A stretch of DNA of 64,000 nt from Asterias amurensis (lineage: Eukaryota; Echinodermata; Asteroidea; Forcipulatida; Asteriidae): NCBI RefSeq assembly GCF_032118995.1, contig NC_092651.1:12487285-12551284 (forward strand), written 5' to 3'. The position numbers and the translations under genes were made by a program. The notes below the pieces were generated by a model. That model had not been told where the DNA came from. It was given only the letters and a program-made list of their open reading frames with translations, and searched no databases. This document shows, piece after piece, positions 1 to 64,000 of the stretch; within the stretch, counting starts at the first letter, position 1; each line of letters opens with the position of its first letter.

Positions 1-221
1 CATTATGTGAAAAGGTGAGACATAATTTGAACTGTCGAAAGGTGAAACAAATCAAACTCAAATATTGGTTAACCAAAACCTTCTGCTGTATAACATTCTG
101 AAGGTTTATTGAATAACCATGTATACAGTTCATTTGTCATGAATTCACTGCAGCAGATAATCTGCTTAGCGATCTGCAGTAGCACTGATGGCACTTTACG
201 TCTTAAATGCACTGGAAACCT

Positions 222-598
222 TTTTATAATATTGTCAACCTTTTAGTGTATTTCAACATATGCATAACATAACACACCTGTGCAATATTTTACTCAATTG
301 GACGTCGGAGTTGCGAGACATTAATGGAGGAAAAATACTATTGTGACACATGTGACAAGGGTATGCTTTTAGATGCTTGATTTCGGGACCTCGAAATCTA
401 ATGAGGTCTCGAAATCAAATTAAAATATTTTATTGGAAAATTACTTCTTCTCGAAAACTATGTTACCTCAGAGAGAGGCTTTTCTTACAATGTTTTGTAC
501 TATCAGCTAACTTTGTACTAACAGCTCTCCATTGTTCAAGGAAGTTTACACGCTAACAACTAGTTTGAGTAATTACCAATAGTGTCCACTGCCTTTAA
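222..598 (-). mobile_element. Short TIR element, family M1
   Basis: First of about 30 copies of family M1 in this window. Full copies are 340-440 bp. Plus-oriented copies begin with AAAGGCACTGGACACTATTG and end with its reverse complement, usually with TTAA at both outer edges. That layout fits a non-autonomous DNA transposon (MITE) with TTAA target duplications. There is no coding capacity. This copy is reversed, and its left terminus is degraded. Confidence 0.8.
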
Positions 599-651
599 CA
601 GAGAATTCCAAGGAAAGCAGCAGCGCGTATTACACACAGGACTTCAATAAC

Positions 652-986
652 TTAAAGGCACTGGACACTGTTGGTAATTACTCAAAGTAATCTGTTTGCA
701 TAAAAACTTTCTTGTAACAAGCAATGGAGAGTTGTTGTTAGTATAAAACATAATGAGAATTGCCCCTCTCTGAGGTAATCTCTCACTCAAATTGATAAAA
801 CACTTCATACCTTTGAGCACCTGAAAGCACACAACTTTGTGCAAGGGTTTTTCTTCTTTCATTATTCCCCTGCAACTTCGATGGCAAATTGAGTTTAAAC
901 TCCCACAGATTTGCCTTTTCATGCACGTTAGGATATACCACGTGTTAATAATGTTCTATGACAGAGGTGTCAAGTGCCGTTAAAGG
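652..986 (+). mobile_element. Short TIR element, family M1
   Basis: Plus-oriented copy. It faces the preceding copy across about 50 bp, so the pair forms a large inverted repeat. The 3' terminus is diverged. Confidence 0.75.
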
Positions 987-1424
987 TTCAAATTAACAAC
1001 AAAAACGAGGTCCGAAACCAGTGAAGACATATAATTTTGGATCTCTGTTTTGTCCGTGACTCCCACGGCCGACTGTGCTTAAACGTCCGAAGTTTTTGGT
1101 TATGTTTTATGTTGGGTGACATAAGTGCGAACTCTGGTCTTTGAAAACTACCAATATGATTTTACATGGGTGCTTTGAACTACTACAAGACTCCAGTAAA
1201 ATAACATTAACTCAGTGTGTGATTCATAAATATATAGAAAACTAATCCGAGGCGCTTGAGAGGAAAAGAAACCGAAACAAAATGGTTGATACAAAGTTAG
1301 GGATCAAAATAGTGCCTAATTAAAGATGCTAAGAACAACATTTTGTTTAACTGATGCTCAGTTCTGCTGAGAAGAGAGTGTTTAGAAAAGAATATGCTTC
1401 AGCAGCTCTTTAAAGGATTCGGGT
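987..1424. other. Intergenic, nothing recognised
   Basis: AT-rich sequence without a convincing open frame, domain or repeat match elsewhere in the window. Confidence 0.5.
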
Positions 1425-1835
1425 TCTTTTTCCAAATGTCCACAGATTTACATTAAACTTACATGGTTTGAAGATAATGATAGTGGAAAGCTTCTCTTCG
1501 AAAGGTCGTGTAGTTTTTTAGAGAAATGAGTCAAACAAGTCACAACATGATTTTGATCTCATGAGACCAAAATTATTTAAGCATGTAAAATCCCCTTAAC
1601 CAGTTATGATATTTTACCAAAACCATAGCATAACTGGTTAATACGATTTTACATACTAAAACTGAGACGAAAATGATTACCTTTACTCATTTCTCAAAAA
1701 CTACAGCACCTCAGTAAGTAAAATTTCAAGGGAAGCTTTCTACTATCTTAATCTTCAAACTGTGTAAGTTTAATGCAAATCTGTGGACATTGTGGTTTTT
1801 TTGTTAGGAAAAAGTACATAATACCCTTTAAAGTT
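1425..1835. mobile_element. Palindromic repeat, family M2
   Basis: The two halves are inverted copies of each other: the left half carries TCCACAGATTTACATTAAAC and the right half its complement near 1770-1795. The centre holds AACCAGTTATG and CATAACTGGTT. The same structure occurs at 48506-48985, and right halves at 28985-29300. Likely a foldback non-autonomous transposon. Confidence 0.7.
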
Positions 1836-2107
1836 TGGACCTGATGTGTGTATGATTCAATCGTTGATGGGATAGACAATAATCGTTGTATCATGCTACA
1901 AACACGTCATGTTCCTTGTCTTCAACATCAGTAAAGTATGCTAAGAGTCATTGCGCAAATAATAACCAGACTATTTGCACTTCCAGCCTCAGTCTTGTTC
2001 ATTGATTCGAATGAGAGAAAATCAAGATGGCTGTACCATCATTAATGCTCTCGTACTTAGGGCGGTCAACTCGCCTCAATTCATTTGACATATAGCAACA
2101 GTCTCTA

Positions 2108-2345
2108 AAGTATTGGTGTAGCGGTGTCTTGCCTAGCCTTCCACCTCTGGGACCCTGGTTTGAATCTCACTATAGGGGCACTGTGTGGGTTGGGTTTTCA
2201 GTCACTATTGACTGCGTGGGTTTTTCATGAGAACAGTTCTCTGGGGTTTTCCTCCCACATCTCAACTGGAATTTATTCATTTTCTTCTATCTTCTCGTTT
2301 GGCTCTTATAAAGAGCGTTGGGATGGATAAATCCAAATCCAATTC
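2108..2345 (+). mobile_element. tRNA-derived SINE-like repeat
   Basis: A tRNA-like head with a box B-like GGTTTGAATCTC near 2158 is followed by a body with GGGTTTTCCTCCCACATC and a tail ending in ATAAATCCAAATCC. A diverged relative lies on the minus strand at 52700-52945. The class assignment is from structure only. Confidence 0.55.
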
Positions 2346-2351
2346 AAACAT

Positions 2352-2731
2352 TTTAAAGACACTGGACACTTTTGGTAGTTGACTAAGACCAGTCTTCTCA
2401 CTTGGTGTATCTTAACATATGCATAAAATAACAAACCTGTAAAAAATTGAGCTCATTTGGTCGTCGAAGTTGCGAGATAATGGGGGAAAACACACGAAGT
2501 TGTGTGCATTAAGATGCTTGGTTTCGTGACCTCAAAATCGAACTCTGAGGTCTCGAAATCATATTCGTGGAAAATTACTTCTTTCTCGAAAAGTACGTCA
2601 CTCCAGAGGGAGCCGTTTCTCACAATGTTTTATACCATCAACCTATTCCCATTGCTTGCTACCGAGTATTAAAGTTTTTATGGTAACAATTATTTCAAGT
2701 AATAACCAATAGTGTCCACTGCCTGTTAAGA
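2352..2731 (-). mobile_element. Short TIR element, family M1
   Basis: Near full-length reversed copy. It shares its terminal GTTA with the start of the next copy, so the two are directly abutted. Confidence 0.8.
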
Positions 2732-3096
2732 CAGTGGACACTATTGGTAATTGTCAAAAACCAGTCTTCTCACTAGTTGTATCTCATCATATGCATGAAA
2801 TAACAAAGCTGTGAAAATTTGAGCTCAATCGGTTATCGGAGTTGCGAGATAATAATGAAAGAAAAAACACCCTTGTCACACAAAGTTGTGTGATTTTGAG
2901 ACCTCAAATTCTAAACTTGAGGTCTCGAAATCAAATTCGTGGAAAATTACATCTTTCTCGAAAACTACGACACTTCAGAGGGAGCTATTTCTCACAATGT
3001 TTTATATCATCAAACTCTCCCCATTACCCATTATTAAGTAAGATTTTTTGCTAATAATTATTTCAAGTTATAACCAATAGTGTCCACTGGCTTTAA
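2728..3096 (-). mobile_element. Family M1 element at the left edge of the duplication
   Basis: Reversed copy ending in GTGTCCACTGGCTTTAAG, which runs straight into the first base of duplicated unit A. The matching copy before unit B (6853-7221) has the same right flank but the opposite orientation. Confidence 0.8.
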
Positions 3097-3679
3097 GTGG
3101 CCCATCGGAACGTTCTGGTAGTCCATCCATCAAGTGGCTTGTGGGCGTACGCACACAGTATCGTTCTTTAGCGCCTAAGTAATTTACTGGCAATCAGTTC
3201 CAGGCAATCTCCAAGAGTAGAATCATTCATTTGAATGTTCACATTATTTGTTTTTTCTCCGGGATCGTAAGACAAAGTTAGAAATTACCCCCGTGCTACC
3301 ACATGCACTGTAGTTGGTTGCCTGAAACTATAAGCTGCCTAATATATACAAAATTACCTCGTGTGACAAGGCTCTGAAACGCTACATTAAGTATAGCTAA
3401 GTTATAAACCTTCAGAGCGTCTTGGAGGCAACCGAATGCATTGGATGCAAAATAGACACTTGAGTACAACAGATACGTTTGTCAACACCGTATTTCTGTC
3501 CCCAAGTATTGCATTCAAATAAACATGTGGATGTTTGTTCTTCATGGTGATTGCATAAAAGTGGTTGAAATTTCCACGTCTGACTTGGCGTTAAAAGTCC
3601 TTGAAAATGCTCCATTTGTTGTACTTCAATTATTAATTTGCCATAGCCTCTTTGTAATGTTTGAGTTTACTCTCCAGCC

Positions 3680-4674
3680 TCACATGGTGAACGAGTTTGA
3701 TTCCTCCTGATAACGACGTCCCAGCAGTTTGCGTACCCCTTCTCTGAATCGCTTATATTTGATTCCGTAGATGATTGGGTTGATGCATGAGTTGACTGCA
3801 ACCAGTGAGACCGAAATGACGTAGATGTTACCACCGAAGTCCAACGGCCAGCCAAGATTGAAGAGAAAGAAGACGATCTGGTTGGGAGCCCAGCAGACCA
3901 AGAACGAGATGAAGACAATCAGTAGCGTCTTGAAGGTGTTCCGTCGAGCGCGTCGGAGTGAGTTATCTCGTGTCTCGACGGCCGGTGGTGCTGTCGACGT
4001 CACCGACCCCGCGACCGTAACGACCCGGGGTGCCGTATCGACCGGGGCTACCGTAATGACCCGGGGTGCCACTGCGAGGCGCTGGACCCCCTTCTTCAAC
4101 ACGAACATGATGCTGGCGTATGCAAAAATCATGATGAACACCGGGAGAAAGAACTTGATGCATATGAAGATTGCTCCTATAAGCTGAGTCCTTCCTGAAG
4201 ACTCAAAGTAACACTTGCCTCCGCTGAAGACATGGACTACCGAAATGTACAATCCTTGCAAGAAGACTCCCATAATCCAGGAGCAACAGACCAACACGAT
4301 GACGACTCGACGGGTGAAAAGACCGCAGTATCTCAAGGGGAACACGATGGCGAAGAACCGCTCCAAAGTCACGGAGAGCAGGTTCAGCGTAGACGCGTTA
4401 AACGCACCCCATAGGAGTAAGTTCCCATCCAGATGTGGCAGAGAATCCAGTTGGCCGGAGTGTCCTGGAGCGTCTCCGGCACGGGGACGTTGCTCTCCAG
4501 TAATAGCACGACGGAGCCGAACAGGTCGATAACGGCCTGGTTGAAAATCAGTGCATTCGTCAGCGTGTGCATGAAGCTCACTTTATAAATGACCAGACAG
4601 ACGAGGGTGTTCCCCAGGATGCCAAACGATCCCACAATAGTTTTCACTATCCGTAGAAAAATAATATTCTCCAT
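3680..4674 (-). pseudogene. Rhodopsin-family GPCR, frameshifted duplicate copy
   Basis: Tandem copy of the intact receptor at 7811-8803, same orientation, single exon. The ATG at 4674 corresponds to that of the intact gene. The frame runs through TM1, TM2 and the start of TM3, then breaks near 4424-4426, where three Cs stand in place of four in the other copy. The remaining frame, from late TM3 through TM7, is intact to the stop at 3680. It keeps the ERF motif after TM3, the GGKCYFES loop cysteine, CWAP in TM6 and NPIIY in TM7. The C terminus has one extra codon (RRYQEES against RRQEEP). A second +1 change lies upstream of the ATG. With a single lesion and otherwise high identity, the inactivation is recent or a sequencing indel in a C run. 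As read, the product would be truncated after about 96 residues. Confidence 0.85.
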
Positions 4675-5024
4675 GATTGCAAAACAACGCAACAACGAAG
4701 GTTTCCCCTCCGATGACTGCCAGTGCCAACAAAAAATACGTTCTTTTTTATAAATAAGTATTTACTTTGCGTAGCTATAGCGATAATGCACAAAACAAAA
4801 TAATTGACAATACATCGCAAGATGATGGGGCTTGCTTTTCTAGTAAAGATGACAAACGAGGCTGCCTTGGGAAAAGTGTCCCGTCCCCGATCACCCGGAC
4901 AAGTCACGTGGGGAATATTATTTCACACGTGAAGTGTGATGGTTGAAATACTTAATGAGTCTCGCCTTGTATGGGAAAAAAATCAACCTCATGAGTTTTT
5001 GACACAAAGCTTCTGGGACCTTTT

Positions 5025-5032
5025 TTTATATA
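5025..5032 (-). promoter_or_regulatory. TATA-like element upstream of GPCR copy A
   Basis: Reads TATATAAA on the minus strand, about 350 bp upstream of the ATG, and is conserved at 9156-9163 in unit B. A CACGTG E-box lies between it and the ATG at 4905-4910. Function is inferred only from position and conservation between recent duplicates. Confidence 0.3.
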
Positions 5033-5488
5033 AAGAATCGTTTATGAACAAAAGGACTTAAAAAGAAGAAGGAAAAGAAAAAAAAAGAAAAAACCTGGTG
5101 TGATATACCAATATAATGAGGCCACGGTGGAAGATCACAAGGGTGTAATTTGGCACTGCTCAAGGACAATTGTCTCTCCGGCTAAACATTGGATGAGTTT
5201 ACACTTTACGTGTGAATAAGCAATCCCCCCCTCCAATAGTCCTATACTGCTATTTATCTTTTTATTTGTTCAGTTTGTCTTTCTATTTATGCATATATTT
5301 GTTGATAGGTCACATTGCTTCGGGTGTCCCCGTAGCGTTAAAGTGGTACACGTACATTAGCATAATTAAAAATTGTCCCGGGACTTTTTTTTTATTGTAG
5401 TGCTGTTGTGATGTTAGTGCGGTTTCAGTTAAGCTGGAACGCTTCTCAAAGAAGCATGGTGCAACTGTTCCTATGTGTGTTGTGTTTA

Positions 5489-5774
5489 AAGCCACTGGAC
5501 ACTATTTTTTTGTAATTACTCAAAATAATGTTTAGCATAAAAACTTAGTTGGTAACAAGCAATGGAGAGCTGTTGATAGTATAAAACATTGTGAGAAACG
5601 GTTTCCTCTGAAGTAACGTATTTTTCGAGAAAGAAGTTATTTTCCATTATTATATCGCAAGTTCGACGACCAAATCAAATGTTCACAGGTTTGTTATTTT
5701 GTGCATATGTTGAGATACACCAAGTGAGAAGACTGGTCTTTGACAATTACCTATGGTTTCCACAGTGTCTTGAA
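5489..5774 (+). mobile_element. Family M1 element, internally deleted
   Basis: Plus orientation. It lacks the central block with the paired GAGGTCTCGAAATC arms seen in other copies. An equivalent insertion is at 9620-9903, so it predates the segmental duplication. Confidence 0.75.
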
Positions 5775-6553
5775 CTAATATCTGGCAAACAATATTGCTT
5801 AGCAGTTGTCTGCTAAGCAGCTATGAGCAGGATACCAGTCACATTTGGTACACATACAATTTCAAAGAGCTCCTCATCAGCAAACAATGCAGAAAAAGTT
5901 GCATAGCAGTTGTCTGCTAAGCAGCAATGAAATTCCAAAGAGATCCTTATCAGAAAACAATGAAGACAGTTTGGTATAATGTGAAACTTCAATCGAGCTT
6001 ACTAGATGCAGAAAATAGTTTGGAGTTTGGGTTTGGGTTGAAAATGGGGTAAGGGTTTTTTTGGATGGGAATCGGGATTGAGGCTATGATTGGGGGGGGG
6101 GGGGTTCAAGTTTATGGTTAGGGTTATGATGCAGGGTATATCTTTATCAAACATGGCAAGTGAAAACCATTTGTATCCGTTTATTATAACAGTCTTGCCA
6201 CATGAAAGCATTGTTTAAACATGACCGTAACTAACACCAAGCACTCGTGGCGTACTTTCCATCAGACTTCTCAACATTTGCGCGTGGGTTGTAATACGTG
6301 AAAGTGCGACGGATGGAACCTGTTGAACCGTTCATGTTTTTACGATGAACCTGTCATGGCTGTTACACGGCCCCTTAGTCAATACAAAGTACATCATCAT
6401 CATTAGCTGGGAGGAAATTTCATTAAGAGTCGGGGATAACACGTTTTTAATTATGTGTAATGGGATGAAATTGTGGCATCCCCTTTTAGAAAAAAACCCT
6501 CGTAGTATACCCAAGCAGTTTTTCTCTGTGTAGGATTGCCACTCTCAAAAACC

Positions 6554-6747
6554 ATGAGGTCTCGAAATCAAGCATCTGAAAGCATACAGCTTGTGCGACA
6601 AGGGTGTTTTTCTTTCAATACTATCTCGCAACTTCGACGACCAATTGAGCTGAAATGTTCAAAGATTTGTTATTTTATGCATAATGTTTATATACACCAA
6701 GTGACACGACAGGTCTTTGACACTTACCAAAGGTGTCCAGTGTTTCT
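6554..6747 (+). mobile_element. Family M1 element, right half only
   Basis: Starts inside the central palindrome (GAGGTCTCGAAATCAAGCAT) and ends GGTGTCCAGTG. The same truncated copy is at 10616-10808. Confidence 0.7.
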
Positions 6748-6852
6748 ATTTGAGTGTGCTTGGATGGGGCAGTGGGAAAACGGAAAATGAAAAACTTTGC
6801 AATATCAGCTGATGATGGGACAATAAAATAGAATTTCTCGACATCTTGTCTG

Positions 6853-7221
6853 TATTGGTTATTACTTGAAATAATTATCATCATAAAACCTTTCTTGATT
6901 ACGAGTAACGGGAAGAGGTTGATAGTATAAAACATTGTGAGAAACAGCTCCCTCTGGAGTGACGTAGTTTTCGAGAAAGAAGTAATTTTCCACGAATTTG
7001 ATTTCGAGACCTCAAGTTTAGAATTTGAGGTCTCGAAATCAAGCATCTGAAAGCACACAACTTCGTGTGACAAGGGTGTTTTTTCCTTTTATTACTATCT
7101 CGAAACTTCGACGACCAATTGAGATCAAACTTTCACAGGTTTTTTATTTTATGCATATGTTGAGATACACCAACTGTGAAGACTAGTCTTTAACAATTAC
7201 CAATAGTGTCCACTGGCTTTA
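6853..7221 (+). mobile_element. Family M1 element at the junction of units A and B
   Basis: Plus orientation; it lacks the first bases of the left TIR. It lies exactly between the end of unit A and the start of unit B, so M1 ends coincide with the duplication breakpoints. Confidence 0.8.
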
Positions 7222-7810
7222 AGTGGCCCATCGGAACGTTCTGGTAGTCCATCCATCAAGTGGCTTGTGGGCGTATGCACACAGTATCGTTTAGCGCCTA
7301 AGTAATTTACTGGCAATCAGTTCCAGGCAATCTCCAGGAGTAGAATCATTCATTTGAATGTTCACATTATTTTTTTCTTCGGGATCGTAAGACAAAGTTA
7401 GAAATTACCCCTGTGCTACCAACGTGATCCTGTCGCATGCACTGCAGTTGGTTGCCTGGAACTACAAGTTGCCTAATATATACAAAATTAGTTGTGTGAC
7501 AAGGCTCTGAAACGCTACATTTAGTATAGCTAAGTTATAAACCTTCAGAGCGTCTTGGAGGCAACCGAATGCATTGGATGCAAAATAGACACTTGAGTAC
7601 AACAGACGTTTGTCAACACCATCTTTCTGTCCCCAAGTATTGCATTCAAATAAACATGTGGATGTTTGTTCTTCATGGTGATTGCATAAAAGTGGTTGAA
7701 ATTTCCACGTCTGACTTGGCTTTAAAAGTCCTTGAAAATGCTCCATTTGTTGTACTTCAATTATTAATTTGCCATCGCCTCTTTGTAATGTTTGAGTTTA
7801 CTCTCCAGCC

Positions 7811-8803
7811 TCACATGGTGAACGAGTTTGGTTCCTCCTGACGACGTCCCAGCAGTTTGCGTACCCCTTCTCTGAATCGCTTATATTTGATTCCGTAGAT
7901 GATTGGGTTGATGCATGAGTTGACTGCAACCAGTGAGACCGAAATGACGTAGATGTTTCCACCGAAGTCCAACGGCCAGCCAAGATTGAAGAGAAAGAAG
8001 ACGATCTGGTTGGGAGCCCAGCAGACCAAGAACGAGATGAAGACAATCAATAGCGTCTTGAAGGTGTTCCGTCGAGCGCGCCGGAGTGAGTTATCTCGTG
8101 TCTCGACGGCCGGTGGTGCTGTCGACGTCACCGACCCCGCGACCGTGACGACCCGGGGTGCTGTATCGACCGGGGCTACCGTAATGACCCGGGGTGCCAC
8201 CGCGAGACGCTGGACCCCCTTCTTCAACACGAACATGATGCTGGCGTATGCAAAAATCATGATGAACACCGGGAGAAAGAACTTGATGCATATGAAGATT
8301 GCTCCTATAAGCTGAGTCCTTCCTGAAGACTCAAAGTAACACTTGCCTCCGCTGAAGACATGGACTACCGAAATGTACAATCCTTGCAAGAAGACTCCCA
8401 TAATCCAGGAGCAACAGACCAACACGATGACGACTCGACGGGTGAAAAGACCGCAGTACCTCAAGGGGAACACGATGGCGAAGAACCGCTCCAAAGTCAC
8501 GGAGAGCAGGTTCAGCGTAGACGCGTTAAACGCACCCCATAGGAGTAAGTTCCCCATCCAGATGTGGCAGAGAATCCAGTTGGCCGGAGTGTTCTGGAGC
8601 GTCTCCGGCACGGGGACGTTGCTCTCCAGTAAAAGCACGACGGAGCCGAACAGGTCGATAACGGCCTGGTTGAAAATCAGTGCATTCGTCAGCGTGTGCA
8701 TGAAGCTCACTTTATAAATGACCAGACAGACGAGGGTGTTCCCCAGGATGCCAAACGATCCCACAATAGTTTTCACTATCCGTAGAAAAATAATATTCTC
8801 CAT
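7811..8803 (-). CDS. Orphan rhodopsin-family GPCR, intact copy
   Basis: A 330-residue, intronless seven-helix receptor of class A, acting at the plasma membrane. The start is the first ATG at 8803; a TAA lies in frame upstream (before 8860), and a longer reading from a TTG is rejected. Hallmarks by residue from this ATG: GNTLV with N22 in TM1; FNQAVIDL with D50 in TM2; C79 before TM3; ERF (105-107) in place of DRY; loop-2 cysteine C155; CWAP (261-264) in TM6; NPIIY (299-303) in TM7. The third intracellular loop (about 194-247) holds two APRVxTVA repeats. The extracellular N terminus is very short (about 10 residues). The FNQAxxD version of TM2 is common in orphan echinoderm and other invertebrate receptors; the ligand cannot be told from sequence. 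Upstream are a CACGTG at 9033 and a TATA-like element at 9156. Confidence 0.9.
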   Translation of the reverse strand: MENIIFLRIVKTIVGSFGILGNTLVCLVIYKVSFMHTLTNALIFNQAVIDLFGSVVLLLESNVPVPETLQNTPANWILCHIWMGNLLLWGAFNASTLNLLSVTLERFFAIVFPLRYCGLFTRRVVIVLVCCSWIMGVFLQGLYISVVHVFSGGKCYFESSGRTQLIGAIFICIKFFLPVFIMIFAYASIMFVLKKGVQRLAVAPRVITVAPVDTAPRVVTVAGSVTSTAPPAVETRDNSLRRARRNTFKTLLIVFISFLVCWAPNQIVFFLFNLGWPLDFGGNIYVISVSLVAVNSCINPIIYGIKYKRFREGVRKLLGRRQEEPNSFTM

Positions 8804-9155
8804 GATTGCAAAACAACGCAACAACAAAGGCTCCCCTCCGATGACTGTCAGTGCCAACAAAAAATACGTTCTTTTTTATAAATAAGTATTTACTTTGCGT
8901 AGCTATAGCGATAATGCACAGGACAAAATAATTGACAATACATCGCAAGATGATGGGGCTTGCTTTTCTTGTGAAGATGACAAACGAGGCTGCCTTGGGA
9001 AAAGTGTCCCGTCCTCGATCACCCAGACAAGTCACGTGGGGAACATTATTTCACACGTGAAGTGTGATGGTTGAAATACTGAATGAGTCTCGCCTTGTAT
9101 GGGGGAAAAAAAATCAACCTCATGAGTTTTTGACACAAAGCTTCTGGGACCTTTT

Positions 9156-9163
9156 TTTATATA
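9156..9163 (-). promoter_or_regulatory. TATA-like element upstream of GPCR copy B
   Basis: TATATAAA on the minus strand, at the same position as in unit A. A poly-purine stretch (9181-9224 on the plus strand) lies beyond it. Confidence 0.3.
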
Positions 9164-9619
9164 AAGAATCGTTTATGAACAAAAGGACTTAAAAAGAAGA
9201 AGGAAAAGAAAAAAAAAGAAAAAACCTGGTGTGATATACCAATATAATGAGGCCACGGTGGAAGATCACAAGGGTGTAATTTGGCACTGCTCAAGGACAA
9301 TTGTCTCTCCGGCTAAACATTGGATGAGTTTACACTTTACGTGTGAATAAGCAATCCCCCCTCCAATAGTCCTATACTGCTATTTATCTTTTTGTTTGTT
9401 TCAGTTTGTCTTTCTATTTATGCATATATTTGTTGATAGGTCACATTGCTTCGGGTGTCCCCGTAGCGTTAAAGTGGTACGCGTACATTAGCATAATTAA
9501 AAATTGTCCGGGGATTTTTTTTTGTATTGTAGTGTTGTTGTGACGTTAGTGCGGTTTCAGTTAAGCTGGAACGCTTCTCAAAGAAGCATGGAGCAACTGT
9601 TCCTATGTGTGTTGTGTTT

Positions 9620-9903
9620 AAAGCCACTGGACACTATTTTTTTGTAATTACTCAAAATAATGTTTAGCATAACAACTTAGTTGGTAACAAGCAATGGAGA
9701 GCTGTTGATAGTATAAAACATTGTGAGAAACGGTTTCCTCTGAAGTAACGTATTTTTCGATAAAGATGTTATTTTCCATTATTATATCGCAAGTTCGACG
9801 ACCAAATCAAATGTTCACAGGTTTGTTATTTTGTGCATATGTTGAGATACACCAAGTGAGAAGACTGGTCTTTGACAATTACCTATAGTGTCCACAGTGT
9901 TTT
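9620..9903 (+). mobile_element. Family M1 element, internally deleted
   Basis: Unit B counterpart of the element at 5489-5774. Confidence 0.75.
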
Positions 9904-10615
9904 GAACTAATATCTGGCAAACAATATTGCTTAGCAGTTGTCTAACAATGCAAACAATGCAGAAAAAGTTGCATAGCAGTTGTCTGCAAAGCAGCAATGA
10001 AATTTCAAAGAGATCCTTATCAGAAAACAATGAAGACAGTTTGGTATAACGTGAAACTTCAATCGAGCTTATTAGATGCAGAAAATAGTTTGGGGTTTGG
10101 GTTTGGGTTGAAAATGGGGTAAGGGCTTTTTTGGATGGGAATCGGGATTGAGGCTATGATTGGGGGGGGGGGCAAGTTTATGGTTAGGGTTATGATGCAG
10201 GGTATCTTTATCAAACATGGCAAGTGAAAACCATTTGTATCCGTTTATTATAACAGTCTTGCCACATGAAAGCATTGTTTAAACATGACCGTAACTAACA
10301 CCAAACACTCGTGGCGTACTTTCCATCAGACTTCTCAACATTTGCGCGTGGGTTGTAATACGTGAAAGTGCGACGGATGGAACCTGTTGAACCGTTCATG
10401 TTTCTACGACGAACCTGTCATGGCTATTACACGGCCCCTTAGTCAATACAAAGTACATCATCATTAGCTGGGAGGACTTTTCATTAAGAGTCGGGGATAA
10501 CATTATTTTAAATTACGTGTAATGGGATGAAATTGTGGCCTCCCCTTTTAGAAAAAAAACCCTCCTAGTATACCCAAGCAGTTTTTCTCTGTGTAGGATT
10601 GCCCTCTCAAAAACC

Positions 10616-10808
10616 ATGAGGTCTCGAAATCAAGCATCTGAAAGCATACAGCTTGTGAGACAAGGGTGTTTTTCTTTCATTACTATCTCGCAACTTCAAC
10701 GACCAATTGAGCTGAAATGTTCAAGATTTGTTATTTTATGCATAATGTTTATATACACCAAGTGACACGACAGGTCTTTGACACTTACCAAAGGTGTCCA
10801 GTGTTTCT
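10616..10808 (+). mobile_element. Family M1 element, right half only
   Basis: Unit B counterpart of the fragment at 6554-6747. Confidence 0.7.
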
Positions 10809-11100
10809 ATTTGAGTGTGCTTGGACGGGGCAGTGGGAAAACGGAAAATGAAAAAATTTGCAATATGAGCTGATGATGGGACAATAAAATATAATTTCTC
10901 GACATCTTGTTTGTAGTGTGGTGGAGAGCCTGCTCGGAATCCCAAAATTGGCAAAATGCATTTTGACAAATTGTCGGAAGGCAATTTAAAACTCAATGGG
11001 ACCAGTAGTTATTTTCAATACACTTGTGTATAGGTAGATCTACTGGGGAGATTTGTCCCATATGCCTGAAGAACTAAAATTAGTTTTGAACTCAAGTAGG

Positions 11101-11257
11101 TTAAAGGGGCACTTTACCGTCGTGATCACAGCGAGTCGGTGGCCAGACATTAAATTCCGAACGCCCACACAGTTACTGAGTAACTGGGTGAGAGTTAATG
11201 CTTCCATGTCAAGCCGCAAACAGACTATGATCGTAATGACATTGCCCCTTTAAAGGA
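11101..11257. mobile_element. Short TIR element, TTAAAGGGGCA type
   Basis: Starts TTAAAGGGGCACTTTACCG and ends CATTGCCCCTTTAA, with TTAA at each end. About 155 bp, no coding capacity. The only copy noticed. Confidence 0.6.
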
Positions 11258-11454
11258 CACTGTCCTGAAAATCAAAACAGGGCCAAGTATCACCGTGTAG
11301 AGCAGATTTTGTGTTTGCGCGACTTTCCATTTTGTGCCGTAAGCACTTGACAAGGTAAGGTGTTTACTGTATGGAAGCTAACAATGCAAATCCATGGTGA
11401 GCGCGAAAGCTAACTATTAAATTACAAAACGCTTAAAGGCACAGCAGGCGATTG

Positions 11455-11582
11455 AACGAAACGCTAGGATGAATCATATCTCGAGTTAGGACGAGTAAAT
11501 CTAGGATGGGTTCAATGCGTCTTAACGTCTTCGGATATACGGAACTTATATCCTAAGATTAGTCCTATATAAGTTTGGAAGA
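11455..11582. mobile_element. Diverged TAGGACTAG-type foldback element
   Basis: Carries CTCGAGTTAGGACGAGTAA and further TAGGA/TCCTA pieces in the style of family M3 (best copy at 35948-36125), but diverged. Confidence 0.45.
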
Positions 11583-11589
11583 ATTTGGT

Positions 11590-11934
11590 GAGATCGACGG
11601 CAGGACACCTTCTCACTTGGTGTATCCCATCATAGTATACATGATACACTAACAAATCTGTGAACAACATTGGACTCAATTTTGTCATTGAAGTTGCAAG
11701 AGAAAATGAAAAAGCACAAATCTGTGTGTTTTCAGATGCTTAAAAAGGCTTCAGGTCTGAAGTTCTTATACATTTGAGTGAGTTAAACCTCTTTCTCAAA
11801 AACTACGTTAACATAGATGGAACCATTTATCACAATGTCTTTATACATCAACAACTCTCCATTGCTCGTCACCAAGAAAGTTTTTATGATAACAACTATT
11901 TTGAGTAATTAACAATAGTGTCCAGTGCCTTTAA
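11590..11934 (-). mobile_element. Short TIR element, family M1
   Basis: Reversed copy with a degraded left end and a clean right end, GTGTCCAGTGCCTTTAAG. Confidence 0.75.
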
Positions 11935-12268
11935 GCAAAGAATGTTTTGATTGCATTTCTGCTTTATGGTCAATAAGATTGTCAGACATTTTTGTATTAA
12001 CTTTTTCCTTTTTAATTCTTAAGGTATATTCTCGGTGTTTTTAGAACCATGATTTTTAAATGGTTCTTAAAACACGGTTTCTGAGTTGGTGGGGAGAATG
12101 TGCCGCTCTCCAGGGTGATTCATTGAACGAATTCCTGGCTAGCTAAGCCCGGCCGTGAAACAAACCAACTCGACCGTCCACTGTGTTAAATAAGGCGTGC
12201 CCTCTCTTACAGCAACCACATCCTCAACAAGACATTACATGACCACTTGAAGATCAAGTGCAATCAAT
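11935..12268. other. Intergenic, one small hairpin
   Basis: A hairpin with AGAACCATGATTTTTAAATGG and a matching right arm lies at about 12040-12080. No gene seen. Confidence 0.4.
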
Positions 12269-12448
12269 GATACTTTATAGGCCCTTTTCGAAACCACGGC
12301 TTCGACTCCATATTCGGCTCAGGCTAGCTTGGCCCCGCGGGTGTTTTGACAACTGCGCGAGCTTTGCGTATACGCGATCAGGGTTTCAGACGAGAGAACG
12401 GAGCCTGAAGCCGAATCCAAAGCCGAAGTCGTGGATTCGAAAAGGGCC
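12269..12448. mobile_element. Short foldback element, GGCCCTTTTCGAAACC type
   Basis: Left arm GGCCCTTTTCGAAACCACGG and right arm CGTGGATTCGAAAAGGGCC are inverted copies over about 45 bp, around a GC-rich centre. GC content is much higher than the surroundings. Confidence 0.65.
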
Positions 12449-12840
12449 CTCGAAACAATAGCTTTACACGGGTTTGACTTTTGGGTTTTTATACGCCGAA
12501 GAGGGAGCTCTAAAGCCCGGGAGGTTTACCACATTTTTTTCACAAACTTTCAGTGGCATTTCTAAAATTGCAACATCTCCGTAAAAAATTACAGTAAAGT
12601 ATACCTGGACGTCAAGCGTCATCAAAACCGAATGATGCACTTTAAAACGGCAACTACTCTAAATTCTGCTGTATACTACTTGTAAGTTAATATTGTATCA
12701 TGGAGATCATGAAAATGTTGAAAAGTTAGTTTTACTTGACGGCAGTGAAATTACTAACTCGACCCTCTTACATGGTCGATAAAGCCTGTACCGTTTTAGA
12801 CAAAAAGCTGCCCTAACTAAACAAATAAGTCACTCGAGTG
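12449..12840. other. Intergenic, nothing recognised
   Basis: No gene or repeat identified. Confidence 0.4.
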
Positions 12841-13340
12841 CTATAGAAGCTATGAGTTTGTCAATACTTCCAAAGGGCAGTGACCTTATTTTTTCAGGTC
12901 CACCGTTCAAAACCTGTCTATCTTTCAACATGGACATGTGCTCTTGCTGGCTTGCCAATGTACTTTTCCTTCAAACTCATCAACAAATCGGCCTATTTGT
13001 ATTTAAAAGAAATATAATTATACAAATTTTGAGGGCAAGGCAGTATATTTTCCACAGTTCAAAAATTCATTATGAAAATGTGCTCCTGCTGGTTTTCAAA
13101 TTATACTTTCGGTTCAAAACCAGCAAGAAATCGGACTAACAATATTTAAAAAAAAACATGTATATATATATATATACATATATAGTAGAAACAAACAGTT
13201 CAAAATCTCACTGCACTTTCAGCATGGAAATAAGCTCGTGCTGGTTTTTAAATTGTACTTTTCCTTCAAAATCAGCACGAAATCGGCATTATTGTATAAA
13301 AAAAAATAAAAAAATTGGAGTACAAATTTTCTCTGTGTGA
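12840..13340. repeat. Three degenerate tandem copies, about 150 bp each
   Basis: Each copy has a core resembling CTGCTGGTTTTCAAATT, then CCTTCAAAACCAGCA and AGAAATCGG (near 12945, 13090 and 13240). Each core can form a CTGGTTTT/AAAACCAG hairpin. A TA dinucleotide run lies at 13160-13183. Confidence 0.55.
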
Positions 13341-13417
13341 ATGAGTGCTATAATTTATAATAAAAGTATCCCATGGGAAAACAATTCAAGTACTGACCAT
13401 CAAAGACAAGAGGACCA

Positions 13418-13668
13418 GGGCCCAATTTCATAGAGCTGCTTAAGCAAAAAACTTGCTTAAGCACGAAAATAGCTCGCTTATTTTACACATGTTACTGGCC
13501 AAAATTTCATGTCATATTCATTGCTTATGACTAGTATTTAGCTGTTGTGTACTTTGCATAACAATTGAGTGGAGTCTTGGCTGGTAATCTGATTTTACTA
13601 AGCAATGAATTTTTTGCTTAAGCAAAATTTTGTGCTTACGCAGCTCTATGAAATTGTGCCCAGATTGG
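13418..13668. mobile_element. GCTTAAGC foldback element, family M4
   Basis: Arms GGGCCCAATTTCATAGAGCT and GCTCTATGAAATTGTGCCC are inverted copies. Related elements lie at 21235, 36130, 37080, 59195 and 61466. Confidence 0.7.
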
Positions 13669-14270
13669 TATTGGTAACACAAACTGATAATTATTTTTTT
13701 CAAGCTTGTTATTTTATAAATTTCAGACCAGTGTCAAAACGCTCTCCCACATGAAGTCGATTCTAAGACAGACACATCCATCGAAAGTACGATTGTTACA
13801 TATAGAGATTAGATAACTTTGAAACCGAAAGCCCACTAGATTGAAGGTCACGCAAGTATCATTGCGTTATGGGAAACATAAGACGTTAGTAGTTAATTGA
13901 ATTGGAAAGAAACATGGGGGGAACAACAAAAACGAATATCTAAAGCAGTGCTGACGATTCTTAAAGACGCGAGAACTGTCCTTCAAGTATTTCCTATCCA
14001 AACTAAGGAAAGGAAGTTGATACATAATTGACCAAAAACTATGGGACAAAAGAGCGAAAAACTGAAGCTTTACTGACGGAAGTTAATTTTGTACGGGGAC
14101 GTGAGAAGTGTCTCTCGGGTTTAAGGAAATCATTTTCAGTTTTGTAAATCGGTCTGAAGGGAAAGTGAGCGAGATTATATTTAATTGAACGGGGACATTA
14201 ACATGGCACGCAGGTTTCTATATATTCCATTGCTTTTTTTGTTAGTGAAAAATATAATAGCGTTTTTTTT
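13669..14270. other. Intergenic, nothing recognised
   Basis: No open frame with family features and no repeat match noticed. Confidence 0.4.
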
Positions 14271-14274
14271 ATTT

Positions 14275-14345
14275 TTATTATAGCGCTAATATCCATCATC
14301 CAGTGTCGCTCAAGGCGCTTTAAAGTCGCCTGGAAATTGAATTTT
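14275..14345. repeat. Short fragment resembling a retroelement tail
   Basis: TATAGCGCTAATATCC followed by CTCAAGGCGCTTTAAAG. Similar pieces occur at 39570-39640 and 60340-60425. Confidence 0.35.
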
Positions 14346-14459
14346 TCTTCTCTTTCAAACATAAGAGTATATGCTTACGAACAATAAAACAATTTTTTTA
14401 GTAATTGTTTGTCACGATTTATATGTTTAAAAAATATATAAAGTTGTTTGGGGGCTGAC

Positions 14460-14750
14460 TCCGCCTACCCCTTTTGTGACGTCTATCGAGGCAGGCTTTG
14501 CCTGCAATGCGTATAGTAAACACACGTGCAAAGTACATGTACGTCCAAGTCGTGAGTTGGTACATTTCAAAAAAAGTTTTTCTGCATTCAGCAGCAATAC
14601 ACATGGTCGGCATTGCCGGATTTTTTTGTTGTTGAAACGTACAAACTCACGATTTGGTCCGTACCATGTACTTTGCAATTGTGTTTACTCTACGCATTAC
14701 AGGCAAAGTCTGCCTCGATTGACGTAACGAACAGCGCCCTCTCGGGTCGG
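14460..14750. mobile_element. Large foldback element
   Basis: The left arm (GTGACGTCTATCGAGGCAGG at 14476) and the right arm (its diverged complement, ending near 14727) pair over roughly 90 bp each, including AAAGTACATGTACG against CGTACCATGTACTTT. The open frames here are the two strands of the palindrome, not genes. Confidence 0.7.
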
Positions 14751-14964
14751 GGTCTACTCTTAAATTTGTAAATAACATAAGAACTGATTTTTTAAAACCT
14801 TAGTTAACTGTTTATACACATTCCACTCTTCAAAACACATATATTAGTGACAAAAGCTTTATTTTGAAAAAATACCACTTCCAGGTGACTTTAATAGACA
14901 GTGTTTTCTTGCAAGGTATGTGGGACTACCGTTTGAATTTCGGGACTACTCCTTTTACATAGCA

Positions 14965-15245
14965 CTATTGTACTGGTTTACAAGGTGCTGTGGCGCAATA
15001 TGCAGCCATTCAAATACCGGGGTGAACCCCTTCTCTTTTCGATAAATGCCCTGGGTTATTTCACGTGCGTTACACAACACACGGGACCAACGGCTTTTCC
15101 GAAGGACCAATCCGAAGGACAAATCATCGTGGTTTAGAGTCTTGCTCAATGACACAGTTGTCACGACTGGGACTCGAAACCCCACTCTGCTGATCAGAAT
15201 CACCATAAGGAATCCGGTGTTCTTAAAAACCACGGCACGCCACAA
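14965..15245 (-). mobile_element. SINE with tRNA-like head, minus strand
   Basis: On the minus strand a head with a box B-like GTTTCGAGTCCCAG is followed by GAGCAAGACTCTAAACC and GGATTGGTCCTTCGG body motifs. Structure and conserved-core style fit a SINE; the superfamily is not assigned. Confidence 0.55.
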
Positions 15246-15491
15246 ATACGTACAGCAAGTATTGACGCAAACAAACCGTTTTTTTTTTAAAGCATTACTG
15301 GGCAATTTTTAACCTACTCGAGACGGATTGTGTATCTACAGAACAAGATATGACACGATTTGATAAAATACGGTGGCGTGTGCGTGCATGTCTAGGAGAT
15401 GGTTGAAAAAGGGCTTGGAGCATAATTTCAAATAAAATCCAGGAGGGGAGGCATTTTGATAACAAAGTAAGAACATGTTTTTGTTCCCTTG

Positions 15492-15996
15492 AGCGTACAG
15501 TGGAAAGGCGCCAGTGCCGCAGCTTATACTTTGTCAATTTTTTTTTACACAGTTAATAACAAGTTGGACAGGGGCTGTCAATGTTATGGAAAAAAGTATA
15601 AAAACTGCCATCTAGAGGAAGTGTTAAACCAGACCTGCCCCCAAACAATTTAGTGTTGCGAATAAAAATCTCGTGTTCGCTTGAACAACTTCATTTCCCC
15701 AAACCGACTAGTTTTCCTCCTGGTGGGTATTTACTCTTACGTTACGTTGCGTTACGTTACGTTACGTTGCGTTCCGTTACGTTACATTACGTTACATTAC
15801 ATTACGAGTATGGGATGGAGACGCCATGAACCAAGGCTATCCAAACCCTTGTGTGTACAGTGAATGCGCGCCAACGGCGTAGCTTATTTTTATTTTGTCA
15901 ATGCTGTGAGATACGATTCTCGAGTTCGTTTAGGTTTATTTCCTTCGAACCGTCTAGTTTTCATCCTGGTTGGTATTTACTCTTACTTTCAGCGTG
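15492..15996. repeat. Direct repeat flanking a pentanucleotide tract
   Basis: A segment with GTACAGTGGAAAGGCGCCAG at 15494 recurs in diverged form at 15855, each followed by TTTACTCTTAC. Between the copies, 15738-15806 is a (GTTAC)n tract with GTTGC and ATTAC variants. Confidence 0.55.
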
Positions 15997-16211
15997 CAGG
16001 TTTTATGACTCCTATGTAAAGATAATAAAGTACGGAGTCTCACAGGACTGTTTACATAAACATCCATCAACCAAGTTCGGTTTGGTTTCCATTTACACAT
16101 GATTTATGTTACGGTAAAAATAGTAAAGGGTACCCGTTTGGTAATCACTCTGAGAACCATTGCCAATTATAGCTTTTGGTTAGAAGCATTCAGCAGCTTT
16201 ATTTATGGTAC

Positions 16212-16760
<549 letters not shown>

Positions 16761-16828
16761 AGCATTTATAAAGCGCACTAAATCTGTGGAACATTCAAAG
16801 GCGCTGGTCAAAGAACAAGAAGAAAACT

Positions 16829-17187
16829 TCACTCAATATCTGCAAAGGCTAATCTGAAGAGATGGGTTTTGAGAGGATGTTGGAATCGAGAGATGTCATG
16901 TGTGTCCTTGAGATGTTGAGACAGAGAGTTCCAGAGGCGTGGTGAAATGTTACTGAATGCCCTGTCTCCATAGCTGGATAAACGGGTCAGAGGAACATAG
17001 AGCATGCTGCCAGATGACCTCAGACCCGGCCTGGCACTACGGGGCCGAATCATGTTCTGTATGTAGGTAGGGGATAGTCCATGGAGAGCCTTAAATGTCA
17101 GAAGGATGATCTTGTATTGGATTCTGGAATGAATGGGTAACCAGTGGAGATTGTGTAAAATAGGAGAAATGTGTGAAGATATTTTGG
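16829..17187 (-). pseudogene. LINE reverse transcriptase, C-terminal fragment
   Basis: On the minus strand an open frame without an initiator encodes the typical C-terminal end of a non-LTR retrotransposon ORF2: ILHNLHWLPIHSRIQYKI, FKALHGLSPTYIQNM, then YGDRAFSNISPRLWNSL and FQHPLKTHLF before the stop at 16829. This LHWLP-FKALHG-YGDRAFS-LWN order is characteristic of CR1/L2-type LINEs. The polymerase core is missing, so this is a 5'-truncated dead copy. The short 3' UTR runs into the ATT microsatellite. Confidence 0.85.
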
Positions 17188-17752
17188 TACATTAGGTGTT
17201 TGTGTACAAACACAAAGCTGTTTCTGAGTGCTTCAAAGATAATACTTGGTCTGATTTAAAGATAGAAGAGGTTTTTTTTTGCCCAAGGAGTATATAACTG
17301 AAAACAGTTTGAAAACCGGCAGTTTAGTTCTTGATTTATGTCCCCACTTCCGGTTAGCCCGGAAGTTAAGGTCAACATGGGGTCACGGTTACTTCAGGCT
17401 AATCTCCAATGCTCAAGGAGTCTATAACTGCACAAAATTTGAAAATCGGTTGTGTGGTTCCCCTTTGAGGTAATGTGGTTATGCGTGGAGAAAATATCGG
17501 GGTGTTTCCACTCCAAAATTATGTTTAAATATCTACAATACAAACTATTAAACATGTGAACATTTAAATTTACTTTCCACACAGGAAGTACCGGTATTCC
17601 TTAATAGAAATTCTAAATCTGAGAAGCATTACTGACATTGACTTTAAGATGACCTCTCATAAAAAAAGGTCCACAAATTGATTTGTTCTTACATGGCTGA
17701 TTAAAACACCGCTGCAGCAACTTCCGTGCTGACTTTCTGATGGATTGAGCTT
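17188..17752. other. Intergenic with a short direct repeat
   Basis: GCCCAAGGAGTATATAACTG at 17280 recurs as GCTCAAGGAGTCTATAACTG near 17410. No gene seen. Confidence 0.4.
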
Positions 17753-18188
17753 TAAAGATACTGGACACTATTGATAATTACACAAAATAACTGTTAGCGT
17801 AAAAACTGACTTGGTAACGAGCAATGAAGAGCTGTTGATAGTATACAACAATGTGAGAAACGGCTCCTTCTGAAGTAACATAGTTTTTAAGACTGAGGTA
17901 AATTCACACCCAAATATTACAACTTCAGCTGAAGCCTTTTATTATGCATCTGAAAGCACACAATTTAATGCAACAAGGATGTTATTCTTTCATCGTTCTC
18001 TTGCAAGTTCGATGACTTATTAAGCCTACATTTTCACAGGTATGTCATTCTATGCAAAATATGCATAAAAATAATAACAAACCTGGTTAACAAATCTTGG
18101 TGTTTCCCAACTTATTCTGTTGGAAAACACCAAGTGAGAACACTGTTTTGTTGACAATAAATGACCAAAGGTGTCCATTGCCTTTAAG
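17753..18188 (+). mobile_element. Short TIR element, family M1, longest copy
   Basis: About 435 bp with both TIRs and TTTAAA/TTTAA ends. The central part has the CTTCAGCTGAAG variant of the inner palindrome. Confidence 0.8.
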
Positions 18189-18370
18189 CAAACTAAAGCC
18201 GGTCAGAATGAACGACCATAATCCAGTCACTTATGAACTTACTATTGACTGTGCATATACCACTGATCACTTCTCGTGACCGTAATTACATGTACTACTA
18301 GGTTTAGTCAGTAAAACTACCTGACTGATTAGGTACACACACATGCCTGCCTTTAATAAGTGAAAAGTAT

Positions 18371-18858
18371 TAAAGGCATTGACACCTTTGGTAATTGTCA
18401 AAGACCAGTCTTCACACACTTCTCTCTCAACATGTGCAAAACTAACAAACCTGTGAAAATTTGAAATCAATTGGTCGTCGAAATTGCGAGATAATAATGG
18501 AAGGAAAAAAAAACACCCTTGTCACACGAAGTGTGCTTTCAGATGCTTGATTTCGAGACCTCCAATTCTAATTCTTAGGTGTCGAAATCAAATTCAAATA
18601 TTTAAGTTGAACATTTCTTCTTTCTCCAAAACTAACTACGGTACTTTAGAGAGAGCTGTTTCTCACAAAGTTGTATAATATTAATGTAAACCACGTTAAT
18701 CCGGAGGTCGTTGGTTCGAATCCCACTCTAGTCAATTCTTTGTTCAACCCCCCCAAAAAGTTGTATATTATCAACAGCTCTCTATCGCTTGTTTCCAAGT
18801 AGGTTGTTATGCTTACAATTATTTTGAGTATTTACCAATAGTTTTCAGTGCCTTTAAA
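18371..18858 (-). mobile_element. Family M1 element with a nested SINE fragment
   Basis: Reversed copy interrupted at about 18680-18765. Confidence 0.75.
18682..18766 (+). mobile_element. tRNA-like SINE fragment nested in M1
   Basis: Contains GTTGGTTCGAATCCCACTC (box B) and a C-rich end. AAAGTTGTATA occurs on both sides, as expected for a target-site duplication of a retroposed copy. Confidence 0.6.
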
Positions 18859-19559
18859 GCACCTTTAAGCACTGATGGCTAATAATGTGATCGGAGACGA
18901 AAATGGACAATCGGGTTAATTTGATGTGAGGGCTCATCAGTGCTCTGTCTTGCTTCTTGCATGCAGGGGAAAGATAAAAGGTCGTAGACAAATTAACATC
19001 AAGATATGTGAGTGTTTTAGAGATTTGTGGATGCCGTTGCCATTATGCGGTGTATGACGTAGCCATGATTGGCTGATACCCAGCGATATTAAGACAGTAT
19101 GTACTTGTAGAGCTGTGATGATGCTCTGTCTTGCTCTTTGCATGTGGGGAGAAATGAACAAATTCTCCAAGAGTTTTGTTTCATATTGCCGCTGTGGATG
19201 ACTTTGATCTTTATATGACACAAGGTTTGACGAGTGACGACGTAGCCATGAGTAGCTGTGGTATGACGTAGCCATGTTAAATACAGCACTTGTAGAGATG
19301 AGCAGGGATGCGTAGTGTGCGCGGAAGTATTACATGTCACTTTGATCTGATCGCTGGGGGACAACTGATGCGTAAACCAGACTAAGCTGGAGAGAGCATA
19401 TTGATCGCGGTGTGAGGATGGGTGGTACAGGGTCCATCGGGTTGTATCATCCCGACGCGAGTGTCATCCTCTTTCCCACCTCCATGATCTAAAGCTACAG
19501 TCGACGTGACTGCGGGTACGTGGCGATGATATATACCCTCAAAAACAATCAGAACTTGT
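18859..19559. promoter_or_regulatory. Upstream region of the 20012 GPCR
   Basis: Contains a direct repeat about 185 bp apart (GCTCTGTCTTGCTTCTTGCA at 18940 and a near copy at 19122) and three copies of CGTAGCCATG, two of them in TGACGTAGCCATG at 19055 and 19264, plus one at 19238. TGACGTA resembles a CRE half-site. TATATA at about 19530 could be a core promoter. Promoter function is inferred. Confidence 0.3.
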
Positions 19560-19634
19560 ATCCGTCAACAGGTGTTTCGTGGTGAGAGTTTCTGTGTTGG
19601 AGTTTATGGGATTTGAGGCGTTGCATGCTGAGGT

Positions 19635-20000
19635 ACCAATATTTGGTTTGCGGTAAGCTATAATGTGTGTATCTTGCTAGGTAGATTGTGCTCGTTAGAG
19701 AACTGTCTTGCTATTTATTCTACTGCAACGGAGTAGATTTGTGAATTTCGGGAGACTTCTCAGTTCTGAAAAGAACTGTCCTGCTTTTTAACTACTATCC
19801 TCGGGGAAGGTAAATCGGCTGGGACTACTACTCTAGCTTTGCTGGGGGATCATTATTAACTGCACTACCGCTCTAGGAGACTGAGTTCTTAATTGGTATC
19901 AACGTTTCGACCAGCTTTGTCTAGTCATCGTCAGGAGACTGAGTTCTTAATTGGTCTCAACGTTTCGACTAGCTTGTGTTAGTCATCGACAGGAGACTGG
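19635..20000 (-). mobile_element. Dispersed repeat with hammerhead-like motifs, family M5
   Basis: Shares TTTGGTTTGCGGTAA, GGGAGACTTCTCAGTTCTGA and GAGTTCTTAATTGGT with reversed copies at 44085-44430 and 63640-63905. On the minus strand, CTGACGA and GAAAC flank a stem of GACTAG and CTGGTC (19904-19934); a second, imperfect unit is at 19962-19992. The repeat ends about 12 bp before the receptor ATG, so it would supply the 5' UTR. Confidence 0.65.
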
Positions 20001-20011
20001 TTTACTTTACG

Positions 20012-21157
20012 ATGGATGAAAGGTGTGTCGACGGCTATTTTAACTACACGGCAGACGAGAAGGCCGCTTTGGTGGAATTATACACCAAGTTTGACGATGT
20101 GGCGATTACTGTTCTAATGCCGATCATACTCTTGATCGGTTTATTTGGCAATGCCTCATTCATCCTGATGCTGTATCGGGTACCGAAGATGAGGACGGTC
20201 ACCAACTTCTACCTGGCCAACCTTGCCGTCTCCGACTCGATGTTCCTGGCGTTCGGCATCATCTCCAAGATCCACGAGTACTGGGAGTCGTCGGTGAGTT
20301 TCCACCCGGCGTACCACGGGCTGTTTAGCTGTTTCGCCAGCAACTCCGTGGTGAGTCTGTCATACTTCGCCACGCTGTTCATCTTGACGCTGGTGTCGCT
20401 GGAGAAATACTACGCGATCTGTCGGCCGATACGGCACCGCCTGGTCAGCGGGTGGAACCGGACGGTCAAACTAACGGTCTGTGCTTGGTTGCTTTCTCTG
20501 TTGGTTGCTGCTAGCGAGGTACCCAGCTATTGCACCCTCAACTACTATTGCTTCATGTGGCCTCCTGGTGAGTTATACGTGCATCTATACGATGTCTACG
20601 CGTACTGTGGCCCCGTAGCTTACTGGGCAGGCGCTTATGCCAACACAATCCAGACGATACCGTTTTTCACCGCGTTTGTCCTCAGCGCGACCATGTACTC
20701 CTTGATCGTCCGGCGGCTAAGCCAGCGCGTCGACCACCCCCACGGACAGCAGAGCGACAACAACCACCAGTTCTCGGACCGCGCCGTCAAGATTCGCAAC
20801 CAGGTAGCGCGGATGCTGGTCGTCAACGGCACCCTGTTCTTCCTCCTCTTATCCCCGTTCGAGATCTTCTCCCTGCTGCTCTCCTACAACCATCTCTTAC
20901 GAGAGGACCGCAAGTTCATCAACTACAGCCAGAAACAAACGGGTCTCCAAATATGCCGGGTCCTCTCGTACGTGAACTCGGCCATCAACCCGTACGTGTA
21001 CGGCATGGTCAATTCACGCTACAGACACGCCTTTAAAGTGACCTTCTTCCTGACCCGTAATAACCGCGTGGATGCAGAGCCATCTCGGAGTAGACAAAAC
21101 CATCTCTCAACTTTGCATGATGTGCATTTACACCAGGCGACGGAAAACCCAAACTGA
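20012..21157 (+). CDS. Neuropeptide-type rhodopsin-family GPCR
   Basis: An intact, intronless receptor of 381 residues. The start is the first ATG at 20012; a GTG-led extension upstream is not credible in an animal gene. The N terminus has an NYT glycosylation sequon (N11). Seen: GN with N47 in TM1; TVTNFYLANLAVSD with D75 in TM2; C107 before TM3; EKY (131-133) followed by AICRP in place of DRY; cysteines C174 and C180 in loop 2; RNQVARMLVV (262-271) leading into TM6; LSPF in place of CWxP, with P282; NPYVY (326-330) in TM7, then SRYRHAF. The TNFYLANLAVSD and QVARML signatures fit peptide receptors of the TRH/neuromedin U/ghrelin-receptor kind, but the ligand is not determinable. Codon use is GC-rich compared with the AT-rich flanks. 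Confidence 0.9.
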   Translation: MDERCVDGYFNYTADEKAALVELYTKFDDVAITVLMPIILLIGLFGNASFILMLYRVPKMRTVTNFYLANLAVSDSMFLAFGIISKIHEYWESSVSFHPAYHGLFSCFASNSVVSLSYFATLFILTLVSLEKYYAICRPIRHRLVSGWNRTVKLTVCAWLLSLLVAASEVPSYCTLNYYCFMWPPGELYVHLYDVYAYCGPVAYWAGAYANTIQTIPFFTAFVLSATMYSLIVRRLSQRVDHPHGQQSDNNHQFSDRAVKIRNQVARMLVVNGTLFFLLLSPFEIFSLLLSYNHLLREDRKFINYSQKQTGLQICRVLSYVNSAINPYVYGMVNSRYRHAFKVTFFLTRNNRVDAEPSRSRQNHLSTLHDVHLHQATENPN

Positions 21158-21234
21158 ACTTGTGATAGTTGGAGACCGTAAACCAACCAAAGGAATGCAA
21201 CAGATTGGCCCAAGAGACCGTATGAAATGACCAG

Positions 21235-21392
21235 GGCCAAATTGCATAGAGAATTATTTTCAAGCAGAAAATATTGCTTTAAACATTTCTGCTAAGCAAA
21301 CATTAGCAGGATACCAGTCACAGGGCTGGTATTTTGACTGGTAAGCATATTCTGGTAAACATTACTTCGTTGTGCTTAGCTACAATTCGAGA
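21235..21392. mobile_element. M4-type foldback fragment
   Basis: GGGCCAAATTGCATAGAGAA and TTCTGCTAAGCAAACATTAG resemble the left part of family M4. Confidence 0.5.
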
Positions 21393-21774
21393 TTAAAGAC
21401 CTGGATACAATTGGTAATTGTCACAGGCCAGACTTCTGACTTGGTTTATCTCAACATATGCATAAAATAACCAACCTGTGAAAATTTGAGATCAATCGGT
21501 CATCGAAGTTGCGAGATAACTATGAAAGAAAAAACACATTGTCACACGTAGTTGTGTGCTTTCAGATGCTTGATTTCGAGACCTCAAATTCTAAACTTGA
21601 GGTCTCGAAATCAAATTCGTGGAAATTACTTCTTTCTCGAAAACTACTCAACTTCAGAGGGAGCCGTTTCTCACAATGTTTTATACTACCAACATCTCCC
21701 CATTACTCGTAACCAAGTGAGGTTTTATGCTGATAATTATTTTGAGTAATTACCAATAGTGTCCACGGCCTTTA
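21393..21774 (-). mobile_element. Short TIR element, family M1
   Basis: Reversed, near full length, about 235 bp downstream of the GPCR stop. Confidence 0.8.
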
Positions 21775-24006
21775 AGTAAGCAAGAAAAAATCGTTTAGAG
21801 CGATCGGGTTTTCTTTCCTAGGAGACCTGACCCATTGCTGGGTCAGGCCAACCCGGAACGTCTAGTCTCAAAATGTGGACTCTGACTCTGCGTCACTTTG
21901 GCCCACTATTTGGACACTATTACATTCCGGATCATATTGATCCAGAAATTGGTAAGGCTCAATTTTTGCATTTTCCCTGACAGCGTAATTACTTGTGCTA
22001 TGTGCTTCAAGATTGCAACAACATAACATTACTATGTCTGGTTATTTCCCTGTAACAAACTTTTATTACCGAAGAGCCGTCGAGTGGTATTCCCGTTCAA
22101 AACAACGTAGCCCAAACCGAGGCTGTTAGCAAACAATAGTCTGGTACATTAATCATCTGTAACAAGTACAAGTAAAATGGTAGCCACCACTAAGGGTCCA
22201 CGACAAAATGGTGGTTAACTAAAGACCTTCAAGTCTTTATTATTCGTGTAAGGATGTCGAGGATGGTTTGGAAGAAAGGTATGGTGCTTGAATTTGTATA
22301 CCAAAAACATGTGTTTTTGATTGGTGTTGATTAGAGGGGACAATACAAAAACGGCTGTGAGTTTTCGTGTCATCTCTTAGGCCTATCTCTAAACAAGTCA
22401 ACAAAATGTGCTTCACTATCCTCTTGTGACAACAAATCGTGTTAAGACAAAATTTCTGTTTTTACGCTAAATAAAACAAAGCTCTACCGGCAGGGGATTC
22501 AATACAAACAAAATTTGGACATGCTTTCGTATACAAACTTTCAGAATAGACAATATATTGTTAAGAACGCCAGCACTCACCCTTTAAAACGCGTTGTTAG
22601 TTTGTTTGAATAATCTGCTCGCAAAGGTGTGAATTGTAAACTCTGTGCAAATTTAAGCATTGCAATTAAGCCATTGTATATACTATCCAGACAGCGCTAA
22701 ATGTAATGAATTAATAAACCATACGATTGTAAATGATTGTTTGTAAATACATTACGGTTCTTTGTTAACATTGGTGATGTATCACGTACCTGACAGATGC
22801 TCTTTTCATCAGAATGGACAATTATATTTTACGAACAAAGTAAATTATAAAAAGCCATTGGACCTTCTTTGTGTGAGGAACCTCGTTTAAAAACTGTGTA
22901 TTTTACAGTTTGATTGAGTTAGACGTTGAATTAAATGTATTAATGTTTTTACTTTCCTTGTTTTTTTTGAAGAGCAGTTTGAGTTTTTTTTCTTCTCTTG
23001 TTTGAAGAGCTATAGGTATAGTGGCTCAATGCTGTTCTATAGTTGGGAAGGCACTGAGGGTAGGTTTCCCCTTCTAATAAAATATTCAACGACTCGTGTA
23101 AAAGTTTACAATTACTCAGAGAGGGTTCGGAAAATAACCTTTAAGAACAAGCTCATGCGTTCATTTTATGTTTCAACTATAAAAATGGACTTTTTGAAGG
23201 GATGGTTTTATACGTTTGATATTCACTCTTAAAATTAATAGCAAACAATTCATTTGGAAGAAGTAACAGCTTGCGGTAGTAGGCCCTATATAACATTTTG
23301 AGAAAAAAAAAATCACGAGAAAATGTTGTTATTCAACAAAATATAGTTTGTCCCCCAACTATTTGAATTTGAGAAACATTACTGTCAGTAACGTTTCTCA
23401 GACTGCGTACTCAAGTTATTAGAAATTCATCTGTCTGCGTGAGTTTAACCGCTCCATATTATTTGGCGATATCTTGCTATCACCTTTTTGAAATGAAATT
23501 TACAGGGGTTAGTGTTATGGCATAATATGATTACAAAAACCGAACAAACACAAATCATTTCTATACGTTCCTTATGATTTTGAGTGTACAGAAACAACAT
23601 TTCACGACACTATACTTCCTTTTGATATTACTATCAAAATCATGTGTTCTCCAATGTCATACATTTTTGCCAATGTAGGCGCCTTAGACACACTATCGGT
23701 AGAAATGTGTGCGTATAAGTTTTTCTATTACTATAATATTATTGTCCATAATGTATAAATTATACTATAACATGGTCCTATACAAACTTCTCATTATTCT
23801 ACGTAATTGTTGTTTATTAGTTATTATAGAGACAAACATGCCCTATTTCGTGTTGGCGGCGGCGTGGGGCCTCAGCGGGGCGAACGGCCGGTGAAGCTAT
23901 TCACCACTCGCCCAGTACAAAGAGTGAACTCCGTATATGGAGTAAAAGACATATAAATGAATACACATGCTAAAGGAAGAACGCATTTGTTGTGAAATTA
24001 TCACGA
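21775..24006. other. Long intergenic stretch, nothing recognised
   Basis: AT-rich. A hairpin CCTGACCCATTGCTGGGTCAGG lies near 21827-21848 and a short CpG-rich patch at about 23850-23895. An AATAAA at 22713 could end a long 3' UTR of the GPCR, but nothing supports that directly. Confidence 0.4.
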
Positions 24007-24260
24007 TTTAAAGACACTGGACACTATTGGTAATTGTCAAAGACCAGTCTTCTCACTTGGTGTATCTAAACATATGCATGAAATAACAAATCTGTGAAAA
24101 CTTGAACTCAATTGGTCATCAAAGTTGCAAGAGAGTAATGAAAGAAGAAACACCCTTGTTGCACATAATGTGTGTGCTCCCAGATGCATAATGAAAGGCT
24201 TCAGCTGAAGTAGTTTATTATTTGAAAGAGAAATTACCCGTTTCTCAAAAACTATGCCAC
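24007..24260 (-). mobile_element. Family M1 element, truncated
   Basis: First of three M1 copies in head-to-tail order. It is cut off in its right half, where the next copy begins, which suggests insertion into it. Confidence 0.75.
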
Positions 24261-24648
24261 TTAAAGGCAGTGGACACTATTAGGTAATTGTCAAAGACTA
24301 GCCTTCACAGTTGGTGTATCTCAACATATCAATAAAATAACAAACCTGTGAAAATTTGAGCTCAATCGGTCATCGAAGTTGCGAGATAATAATGAAAATA
24401 AAATAGCCCTTGTCACACGAAGTTGTGTGCGTTTAGTTGGTTGATTTCGAGACCTCAAGTTCTAAATCTGAGGTCTCGAAATCAAATTTGTGGAAAATTA
24501 CTTCTTTCTCGAAAACTTCGTCACTTCAGAGGGAGCCGTTTCTCACAATGTTATATCCTTTCAACAGTTATCCATCGCTTGTTACCTAAGGTAAGGTTTT
24601 ATGTCAATTATTTTGAGTCATTGCCAATAGTGTCCACTGCCTTTAAGA
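24261..24648 (-). mobile_element. Family M1 element
   Basis: Full-length reversed copy, second of the cluster. Confidence 0.8.
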
Positions 24649-24765
24649 AAGGAGCCGTTTCTCACAATGTTTTAATACTATCAACAGCTCTCCATTGCTC
24701 GTTACCAAGTAAGTTGTTATGCTTATAATTATTTTGAGTAATTACCAATAGTGTCCAGTGTCTTT
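24649..24765 (-). mobile_element. Family M1 element, right end only
   Basis: Starts at the GGAGCCGTTTCTCACAATG block. It may be the displaced right end of the copy at 24007. Confidence 0.7.
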
Positions 24766-25054
24766 AGAGAACAACAGTCACATATTGCTTATTGCTTTAA
24801 TAAGAAACATCTTTGAATATAAGATGAGGTTTCAAAGTGTTCCTGTTTTGACTAGATTGTTTGAAGTGTTTTTAATTATAGGGGTGTGATGCTCTGTGGA
24901 GTGGTAAGCGCAGTCTGACGATGATTGATTTTCATTCAGAGGGAAGTGGCGGTCTTTTGATGTTTACTTTTTGGGTCGAACGGGCTTAGGGTCTGAGCAA
25001 GAACAAATGTTGTTTAGTTGCGGATCTTTTACTGCATCGAGTCTCAATTAATTA

Positions 25055-25235
25055 AAAGGCACTGGACACTGTTGGTAATCGCTCAAAGTAATTGCTAGCG
25101 TAAAACCTTACTTGGTAATGTGCAATGGGGAGCTGTTGATAGTATAAAACATTTTGAGAAACGACTACCTCTGAAGTAACGTAGTTTTTGAAAAAGAGGT
25201 AATTTCTTACTTAAATTTTGAATTTTGTGTTAACC
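25055..25235 (+). mobile_element. Family M1 element, left part
   Basis: Plus orientation, cut off at CATCTGAAAGC, where a different repeat starts. Confidence 0.7.
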
Positions 25236-25345
25236 ATCTGAAAGCTCGGTAGATATATATAAACATAACATGGTTTTATGCCTCTGAAGAAGGTCCGGTT
25301 TGGATCGAATGCTAAGGCCATTTACCCTATTCATTATAAACATAA
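25236..25345 (+). mobile_element. Penelope-like fragment with hammerhead-like core
   Basis: CTGAAGA (25284), a stem GGTCC/GGATC and GAAT in place of GAAA (25307) resemble the conserved motif found in Penelope-like retroelements. The class is inferred from motif memory only. Confidence 0.4.
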
Positions 25346-26103
25346 CTATAGATAAAACGATCTTCATAGAGGACAACTATAATTTACACAAACTTTACAC
25401 TGAAATCATATTTTAAAAGGGATAGAAATAAAGTCATCAGTCCATTAATAACAAAGACTTTGTAATGACATTTACATCAGGAGACTGGAACTGACAGAAT
25501 AGTGTGGTTATCATACATTGGTGAAAGAAGAAATTTATTTATACAGACATTTCTTATAATCGTTATCCCCGATGTTTTCATAGTTTGCTTTACTTTATTA
25601 TGTTTAAATGTTAACATAAATTGCAAGGGCCTTTGTAACGGCTAGACAGAAAACGAACCCATGCCCAAAGGGCGAGTGTCAAGTACTAGTTATTGTTCGA
25701 AGAAAATTAAAAACTGCAAAAGGAGTTCCAGATTTATCAATAACACTGTCAAGTTGAACTTTGTATTCTACGTAAGTGCACCATATAGGACCGCAAGATC
25801 AAAGGAGTTTACCTGCACTTACTGCCAAGACTTCAGAAAATGAGGCTAATTTGTAGGTCTTTATAATTCCCTATAACAATACCGTGAATCCACTGCAAAT
25901 TGGACCCTATTCACTCTGAAAACTTCCGGGTCATTTAATTTCATTTACTCTGGCTGTGAAGACAACGACTAGACTATAATATTAAAAACGAACTTGATCA
26001 CTATACTATAGCAAAGAACTCAAAGGTGAGAAGACAAGGAAGGAAGTTTCAGGGTATTTCATATTTTCAGTGAATACTAGAAACATACTATGCACACCTT
26101 TTA
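25346..26103. other. Intergenic, nothing recognised
   Basis: AT-rich, no supported feature. Confidence 0.4.
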
Positions 26104-26462
26104 AAGCCATTATACACTTTCGGAAGAGAACAAAAAATCACAGATTTACAAATAACTTAAAGGGTTTACAGAAGGTAATGGTGAAAGACTTCTCTTAAAA
26201 TATTATTACATGAAACGCTTTACTTTTTGAGAAAACATTAAAACAAACTCAGTTCTCGATAACGAGAATTACGGATTTATTTTAAACACATGTCATGACA
26301 CGGCGAAACGTGCGGAAACAAGGGTGGGTTTTCCCGTTATTTTCTCCCGACTCCGATGACCGATTGAGTCTAAAATTTCACAGGTTTATTTTATATAAAA
26401 GTTGTGATACACGAAATGTGGGCCTTTGGACAATACTGTTTACCGAAAGTGTCCAATGACTT
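26104..26462 (+). mobile_element. Short TIR element, family M6
   Basis: Left end AAAGCCATTATACACTTTCGG and right end CCGAAAGTGTCCAATGACTTT. The right half resembles M1 (GATGACCGATTGAGTC, then a TTTCACAGGTTT block). A reversed full copy lies at 46960-47303. Confidence 0.7.
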
Positions 26463-26760
26463 TAAAGGCACTGGACACCTTTGGTCAAATACCAGTATTC
26501 TCACTTGGTGTATCCCAATTATACAATAAAACAAATCTGTGAAAATCTGGACTCATTTGTTCAAAGGAGTTGCAAGAGAATGATAGAAAAAACGTCGTTG
26601 TTGCACAAATTTGTGTTGTGCTTTCAGATGTCTAAAATGGGCTTCTTTTAATATTTGGGTGAGAAATTACCTCTTTCTCAAAAACTTTACGCCACTTCAG
26701 AGGGAACCGTTCTCACAGTATATTATCAACAGCTCTCCATTGCTAAATTATTTTTATATA
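26463..26760 (-). mobile_element. Family M1 element, right end missing
   Basis: Directly abuts the M6 element. Confidence 0.7.
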
Positions 26761-27187
26761 ATTTTGCCATGACAAAAATTTACGTTCCACTACAGCCTAT
26801 TATATATTTTAATTTATCATTTATTCTTGAGACACCCAAAGACACCCAGCACGATTTTTCCTTTTCAAACATCACTTATATTGGCAGAGAGATTGTTCAT
26901 ATTAGCACAGGGACGAGTGTTTAAATTGTACTGGTATTATATCCCAGTGCACATTCCTGCGCATCACAGAATTACTTGCTTAGCTTGCTTAGCCAAACAA
27001 ACTGCCAGCCAAATTAGTGCCATACGCTTTTACTTGTTACTGGTTCTTCTCTCATTTTCGCTTAGCAAAATAACTTTGCTGAGCAGATTGTTCTGTTGGG
27101 GAGCGTCGTGATATTGTGCAGATGTCAAAAGGGTATTAATAAGTCAAAGTTAAAAATATCTAACCGCAAACCTGGCACTATATATTA
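26761..27187. other. Intergenic with an M4-like fragment
   Basis: GCTTAGCTTGCTTAGCC and TTTGCTGAGCAGATTG near 26975-27090 resemble M4. No gene seen. Confidence 0.35.
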
Positions 27188-27492
27188 AATGCACTGGAGA
27201 AAAAATGTATCACTCAGAATAATAATTTTTAGCATAAAAAGTTACTTGGCAACGAGACATGGAGAGCTGTTGATAGTATACAACATTGTGAGAAAAGGCT
27301 CTTTTTGAAGTAACGTCGTTTGTTAGGGAGAGGATGTCTGATATTTTTTTCTTTCTTTCTTTATTCTCTGGCAACTTTGATGACCAATTATCGAGTTCAA
27401 ATTTCCACAGGTTTGTTTTTTTAAGCATATGTTGAGAAGACCAAGACAGAATACAGGTCTTTGACAATGTTACCAATAGTGTCCAGTACCTA
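27188..27492 (+). mobile_element. Short TIR element, family M1
   Basis: Plus orientation, diverged left TIR. Confidence 0.7.
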
Positions 27493-27670
27493 TATAAGAA
27501 TGCGTCGATAGTCGAATTAAAGACACATTACAGCAATTTGAGGGGAACAAATGTTGGAAAGCTCATTAGTTAATTTTCTGTCCGTTTTGTTTTCTGTTAA
27601 AAAAATTAACATTATGAGTCATCGCAGGGGTGAACAGGGTGAGAATTACTGGAAAAAAGAAAAAAAAAAC

Positions 27671-27986
27671 TTAAAGGAACATTACAAAATTGGTTTTGCT
27701 AACAAAACAGTTGCTGGCAATGTAAGCACTTTATGTGTTCCACCATATACATAAACTGACAAACCTCAAGAAGTTTGAATTCGATTGGCCATCTGTGTCA
27801 CGAGAGAATAGTGAAAAACCGATTACCAATTTTGCATTGCATCGATGCCAACATGATGACATTTCAGACAGGAATATTTCAAGGGATGTTTTCAACTATC
27901 ATCATCATAAGACCGTGTAAGTTTTGTGTAAATCTGTGATCTTCACGATTTTTGTTTCTTACCAATTCTGTAACGTTCCTTTAAAA
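27671..27986. mobile_element. Short TIR element, TTAAAGGAACATTAC type
   Basis: Starts TTAAAGGAACATTACAAAAT and ends CTGTAACGTTCCTTTAA. It has the TTAA-ended design of M1 and M7 with an unrelated interior. Confidence 0.65.
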
Positions 27987-28569
27987 ATGAGACCCAGATA
28001 GTCTGAAGGTACGTTAAAACGATGGCGTTCCCACTACTGGGAGTTTAAGATTGCGGGGAGCTATTTGGAGCAATCCTCATCAGTTCTAGAGAAGTAGACC
28101 AAAGAGAAATGGCTCATTTAATATTGGGGGAAAATACGGCATTGTTTTTATTTACAGGCAAACTTAAAAAAAGTCCGAAGTCAGAAAAAAAAGAGGTCTG
28201 AATTATGCCATTCCCGAGTGAAATCAGTTATTGCTATAGTTTCCGATAGACTGCTCGAAGTCCAGGTCCAAGTTTTACGCGTGGCGGTTTTGTGTTTTTC
28301 AAATCTGAATGTAGTGAATAGCTGTACAAATTAATATCATAATTGGGAAAGTTGATGAAAAAAAACATATAGGCATACATCACGGTTGTTTACTGGCACT
28401 CCAAATTGAAAATGCCATAAATGTTCGTAGTACTTGAAAGGGGTTTTGATTACCATTTGTAGATCAGGTTTTAGGCCATGACATGAATCCACACTCACTT
28501 TGTATGAATGTGTTATAAAGTAGCATTATTTACCCGAAGAAGTTTCAGCTTCATAAATAGTCAAGTTTT
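27987..28569. other. Intergenic, nothing recognised
   Basis: No supported feature. Confidence 0.4.
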
Positions 28570-28914
28570 TTAAAGGCAGTGGACACTATTGGTAATTACT
28601 CAAAACAATTATTAGCATAAAACCTTTCTTGGTAATGAGTAATGGGGAGAGGTTGATAGTATAAAACATTGTGAGAAACGGCGCCCTCTGAAGTAAAATA
28701 GTTTTCGAGAAAGAAATAATTTTCCACGAACTTGATTTAGAATTTGAGGTCTCGAAATCAAGCATCTGAAAGCACACAACTTCGTGTGACAAGGTTTTTT
28801 TCCTTTTTTCCCCCCATTATTATTTGCAACTTCGACGACCGATTGTTGAGCTCAAATTTGACCAACTGTGAAGGCTAGTTTTGACAATTACAAATAGTGA
28901 CCAGTGTCTTTAAG
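28570..28914 (+). mobile_element. Short TIR element, family M1
   Basis: Plus orientation with both termini. Confidence 0.8.
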
Positions 28915-28984
28915 ACTGAAAAAGGAAGAAATCACAAAGCAGTGTTTTCAGTCGGAGAGTCGCGTAAATTCGTTGTACATGCTA

Positions 28985-29300
28985 ACATAATTTTCGTCTC
29001 ACTGAGATAAATTGTTTTACCCATTTAAAAAAAAGTACAGCACCTGTTAATATTCTATGGGAAGCCTACTATCATTATCTTCAAACCGTGTAAATTTAAT
29101 GTAAATCTGTTGACAAAAACCCTTTAAGGCAATTTAGTCGATGACTGTTTTACTCATTTCTCGAAAGCTACAACACCTCAGCACGTAATATCTTTAGGGG
29201 AGCTTTCTACTATCATTACCTTTAAAACAATGTAAGTTTAATGTAAATCCCTGGACGTTTGTGTTTAGTGTCGTACAAAAAGTACCCAAACCCTTTAAAG
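28985..29300. mobile_element. Two tandem right halves of family M2
   Basis: The block ending TAAGTTTAATGTAAATC occurs twice in the same orientation, in contrast to the inverted layout of the M2 copies at 1425 and 48506. Confidence 0.6.
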
Positions 29301-29532
29301 AAAATCCACCAGCCAGATGGCATACCATTATCCTTTATTTGTCTATTTTCTGTCACGTCACGAATGGATGTGTTCGTTCAAACCGTTTCTCAATACGTCG
29401 TCGAACCGGAAACCTTTTACAACGTTCAAATTAAAAGTCACATCGTTTCAGCTCGAGAAATATCGGCCGGTTTTGATTAAAATCGTCAATCTTTATACTA
29501 CGACTGACAATACATTTCCGAGGAATCAAATT

Positions 29533-29872
29533 AAAGGAACACGTTGCCTTGGATCGGTCGAGTTGGTCTTTGAAAAGCGTTCTGCAACCGTTTGTTATAA
29601 AATCGATATGGTTAGAAAGATGTTGTAAAAGTAGAATACAATGATCTACACAAATATGCCGTAAAATTGCGTGGAAATTTTTGACTCCCATAAATGGCGA
29701 CCGTGTTAGTTCGCGACGTAATATGAAAACCGTGCAATTTTGAGTGATACTTGTGTGGATTATTATATTCTAATTTAAAAACATCTTTCTAACCATATGC
29801 ATTTCATAACAAACGGTTCCAAACGCTTTTTATAGACCAACTCGTCCGATCCAAGGCAACGTGTTCCTTTAA
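29533..29872. mobile_element. Palindromic TIR element, family M7
   Basis: Left end TTAAAGGAACACGTTGCC, right end its complement followed by TTAA. The halves are mirror copies around GACTCCCATAAATGGC. A second copy lies at 49805-50185. Confidence 0.75.
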
Positions 29873-30096
29873 TAAACATGGACCTCAGTTGGTTATGGAG
29901 TAGTGGGTATTCATACATGACGAGCTGTGTCTTAGAAGGGAAACTTTTTGTTTGAGCTCTGACAGCTATTAGACTTTGCGGCAATTGAGAGTCTGTTATT
30001 GCTTGTTCAACAGAACAAACACACAGTCATTGACATTTTAACCACACAAAATGGCTGCAAGATCATTTTGTTTAACCACAATAGTTGAGTGTCCTT

Positions 30097-30436
30097 AAAG
30101 GCATTGGGCACCTTTGGTAAAATGTCAAAGACCTGTTTTCTCACTTGGTGTATACCAGCACATGCATAAAATAACAAACCTGTGAAAATTTTAGACTCAG
30201 TCATTGAATTTGAAAGAAAATTATTGTGTGTTTTCAGACGCATAATACAAGGCTTCAGCTGAAGTCTTTTATTATTTTGAGTTAGAAATTACCCCCTTCT
30301 CAAAAATTACTTTACTCCAGAGGGAGCCGTTTCTCACAATGTGTTGTATTATCAACAGCTCCCCATTGCTCGTTACGAAGTAAGTATTTATGCTATCAAT
30401 TATTTTCAATAATTACTAATAGTGTCCAGTGCCTCA
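30097..30436 (-). mobile_element. Short TIR element, family M1
   Basis: Reversed; inner palindrome of the CTTCAGCTGAAG type. Confidence 0.75.
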
Positions 30437-30644
30437 TCGAATGGTTAGCATAATTGGCACTTTTGTTAAAAACATTTCAACCTTTTTATAACTTCTTTTT
30501 CTCCTATAAATTATGAAATGGAACGGTAATTGGTTCTACAGCTTTTCTTAGGCTTCAACCTGGCTCTTCACGTTTGTGGGATGCAGCGGCAAGCGGCAAA
30601 GATTCGCTGATGATGTGATGATTTTTCTATAAATCATGGTGTAT

Positions 30645-30656
30645 TTTGTTGTTGTT

Positions 30657-30689
<33 letters not shown>

Positions 30690-30724
30690 TTTTTTTTTGT
30701 TTTTTTTGGGGGGGGGGGGGGGGG
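30645..30724. repeat. (GTT)n, poly-T and poly-G tract
   Basis: Consecutive simple repeats ending in 17 Gs (30708-30724). Poly-N/poly-Q frames here are artefacts. Confidence 0.9.
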
Positions 30725-30774
30725 CACGTTGATGCATTGGTGAAATGGGTAATGATATAGCACTGTTACATCCA

Positions 30775-30910
30775 GCGGTCGTTTTCACAAAGAACTTAGG
30801 ACTAGTCAAGGGAGATAATGAAAACTTAGGGGTAGTCCTATGTGAGGACGAGTAACTCGTACTAACTTGAAAAAAGGCTAGTCTTAACTCTTTATAAATC
30901 CACCCGGTTC
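30775..30910. mobile_element. TAGGACTAG foldback element, family M3
   Basis: Flanked by TTTTCACAAAG and CTTTATAAATCCACCC, which are inverted ends, with AGGACGAGTAACTCGTACT at the centre. Moderately diverged. Confidence 0.6.
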
Positions 30911-31484
30911 ATACTTCCTGCGAATGCGAAATTTTGACGTCGTCTATAATTTAGCAACGAACAGGTCTACTAAGAGTTGGCTGCGCTCAAAAACATCCCC
31001 AATGGGTGAAGAAAACGGTTAAATGACAATATAATGCTCTATGAATCAATCCAAAAATAAATGTCAATGCTTTAATTAGCATACGGAGTGATCATGAATT
31101 ATCTGTCAATCCAGGATGTCGTATCTCGCACTATGATAAATTTACCAAATATGATGTACTTATCAATAAAACACTCGGCGCATACCAATGTGAGAGCGTT
31201 TTATAAGGGTGATTGACTGAACACAAAGTCATTAATTGACAACATGTCATCGACAATACAATACAAATATTATTTAATAAACGTTGATTAATACTTCAAC
31301 ACCCGAGTCGGGTACTTCTTTGTAAACAACACATTACTTCTGTTGGGGTTTATGCCTGTGTTATGACATAGTCCTTAGTTGAAAGACCTTTTGATGAAAC
31401 CACTTCCCTTGCTATAAGAAAAATATTGAGAAGCCTGTCTATGTTAATATATATGTGGTTTGCGGTAACACCATGTGTGTTTTT
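30911..31484. other. Intergenic, M5 end fragment only
   Basis: Near 31450, GTGGTTTGCGGTAACACCAT matches the end of family M5. Otherwise nothing recognised. Confidence 0.4.
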
Positions 31485-31735
31485 ACTAGTCATAGGACAG
31501 ATTAGGGACGATTAAAAACTTAAAGCTAGTCCCAAATTAGGACGAGTAACTCGTCCTTACTCGAGATAAGATTAGTCTTAAACTCTTCGTGAAATCCACT
31601 CTGGATCATAATTGCATGGTAATAGATATAGGGCTTAAACTGGTCCGTATAGGACTATCTAGGGATGAAAACTTAACATGTGTCCCAAGTTAGGACGAGT
31701 AGATAAGACTTTGAGAAATCCGCCCATGGACCCTA
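31485..31735. mobile_element. Two adjacent family M3 foldback elements
   Basis: Blocks with AGGACGAGTAACTCGTCC (about 31540) and GTTAGGACGAGTAGATAAG (about 31690), each ending near AAATCC(A/G)CCC. Confidence 0.55.
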
Positions 31736-32479
31736 ATTGCATGCATTTATCTTTAAGGCGAATATTTGCTCGGTTGGGTGGGGTGGGTGTACCGCTCTTC
31801 CCCAAATCAGGCCTAATTTCACAAAAAAATTCGTTCAAAAAGCTTTTCCCTTACAGCATCGCATTGGTTGCACTGATAAGAAGGGTTACAATTATTGGTA
31901 GATCTACATGGTGTCGAGTTAACAAAAATGAATCCCAACCTATATGCTCGTCCTAAGCTCGTCCCGAACGTCTCCCTCATTATTTGCTTGCTCTCAATGC
32001 AAGTCAGAATGACGTTATCAGCGAGTAATATATACACAGTTGGTGACATTTAAACCAGTCACGTTTTCCCTATGCTTCATGGCGCTGGCGAAAGTGGAGC
32101 AAGCGGAACATGTAGGCAGGAAACATTACCTTCCTCCATGATTTACGGCCCAGATACATAGCCTTAAAGAGCACAAACACATTCTCTGAGCAACACATGC
32201 ATCCTGTGCCGCTAGTATTTAGCAGTGCTCACTGCATATCGCCGAATAAGGCACTTCCGATCACCACTCCTCTTACACGGCAAGCGCCGAATTTCTACAC
32301 ATAGCTGCGTAAGCAAAGAATGCCTACTACCGTGAAGACGCACGCACCCGAGCAAAATTATCTGCTAACCCGTAAAATAGCTTGACCTATAAGCGCGAAA
32401 TTCCCTGCTTCCGTAAGCGCCAATTCCTACGGTAAACAGTAAGAAAAGCAACTACTCTTTCTTGCACGAGGTCCTCAAC
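31736..32479. other. Intergenic, nothing recognised
   Basis: No supported feature. Confidence 0.4.
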
Positions 32480-32805
32480 ATTAAAGGCACTACACCTTTA
32501 ATAATTGTCAAAGACCAGTATTCTATCAACATAGGCCTATATCCATAAAATAACAAAAATCTGAATTCATTTGGTCATAGAGGTTGCAAGAGAATAATGA
32601 ACAAAACAACAAAAAAACCTTGTTGCACAAATTTGTGTACTTTGAGATACCTAATAAAAGGCTTCAGACTGAGAAATTACCTCTTTCACAGAGGGAGCCA
32701 TTTCTCACAAAGTTTTACACTATCGACAGCTCTCCATTGATCGTTACCAAGTAGGTGTTTTTGCTTACCATTATTTTGAGTAATTACCAACAGTGTCCTT
32801 AATGT
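32480..32805 (-). mobile_element. Short TIR element, family M1
   Basis: Reversed, diverged, partly deleted. Confidence 0.7.
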
Positions 32806-32981
32806 CCTACAATTAATAGACGACAAATTATAATGTGATCAATGACGTATACCTTGTAGGCCTACTGTGTGTGGGCAATCCAGTCGCGATTGCCAGGGAA
32901 TCATAACAACGCCCTCTGTTGACAACTTCAATCAAACTGCCACAACCAAAAAAATACTCTGATCTCTCTATATGCAACACA

Positions 32982-32987
32982 TTTATT
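32982..32987 (-). terminator. Candidate poly(A) signal of the ankyrin gene
   Basis: AATAAA on the minus strand, beyond the tandem array. If used, the ankyrin transcript would have a 3' UTR of about 2.4 kb made mostly of the array. Position is the only evidence. Confidence 0.3.
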
Positions 32988-33299
32988 ATACTTCCAAATT
33001 ACATATCTACAGTGGTTTGGTCCATAGCAGGCTTTAGAAGAAAGTATTGCACTGTCCAACTTCAACAGACTGGAAAAAGTAAATAGATTTTCCTATCATA
33101 CATTGGTGGTAATACCAAACAAAATCCACAACAAAACAGATTCAGAAAATGAAGTTTCAGGTGTTTATGTAAAATCACTACAAACAGCATTATAACATTA
33201 TTGCTTATTTGGTCTAATTAATAGATTAGTAGTTATTGCACATTTTTATGCCCTATTATACAAATAATGTGTGAAGATTTTTGGGAGATTTTCAGTGCT

Positions 33300-35460
33300 T
33301 AGTACTCAGTGTGTCTCACAGGCGTGAAGAGTAAAATGGCTGACTCACTAAGTCATGTAAACCAGTTGACTCTGTGCGTAACGTGAAAGGGGCTGGCTAA
33401 GTGCGTCACACCTAGGTAACAAACTCAATGAGTCACAACTCAAAGGAGTAACATGGGTAACTGATGACTGACTAAGTCGTGTAAATCATTGACTCTGTTA
33501 GTCACTTCAACATGACTGACTAAGTGAGTCACACCTAGGTTACAGAATCAATGTGAGTCACAACTCAAAGGAGTAAGATGGGTAACTGATGACTGACTAT
33601 TGTCGTTTAAACCATTGACTATGTTAGTCACTTTAACAGAGCTGGCTAAGTGAGTCACACCTAGTGCTGACTGTGAGCCACAACTCCAGGGAGTAACATG
33701 GGTAACTGGTCACGGTGATTGACTCAGTCATGTACACCATTGACTAGTGAGTCACTTTAATAGGGCTGGCTAAGTGAGTCACACCTAGGTGACAGATTTA
33801 AAGTGAGACACAATACCAGGGAGTAACATGGTATAACTGATGACTGACTCAGTCATGTAAACCATTGACTCTGTGGGTGACTTCAACAGGGCTGGCTAAG
33901 TGAGTCACAAGCAGTCTCAATGTGAGCCACAATTTAAAGGAGTAACATGGTTAAATGACGACTGTCGACTAAGTCATGTAAACCAGCTGACTCTGTTCAT
34001 CACTTCAACAGGGCTGACTTTGTAAGTCACACCTAGGTGACAGGCTCATGTGACAGGCTCATGTGAGGCACAACTCAAGGGAGAAACGTGGGTAAATGAT
34101 GACTGACTTAGTCATGTAAACCATTGGCTCTGATATTATGAGTTACTTGAACAGGGGTGGCTAGGTGAGTGACACATATGTGAAAGACCCAATGAGTCAC
34201 AACTGAAAAGAATAACTTAAACAGGGATTGGAAAGTGAGTGACAACCTCAATGAGTCTATCATACCTATGTGACAGACTCAATAAGTCACAACTCAAAGA
34301 AGTAACTTTACCAGTGCTGGCCAAGTGCGCCACACCTATGTGACAGTCTCAATGAGTCTTTCATACCTATGTGACAGACTCAATAAGTCACAATTCAAAG
34401 AAGTAACTTTACCAGTGCTGGCCAAGTGCGCCACACCTATGTGACAGCCTCAATGAGTCTATCATACCTATGTGACAGACTCAATAAGTCACAACTCAAA
34501 GAAATAACTTTACCAGTGCTGGCTTAGTGCGTCACGACTATGTGACAGCCTCAATGAGTCTATCATACCTATGTGACAGACTCAATAAGTCACAACTCTA
34601 AGGAATAACTTTAACAGTCCTGGTTAAGTGAGTCACACCTATGTGACAGCCTCAATGAGTCTGTCACACCTATGTGACAGACTCAATAAGTCACAACTTT
34701 AAGGAATAAATTTAACAGTCCTGGCTAAGTGAGTCACACCTATGTGACAGTCTCATTGAGTCTCTCACACCTATGTGACACACTCAATGAGTCATAATTC
34801 AAAGGAATAACTTTAACAGTCCTGGTTAAGTGAGTCACACCTATATGACAGCCTCAATGAGTCTGTCACACCTATGTGCCAGACTCAATGAGTCACCTCA
34901 AGTAAATAACTTTAACAGTCCTGGCTAAGTGAGCCACACCTATGTGACAGCCTCAATGAGTCTGACACACATATGTGACAGACTCAATGAGTCGCAACTC
35001 AAGTGAATAACTTTAACAAGGGGGCAAAGTGAGTCACACCTCAAGGAGCAACTCAAGGAATCACATGAGTGGCTAAATTCATTAGGTAATCATAATTGAC
35101 TCAGTGAGTCACAATTAGAAGCTAGGTGACTGATTGAGTGGGAAGTATATACTACAAGTGGGTGTTATAAACTCAGTCAGTCTCAATAGGTTATTAGGCC
35201 TAACTCATGGAGTTAAACCAACCCTAGAACGTGTCCTAAGTTAGGTAGAGTTACTCTTCCTAACTTGATATAAGACGGGTCCTAACTCATTGAGAAATCG
35301 ACCCCTGATTCAGTGAATAGTACAATACTACAAGTGAGTGTCACTTAGGTAAACCAACTCAGTCAGTCTCAACAGGTGATTAGGCCTTACTCATGGTGTT
35401 AAACTATTAAGGTGACTTGCCCAGTGACCCATGAAGGGGATTGACTCAGTCAATGAGTCA
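33300..35460. repeat. Tandem array rich in TGAGTCA/TGACTCA
   Basis: Two sub-arrays. From 33330 to about 34150 degenerate units of 119-141 bp recur, marked by GGAGTAACATGGGTAACTGA at about 33446, 33571, 33691, 33821 and 33940. From about 34150 to 35030 a regular 101-bp unit is anchored at 34311, 34412, 34513, 34614, 34715 and 34816, with blocks such as CACACCTATGTGACAG and CTCAATGAGTCA. Single unit pieces continue to 35460. Almost every block carries TGAGTCA, TGAGTCT or TAAGTCA, the AP-1-type heptamer or one-base variants. There is no coding frame apart from the end of the ankyrin gene. Confidence 0.9.
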
Positions 35461-35514
35461 CATAGTTGAGTTTCCCATATTTATCTCCCATCTCCCAGTC
35501 AAACTTCTCACGAC
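35450..35514 (-). CDS. Ankyrin gene exon 5 (C terminus and stop)
   Basis: Follows TTTTTTCTGTTTCCAG. Encodes REKFDWEMGDKYGKLNYVTH and stops in TGTGACTCATTGA, which is the array block TCAATGAGTCACA read backwards. Confidence 0.8.
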
Positions 35515-38500
35515 CTGGAAACAGAAAAAAGGAAAATGGAAAATTATAATTTGCTAGACAACACTCTTTTAAAAACTTCACAAAGTATGCTTATCTGCAA
35601 GTCTCTTTAAATCTATTCAAATTCGCATTTTATTTTTTACTAAAATAAACAGTTTCAGAGGTTGCCCAAAGTTTTCTGAATTTAACAATTGATGAAGGAA
35701 AGTTTCATATTCTGTTTTAGTATTACTGTCCTCCCAGGTTAAACTGATTTGTCAAAAGTTTGTTAAAATTTTACTTTTATATGTCCCTGAAAATACAGAA
35801 GGTAAAACTGGAAGAAAAGTGAATTTAATTGATTCAATTTTATAAAGCTACATATAAGCACAAAAAGTAGCTAAGCAGAACACAATTACACTCACCAGAA
35901 TGAGGTTACAAAGTAAACTGTCACATGTTCAATTTGTGACTAGTATCCCTGGGGTGGATTTCACAAAGGTAGTCCTAGCTTAGGACTAGTCCTAAGCAAT
36001 GCTAAGAGAAAGGACTGGTCCTAAGTTAGGACCAGTAACTCATCCTAACTTAGGACTGGTCCTATCTCTTAGCATTGCCTAGGACTAGTCCTAAGCTAGG
36101 ACTACCTTTTGTGAAATCCACCCCTGGCCAATTTCTTAAGACCTAGCACACAAAAACTTGCTAAGCACAGGAAAGTACTGCTTAACAGAAACAGGTTAGC
36201 CACTAAGACCGACATAAAGTTTGACATTGTCGGACTGGTTCCCCACCAGTTTTTGCCTAGCAAAGCAATTTATTCTGTATTTTTATGGTTTATGAAATTG
36301 GGCCCTGCTCATTCCTGCTCATCAGATAATTGTAAAGCAATATTTTCTGCTCTACGCCTCCATATAAAATTGTGAACTGGGGCCAATTTTACAAAGCAGT
36401 TTAGCAGAAAATACTGCTTAACCAATTTATTTGCTCAGCAAAACAATTAGCGGGCCACCAGTCGCAACAATGCGACTTTTATGGAATGATGACTGGTAAC
36501 TTGTTTTTGCTAAGCAAAATTTTCCTGTGCTTAGCAGGTTTGTGTACTTTGTGGGCAGTGAGAGGCATAGATTACTTGGTGATGTTATGAGATTTGAGAT
36601 TCCTCAAGGTCCTAACCAGGCACTTCCTGTCAGAACTAAACACTGTGTTTGTTTTGTTTTCCTCATCAAATATACGCGAGGTTTCAAATAACCGTATTAG
36701 GTCCTATTGATACATAATACCTGTACTTACTCTCTTTATAGATTATTACAGTTTCGGTTGTTTTCATCACTTTCAATGCTACATTTCACTATTTCTGATA
36801 AGTTCCTGATTTGATTTGCTTAACTTTGTTTCATTACGTTGAATTTAATTCTAAATAATTATCTCCCTGATTTGCACCCAGTGTCCCTCATCCCTGTGGA
36901 TTACTTTTACCCTTGTGGGCATTGGAATTGTTTTTTCCCACTGTAACCCTGCATTTTCACACTGTGTCCCTATTCCACAGGGGCTCTCTGGTTGCATGTT
37001 TTAAGAATACCTTAGGGTTTCACCACTAACCCCTAAGGTGTGGCCGTTCCCTGGGGTTTGCCTTTTGGCTTGGGGCAGACCAGGGCCCAGTTTCATAGAG
37101 CTGCTAAGCACAAAAATTTGCTTAGCATGAAATATTGCCTCGATAAAAACAGGATTACCAACCAAATGTTCGCGTGATTTTCAGGATAAGGTGTGGTCAG
37201 TTGATTTTCAGGAATAGGCGTGGCCATTCTCTGGGGTTTGCCTTTTGGCTTGGGCCAGACCAGGACCCAATTTCATAGAGCTGCTAAGCACACAAATTTG
37301 CTCAGGATGAAATGTTGCCTTGATAAAAAACAGGATTACCAACCAAATGTCCACATGATTTTCAGGATAAGCGAACAACAGCTGAATACAAGTAACAAGC
37401 AACATGCAAATTGGTTGGTAATCCTGTTTTTATTAAGGAAGGAATTTCATGCTAAGCAAATTTTGTGCTTAGCAGCTCCATGAAATTGTGCCCTGGGGTA
37501 GACCAGGGTAGACCAGGGGTGAAGAGATCATAGTGTGAAAAGGCCTGGCCATTGTTCCCCGGTAGCAACCCCAGGGAATAAAGTAGTGTGAAAAGGGCTA
37601 CTGTCACAGGAAATGGCTTTGCAAAGGGAGCAATGTAACATTAAAAAAGTCAAATAAATGTTCCCAGGAATTTCCCAGAGATTTTGTGCAGTGTGAAAGC
37701 AAGTGAAAGATGGTTCATAAATTGACAGGTACGGGGGGAAAAATCAATGGGTTAACTATACCCACTGGTTTTTTTGAACAAGATTCAAAGTATATTCATT
37801 TTTTTTTTTTCCCCATATACACTGATGTGTGTTAGCACTGTACACTCAGTACTTATCCGAGCTCTGTGAAAAAAAATCACAGGCATATTACTCGGTTGGG
37901 ATTCTTATAAAATCTATTAAAAGATTCAAAGTCTTACCAGCTTCTTTGAGGAATTTGGCGACTTCAAAGTTTCCCTGTTGCTTTGCCACATCCCTTGCTG
38001 TTTTGCCTTTACGGGACTCAATGTGAATGTCTATGCCTGCATCAACAAGCCACTTGATAGTTTCTAGACGAAAAAAACACAAAACAGAGAGAGGTGTAGA
38101 AACTGAAATTATTCATTCCATGATAATATGTCGTTCTTGCGAAAAGTACTGTTTTGTTTTCTTGTTTTCTCAAGAAGGAGATATTAGAATCAGCTGAAAC
38201 TTTCACATGTGACTTTTATTGTATCTTCTTGAAAATGTTGCTTTTATTTATCAGCATTGTGTTGACAAAAATCAAACAATCAACAATCCTTTAAAGCGAT
38301 TGGACACTATTGGTAATTACTCAAAACAATTATTAGCATAAAACCTTACTTGGAAACGAGAAATGGGGAGCTGTTGATAGTGTAAAACATTGTGAGAATC
38401 GACTCCGTCTGAAGTAATGTAGTTTTCGAGAAAGAAGTAATTTTCCACGAATTTGATTTCGAGACCTCAGATTTAGAACGTGAGGTCTCAAAATCAACCA

Positions 38501-41500
38501 TCTAAACGCACACAATTTTGTGTGAGAAGGGTGTTTTTTCTTTCATTATTATCTCGCAACTTCGATGACCGATTGAGCTTAAATATTCACAGGTTTGTTA
38601 TTTTATGCATATGTTGAGATACAGCAAGTGAGAAGACTGATCTTTGACAATTACCAATAGTGTCCAGAGTCTTTAAGCAAGAAAGATGATTTGGAAATGT
38701 TAATGAGCATGCACGGTTAAACTAAAAACTTACATAAATAAGGTCATCTGCCAAATTGTATATTTTGAATTGAAACTTGACAGTAATATGAAAAACACAA
38801 ATTAGCACATAACACCGATGTAGATCAGATTTAATTAGAGGATTGGCCAACATAAAAACGACTGCCAAGTTATTTAGAATAACTGTTCTAACTTAATTCA
38901 TTTTGGGTTTTACCCATATAATGTACACCGACTGACTGATGTGTGTTAGCACTGTATACTTAGTACTTTCCCGAGTCCTGTGAAAAAATAAATTGCAGGC
39001 ATATATCTCGTGTGGGGTTCGAACCCGTTACCTTTGCAATTCTAAAGCTGTGTCATACCAACTAGACCACCGAGATTGCCCAGTAGTGAGAGGCAGTTCG
39101 AATCATATGTTTGAGCAGCAAGTAATGTAACGACTTAATAGCCTCTAGCTACTGGGCAATCTCGGTGGTCTAGTTGGTAAGACACCACTCTAGAACACCA
39201 AGGGTCGTGGGTTCGAATCCCGTGCGAGTAATATGCCTGTGATATTTTTTTTCACAGGACTCGGGAAAGTACTGAGTTAACGTTGCTAACACACAGGTGT
39301 ATGAGTAAAAAAAACAAAATTAATATGATTTAATAGATGTTCTTACTTAGGTGGCCATTTCTGGCGGCAGAATGCAGCGGTGTGCAGCCAGTGATGTCCG
39401 GTAGCGTCAGCTCGCCACCACGCTGTGATAACAGCTGCAGACACTCCAAGTGCCCATTGGCAGCTGCCTTGTGAAGTGAGGATGTACCAGTGCTGTCTTT
39501 GTCGCATGGGTTCTGAAAAAAATTACGGAAACCATTGGGTTCATTAAAAACAATAATTAGAATACATATTTTATAGCGCTAAATAGACTCCTAAATAGAT
39601 GTAGATGCTCAAAGCGATTCAAAGAGACGCAGTTCAAAAAGCTAACACCGGACACACTTTTTCTAAGGTAAGTAATCCAAGAACTCTTAAACATTAAAGG
39701 CAGTGGACACTATTGGTAACTACTCAAAATAATTATTAACATAAAACCTTACTTGATTACGAGTAATGGGAAGAGGTTGATGGTATAAAACATTGTGAGA
39801 AACGGCTGAAGTAATGCAGTTTTCGAGAAAGAAGTAATTTTGCACGAATTTGATTTTGAGGCCTCAGATTTAGAGTTTGAGGTCAAAAAATCAAATATCT
39901 GAAAGCAAACAACTTTGTATGACAAGGGTGTTTTTTATTTTACCATCTTGCAACTTCGACGACCGATTGAGCTCAAATTTTCACAGCTTTGTAATGGTAT
40001 ATGCACATGTTGAGATACACCAACTGTGAAGAGCAGTCTTTGAAAATTACCAGTAGTGTCCACTGCCTTTTACATCACTTATATTCTCAATTAGTAATAA
40101 TAATATTACTACTATTATTTCTACTAATATTTGTATTACTTTATACTCTATATCTTTCTAAAAATATTAACATAACTACTCTACACAAAAAATAATAGCA
40201 TTACTACTAGTAATACTATAGCTACTGATATTTGTATTACTTGTTTTTACAAATATATCTTTCTGGTACAAATCCAAGGGACCCACAAGTTTGTGTAATT
40301 TTTGTAAATTTGATGTTAATGCCAAAATGAATTTCCCATCGAGATAATACAGGGACTTGAAATTGAAAAACAACTTTTAAAAGCACCTGTGACCAACATG
40401 CAATTAGGATACCATAATTGTGGCGACGATTTAAAAAAAATAAAACAAAGTGATGACGATGGCACAAATAAAATTGTGACAAAATTGGAACTTATCCAAA
40501 AATTGTTGAGGGGGAAAAATGTTTCTGTTTCGGAATCTATGCTCTACTGCCAATATGAAAATGTGGTGGGAAAAAAAAACCTTTATCAGAAAAACTGAAC
40601 TTAAATAACCCGAAACAGAAAGATTGACACACTTCCTTTTTTAGGTACTTTTGGTGCAGATGAAATTGTGACAAAATATTGGAGCTTATTAAAAAAAAAA
40701 TTGAGGGGGGAAAACAGTTCTGTTTCGGAATCTAAAATCTTGGTTCTGACTTCTGTAAAGATGATTGTGAAAGATATTCTAAGGGATAAAACAACAATCT
40801 GAATCAAAAAAAATCTGAATTAAAAATAACCGAAACAGAAAGAATGAATAAATTTAGCTGTCAGCTGAGTTTTGTTTTTCAGAATCTTGATTCCTGGTTA
40901 CAAAAAGGAACGCAAATTTTGGTTGGATTTTATTTGTTCGATATTTCCAACAAGAGAGCAAGCAGCATGGACCTCAGACCAGTGTTTTTTGTCTTTCTAG
41001 TTCTGCAATTTCATCTCAAATTGGTCAGCACAGAAGGATTTGCAGAAGGTTCGTTACTAATTAGTTCTTTACTAAACACTCAAAGTAAAACTTAAATTAA
41101 ACTTAGAAGAGTGCAAACAGTGACAACTCTATAGAAAGTAAGATTTCACAATTTGAAAATATGAAATTAACTTTGTCAAAGTTACATTCAACTAAACAAT
41201 TTGTTGAGTCAGATACATTTAACTTTACGAGGAGCTGTCACTCACCGCACTTTATAATTTTGGTTTTTTTTTTTATGAGAGAGAGACCACCTAACATTGC
41301 AGGGTCTGGAGGCCACCACCTCAGGGTGAGGTCTACACTTACACACAAAATAATTGTTGGTACCGAGCAATGGAGAGCTGTTGATAGTATAAAGAAACGG
41401 CTCCCTCTGAAGTTAACATCATTTTTGAGGAAGAGGTAATTTCTCACTCAAACAATAAGGGCTTTATCTGCTGAAGACTTGAGTGGGTTTTCCTGTTATT

Positions 41501-44500
41501 TTCTCCCGACTCCGATGACCGATTGAGCCTAAATTTTCACAGGTTTGTTATTTTATATATAAGATGTGATACACGAAGTGTGGGACTTGGACAATACTGT
41601 TTACCGAAAGTGTGTAATGGCTTTAATCCAACTGTTTTTTAATTTTTTTTTTATAAGTAGCAAATATAACTGCTGTTATATTCTTATGGTTTTCAATCGG
41701 TGTATTGGTAAAACCAAAATTAGTAATCTTTATCTTCGATGCAAATTTAACATCTATTATATCGTTGCGGTACCCGCTGCCAACACATAGGAGTCGAATT
41801 GCCTCTAGCTACCGGACAATCTCGGTAGTCTAGTTGGTAAGACAATGCTCTAGAATTGCAAGGGTCGTAGGTTCGAATCCCAGCCGAGTACGATGCCTGT
41901 GATATTTTGATACATGAATCAGGAAAGTACTGAGTATACAGTGCTAACACACATCAGTGTATGGGTAAAACCAAAAATAATATTCCTATACTTTTTTTTT
42001 ATACATAGGGCCTCCATTGGATAGCAAAGGGCGTGAATTCATCTTTGCAATCCCCGGGAGCTCAAATTCAATACCGGTCATCGAAGTGACGAGCGAATCA
42101 CATGGAGTGACCGAGATCAGCGTGGACCAGCCAGCTTTCGAACGCTCCTACCAACAGACAATCAGCTACGGTGAGGTGGCATCCTTTAGGCTGACATCCG
42201 AGGCAGTAGCGAGGGGAGCTGGGTTCTTTGACGGGGCGGTTGTAGTCTACGCCAGTAAAGATGTCAGCGTCACCTGCGTTGTTGACACCGTCGCAGGTAC
42301 CTACGCCGATGGATTTCTGGCTATTCCGGTGGACGCTCTCGACAAAGAATATTACGTTGTGACGTATGATACAGGAGAAACTTTGAATGAGTTCGGACAT
42401 CATCAAGAACACCTGTCCAAGTTCATTATTACAGCAACACAAGATAACACGCGTGTGTCTGTGGAGCTCCGAACAGCCGCTACCTTTAATACACTCTACC
42501 AGGCTGGAGAGACAATTGAGTTTGAACTCCGCTGGAAGGAGTCGGCCCAGATAGAGAGTTCCAGTGATCTCACTGGGTCAAAGGTGACAGCGTCGCGAGC
42601 GGTGGCATTGGTAGCCGGCAATGACTGCTCTGATACCCTGCTAGTTTTCCGTTACTGCTCTTATTTGGTGGAGCAGTTGCCCCCCGTTTCAACCTGGGGG
42701 CGCTCTTTCGTTCTTGCCAACATGGACGGTCGCCCTGGCCTTGTTAACACTGTCGATGTCTGGAGAATCCTTGCGCCTTTCCCCAACACAACTCTGACAT
42801 TCACAGACAATCACGTCACACGTGTCACTGTCTATGACCCAATCTGGTACGACTACAAATTGAAAACGAGCAAGATTGTCATGTTAACGGCAGACAGGGC
42901 AGTCATGGTAGTCCAATATATTGCAGGTGGAAAGTCGAGTGCCAGTGTTCTCACTGTGCCGACAGAGCAGTTCACAGACAGCGCAACTGCTGCCACCACC
43001 ACAACAGCAGGCAGTGAAGTCAAAGAATACATCCTGGTATATCGCTGTGCTGAGGAATCCTCTCTCCTGGTCAATGAGGAACCGCTGAGAAATCTTAAAG
43101 ATTCTGAACGTCTTCGGGAAGAAACCTACTGTGCGGTAACCCTTGGGAATGAGTTCCAGCAAGATGTATGGATAGTCAACACAACAGACCCAGGGAACCA
43201 CCTTTCCTTGCAGATTCAGCATTTTAAGACCAGTAAAATTCTCAGCGCTTTTCCAGCGGGAATGATGCTCAACCGGCAAAGCTCCATGACCTCCAGAGAC
43301 GAAGACAAAGCTGGGCAATCCTCCCTTGAAGCATCAACACCAGCTTCATCCTCAGGTGCACATCAAACCTCACAGCAACACAAACATGGTAAATGCACTT
43401 AAAAAACTTTTCCATGCAGTGTTGCCGCTAGACCAAGTTTGGTGGTGGGCTCTTTAGATCCAATTAAAGGCAGTGGATACTATTGGTAATTACTCAAAAT
43501 AATTATTAGCATAAAACCTTACTTGGTGACGAGTAATGGGGAGAGGTTGATAGTACTTTGTGAGAAACAGCTCCCTCTGAAGCGACGTAGTTTTCAAGAA
43601 AGAAGCAATTTTCCACGAATTTGATTTTGAGACCTCAGATTTAGAATTTGAGGTCTCGAAAAAGCACATAACTTTGTGTGACAAGGTTTTTTTTCTTCTT
43701 TCTTTGATCATTATCTTGCAACTTCGAGGACCGATTGAGCTCAAATTTTCACAGGTTTGTTATTTTATGCATATTTTGAGATACAACAAGTGGGAAGACT
43801 GGTCTTTGACAATTTAAGTCCACCTATATGTTTAGATATGGGGCCATCGTTACAGAGAAGTGCAATCTTGAAGAAATGTGTGCTGTTGCTCAGAGTGCCG
43901 GGCGAAACTTGTTAGTTCTGGGCAGGCTCACCCGGCACCGCCCATTGTGGCTAAAACACTGTTTCTATGCATTTAGTTTGTATAGAGTTGCTGAAAGAAA
44001 TGAATGGAAACATAACAAAACCACTCCACCATTGGGAAACTACTCTCACAGACGACATTCAAAAGTGCATCATCAATTACTCATCTGATGATGACTAGAG
44101 CACAAGCTAGTTGAAACAAAAAGACCAATTAAGAACTCACTCCACGGAAGTGAAGTTTATAACGAGAAGTCCCCTCGATCCACTAAAGCAAAAGTAGCAG
44201 TCCCAGCATATTTCTACCTATCGCCCTGAAAAGCATTACAGTTCTTTTGAGATTCTCCCGAATTCTGAAAAATTACTCTGCGGTAGAAGAATATAAAGCT
44301 AGACAATTTCTCAAAAGAACAATATCTACCAGCAAGTAGACACACACATGGTGTTACCGCAAACCAAATATATACTGATATCCCACCATTCAATGCCTCA
44401 AATCCCATATCAATGACAAACATTTCTTGTTCTTCTCTCTCAAATCTTCAGAGCCTACTTCCGGAGATATTTTCAGATCGACTGTTGCTCCTGACACACG

Positions 44501-47500
44501 TTCAGGTGTTCAAATGCTAACTGCCTTTGAAATCTGCTTACTAGGAGTGTGTGGCACCCTGGTCGTTGTTTTAATCCCTTTTTTGATGTGCCATGTAAAA
44601 GCCTGTAATCGGTAGGTGTTCAATTGCTTCAAAATATTCATTTCATAGTCTGTTGTTTTTTTCCTTAAAAGCAAAGTACTGTATCATGTACATGTTCTTT
44701 GGTTTTCGAAATTTATCGATTGTTTGAATCCGTAACATTTAATGTGATAAGACTGACATCTGAAAATTTCATTTCAAAAGGTGGTTGTGTTACACCTCAC
44801 ATATATAATGATTTATTTGGAATAGCGTCCCACTTCAACTCAGAAACGCAGATACTTGTTCCAATTTCAAAAATCACCTCAAAACATATCTAATATTCAG
44901 TGAAGTCATTAATTGACTTTCTTTCAAATCAAAATAGAAAAATTCATTAAGAGCTGTGCTTTAAAGTGTCAAATTTTGAAACGTGTCAAATCTTGAAAGG
45001 CAGAGCAGTTTTTCTCTGCTAAGGGGCACTTTCTATTGAGAATATGTAAGTTTGTATTGCAACTTTGAAGAGGTCACCAGCAGCAAAAGCACAGGGCAAA
45101 ACAGCAACTGCTGTGGGCGCCATGGGTTAATACAACGATCCATTAGGCTCCGCCCACGGCGCACGTGTGAGCAAGAACACGTGAGCCTCTCCAATGCCAT
45201 TCTGCACAACTCTGCCGCGCGCACCAAGCATACACGTACACATGTCGGACCTTATAGTGTCAGACTTTTGGTTGTGCAATGGGTTGTGATTGGTCAATAT
45301 GCAATGGGGCGGAGCTTAATGGAACGGTCTATTCGAGGACTAATAGCTTGTTTTGTTTACAATCTTGTTTTGTTTCGATGTGTTTTATCATGCAGCCGTA
45401 AACGGCAAAGGCGTAACTTCAGGGTTCAAGAGAGAGCAGTTAGATTCTCAGTCTCTCCTCGGTTGGTGCGTGAACCCAAGACACCAAAACTCAGAGGGGG
45501 ACGTGGAGGAGGTGAACCCTGGACACCAAGCCTCAGTGGGGGATGTGGAGGCGGTGAACCCTGGACACCAAACCTCAGAGGGGGACGTGGAGGAGGTGAA
45601 CCCATGACACCAAGCCACATAGTGGGACGTGGAGGTGAACAGGAGACACCACACCCCAGTGGGGTACGACATGGAGGTGAACCCGTTACACCAAATGAGG
45701 GATGTGTAGGAGGTACTCCATCAGAGCTCCTCATCTACGAGTCAATTGGAAATGACACCCCCATTGAGCATTCATACTGCACATCTGCAAGAGGCAAGAT
45801 GCTTGAGGACCAGGGTGGTCATCAGACTGAAAACTCTAACAGATACAGTACGCTTAGCCTGGGCGATGAGGTGCAGCATATCTACTATAAAGCAGGAAAG
45901 TGAAATCCAATAACAACCAAGGCTAGGGAGTAGATCCCTAGGGGGAAGGTATCCCCCTACTTGGATGGATTTCACAAAGGGTTAAGACAAGTCCTATCTT
46001 GAGTTCAGCCGAGTTAGGACTAGCCTTTAGTTTTTAAAAACTCCTAGACATTGCCAGTGTTCTCACTGTGCCGACAGAGCAGTTCACAGACAGCGCATTT
46101 GCTGCCACCACCACAACTGACAACAGCAGGCAGTGAAGTCAAAGAATACACCCTGGTATAACGCTGTGCTGAGGAATCCTCTCTCCTGGTCAATGAGAAA
46201 CCGCTGAGTAATCTTAAAGATTCTGAACGTCTTCGGGAAGAAACCTACAATGCGGTAACCCTCAGCAATGAGTTCCAGCAAGATGTATGGATAGTCAACA
46301 CAACAGACCCAGGGAACCACCTTTCCTTGCAGATTCAGCACTTTAAGACGAGTAAAATTCTCAGCGCTTTTCCAGCGGGGTTAAGACTAGTCCTATCTTG
46401 AGTTCAGCCAAGTTAGAACCAGCCTTTAGTTTTTAAAAACTCCTTAACAGTCCCAGGAATAGTCCCAAGTTAGGACTATCTTTGTGAAATCGTCCTCTGG
46501 GCTAGATTTATTAAATTGAATTGAATAGAATATGATATTAACAAACTATGAATCGCTTTGTTCAAGGGCCCCGAGTACCTTATTTGTAGATACAAGCGCT
46601 AAATATGAGACTCTGGTATTATTTTTATTCTTGATATGATTATACTCTGTAATGATTTAAATATGAGGAACAATGTAATAAAATACCTTGAAATTTTGGG
46701 TCTGTGATTGCGAAGGATATTTCTCGAGGGGGGGGGGGGGCACAATTTGTTTTCTAGGAAGCAATTCTGGCCAATTAAAAGGGCTGATTCAAATTGTTGT
46801 TTCCATTTGCATTTCTCCTAAACAATATAATTTTCAATGCAATTTTTTTGTACTCAGTGCAAGTAAGTGGTAAAAAACAAAAATTTGTCTGCAGTAAATG
46901 GACAAAGTATTAGTTATGTTATTAAAATAATTGCATTCAAGCCATCGGCTCTTTCAGTAAACAGTATTGTTCAAGTCCCACACTTCGTGTATCACAACAT
47001 AAAATAACAAACCTGTAAAAAATTTTGGCTCAATCGGTCATCGGAGTCGGGAGAACATAATGGGAAAACCCACCCTTGGTTTCCGCACATTTCGCCATGT
47101 CATGACATGTGTTTAAAATAAATCCGCAATTCCCGCTATCGAGAATTGATATTGTTTTAATGTTTTCTCGAAAAGTAAAGCATTTCATGGAATAATATTT
47201 CAAGAGAAGTCTTTCACCATAACCTTCTGTAAACCCTGTAATTTATTAGTAAATCTGTGATTTTTTTTTTTTTTTCTTTGCCGAAAGTGTATAATGGCTT
47301 TAAAGAAATGCTACATTTTGCTTCGGTTATTTGCAATCTGAAAGTCCAGATTTCAAATGGGAGGGTGGACAGGGGTTGGGGGTACAAAGCCTATGCAGCC
47401 ACTACACTGTTCATGTACAGGTCTATTCATACCAGAAAGATACATACAAGACTCAGATAGTATACACCTGAACTGCTATGTACAATATAAATAATTTATG

Positions 47501-50500
47501 CGTATCCTAAAGCCAATAATGTATGATACCTTTAAGAATTGATGCCATTCTAGAAACAAGAGAGAATTGAGTGTGAGAGGTTTTTTGTTCACTTACCTGA
47601 CCGTTGTCAAGGGCAACCGTCAACTGTCTGTGGTCACCGTTGAAGGCTGTTACCAGGCAACCAATAAAAGGAAACAAAATAAATGACATCAGTGCTCAGA
47701 TCTAGGCAGTGTACGAGCAGAGTCTAGCCTAATAAAATATGCTACAATGTAGTTAACAAGAAGTGTTAGCAGAACTGTTTATAAATGCAGAATTTGTATA
47801 AAATTACAAGGAAATTTGAATTGTATAATTGTGTGGCTTTATTGGACATAACCAAATATTTAAATAAAGATATGCAAACAAATGAATATGTGCTAATTTA
47901 AATTGTAGCAATCAAATAAGATTTGGTGTTCTTTAAATACCTTGCCCAACCAAATCCTTTTATAAATTGTCTTGGCACAAATAACAATTACTTATCACTG
48001 GGTCAGGCATTGGAATCTTATCTAAACCCCAAACTGTTGGTGTGAAATGTTTTCATAGGTCAGTTTTATTGTGTATTAATTATCAACATGTATTTCCTTT
48101 TAATCAAATCAAATACAAAGTCATTTCCTTCTTAAAGGCAGTGGACACTAGTGGTAATTACTCAAAATAATTATTAGCATAAAACCTTTCTTGGTGATGA
48201 GTAATAGGGAGAGGTTGATGGTATAAAACATTGTGAAAAATGGCACCCTCTGAAGTGGCATAGTTTTCGAGAAATCAGTAATTTTCCACGAATTTGATTT
48301 CGAGACCTCAGATTTAGAACTTGAGGTCTCGAAATCAACCACACACCTTCATGTGACAAGAATGTTTTTTCTTTCGTTCATATCTCGCAAGTTCCATTTC
48401 AGATTGAACTCAAATTTTCACAGGTTTGTTATTTTATGCATATGTTGAGATACACCAACTGTGAAGGCTAGCCTTTGACAATTACCAATAGTGTCCACAG
48501 CCTTTAAAGGGCTATGAACTTTTTTCTAACACAAAACACAATGTCCACAGATTTACATTTAACTCACACCGTTTGAAGATAATGATAGTAGAAAGCTTCC
48601 CTTAAAATATTAATTACTGAGGTGCTGTAGTTTTCGAGACATGAGTAAAGTGATGTCACAAAAATATTTTTGGTCTCAGTTATATATAGCATGTAAAAAC
48701 ATGCTAACCAGTTATGGTATGTTAGGGTAAGTAGTTATGGTATGTTATGGTATAATACCCTAACTGGTTAATACATTCTAACATGCTAAAATAGTTTTCA
48801 TCTACTGAGAAGAAAATTATGTTGTGATTGTTTTACTCATTTCTCAAAACTACAGCACCTCAGCAAGTAATATTTGAAGGGAAGCTTTCTACTATCATTA
48901 TCTTCAAACCATGTAAGTTTAATGTAAATCTGTGGACATTTTGAAAAAGTACCAAAAAAATTCTTTAACGTGAACTCAGAATGGCTGATCCCACAAGCCC
49001 CTTTAAATTAGCCATCAACTTCATCTTCAGACCTCATCCCATATAAATATTTAAGAAAGGAGATGATAAATACACTCTCTGAGGCTTTGAACTTTGCCTA
49101 ATGGAAAATTAAATTAAATTATGCAGGAAGATCTTAGTTTACTAATATTCGCCGAGACTGCATATCATTTGCAATCACGCAGTATGGAGTTTACTGACCA
49201 TGGAAATTCAGCATCACAACAAATTTGATTATTATTTGTTCAATCAACACTCTGTTGTTTTCCTCAGTGTTATTGATCTTTCGAACAGCGAAAACTGATA
49301 TTTTTGCATATTTGTTATAGATATTTTACAAGCAATTATAGCATGACACTGAAAATTTAATTACAGCTTTTTACTTCTGACCGCTCGAATGTTAAAATGT
49401 AGCTTGGTGTTAAAATTTTGAAATTGGCTAAGAAAAAAAAAACTATTACCCGTATTAATACTTATCTCCCAAAAATGGGGTAAGGGGGGGGGGGTGGGAG
49501 GTTACAGAACAATTTTAGTTAATATATGGAAGATGGTTGGTTAAATCGAAAACAATATACCAAACAAATATTTAAATGCAAAAATCTCAGTTTTCCCTAT
49601 TCAAGTGATCATTCAATAATACTGACAAAAATTAGTGTAGATTTATTAATTCCTGCCAAACCCTGATATACACTTGACTTTAGCACGGAATTGCCTGCTT
49701 CCCCTCAAGCGCTGATTCTTTGCTTGTGGTAAGCGGAGCTGCAGAGATATGAAATTTGACTTGGATAAAGATTGGTATGGCTGGACCATGCTGATGAGCA
49801 AATTGTTAAAGGAACACGTTGCCTTGGATCAGCCTAGCTGGTCGTTGAAAATCGTTCTGTAACCGTTTGTTGTAAAATGCATATGGTTAGAAAGATATTG
49901 TAAAAGTAGAATACAATGGTCTACACAAATATGCCTCGAAATTGCGTGGTTTTCTTTTTACCCTGTCGACTAACACGGTCGGCCATTTATGGGAGTCAAA
50001 ATTTTGACTCCCATAAATGGCCAACCGTGATAGTTTGCGACGTAAAAGGAAAACCGTGCAGTTTCGAGTGTGGATCATTATATTCTACTTTTAAAACATC
50101 TTTCTAACCGTATGCATTTCATGACAAACGGTTTCAAACGCTTTTAATAGACCAACTCGTCCGATCCAAGGCAACGTGTTCCTTTAATTTGGGCCTTCAT
50201 TCCTCAGTCCTTCATGAAGAGGTTTTAAGGTCATGTCCTAATACTTTAATTTATGTATTATAGCCTATATGACTACAAATATGAACATAGGTTTTGAATG
50301 ACAATTTAAAAATATTTCATTATTTTTCTGGGAAAAATGACATGTTTCAGTTTGCCCTTCTCACTAGGCAGACTTACATTGAGCCTTCTAAATTCATTCA
50401 AGTCTGCCGCTATCATCCTCATTTTGCAAAAATTTTTGGGTAAATCTTTTAGTTGGATAACTTTCCGTATGGTGCCACCACTTTTTCACTCATTTTTACA

Positions 50501-51230
50501 AAAGGGGATATCTCATTTGGGTAAATTAGATACTATATTATTTCATATCGAATGAAAAAGTGGTGGCGCCATACGGAAACTTTTCCTCAGAAATTTTGCC
50601 TACAACAGAGACACAGTACATGTATCTAATGCTCTGTACTGAAAATGTTAACATTTGTATTATCACACTCACACATAGTACAATATACAAAAGCCATTAA
50701 AAAAGAGACAGAGCCCCAATTTATGTATGCATATAGCTATAAACTGTTCCCTAAATAAAACTTAATTCTTATCTTAATCAATAGCCACATGAAAATATTC
50801 ACATTATATTATGTATCATAATCAAAAGGCACAAAAAAACCGACAATTAAAACCACAAACCGTTATTTGCCGTTTCTCTTAAACGTCCATAAAACCACAT
50901 GGAATGTTTATTTAAAACAAGCAGATTGAAATGAACCTTGCACTCCTCTTAAAAAAATGTGCAATAAATTTAGAGATAAATTTGTACAACAGCGAGTTAA
51001 AAAAAAAAACTCGGTTGAAATTGAAGCATTATTTTACAAATGTTTTTATAGCCTAATGCCTTCTCAGTGTGGAAAGGCAGTCAGACAAGCACTCAGAATC
51101 AACCTTGAGATTTACTTTATCAACTGTCTACCCGTATGATAGAAAATTCCTTCACTGGGGAAAATAATAACCAAACACAAATTGTCATTTTGTACTCACC
51201 GGCTTCGTGTATGTTCATCGTGTTCACCAT
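35450..51230 (-). CDS. Small ankyrin-repeat protein, five exons
   Basis: Exons on the minus strand: 51200-51230, 47597-47646, 39347-39512, 37938-38063, 35450-35514. All borders are GT/AG, phases match at each junction, and the sum is 438 nt (145 residues plus stop). The protein starts MVNTMNIHEAAFNGDHRQLT. An N-terminal helical half-repeat is followed by three ankyrin units: about 31-64 (TSSLHKAAANGHLECLQLL), 65-98 (TPLHSAARNGHLKTIKWLV) and 99-125 (KTARDVAKQQGNFEVAKFL). The last exon adds a charged 20-residue tail ending in NYVTH. It is likely an intracellular adaptor-type protein; no partner or pathway can be read from it. The start ATG follows an A/G-rich context (ATCATGG). The large second intron (39513-47596) contains an entire gene on the opposite strand. 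Confidence 0.85.
35948..36125. mobile_element. Near-perfect foldback element, family M3
   Basis: A 178-bp palindrome. GGGGTGGATTTCACAAAGGT and its complement form the ends, TAGTCCTAGCTTAGGACTAG and its mirror the inner arms, around AGTTAGGACCAGTAACTC. Other copies at 30775, 31485, 45958 and 52020. It lies in intron 4 of the ankyrin gene. Confidence 0.85.
36130..36560. mobile_element. Two adjacent M4-type foldback elements
   Basis: Successive blocks with AACTTGCTAAGCACAGG, ATGAAATTGGGCCC and GGGGCCAATTTTACAAAGCA. Units are diverged but show the same GCTTAGCA arms. Confidence 0.6.
36561..37079. other. Ankyrin intron 4, nothing further recognised
   Basis: AT-rich with a short repeated phrase (GTGTCCCT near 36880 and 36965). 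No supported feature. Confidence 0.35.
37080..37497. mobile_element. Family M4 foldback elements, partly duplicated
   Basis: A left arm (GGGCCCAGTTTCATAGAGCT at 37083) is repeated at 37264 after a duplicated CTGGGGTTTGCCTTTTGGCT. A single right arm ends near 37495. The centre holds the pair GGATTACCAACCAAATG and TTGGTTGGTAATCC. Confidence 0.75.
37809..37908 (-). mobile_element. SINE 3' part, family S1
   Basis: Minus-strand remnant ending about 30 bp from the donor of ankyrin exon 4. It keeps the GTACTGAG, GCTAACACACATCAGTGTAT tail of S1 but not the tRNA-like head. Confidence 0.6.
37938..38063 (-). CDS. Ankyrin gene exon 4
   Basis: Between TTTTTCGTCTAG and GTAAGACT. Encodes TIKWLVDAGIDIHIE through VAKFLKEAG, the end of the second and the third ankyrin unit. 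Confidence 0.88.
38292..38675 (+). mobile_element. Short TIR element, family M1
   Basis: Full length, in intron 3 of the ankyrin gene. Confidence 0.8.
38905..39085 (-). mobile_element. tRNA-derived SINE, family S1, minus strand
   Basis: On the minus strand: CTCGGTGGTCTAGTTGGTA (box A-like), GGTAACGGGTTCGAACCCC (box B-like), then the S1 tail. With the next copy it forms an inverted pair about 60 bp apart. Confidence 0.7.
39140..39312 (+). mobile_element. tRNA-derived SINE, family S1
   Basis: TCTAGTTGGTAAGACACCAC (box A) and GTCGTGGGTTCGAATCCCG (box B), CTCG/CGAG stem ends, then a 3' body with GGACTCGGGAAAGTACTGAG. It ends about 35 bp from exon 3. Confidence 0.75.
39347..39512 (-). CDS. Ankyrin gene exon 3
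   Basis: Between AATTTTTTTCAG and GTAAGAAC. Carries the first ankyrin unit and the start of the second, with both LH(K/S)AA-NGHL signatures. Confidence 0.9.
39694..40074 (+). mobile_element. Short TIR element, family M1
   Basis: Full length, in ankyrin intron 2. Confidence 0.8.
40440..40850 (+). promoter_or_regulatory. Duplicated upstream block with IRF-like sites
   Basis: Two tandem, diverged copies (repeat distance about 190-220 bp). Each has AAATTGTGACAAAAT, CTGTTTCGGAATCTA and GAAACAGAAAGA. GAAACAGAAA at 40612-40621 and 40832-40841 fits the GAAANNGAAA core of IRF/ISRE sites. The second site is about 130 bp upstream of the ATG of the IgGFc-type gene. Confidence 0.4.
40967..41048 (+). CDS. 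Receptor exon 1 (signal peptide)
   Basis: ATG at 40967 after AGCAGC; hydrophobic core VFFVFLVLQF, likely cleavage near STEG. Donor AAG/GTTCGT, phase 1. Confidence 0.75.
40967..45903 (+). CDS. IgGFc-binding-type transmembrane receptor, four exons
   Basis: Exons 40967-41048, 42009-43388, 44452-44611, 45396-45903; GT/AG borders and phases agree at all three junctions. Total 2130 nt, 709 residues plus stop. Residues 1-23 are a signal peptide (MDLRPVFFVFLVLQ start). Residues about 33-460 match the IgGFc-binding N-terminal domain of FCGBP-like proteins (GREFIFAIPGSSN; TWGRSFVLANM; VWRILAPFPNTTLTF). A Ser/Thr/Gln-rich stalk follows, then one membrane segment at about 512-535 (ICLLGVCGTLVVVLIPFLMC). 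The tail opens with RKRQRRNFR, runs through six 14-residue EPxTP/GGRGGG repeats (567-649), and ends with LIYESI (653-658) and YSTL (691-694). Vertebrate FCGBP is secreted and mucin-associated; a membrane-anchored form with a tyrosine tail suggests a surface recognition receptor. Ligand and signalling are inference. The gene lies inside ankyrin intron 2. Confidence 0.82.
41330..41628 (+). mobile_element. Chimeric M1/M6 element in intron 1
   Basis: The left half is M1 (GAGCAATGGAGAGCTGTTGA), the right half is M6 (TCTCCCGACTCCGATGACCG, ending GTGTGTAATGGCTTTA). The switch is near 41460-41490. Confidence 0.6.
41700..41990 (+). mobile_element. SINE S1 next to the exon 2 acceptor
   Basis: S1 copy with leader (ATATCGTTGCGGTACCCGCT), tRNA-like head (TCTAGTTGGTAAGACAATGC; GTTCGAATCCCAGC) and tail. 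The tail ends about 18 bp before the AG of exon 2. Confidence 0.7.
42009..43388 (+). CDS. Receptor exon 2 (IgGFc-binding ectodomain)
   Basis: Acceptor CTTTTTTTTTATACATAG, donor CATG/GTAAAT. A single 1380-nt exon holds the whole ectodomain, with at least six cysteines and NTT sequons. Confidence 0.9.
43464..43820 (+). mobile_element. Short TIR element, family M1, in intron 2
   Basis: Plus orientation, right TIR degraded. Confidence 0.75.
44085..44430 (+). mobile_element. Family M5 repeat with hammerhead-like core
   Basis: CTGATGA (44085-44091), stem GACTAG/CTAGTT, GAAAC (44113-44117), then AATTAAGAACTCACTC and, near the right end, GGTGTTACCGCAAACCAAAT. Same family as 19635-20000 and 63640-63905. 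It fills the end of intron 2 up to the exon 3 acceptor. Confidence 0.6.
44452..44611 (+). CDS. Receptor exon 3 (stalk and membrane segment)
   Basis: Acceptor CTCAAATCTTCAG, donor AATCG/GTAGGT. Encodes the membrane span and three following cytoplasmic residues. Confidence 0.8.
44612..45395. other. Receptor intron 3 with a small TIR element
   Basis: About 45138-45330 is bounded by GATCCATTAGGCTCCGCCCA and TGGGGCGGAGCTTAATGGA, inverted ends of a GC-rich element. The rest is unrecognised. Confidence 0.5.
45396..45903 (+). CDS. Receptor exon 4 (cytoplasmic tail)
   Basis: Acceptor TTTTATCATGCAG. A 42-bp minisatellite in frame gives the EPxTP repeats. The final 60 residues are non-repetitive, with six tyrosines, and end in IYYKAGK before TGA at 45901. 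Confidence 0.8.
45958..46500 (+). mobile_element. Family M3 element split by an exon fragment
   Basis: Left end TGGATTTCACAAAGGGTTAAG, right end ATCTTTGTGAAATC. An M3 half (AGTCCTATCTTGAGTTCAGCC to TTTTTAAAAACTCC) occurs twice in the same orientation, on either side of the captured fragment. Confidence 0.7.
46053..46379 (+). pseudogene. Captured copy of part of receptor exon 2
   Basis: About 327 bp, closely matching 42941-43260 of the ectodomain exon in the same orientation. A 7-bp insertion near 46115 shifts the frame, and TATATCGC has become TATAACGC, a stop. Not translatable. It lies in the likely 3' UTR of the parent gene, before an AATAAA at 46677-46682. Confidence 0.9.
46677..46682 (+). 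terminator. Candidate poly(A) signal of the receptor gene
   Basis: AATAAA about 775 bp after the stop; not corroborated. Confidence 0.3.
46960..47303 (-). mobile_element. Short TIR element, family M6
   Basis: Full reversed copy, ending TGCCGAAAGTGTATAATGGC. In ankyrin intron 2. Confidence 0.7.
47597..47646 (-). CDS. Ankyrin gene exon 2
   Basis: 50 nt between CCTGGTAACAG and GTAAGTGA. Encodes FNGDHRQLTVALDNGQ. Short, but phases fit on both sides. Confidence 0.8.
47647..48133. other. Ankyrin intron 1, nothing recognised
   Basis: AT-rich, no supported feature. Confidence 0.4.
48134..48505 (+). mobile_element. Short TIR element, family M1
   Basis: Full length; abuts the following M2 element. 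Confidence 0.8.
48506..48985. mobile_element. Palindromic repeat, family M2
   Basis: Full copy with inverted halves and a central AACCAGTTATGG / TAACTGGTTAATAC pair. The centre includes a short duplicated GTTATGGTATGTTA. Confidence 0.7.
48986..49804. other. Ankyrin intron 1, nothing recognised
   Basis: AT-rich; G-rich run at about 49480-49500. Confidence 0.4.
49805..50185. mobile_element. Palindromic TIR element, family M7
   Basis: TTAAAGGAACACGTTGCC to GGCAACGTGTTCCTTTAA. The centre holds TGACTCCCATAAATGGCC twice in inverted form. Confidence 0.8.
50445..50585. mobile_element. Small TIR element, CCGTATGG type
   Basis: TTTCCGTATGGTGCCACCAC at the left and GTGGTGGCGCCATACGGAAA at the right, about 130 bp in all. 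Confidence 0.65.
50586..51199. other. Ankyrin intron 1, nothing recognised
   Basis: AT-rich, no supported feature. Confidence 0.4.
51200..51230 (-). CDS. Ankyrin gene exon 1
   Basis: ATG at 51230 in ACATCATGG; donor GAAGCCG/GTGAGT. The single base left over completes an alanine codon with exon 2. Confidence 0.75.
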
Positions 51231-51499
51231 GATGTCGTTATTGCATTGGGTATGCTCCCGCTGTGTGGTTGATTAAAAACCGCTATTGCACACGAAGACA
51301 AGTTAATGGAGAGCTGTCAAATTCCAAATTCGCCTTTAATTGTTCTGCTGAGCTATGAAGACAACAGCTCACACTGCACTCAGGTGTCACACTATGTAGC
51401 CACACAATAGCTTTTTGTCTTACTTGAGCATGCAAACAATACTGTGACCGCGCAAAGGGCAACGGTCGGCATTTTAAAACACATTACATGTGTCAAGTC

Positions 51500-51509
51500 A
51501 ACATGGCGG
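51500..51509 (-). promoter_or_regulatory. YY1-like site upstream of the ankyrin gene
   Basis: Reads CCGCCATGTT on the minus strand, matching the CCGCCATNTT core, about 270 bp before the start codon in a locally GC-richer region. Confidence 0.35.
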
Positions 51510-52019
51510 TCGGTACAACGGCTGTTTTATGATTTGATGAATTAAATTCACACAGCCTAATTTCAAATAGTCGTTCAGAGTTGGTGTAGTGAAATACAAT
51601 TCAGAGTGCAATAATGCGCTAATTAAGCTGTTGACAATCAAAATGTGATAGAAATTTATAAGTTGGACCGAACAATATTCACATGGTAGTTGTAAGGCAC
51701 CCTTTGAAATGTTTTCATTTGATTAACTAAATGGATACGGATTGGGGAGGGGGGGGAGGGTCACAGCTCTCGGGTCACTCAAAACATATTTTAGGCAAAT
51801 TTCTCCCTGATGACGAAAACAGTATAATGTGACAAATATGTTTTGCTTGACAAGTTAACTTTAATTTCAATAAAGAAATACTTTAATTTTGACTTAAACA
51901 CTAGAGTCAAAATGTTTTAACATTTAAAAGTTAGCAGGTTTTGCAACTTTTCTACAATTTTGATGACAAGATACGTATCTACACAACATAACGTGATTAC
52001 TGGAGATAAAGAATACTGG
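51510..52019. other. Intergenic, nothing recognised
   Basis: G-rich tract at about 51745-51760. No gene. Confidence 0.4.
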
Positions 52020-52175
52020 GGTCGATTTCACAAAGAGTTAGGACTAGTCCTAACTTAGGACTAGTACTAAGAAATATCAAAAACATACAGCTAGTCCTAA
52101 GTTAGGACTACTATACTAACTCATCCTAACTCAAGATAAGACTAGTCCTAACTCTTTGTGAAACCCACCCCTGGT
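52020..52175. mobile_element. TAGGACTAG foldback element, family M3
   Basis: GGTCGATTTCACAAAGAGTT and AACTCTTTGTGAAACCCACC ends, inner TAGGACTAGTCC arms. Confidence 0.75.
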
Positions 52176-52699
52176 TTCTTTACACAGGTACATTATATGT
52201 TTGTCATATACCATAGTATATAATAGGCAATTACGAATGTCCCCTATAATTAAAAAAAGAATGGCACCAGACTATTATTCCCTGCTAGCCTCAGTTTGGC
52301 TAATGTAGGAGGACCACAAAAAGACACCAGCTACTATATTATGTGATAAGCTCTGTATTTTGAGAGTGTTACGATCTTACAGTTACGTTTGTGGGATTTG
52401 AACCCACAAATTAACCCCCAAACAAATAATAACAATCGCCATCGAACCTAAATACTTAGTTTTGCCACTGATTTTGTTAAACATCGCGCAGCGCAATAAT
52501 GGGATGGTAAATTTTAGAATCCAACCACAGAGGGAAGGGGTATTGACAATCAGTTCAAAATACCCAGTATCTCTTCTACCATCTACGAACAATCTTTCCA
52601 CACCCCCCCCCCCAAGAACACTAATCTTCAACAGTCTCTCATAGATTCCAAATCATACCAAATCTTCAAAAGCAATTACATTCACAATTTACAACACAA

Positions 52700-52945
52700 A
52701 AGCGAATTTAGACGACTCTCTCATGACCTCCTGTCAAGTTCCTCAGCGGAAGGATAACTACCAAGTGCCAACACTCAGGCAACAACAAGAAATGTCCAGT
52801 TTTAGATGTAGGAGGAAAACCCCTAATTGGGGGAAAACCTAATCCGACTGTAAACCCAATCAATAGGAAAGGTTCTGGATTGAAAACGGAATCGAACATC
52901 GGTTTATCGAGACAAAAGGCAGAAAAAAGAAACCACTATGCCAAT
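52700..52945 (-). mobile_element. tRNA-derived SINE-like repeat, minus strand
   Basis: On the minus strand: ATGTTCGATTCCG (box B-like), GGGTTTACAGTCGGATTAGG and GGGTTTTCCTCCTACATC. Related to the repeat at 2108-2345. Confidence 0.5.
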
Positions 52946-54230
52946 CTGGTGCCCTTATTGCAAGTAAAGCACTTTTTATAACACAAAATTCTATTGATTT
53001 ATTCAAAAAAGTTAATAAAATTAAGTAATACCTTTTTAAAAAAACAGTCAAACTATTTGACTTAAAAAATACCAATTTACACCAATTAAGTTGTGATTGG
53101 TTGAATGAATAGCCTTAACACTAAAAGATATATAAATATATGTATATATATGACATTTTGTTATATTAAAGTTTAAAAGAGCAGTTAAAAAACTGATGAC
53201 CGAAAATCTGTCTTAAAAAAAACCCCAAAAACTTTAGTGTTTCTTGAATAAACAGCTGCAAAACACTATACAAAAATGTCAATAGTTTTTTTTTATACTT
53301 TTATATAAGGATTGAGCATAAATCAAATAATTTTAAGTTTGCTATTTTGCTTTATTAAGGAGCCACCTTGAAAGGGTTTTACAAATAGGTTCTCAGGAGC
53401 AGACATATTTAAAGAAGAGTTATCATCTTTGTATGCAATCAGCATCAATATGTGAAAACAAAACCATGGTTTTGTTATAATGTATGCATGCATACTCCCT
53501 CTCATCAGGCTTCAAGTAAAATATACACAAAAGACAAATTGAACAAAGCTACATCTTGTTCCCACAAAACAATTATATTGCAATATTATAAAAATACAAA
53601 TATACTTATAAAAAATATATGTACATAGTCAACAACAGCATAACTAGCTCCTGCAGAAAAAAACTGATCACAAAAAAAAGGTGTGACAGAGTTCTGCATT
53701 GCAATTAAAACTTAAGAGATAGCATGTACAGTGGACAGCAGGCCCGAGGCTAGCAATTTTAACATTCGACCAGTAAAATCATTGACAGACGAGTCAAGTA
53801 TTTTTCAACTAATGAAACAGCATTAAAATTTTGACTTGGATAAATTTCAGTCAGTTCTGTAGGAGTATCAACAAAGGTTCTTTACCCATAAGATGAATGA
53901 GATAAATTGTACTCAAGTGTGTGTTCAAAGAAAGATGGCTCTGATGTAAAACTGTCATTTTGATTCTGGCCTTGACTTTTGAGCTACGAGCCTTGCAGTC
54001 CTTCAAGATCTTAACCATTCATTTATTCTTTGTAATTATCACAGTATGCCCACACACGGCTTATAATCTTAAATTTTGATTACAAATCTCATTTTCTTCT
54101 CACCAACAAGATGGACAAAATATTGCAGAACATCAATTTGCTTCCTTTTAGGGAAAATAACTTTGGTAAAATGTCATTTCAGGACATGACCTTTATGTTG
54201 ACCCTTTTTACTGTCTGATTTGCACGCCCT
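52946..54230. other. Downstream of the VWC/VWD gene, nothing recognised
   Basis: AT-rich. AATAAA on the minus strand at 53351-53356 could end that gene's transcript. Confidence 0.35.
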
Positions 54231-54289
54231 TAAAGGTACTGCATACCTTTGGTAAATTGTCAAAGACCAGTATTCTCACTTGGTGTTAC
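54231..54289 (-). mobile_element. Family M1 element, left end only
   Basis: About 60 bp, directly 3' of the VWC/VWD gene stop codon. Confidence 0.6.
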
Positions 54290-54356
54290 TGTGTCCCGAC
54301 ATTTTCATGCACCATTTAAGAGCTTGGAAGTGGCGCAACACATTTTACACTTTTTA

Positions 54357-54559
54357 TCATTCATCATTGGATGTGATTACCGGGCAATATTTTCGAAGGA
54401 CACAAGAGTTCTCATGAAAGACGGTGCCTGCTGGACACTGGCATTGGGGCACACAGGCCGTTGTCAGGCACTCTGCAGTATCCACTATTGGGTTTAGACA
54501 CGTCGCCAGGCAGGCTGGCCCACAATTGTCATAGATCATGCCTTGGGGACAGCGGATAT
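54357..54559 (-). CDS. VWC/VWD gene last exon (TIL domain)
   Basis: Acceptor TTTCACTGTACAG. Ten cysteines in TIL spacing, then KYCPVITSNDE and TGA. Confidence 0.9.
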
Positions 54560-57500
54560 CTGTACAGTGAAAGGGAAAATATCGAAAAGCAAAAATATGA
54601 ATCTAATATTACAAATAAATATGATTCTTCCATCCATAAAGCTTTAACATCTCATGTTTAGCAATAGACCTGGAGTTTTATCTTTGACAGGGATGGGCTA
54701 CTTTTATGTTTTCTATAGCAAAGGTTGATTCACAAGAGCTAGTTGGAGATCAGGTGCACCTAATTTTCTATGCGTTTGTTTTTCATGATGGAATGATAGA
54801 ATAGTCACAATAATTTATAGAATGTGGGTTCGACTCCTTGCCCCGCCATGTCGCAAAACTTTTGTCCTCGAGCAAGGCACTTTAATCATAACTGCTTCTC
54901 TCCACCAAGGGGTAGAAATTGGTACAGGCGAGAGCTTGGTAGTAAGCTGCGATGGACTGGCATCCTGTCCAGTGGGAATACAAATATTCAGTCATTTAAT
55001 GCCAAGGAAACTGGGTATTAGCACCGACCTGATGAGCCAAATTGGCTCGGGCAGACTTTTTACTGTTTGACCATTCATCATCATGGTTTAAAACTATGCT
55101 AGGCTGTAATGTGATTAGTGTTATTGCATCCTCCAAAGCCACATGGTAAAGGCACTGGACACTATTGGTAATTACTCAAAATAATTGTTAGCATAAAACC
55201 TTACTTGGTAACAAGCATGAGAGAGCTGCAGTTGATAGTATAAATACATTGTAAGTCACGGCTCCCTCCGGTGTAACATAGTTTTTTGAGAAAGAGGTAA
55301 TTTCTCACTCAAATAATAAAAGACTTCAGCTGAAGCCTTTTATTTAGTATCTGAATGCACACAAGGTAAATCAACAAGGGTGTTTTTCTTTCAAATGCAA
55401 ATTCGATGACCAATTTAGCCAAAACTTTCACAGGTTTGTATATTTTATGCATAAAGTTGGGATACACCTAGTGAGAATACTAATCTTTGAAAATTACCAA
55501 ACGTGTCCAGTGCTTTAAAGGCAGTGGGCACTATTGGTAATTACTCAAAATAATTGTTAGCATAAAACCTTTATTGGTTACGAGTAATGGGGAGAGGTTG
55601 ATTATGAGAAACGGCTCCCTCGGAAATGACATACTTTTCGAGAAAGAAGTAATTTTCCACGAATTCGATTTCGAGACTTCAGAAGGTTATGTGGTCTCAA
55701 AATCAAGCACAAAACTTTGTGTGACAAGCATGTTTTTCTTTCATTATTATCTCACAACTTCGACGACCAATTGAGCTCAAATTTTAACAGGTTTGTTATT
55801 TTATGCATTTGTTGGGGTACACAAAGTGAGAAGACTGGTCTTTGAAAATGTTACCAAAAGTTTGCGGTGCCTTTAAACCATTCAATACCATATTGCTAAG
55901 AAAGCAAAAGGGTTTCACAACAAACAATTAGTACTTACTACAAGCACTGTCTTCAGACCATTTAATAGCCACTTTGTTTCGTTGGCACTCTAGGATGTAC
56001 GCTGATATGGCTTCACAGTAGCATGGCTCATTGCTGTGACAGCTACATGCGTCCTGCATACACCATTCAAAATATCGGTTGGGATCCACCACAGAGTGAC
56101 ACATCTAAAGATACAAGTTTAAAAAGTATTGTCAGAAATATCTTATTAACTTCTGGACGATAAGCCAGAATAAATATTTGCTTTTCTTTCTTTTTTTCGG
56201 AGAAGAAATGGAGGTTCTGAGATAGAAGAGCCACCTCAACTTTTCCGAGATAACTTTACTATACTAGGCCTACTTCAAACTGAAATATACTTTTCTTCTA
56301 TAAACAAGAAAATAAGTAGGCCTACAAGTAATTAAAATATATTGTTGTACTTCCTATTTTGTATGTTTATGTTATTTTGTGCATGGAGATACTACAATTA
56401 ATAAATGTCTGTCAACACTTGGATACATTACAATAAACCAAATTTGTTTCATTTCAATTACTTTTATAACCTAAGCTGTCTATTTTCAAACTTGTGGCCT
56501 ATGGCAATAAAATAACAATATAATATTCAAAATAAGCAGCTAATAGGTTTACATTTCTAAGAATACAAATGATCAACAATGGTTTTGACAAATGTAAGTC
56601 CTGAAAATGTAGGGAATATCAAAATGTGTGAAACAGGAAAGTTGCCATAAGGACAAACCGTCAGAATTAAAACACGAACACAATGTTGGAATTACATTGT
56701 TTGAGAGACTCTGTGGATATTAATAGTCAAATTCAAATTTGAAAGAAAAGCATCATCAGATATAAGCAATTATTCATTCAGATGAAAAACACATGGGGAA
56801 TATGGCAGGAAGGTATACAGATAGGGAACACTCAATTATTCACAATATAAAAAAAGTAATAAACAATGAGTTTGCCACATCTGGGGAAAAGTAGATCTCC
56901 AGATTGGCAAAATATACAAACACATTGTACAAATTGATCATTTTCAATACATGTAAGCAATGAAATTAATAGATAATAAAAGAATATTAAACAATGAGTT
57001 TGCCAGATCTGGGAAAAAAATAATTTTCAGATTGGCATAAAAAACACACTGTACAATTGATCACTTTCAATATATGTAAGCAATGACATTGACATAAAAT
57101 AATAAATACAGTGCTTGCCAGATCAGGACAAAATTATGTCGAGATTGGCATGAGAAAAAAACACAAACACAGTGTCCAAGTTGATCATTTTCAATACACA
57201 AAGCAATGAAATTAACAGACAAATATATGAAATGCAAATTCCTGTTGACCAAACACATGAAAAACAACAAATGCAAATTAATTGTGAACAAATATCAACA
57301 ATATACAAATTTGTCAGCCTAATTCAGTTGTGACAAAGTAATCTAACATTTTTATCACAGTTCAATCAAGAAAACACTCAAAACGTTAAAATGATGTTTA
57401 CAATTTAAATATATTGATTATATAATGCATGTTTCATATAGGGGAATCTTACCCCATAGGGAAATTAACACAGGCTAGAGCAGGACGATTCAAAAGAGGG

Positions 57501-60500
57501 CACTATTCTTAGAAGAATTATTCTAATAATAGCGCCCTCTAACTTAAGTTTGTACACAGTTTGCCAAAATGAGGGACAGAATCTCCTGACACACTAGTAT
57601 TGTTTTTTAATTGACAGTTCAAACAAGAAATTTGAATTGAATGTATTGAATCTGTAGGCTAATGTTTTCTGCCTACAGAGTGACCAGGGTGCTTGTGCAA
57701 TTCCTGTACTGGCACTGCAGGCCAAAGGCATTTATGCTTGCTGACTGCTTCACACGGCGGTGTTTTTGTGGCTGTAACCAATAACTGATTCGGTCTTTTG
57801 CCAGTGATTAATAACCAATGGCCAATTTTAACCGAAACAGCTATTGGTAACGACCGCGAAAACACACCTCTGGACGCAGTTTCGCACCTCAGATTGGATA
57901 CGCGGCAGGGCAAAAACACAAAATCAAATTAATATCTACCTGGAAAGATCTCTGGCGGAGCAAACTGCATTTCTTCCTGATGTCCTTCAGAACGAAGAAA
58001 CTCTTCCCGGCACAGACCGGAATGTTGTTGATCGAGATGGAGCCGAACTTCTGCCGAGTCTTGCCACGGATCTTGGCCACGGAGCAGTGTTTGTAGCCGT
58101 CTACCTTCCAGCTGTGAGCAAACTCCATGGCCGACCGACTCGGGAGAAACTGTCTCGTCGTACGGTCATCTTTGCGGTTGCCGTTCATGTTACCGCAGAG
58201 GCCACAAAGTGCCCCCGCGAATGTTTTCGGTGCGGACACTTCAATGTCATTCTTTTTAGACCAGCGGATGATGACGCCACGGTTGGTGGTGATGGTGATG
58301 CCGTCTTCATCTAAGGATGTGTTTGTTCGGGTGATCAGAACGTTCATTGGAGCGGCGTGAGTGTACGGCAGCTCAACAGGAACACCAGTAACCTGGGGGG
58401 TCAATGTTAAACACAGATGTAACATGAGCGTTAAAGGCACTGGACATGTTTGTTTGCTGTCAAAGACCAGTATTCTCACTTGGTTTGTCCCAACATACAC
58501 GTAAAATAACAAATCTGCAAACATTTGGACTCAATTGATCATCGAAGTTGCAAGAGAATAAAAAAAAAACCCACCCTTGTTGAACAAAACTTGTTGTGCT
58601 TTCAGATGCCTAAAAAGGGCTTCAGGCCTGGTCTTTTTTAAAGTATTAAAATATTTCAGTGAGAAATTACCTATTCCTTTTTTAAAGTATTAAAATATTT
58701 CAGTGAGAAATTACCTATTCCTAAAGAACTACATGTACACTACTTCAAAAGGAGTTTCTCACAATGTTTTATACTTTCAAAAACTCTTCATTGCTTTATT
58801 TACCTTAACCATCCCGTCGTAGTTAACTTCCACCTCGACACAGTCAAGCCGTAAGAACACGGCACGCCGATAGAACTTCTTCTTGTTGGCCTCATATTGA
58901 ACCTCAATGCTGAACTGGCTGCCGACGCAGTCTTGACTTAAGACGTAGCGGCAGTTTCCTGTGTTGTCAAATTTGTTGCCGTCGTAAGTTAGATACTTCC
59001 CACGGGTGGACACAGAGCACGTCTTGGATTCTGCAGAACGAAAATAAGTTGTTTCAATTTTCAAATTTGTGACTATTTTTTATTTGTAGCTTTGAATTTG
59101 TTTGGATAAACCTAGAAAGAAAATGAACACACAGAAACAGGAGGATAAAAATAGCAAACAAGAAAGAAAAACTGCACATAATTATCCAAGGGTAGCCCAG
59201 GGCCCAATTTCGTAGAGCTGCTTAGCATAACAATTTGCTAAGCATAAAATTTCTTCCTTGATAAAAACAGGATTACCAACCAAATTCCAATTGTTGCATA
59301 TTGCTTGTTACTGGTACTCAGCTGTTGTTTGCTTATCCTGAAAATCACGTGGAAATTAATTGGTTGGTAATCCTGTTTTTATCAAGGAAGAAATTTCATG
59401 CTAAGCAAATTTTTATGCTACGCAGCTCTATGAAATTGGGCCCAGATGGTCAGGTTGCAGCGATAAGCTTTATTCTTCCTTACAGATTCTCCTGCTCATG
59501 CGTCCGCTGGTTGTTATGGTCAACAGGCATTTATAAAGCATGACGCCCCAAAGCTATGGAACAACTTCACTTGCCCGTATCAATACACCAAAGTACATGT
59601 TACTCTCTGATTTTGTTTAAAGACCGTTGGACACTACTGGTAATTGTCTTCTCACTTGGTGTATCTCAACATATGCATATAAGCAAACCTGTGAAAAAAA
59701 ACACTTTAGTCACACGAACTTGTGTGCTTTCATAATGGTTGATTTTGAGACCTCAAATTCTTAATCTGAGGTCTCAAAATCAAATTTGTGGAAAATTACT
59801 TCTTTCTCGAAAACTGCATTACTTCAGAGGGAGCTGTTTCTCACAGTGTTTTATACTATCAACCTCTCCCCATTACTCGTTACCAAGTAAGGTTTTATGC
59901 TAATAATTATTTTGAGTAATTACCAATAGTGTCCACTGCCTTTAACAATCCAATTGAAAAGGATCATGTCTGTTAAGTTTTATGAATTCATTTATGGATT
60001 ATTTTAGTCCGTTTTTAATTTATTTATAATAAAACTAGCATGTGAAAATCTCATTTCAAAAGGTGGTCACGTTTTTCAACCTCTCCCATTACTCGCTTCC
60101 AAGTAAAGTTTTATGCTAATAATTATTTTGAGTAATTACCAATAGTGTCTGCCTTCAAGAAAGTCTTGAAAACCCATTTTCTTTTCAACAATTTAACAGT
60201 TACCTGGTAAACACTCTGGACAGCAAGCCCCAGGGGCCTCAAACCTCTGCTCATTCTAAAAGTAACACACAAATACAATACAATTACAATGAAGAAAAAT
60301 TATTTTGACAAGTGGTACTTTATAATGACAACTTCAATAGACATTAAATAATAGTAATAATATTTCATTCTCATAGCGCATTACATCAAAAAATAATCTC
60401 AATGCACCGTACATAATTATTACAGATACTGGTAATAAAATACAATGATAGTTTAAAATACATTAAAAGCACATTAAAACATTGGTACAACCAAAATTTA

Positions 60501-63500
60501 TCCCTAAACAATGTTAAAATACAAAAAAAAAGCATTCATAAATCACATAAAAACAATATTACCTAAAGACTTGACGAAAACAAAATGTTTTTAGAGCAGA
60601 CTGAGGACAAAAGAGAGGGTTTAGTAAAGGTTTGCAGTAACATAAATTAATGGGTAAGATTTGAAACTTTCATTGTACAGATAAAATCTAGTAAGGTTTC
60701 GTTATCATGAACATAAGTAGGATTTAAAATCTAGTAGGGCCTAAGGTTTGCAGTAACACAAAGTACACAAATAGGATTTGAAACTGCATGGTAGAGATAC
60801 AATCTAGTAAGGTTTGCAGAAACACAAAGTACACAAATAGCATTTGAAACTGCATGGTAGAGATACAATCTAGTAAGGTTTGCAGAAACACAAAGTACAC
60901 AAATAGGATTTGAAACTGCATGGTAGAGATACAATCTAGTAAGGTTTGCAGAAACACAAAGTACACAAATAGGATTTGAAACTGCATTGTGAAGATACAA
61001 TCAAGTAAGGTTTGCGATAAAACAAAGTACACAAATAGGATTTGAAACTGCATGGTAGAGATACAATCTAGTAAGGTTTGCAGAAACACAAAGTACACAA
61101 ATAGGATTTGAAACTGCATGGTGGAGACACAATCAAGTAAGGTTTGCGGTAACACAAAGTACATGAGCAGTATTGCAAACTTTGCATGGTTGTAAAAGAA
61201 ACAACAGAACAACAAGAATTAGGAAACCTTAAGTTTCATTCATCATGCAATAAACGTATCATCTGAATCTGCATTACCTCTTTGCACTTCAATTCCGGAC
61301 ACTCCATGACTTCGCAGACGGCCATTCCCTGCTCACAGTGGCACATGGAGCATTCAAAATTCCACATGTCATCGGCCTTTACATGAAACAGCAGTAGAAA
61401 CAAAAATTTAGTTGGAAAAAAACTTTATACAAAGACATCCTTCTTAGCAAAAGATCCGCTCTTATGGTATCGGGCCCAATTTTATAAAGCTGGAGGCAGA
61501 AAGTATTGCCTAACGATTTTCTGCTAAGCAGAAATGAGCAGGATACCAGTCACAAATTGAACATCTGACTTTGAATGGTAACCTCATTCCGGTGAGTATA
61601 ATTTCGGTTTGCTAAGCAGCCCTATGACATTGGACCCAAGCATTAGAAAAGTCCAAGCTAAACACACAACTGTTTATAAAACACACACGTAGATCTTTGT
61701 CATTAGATTGGTTGAACAAAAGTCATCGTGTTTTGTTTATTTGTTAAACATTTTCCAAAGGATCTACAGGTAAGCTATACCGTGTGTCTCAAAAACAAAA
61801 CTATACAATCTATGAAATGGCTGCCGAACAAAAAGTATATGATTCTGGGGGACAAGATTTAGGTGTATGGATAGCAAAAGGTCTCAACTTTCACATGACA
61901 TCAACAAGTCCGAAAATACTTTGTGCCTGGGTGAGCACTGCTCACTTTTGTAAAGGGTATGAAAATTAGGCTGCATATGAATTAGCCCTCCCTTTTTGAG
62001 GGGCAAGTCCTTTGAAGCTTACAAAATTCAATCCAAGATGTCGGCTACTTCAGGTCAATGGGTAACCTGCCTGAAGAATAAGTAGCCAACATCTGTGACA
62101 TTCCTTTTTTCAACAAACCTCGGTAGTCTAGTTGGTAAGACACTGCTTTAGAATTGCAAGGGTCGTGGGTTCGAATCCCACCAAAGTAACATGCCTGTGA
62201 TATTTGTTCACAGGACTCGGGAAAGTACTGAGTATACAGTGCTAACACACATCGGTGTATGGGTAAAACCAAAATTAATATTCTTTATCCCTGATGCAAA
62301 TTTAACATCTATTATATCGTTGCGGTACCCGCTGCCAAAACATAGGATTCAAACTGCCTCTAGCTACCGGGCAACCTCGGTAGTCTAGTTGGTAAGACAC
62401 TGCTCTAGAATTGCAAGGGTCGTGGGTTCAAATCCCACTCGAGTAACATGCTCTGAAAAGAAACAGTTTGTAACATGGAAATTGCACAAGTAACATCACC
62501 CCATTCTGACTTCCTGTTCACTCATGCATACAAAAATGGTTTAATGAACCATAAAATTCACCCAGCAAACTCAAACTGACCGCAATATTGGTCATGAATT
62601 TATCATATCACCCTCAATTTTGTAAGTTAAATAATTGAAAGGCTAATTCCTGCTGACCTAATTTTTATACCCTTCACAAAAGTGAGCATTGTCACCCAGG
62701 CATGAATTATTCGGACTTCTTGGTGTCATATAAAAGTTAAGACCATAAGCTTTCCATACATATAAACTTTTTCCCCAAGAATCATATATATTTTATCATC
62801 GGCAGCCGTTTCAAATTGTGTATAGTTTTTTTTTGAGACACCTGGTATAAAGCCAACTTTGTGCGTTGTTACAGAATATACAAAGTCTGGCCTTTTGAAG
62901 TGCTTTAATCAATCTAAATTATTAATATTAAACTTACCAAATGAAATCTTCCTTCATGAGTGCAATATGAAACATCTGTACAGATAAATAAAAACAAGCA
63001 AAAAAACAAAGGGATTAAAAAACATTTTGATTACAATTTTCCGTTAAGTAAATAGATCATACATCATGTTAATTGTTTTGAAAAAGGTGGGCTATTTTTC
63101 CTATTTAACCATTTTATGTCCTCAAACTGCCCCAACCGACCTGCCTGTTATTCTTCAAACCGACCTAAACCGTCCTGCCTGTTAATCCTCAAACTGCCCT
63201 AAACTGCCATGCCTGTCCTCATATTTTGAGGAGTAACAGGCAGGTTGGTTTAGGGCGGTTTGAAAAGTAACAGGCAAAAAGATTAAGGGCGGTTTGATGG
63301 GTAACAGGCAGGACGATTTAGGACGGTTTAAGGGGAAACAGGCAGAACGGTTTAGGGCGGTTTGAGGAGTAACAGGCAGGACGGTAGAGGACAGTTTAAA
63401 GAGTAACAGGCAGGACGGTAGAGGGCGGTTTAAGGGGAAACAGGCAGAACGGTTTAGGGCGGTTTGAGGAGTAACAGGCAGGACGGTAGAGGACAGTTTA

Positions 63501-64000
63501 AAGAGTAACAGGCAGGACAGTTGAGGGCAGTTTGAGGAGAAACAGGCGGGACAATTTAGGACAGTGTAAAGAGTAACAGGCAGGACGATTTAGGGAGGTT
63601 TGAGGGGGAACAGAAAAGACGGTAAGGGCGGTTTGAGGAGACCAATTAAGAACTCACTACGCGGTAGTGAAGTTAATAACAAGAAGTCCCCTCAATCCAC
63701 TAAAAGCTAGAGTAGTATTCCTGGCTGATTTTTCACCTTTCGCCCAAAGTAGTAGGACAGTTCTTTTCAGAACTGAGAAGTCTCCCGAATTCTGAAAATC
63801 TACCTCGCAATAGTAGAATATAAAGCAAGACAAGTTCTGAAAAGAACACAATCTACCTGGCAAGTACATATACACATGGTGTTACTGCAAACCAAATATA
63901 TAACAGACATCTCTCCTTTCTATTTTGGACTTACCATTGCAAGAGTGACTGTCTGACTGTAATGCGTATCCATCAGAGCATTGGCAGTAGTAGGAACCTA
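54357..64000 (-). CDS. EGF-VWC-VWD-C8-TIL secreted protein, C-terminal part
   Basis: Eight minus-strand exons: 63935-64000 (cut by the window edge), 62938-62975, 61278-61376, 60204-60255, 58804-59030, 57940-58392, 55939-56104, 54357-54559. All phases fit; 433 residues to the stop. Numbered from the first complete codon: EGF-like end (1-21, GSYYCQCSDGYALQS), VWC (about 23-84, CTHEGRF, CHCEQGMAVC, CCPECLP), VWD (about 86-300, KYLTYDGNKFDN; GLCGNMNGNRKDD), C8 (about 299-366, CHSVVDPNRYFEWCMQDAC), TIL (about 370-426, CPQGMIYDNCGPAC, CQCPAGTVFHENSC). VWC-VWD-C8-TIL at the C terminus is the layout of BMPER and kielin/chordin-like proteins, extracellular BMP modulators. The preceding EGF unit differs from BMPER. 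The VWD lacks the GDPH cleavage motif (STRGKYLTYDG instead). The N-terminal exons lie beyond the window. Confidence 0.88.
54821..55076 (+). mobile_element. SINE with conserved core, in the last intron
   Basis: GTGGGTTCGACTCCTTG (box B-like), GAGCAAGGCACTTTAATC, then GCGATGGACTGGCATCCTGT. The core is of the kind shared by widely distributed animal SINE superfamilies; family not assigned. Confidence 0.6.
55147..55515 (+). mobile_element. Short TIR element, family M1
   Basis: First of two head-to-tail full copies. Confidence 0.8.
55516..55876 (+). mobile_element. Short TIR element, family M1
   Basis: Second copy. It shares CTTTAAAGG with the first, so the two are abutted at a single TTAA-like junction. 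Confidence 0.8.
55939..56104 (-). CDS. VWC/VWD gene exon (C8 domain)
   Basis: Acceptor TATCTTTAG, donor TGTA/GTAAGT. Eight-cysteine pattern from CHSVV to DSAC. Confidence 0.9.
56105..57939. other. Intron with a 115-128 bp tandem repeat and small palindromes
   Basis: Three degenerate copies span about 56865-57240 (GAGTTTGCCACATCTGG, GAGTTTGCCAGATCTGG, TGCTTGCCAGATCAGG). A hairpin GAGGGCACTATTCTTAG / AATAGCGCCCTC is at about 57496-57541. An inverted repeat of CACGGCGGTGTTTTTGTGG lies at about 57740-57885. No gene. Confidence 0.5.
57940..58392 (-). CDS. VWC/VWD gene exon (VWD second part)
   Basis: Acceptor TTGACCCCCCAG, donor TTCCAG/GTAGAT. Contains GLCGNMNGNRKDD and the first cysteines of C8. 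Confidence 0.92.
58432..58800 (-). mobile_element. Family M1 element abutting a VWD exon
   Basis: Reversed, with a duplicated TATTTCAGTGAGAAATTACC inside. Its right end runs into the donor region of the exon starting at 58804. Confidence 0.65.
58804..59030 (-). CDS. VWC/VWD gene exon (VWD first part)
   Basis: Acceptor TTTCGTTCTGCAG, donor GTTAAG/GTAAAT. SKTCSVSTRGKYLTYDGNKF opens the VWD fold. Confidence 0.92.
59195..59450. mobile_element. Family M4 foldback element
   Basis: GGGCCCAATTTCGTAGAGCT and its mirror end GCTCTATGAAATTGGGCCC, with GGATTACCAACCAAATT and TTGGTTGGTAATCC inner arms. Confidence 0.8.
59620..59944 (-). mobile_element. Short TIR element, family M1
   Basis: Reversed, partly deleted. 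Confidence 0.75.
60061..60160 (-). mobile_element. Family M1 element, right end only
   Basis: From CAACCTCTCCCATTACTCG to CAATAGTGTCTGCCTT. Confidence 0.65.
60204..60255 (-). CDS. VWC/VWD gene exon (end of VWC)
   Basis: 52 nt; encodes NEQRFEAPGACCPECLP. Phase 0 in, phase 1 out. Confidence 0.85.
60650..61190. repeat. 66-bp minisatellite, about seven copies
   Basis: The unit contains AAGGTTTGCAGAAACACAAA and GGATTTGAAACTGCATGG. Because 66 is divisible by three and the unit lacks stops on the minus strand, a false 163-codon frame appears. Confidence 0.9.
61278..61376 (-). CDS. VWC/VWD gene exon (VWC core)
   Basis: 99 nt, 33 residues, eight cysteines (FECSMCHCEQGMAVCEVMEC). Confidence 0.9.
61466..61640. 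mobile_element. M4-type foldback element, diverged
   Basis: CGGGCCCAATTTTATAAAGC and GCAGCCCTATGACATTGGACC ends; TTTCTGCTAAGCAGAAATG inside. Confidence 0.6.
61776..62850. mobile_element. DNA transposon-like element with about 220-bp TIRs
   Basis: The left arm (61776-62000, GTGTCTCAAAAACAAAACTA) and right arm (62635-62850, ending AGTTTTTTTTTGAGACACC) are inverted, diverged copies along their whole length, including ATGGCTGCCGA / TCGGCAGCCGTT. The interior is largely two SINE S1 units. No transposase frame is seen. Confidence 0.7.
62110..62452 (+). mobile_element. SINE S1 dimer
   Basis: Two S1 heads (CTCGGTAGTCTAGTTGGTAA) about 258 bp apart in the same orientation; the second lacks the tail. 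Confidence 0.75.
62938..62975 (-). CDS. VWC/VWD gene exon (start of VWC)
   Basis: 38 nt; encodes VSYCTHEGRFHL. Very short, but splice sites and phases fit. Confidence 0.8.
63115..63640. repeat. 34-35 bp minisatellite, head-to-head arrays
   Basis: The right array repeats GTAACAGGCAGGACGG and TTTAGGGCGGTTTGAGGA from 63231 on. The left 63120-63215 holds the same unit inverted (CCTGCCTGTTA). The switch is a hairpin at about 63217-63231 (CCTCATATTTTGAGG). Confidence 0.85.
63640..63905 (+). mobile_element. Family M5 repeat
   Basis: Begins ACCAATTAAGAACTCACTAC and ends near GGTGTTACTGCAAACCAAAT. The hammerhead-like part is missing at the left, where the minisatellite ends. Confidence 0.65.
63935..64000 (-). 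CDS. VWC/VWD gene exon (EGF-like, partial)
   Basis: Donor AATG/GTAAGT. Second half of a calcium-binding-type EGF module; continues beyond the window. Confidence 0.8.

Follow-up and report, generated by a model that had tools for sequence, protein, structure and literature searches.

A predicted membrane-anchored protein with an IgGFc-binding-type domain and a tyrosine-containing tail in the sea star Asterias amurensis

The vertebrate protein FCGBP, from which the IgGFc-binding domain takes its name, is described as a mucus protein that is secreted and combines a single IgG Fc-binding domain with 13 VWD domains (PMC9354016). Invertebrate IgGFc-binding proteins are reported from the footprints of Asterias rubens, from oyster and limpet adhesives and from an adhesion-related transcript module of Pisaster (PMC6337334, PMC7333891, PMC10320347); in the papers covered, the invertebrate versions figure as mucus or adhesive proteins, named for a ligand that is absent in sea stars. 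A receptor figure in a sponge paper lists both IgGFc-binding and TM as domain names (PMC8242945), so that membrane-anchored proteins of this type could well have been depicted earlier. Among the papers covered on IgGFc-binding proteins and FCGBP (on sea stars, echinoderms, coelomocytes, transmembrane forms and domain architecture), titles and examined passages yielded no membrane-anchored receptor with a tyrosine tail, a placozoan preprint that came up for FCGBP does not mention it in the version examined, and the ITIM text examined in a search on invertebrates and echinoderms deals with vertebrate LILRBs.

In the window, a 64,000-nucleotide stretch of A. amurensis contig NC_092651.1, we uncovered a plus-strand gene whose four exons, with GT/AG borders throughout and phases of 0/1, 1/1, 1/2 and 2/0, join into a single frame of 709 residues. 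This bears out the original prediction of an in-phase splice into a signal peptide, an IgGFc-binding domain, one membrane helix and a 174-residue tail, and gene structure, domain, anchor, motifs and family are all read here from the sequence itself. Exon 1 (40967..41048) encodes the putative signal peptide (MDLRPVFFVFLVLQFHLKLVS..., hydropathy 1.55 at residue 3 of the spliced frame) and ends in a phase-1 donor. Exon 2 (42009..43388, phase 1 in and 1 out), an open frame of 473 codons, carries the whole IgGFc-type ectodomain and the start of a stalk with 34% Ser/Thr/Pro; exon 3 (44452..44611, phase 1 in and 2 out) supplies the stalk end, the membrane helix and the start of the stop-transfer stretch; and exon 4 (45396..45903) codes for the cytoplasmic tail (residues 536-709) and the stop codon. 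The predicted helix (44532..44588; residues 515-533, ICLLGVCGTLVVVLIPFLM) is the top 19-residue hydropathy peak of the spliced protein (2.71, at residue 515), and its inner flank, residues 534-565, has 11 Lys/Arg against 1 Asp/Glu.

Codon use is coding-like in exon 2, whose score is reached by 0 of 2000 noncoding draws, and in the 62-codon end of exon 4 with both tyrosines, where the gene's own frame is the best of six and scores above noncoding stretches (P 0.0005). It does not separate exon 1 (P 0.38) or exon 3 (P 0.067) from noncoding DNA, nor the 32 codons with which exon 4 opens (P 0.22), in which another frame scores higher, and a minisatellite at the centre of the tail gives high scores in four of the six frames. 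Among 64 overlapping 2-kb windows of noncoding DNA, taken from both strands, none contains a comparable helix exon, and exon 4 is the best phase-2 exon candidate 3′ of exon 3, with 29.8 bits against 9.8 for the runner-up. The chosen borders are not unique, as alternative in-frame ones are possible: the exon 3 donors 44594 and 44604 could pair with acceptors 45229, 45041 or 45071 with the tail frame kept, which would give a longer tail with an identical end. The start codon is likewise not fixed, the exon 1 frame being open 5′ as far as 40790 with an additional ATG.

Profile searches upheld the domain call: PF17517 (IgGFc_binding) matches 42308..43144 on the plus strand with 158.3 bits in a genome search, and in the spliced protein Pfam places it at residues 128-406 (profile 1-277 of 297) with 161.7 bits, against a curated cut-off of 25.6. 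The predicted lack of VWD held as well, since nothing besides PF17517 reaches E 1 in a Pfam scan of the 709-residue protein, VWD, AMOP and Sushi being absent; three VWD queries against the window's 1185 frames of at least 30 codons gave a sole match, on the minus strand at 57892-58530. The protein shares a PF17517-type domain with FCGBP but has no VWD domains, and its helix and basic inner flank point to an anchored rather than a secreted form. In bacterial proteins, relatives of the IgGFc-type domain stand beside lectin, PKD, SprB and sorting domains, a setting that speaks for an adhesion-type ligand and against IgG; it is well established that sea stars have neither antibodies nor IgG. The best reading is that the IgGFc-type module is ancient and not tied to antibodies.

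In the same genome, one set of paralogues (class A), found in tandem arrays on C11, C17 and C8:7.4-7.7 Mb, combines the IgGFc domain with AMOP, VWD, C8-3_MUC4 and Sushi domains. The four scanned members (L014, L015, L016 and L017) all contain AMOP, VWD and Sushi, none of which follows the IgGFc domain in the window protein, and they further differ from the window gene in their short inner end and, by eye, in having signal peptide and domain in one open frame. Three of these four end, by eye, in a membrane helix; thus, membrane anchoring is not peculiar to the window gene. A second set (class B: C1, C6, C7a, C7b and C8:1.53 Mb) is defined by a domain exon of phase 1 with a helix after it, which lies either within the open frame of the domain or in an exon of phase 1 in and 2 out, and the window gene has this very layout. 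C1 unites domain, helix and a 332-residue tyrosine-rich tail in a single 865-codon open frame; C8:1.53 Mb has domain and helix in a single 509-codon frame, with an inner end of only about 22 residues if the frame ends there; and C7b, C6 and C7a have helix-exon candidates with the window's phases. A phase-1 acceptor lies 5′ of the domain in all six related genes (with another passing acceptor nearby in four of the six), and PF17517 is the only domain found in the scanned class B frames. The one-frame union of domain and helix in paralogues, the shared acceptor phase and the helix-exon candidates corroborate the anchored layout, and the shared phase and helix also place the gene in a family, as foreseen. 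Ectodomain identity between the window protein and class B is 23-27% over the full alignment and 29-33% in local matches, and C234/C244 and C374/C402 align by eye with cysteines of C1, C8:1.53 Mb and C6. The proposed "family-specific recognition system" fits only loosely, for the family tails differ from each other: the C1 tail has six YxxPhi motifs against a shuffle mean of 2.25 (P 0.014, uncorrected), a YIGL-x9-YMPL arrangement, YxxM motifs above shuffles, and no ITIM, whereas the C6 tail candidate is Pro-rich and without tyrosine.

In the window tail, LIYESI (Y655, residues 653-658; 45730..45747, +) fits both the ITIM pattern (I/V/L/S)xYxx(I/L/V) and YxxPhi, and YSTL (Y691; 45844..45855, +) lies 36 residues further on, just as predicted; the latter lacks the ITIM −2 residue and is hence at most a YxxPhi motif. 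An ITIM match is present in 13.6% of shuffled tails (P 0.136) and so is not rare by chance, and the count of two YxxPhi motifs (YESI and YSTL) is also within chance (P 0.176). The middle of the tail, rich in Gly/Pro/Thr, is encoded by four copies of a 42-nt (14-codon) minisatellite (45470..45635, +). A genome-wide search for relatives of the window tail returned none, class B paralogues included. The uniqueness of this tail in the genome, its motif counts within chance, the minisatellite, the differing paralogue tails and the long branch of the window copy in the domain tree (see below) are points against the receptor reading.

We nonetheless consider it reasonably probable that the gene product is a single-pass receptor of type I at the cell surface, built on an IgGFc-type module, probably endocytic and/or SH2-coupled. 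What we infer concerns ligand class, phosphorylation, uptake or inhibition, and cell type. The signal peptide would direct the receptor to the membrane, where the IgGFc-type module, an all-beta unit common to bacterial secreted proteins and FCGBP, would bind a ligand outside the cell; this is probably a glycoprotein, or else the surface of a microbe or of mucus. The stalk and single helix would anchor the protein, with the basic stop-transfer stretch placing the tail inside; there, YESI and YSTL as YxxPhi motifs would most likely serve clathrin-type uptake, and Y655, if phosphorylated, might recruit an SH2 protein such as an SHP-type phosphatase, for which the C18 exons described below offer a candidate. 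If such an anchored branch with intracellular tyrosine motifs is real, part of the IgGFc annotation becomes testable as coelomocyte receptor biology, and the branch offers a comparison for the attachment of inhibitory or endocytic motifs to new recognition modules outside vertebrates.

A possible though less probable alternative is an anchored adhesion or mucus scaffold, in which mucus, matrix or a surface glycoprotein is retained at the cell surface by the IgGFc module, while the tail acts as a spacer, passive or cytoskeletal, without tyrosine signalling. It would accord with the pairing of the same domain with AMOP, VWD, MUC4-type C8-3 and Sushi in the four scanned class A paralogues, as in surface mucins, with the ties of invertebrate IgGFc-binding proteins to mucus and adhesion in the literature, with chance-level motif counts and with the very short inner end of C8:1.53 Mb. 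However, the tail end with both tyrosines is coding-like and frame-specific, and the YxxPhi and YxxM motifs of the C1 tail exceed shuffles.

The stricter proposal of an inhibitory immune receptor, in which Y655 as an ITIM recruits an SHP-type phosphatase and dampens coelomocyte activation, appears unlikely. Like the vertebrate ITIM receptors (LILRB and Siglecs), the predicted protein is type I, single-pass and has a consensus-fitting motif in its cytoplasmic part; these receptors differ in their ectodomain family, and the window protein has only one such motif, a candidate site for phosphorylation and SHP binding. A candidate partner exists, as SH2 exons (13903699-13906002) are followed on the same strand of C18 by phosphatase exons (13916232-13917620), an order that is that of an SHP-type protein as far as predicted exons tell. 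Of the receptor layout first proposed, the membrane anchor and cytoplasmic tail stand, while the inhibitory part comes down to LIYESI, a match shared by the above fraction of shuffles; it has no further ITIM beside it, none of the paralogues shares the tail, and the C1 tail is free of ITIMs.

It is quite improbable that the class B genes form a paired-receptor system, that is, a small sea-star receptor family with the IgGFc-type module, a constant gene layout and interchangeable tails; if they did, the window gene would be inhibitory, C1 would be among activating or scaffold-like members, and the sensing part would be something other than an Ig domain or a C-type lectin. Similarly doubtful is a soluble form, in which exon 3 is left out and exon 2 yields a secreted single-domain protein: on read-through of the donor at 43388 the open frame does end after four codons (GKCT and a stop), but chance alone often places a stop shortly behind a donor, and helix-exon candidates with identical phases are present in three paralogues. 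In a domain tree the window copy has the longest branch of all sequences from its own genome (1.93), which could reflect relaxed constraint, and together with the tail minisatellite and an adjoining broken exon-2 fragment this might suggest a once functional copy in decay, a very unlikely reading given the intact 1380-nt exon 2 with coding-like codon use, the intact splice sites and frame, and the cysteines aligned by eye with those of C1, C8:1.53 Mb and C6. The fragment (46052..46379, +) is a partial copy of exon 2 in the 3′ flank, 94% identical, with a 7-base insertion and in-frame stops, and is followed by an AATAAA (46677..46682, +) that is a possible polyadenylation signal.

The gene lies on contig 4 (C4; window at 12487285-12551284) of the genome searched (491,506,623 bases in 23 contigs) and is composed of four plus-strand exons, 40967-41048, 42009-43388, 44452-44611 and 45396-45903, whose GT/AG borders and phases (0/1, 1/1, 1/2 and 2/0, respectively) yield a single frame of 709 residues, as the original prediction of in-phase splicing had it. 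The IgGFc-binding domain proposed there was recovered in a Pfam scan of the spliced protein as PF17517 at residues 128-406 (161.7 bits), with zero further families at E 1. Downstream of it come a membrane helix (residues 515-533, hydropathy 2.71), a basic stretch (residues 534-565) with 11 Lys/Arg against one Asp/Glu, and the anticipated 174-residue tail with its LIYESI and YSTL motifs. The exon borders are not unique, and alternative in-frame combinations exist: two more exon-3 donors can join acceptors at 45041, 45071 or 45229 with the tail frame unchanged, which alters only the length of the tail start and leaves the tyrosine-bearing end in place. Reading through the exon 2 donor (43389-43402) adds four residues and then a stop; hence, retention of this intron would give a soluble form.

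We compared the exons with chance expectation. Of 64 overlapping 2-kb windows of noncoding DNA, drawn from both strands of this window and of three further retrieved stretches, 0 held a helix exon as good as this one, judged by a hydropathy of at least 2.5, a passing acceptor, phase 1 and a donor past the helix; the exon pair is consequently also absent from all 64. The window itself has one helix exon with nine splice variants, each followed by a downstream open exon of at least 100 codons. Codon use was scored against noncoding draws from which stop codons had been removed, with a table built from seven frames (five from IgGFc relatives). Exon 2 is coding-like (its score reached by none of 2000 draws), and so is the tail end that bears the tyrosines, which ranks first among its six frames (P 0.0005). 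Exon 3 also ranks first, but at P 0.067; neither exon 1 nor the initial 32 codons of exon 4 can be told apart from noncoding DNA. A 42-nt repeat makes up the middle of exon 4; it scores highly in four of the six frames and hence is no proof of coding. Among phase-2 exon candidates downstream of exon 3, exon 4 reaches 29.8 bits vs 9.8 for the runner-up.

The paralogues bear on the membrane anchor. A profile search of the genome uncovered 17 PF17517 loci, six of which form class B: one each on C1, C4 (the window gene) and C6, two on contig 7 (C7a, 3.88 Mb; C7b, 12.32 Mb) and one at C8:1.53 Mb. The C1 paralogue holds the domain, a stalk, a helix and a 332-residue tail within one 865-codon open frame, and that at C8:1.53 Mb the domain and a helix within one 509-codon frame. 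All six have a phase-1 intron ending at a passing acceptor just upstream of the domain, this acceptor being picked by position and pyrimidine tract among alternatives, with a further one of other or same phase nearby in four of the six (C7b, C7a, C8 and C1). Phase-1 helix-exon candidates follow the domain in C7b (two), C6 (one) and C7a (two, overlapping); the weaker C7b candidate, at 2.41, indicates that such candidates do occur by chance. The best in each exits in phase 2 (TAT|GTGAGT, ATC|GTAAGT and CTC|GTAAGT in C7b, C6 and C7a), exit phase not being a criterion of the scan and C7b also having a weaker phase 0 donor. Exon 3 of the window gene likewise exits in phase 2 (TCG|GTAGGT), this donor having been picked with exon 4 in mind from among donors in phases 0, 1 and 2. 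These shared phases offer good, if not conclusive, support for exon 3 being real.

The other 11 loci form class A, assigned by position and frame length: seven clustered at C8:7421407-7659137 (7.42-7.66 Mb), three at C17:6224964-6259486 and a single copy at C11:3180128-3181018. Their frames run to 1143-1210 codons, bar the final locus of the contig 8 cluster, a fragment of 199 codons. In each of the four of these 11 scanned for domains (L014-L017), IgGFc, AMOP, VWD, MUC4-type C8-3 and Sushi domains lie within a single open frame; by eye, three of the four have a terminal membrane helix and L016 has none. In a midpoint-rooted tree built from nine sea-star domains and six bacterial ones, the three class A domains group with support of 100/100 and the six class B domains with 90/95, short of the tool's mark of 95/80; the position of the window domain is unsure because of its branch of 1.93.

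With a C1-led query, six of 39 candidate bacterial stretches were confirmed as relatives (24-30%): four from Bacteroidota, one from a gammaproteobacterial bin and one from an unassigned bacterial bin. The three that were scanned carry C-type lectin, PKD, SprB or Por-type sorting domains. Given these bacterial relatives, the name "IgGFc-binding" suits a single vertebrate member rather than the module. The AlphaFold model, largely made of beta structure, can be relied on up to about residue 320; fold comparisons gave weak results.

The gene, its domain, predicted anchor, motifs and family layout are read from the sequence; beyond these, we infer that the protein is a receptor rather than a passive anchor, that its tyrosines matter and that its ligand would be a glycoprotein or a surface. 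We lean towards a broader endocytic or SH2-coupled receptor, and consider the strictly inhibitory function unlikely; the two readings overlap, and their likelihoods do not sum to a whole. For the inhibitory side of the inhibitory or endocytic receptor originally envisaged, LIYESI is indeed present, but the ITIM label hangs on this one motif, and 13.6% of 5000 shuffles of the tail contain a match; two or more YxxPhi motifs arise in 17.6% of them. A search across the genome for relatives of the window tail, as originally suggested, found none. The C1 tail, in which a scan found no ITIM, has six YxxPhi (P 0.014) and two YxxM (P 0.022) motifs, and its YIGL and YMPL, nine residues apart, match a loose ITAM (P 0.016), all uncorrected with eight patterns tested on two tails; the spacing of this pair, however, does not fit the canonical ITAM. 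The C6 tail candidate is proline-rich and without tyrosine. Since the C1, C6 and window tails differ, tails seem to vary between class B genes. A partner for the ITIM may exist as a putative SHP-type gene on contig 18, predicted from SH2 exons (C18:13903699-13906002) and phosphatase exons (C18:13916232-13917620) on the same strand in SHP-type order, the phosphatase pieces among the matches listed covering profile positions 39-85 and 126-177 of 234. By hand count, contig 13 holds about 94 of some 150 tyrosine-phosphatase matches among those listed, which suggests a local expansion.

The gene's own 3' flank contains a broken partial copy of exon 2 (46052-46379, 94% identical), flanked by 79-base stretches (45979-46057 and 46378-46456) that are mutually 90% identical; this copy is a possible source for gene conversion. 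The sole VWD-like frame found in the window, at 57892-58530 on the minus strand (43.8 bits), is a VWD-domain exon of another gene. Also on the minus strand are two nearly identical rhodopsin-type GPCR copies, one split between frames (3683-4761) and the other an intact 354-codon frame (7814-8875), and a trinucleotide microsatellite of about 550-600 bases lies at 16183-16832, with several frames open.
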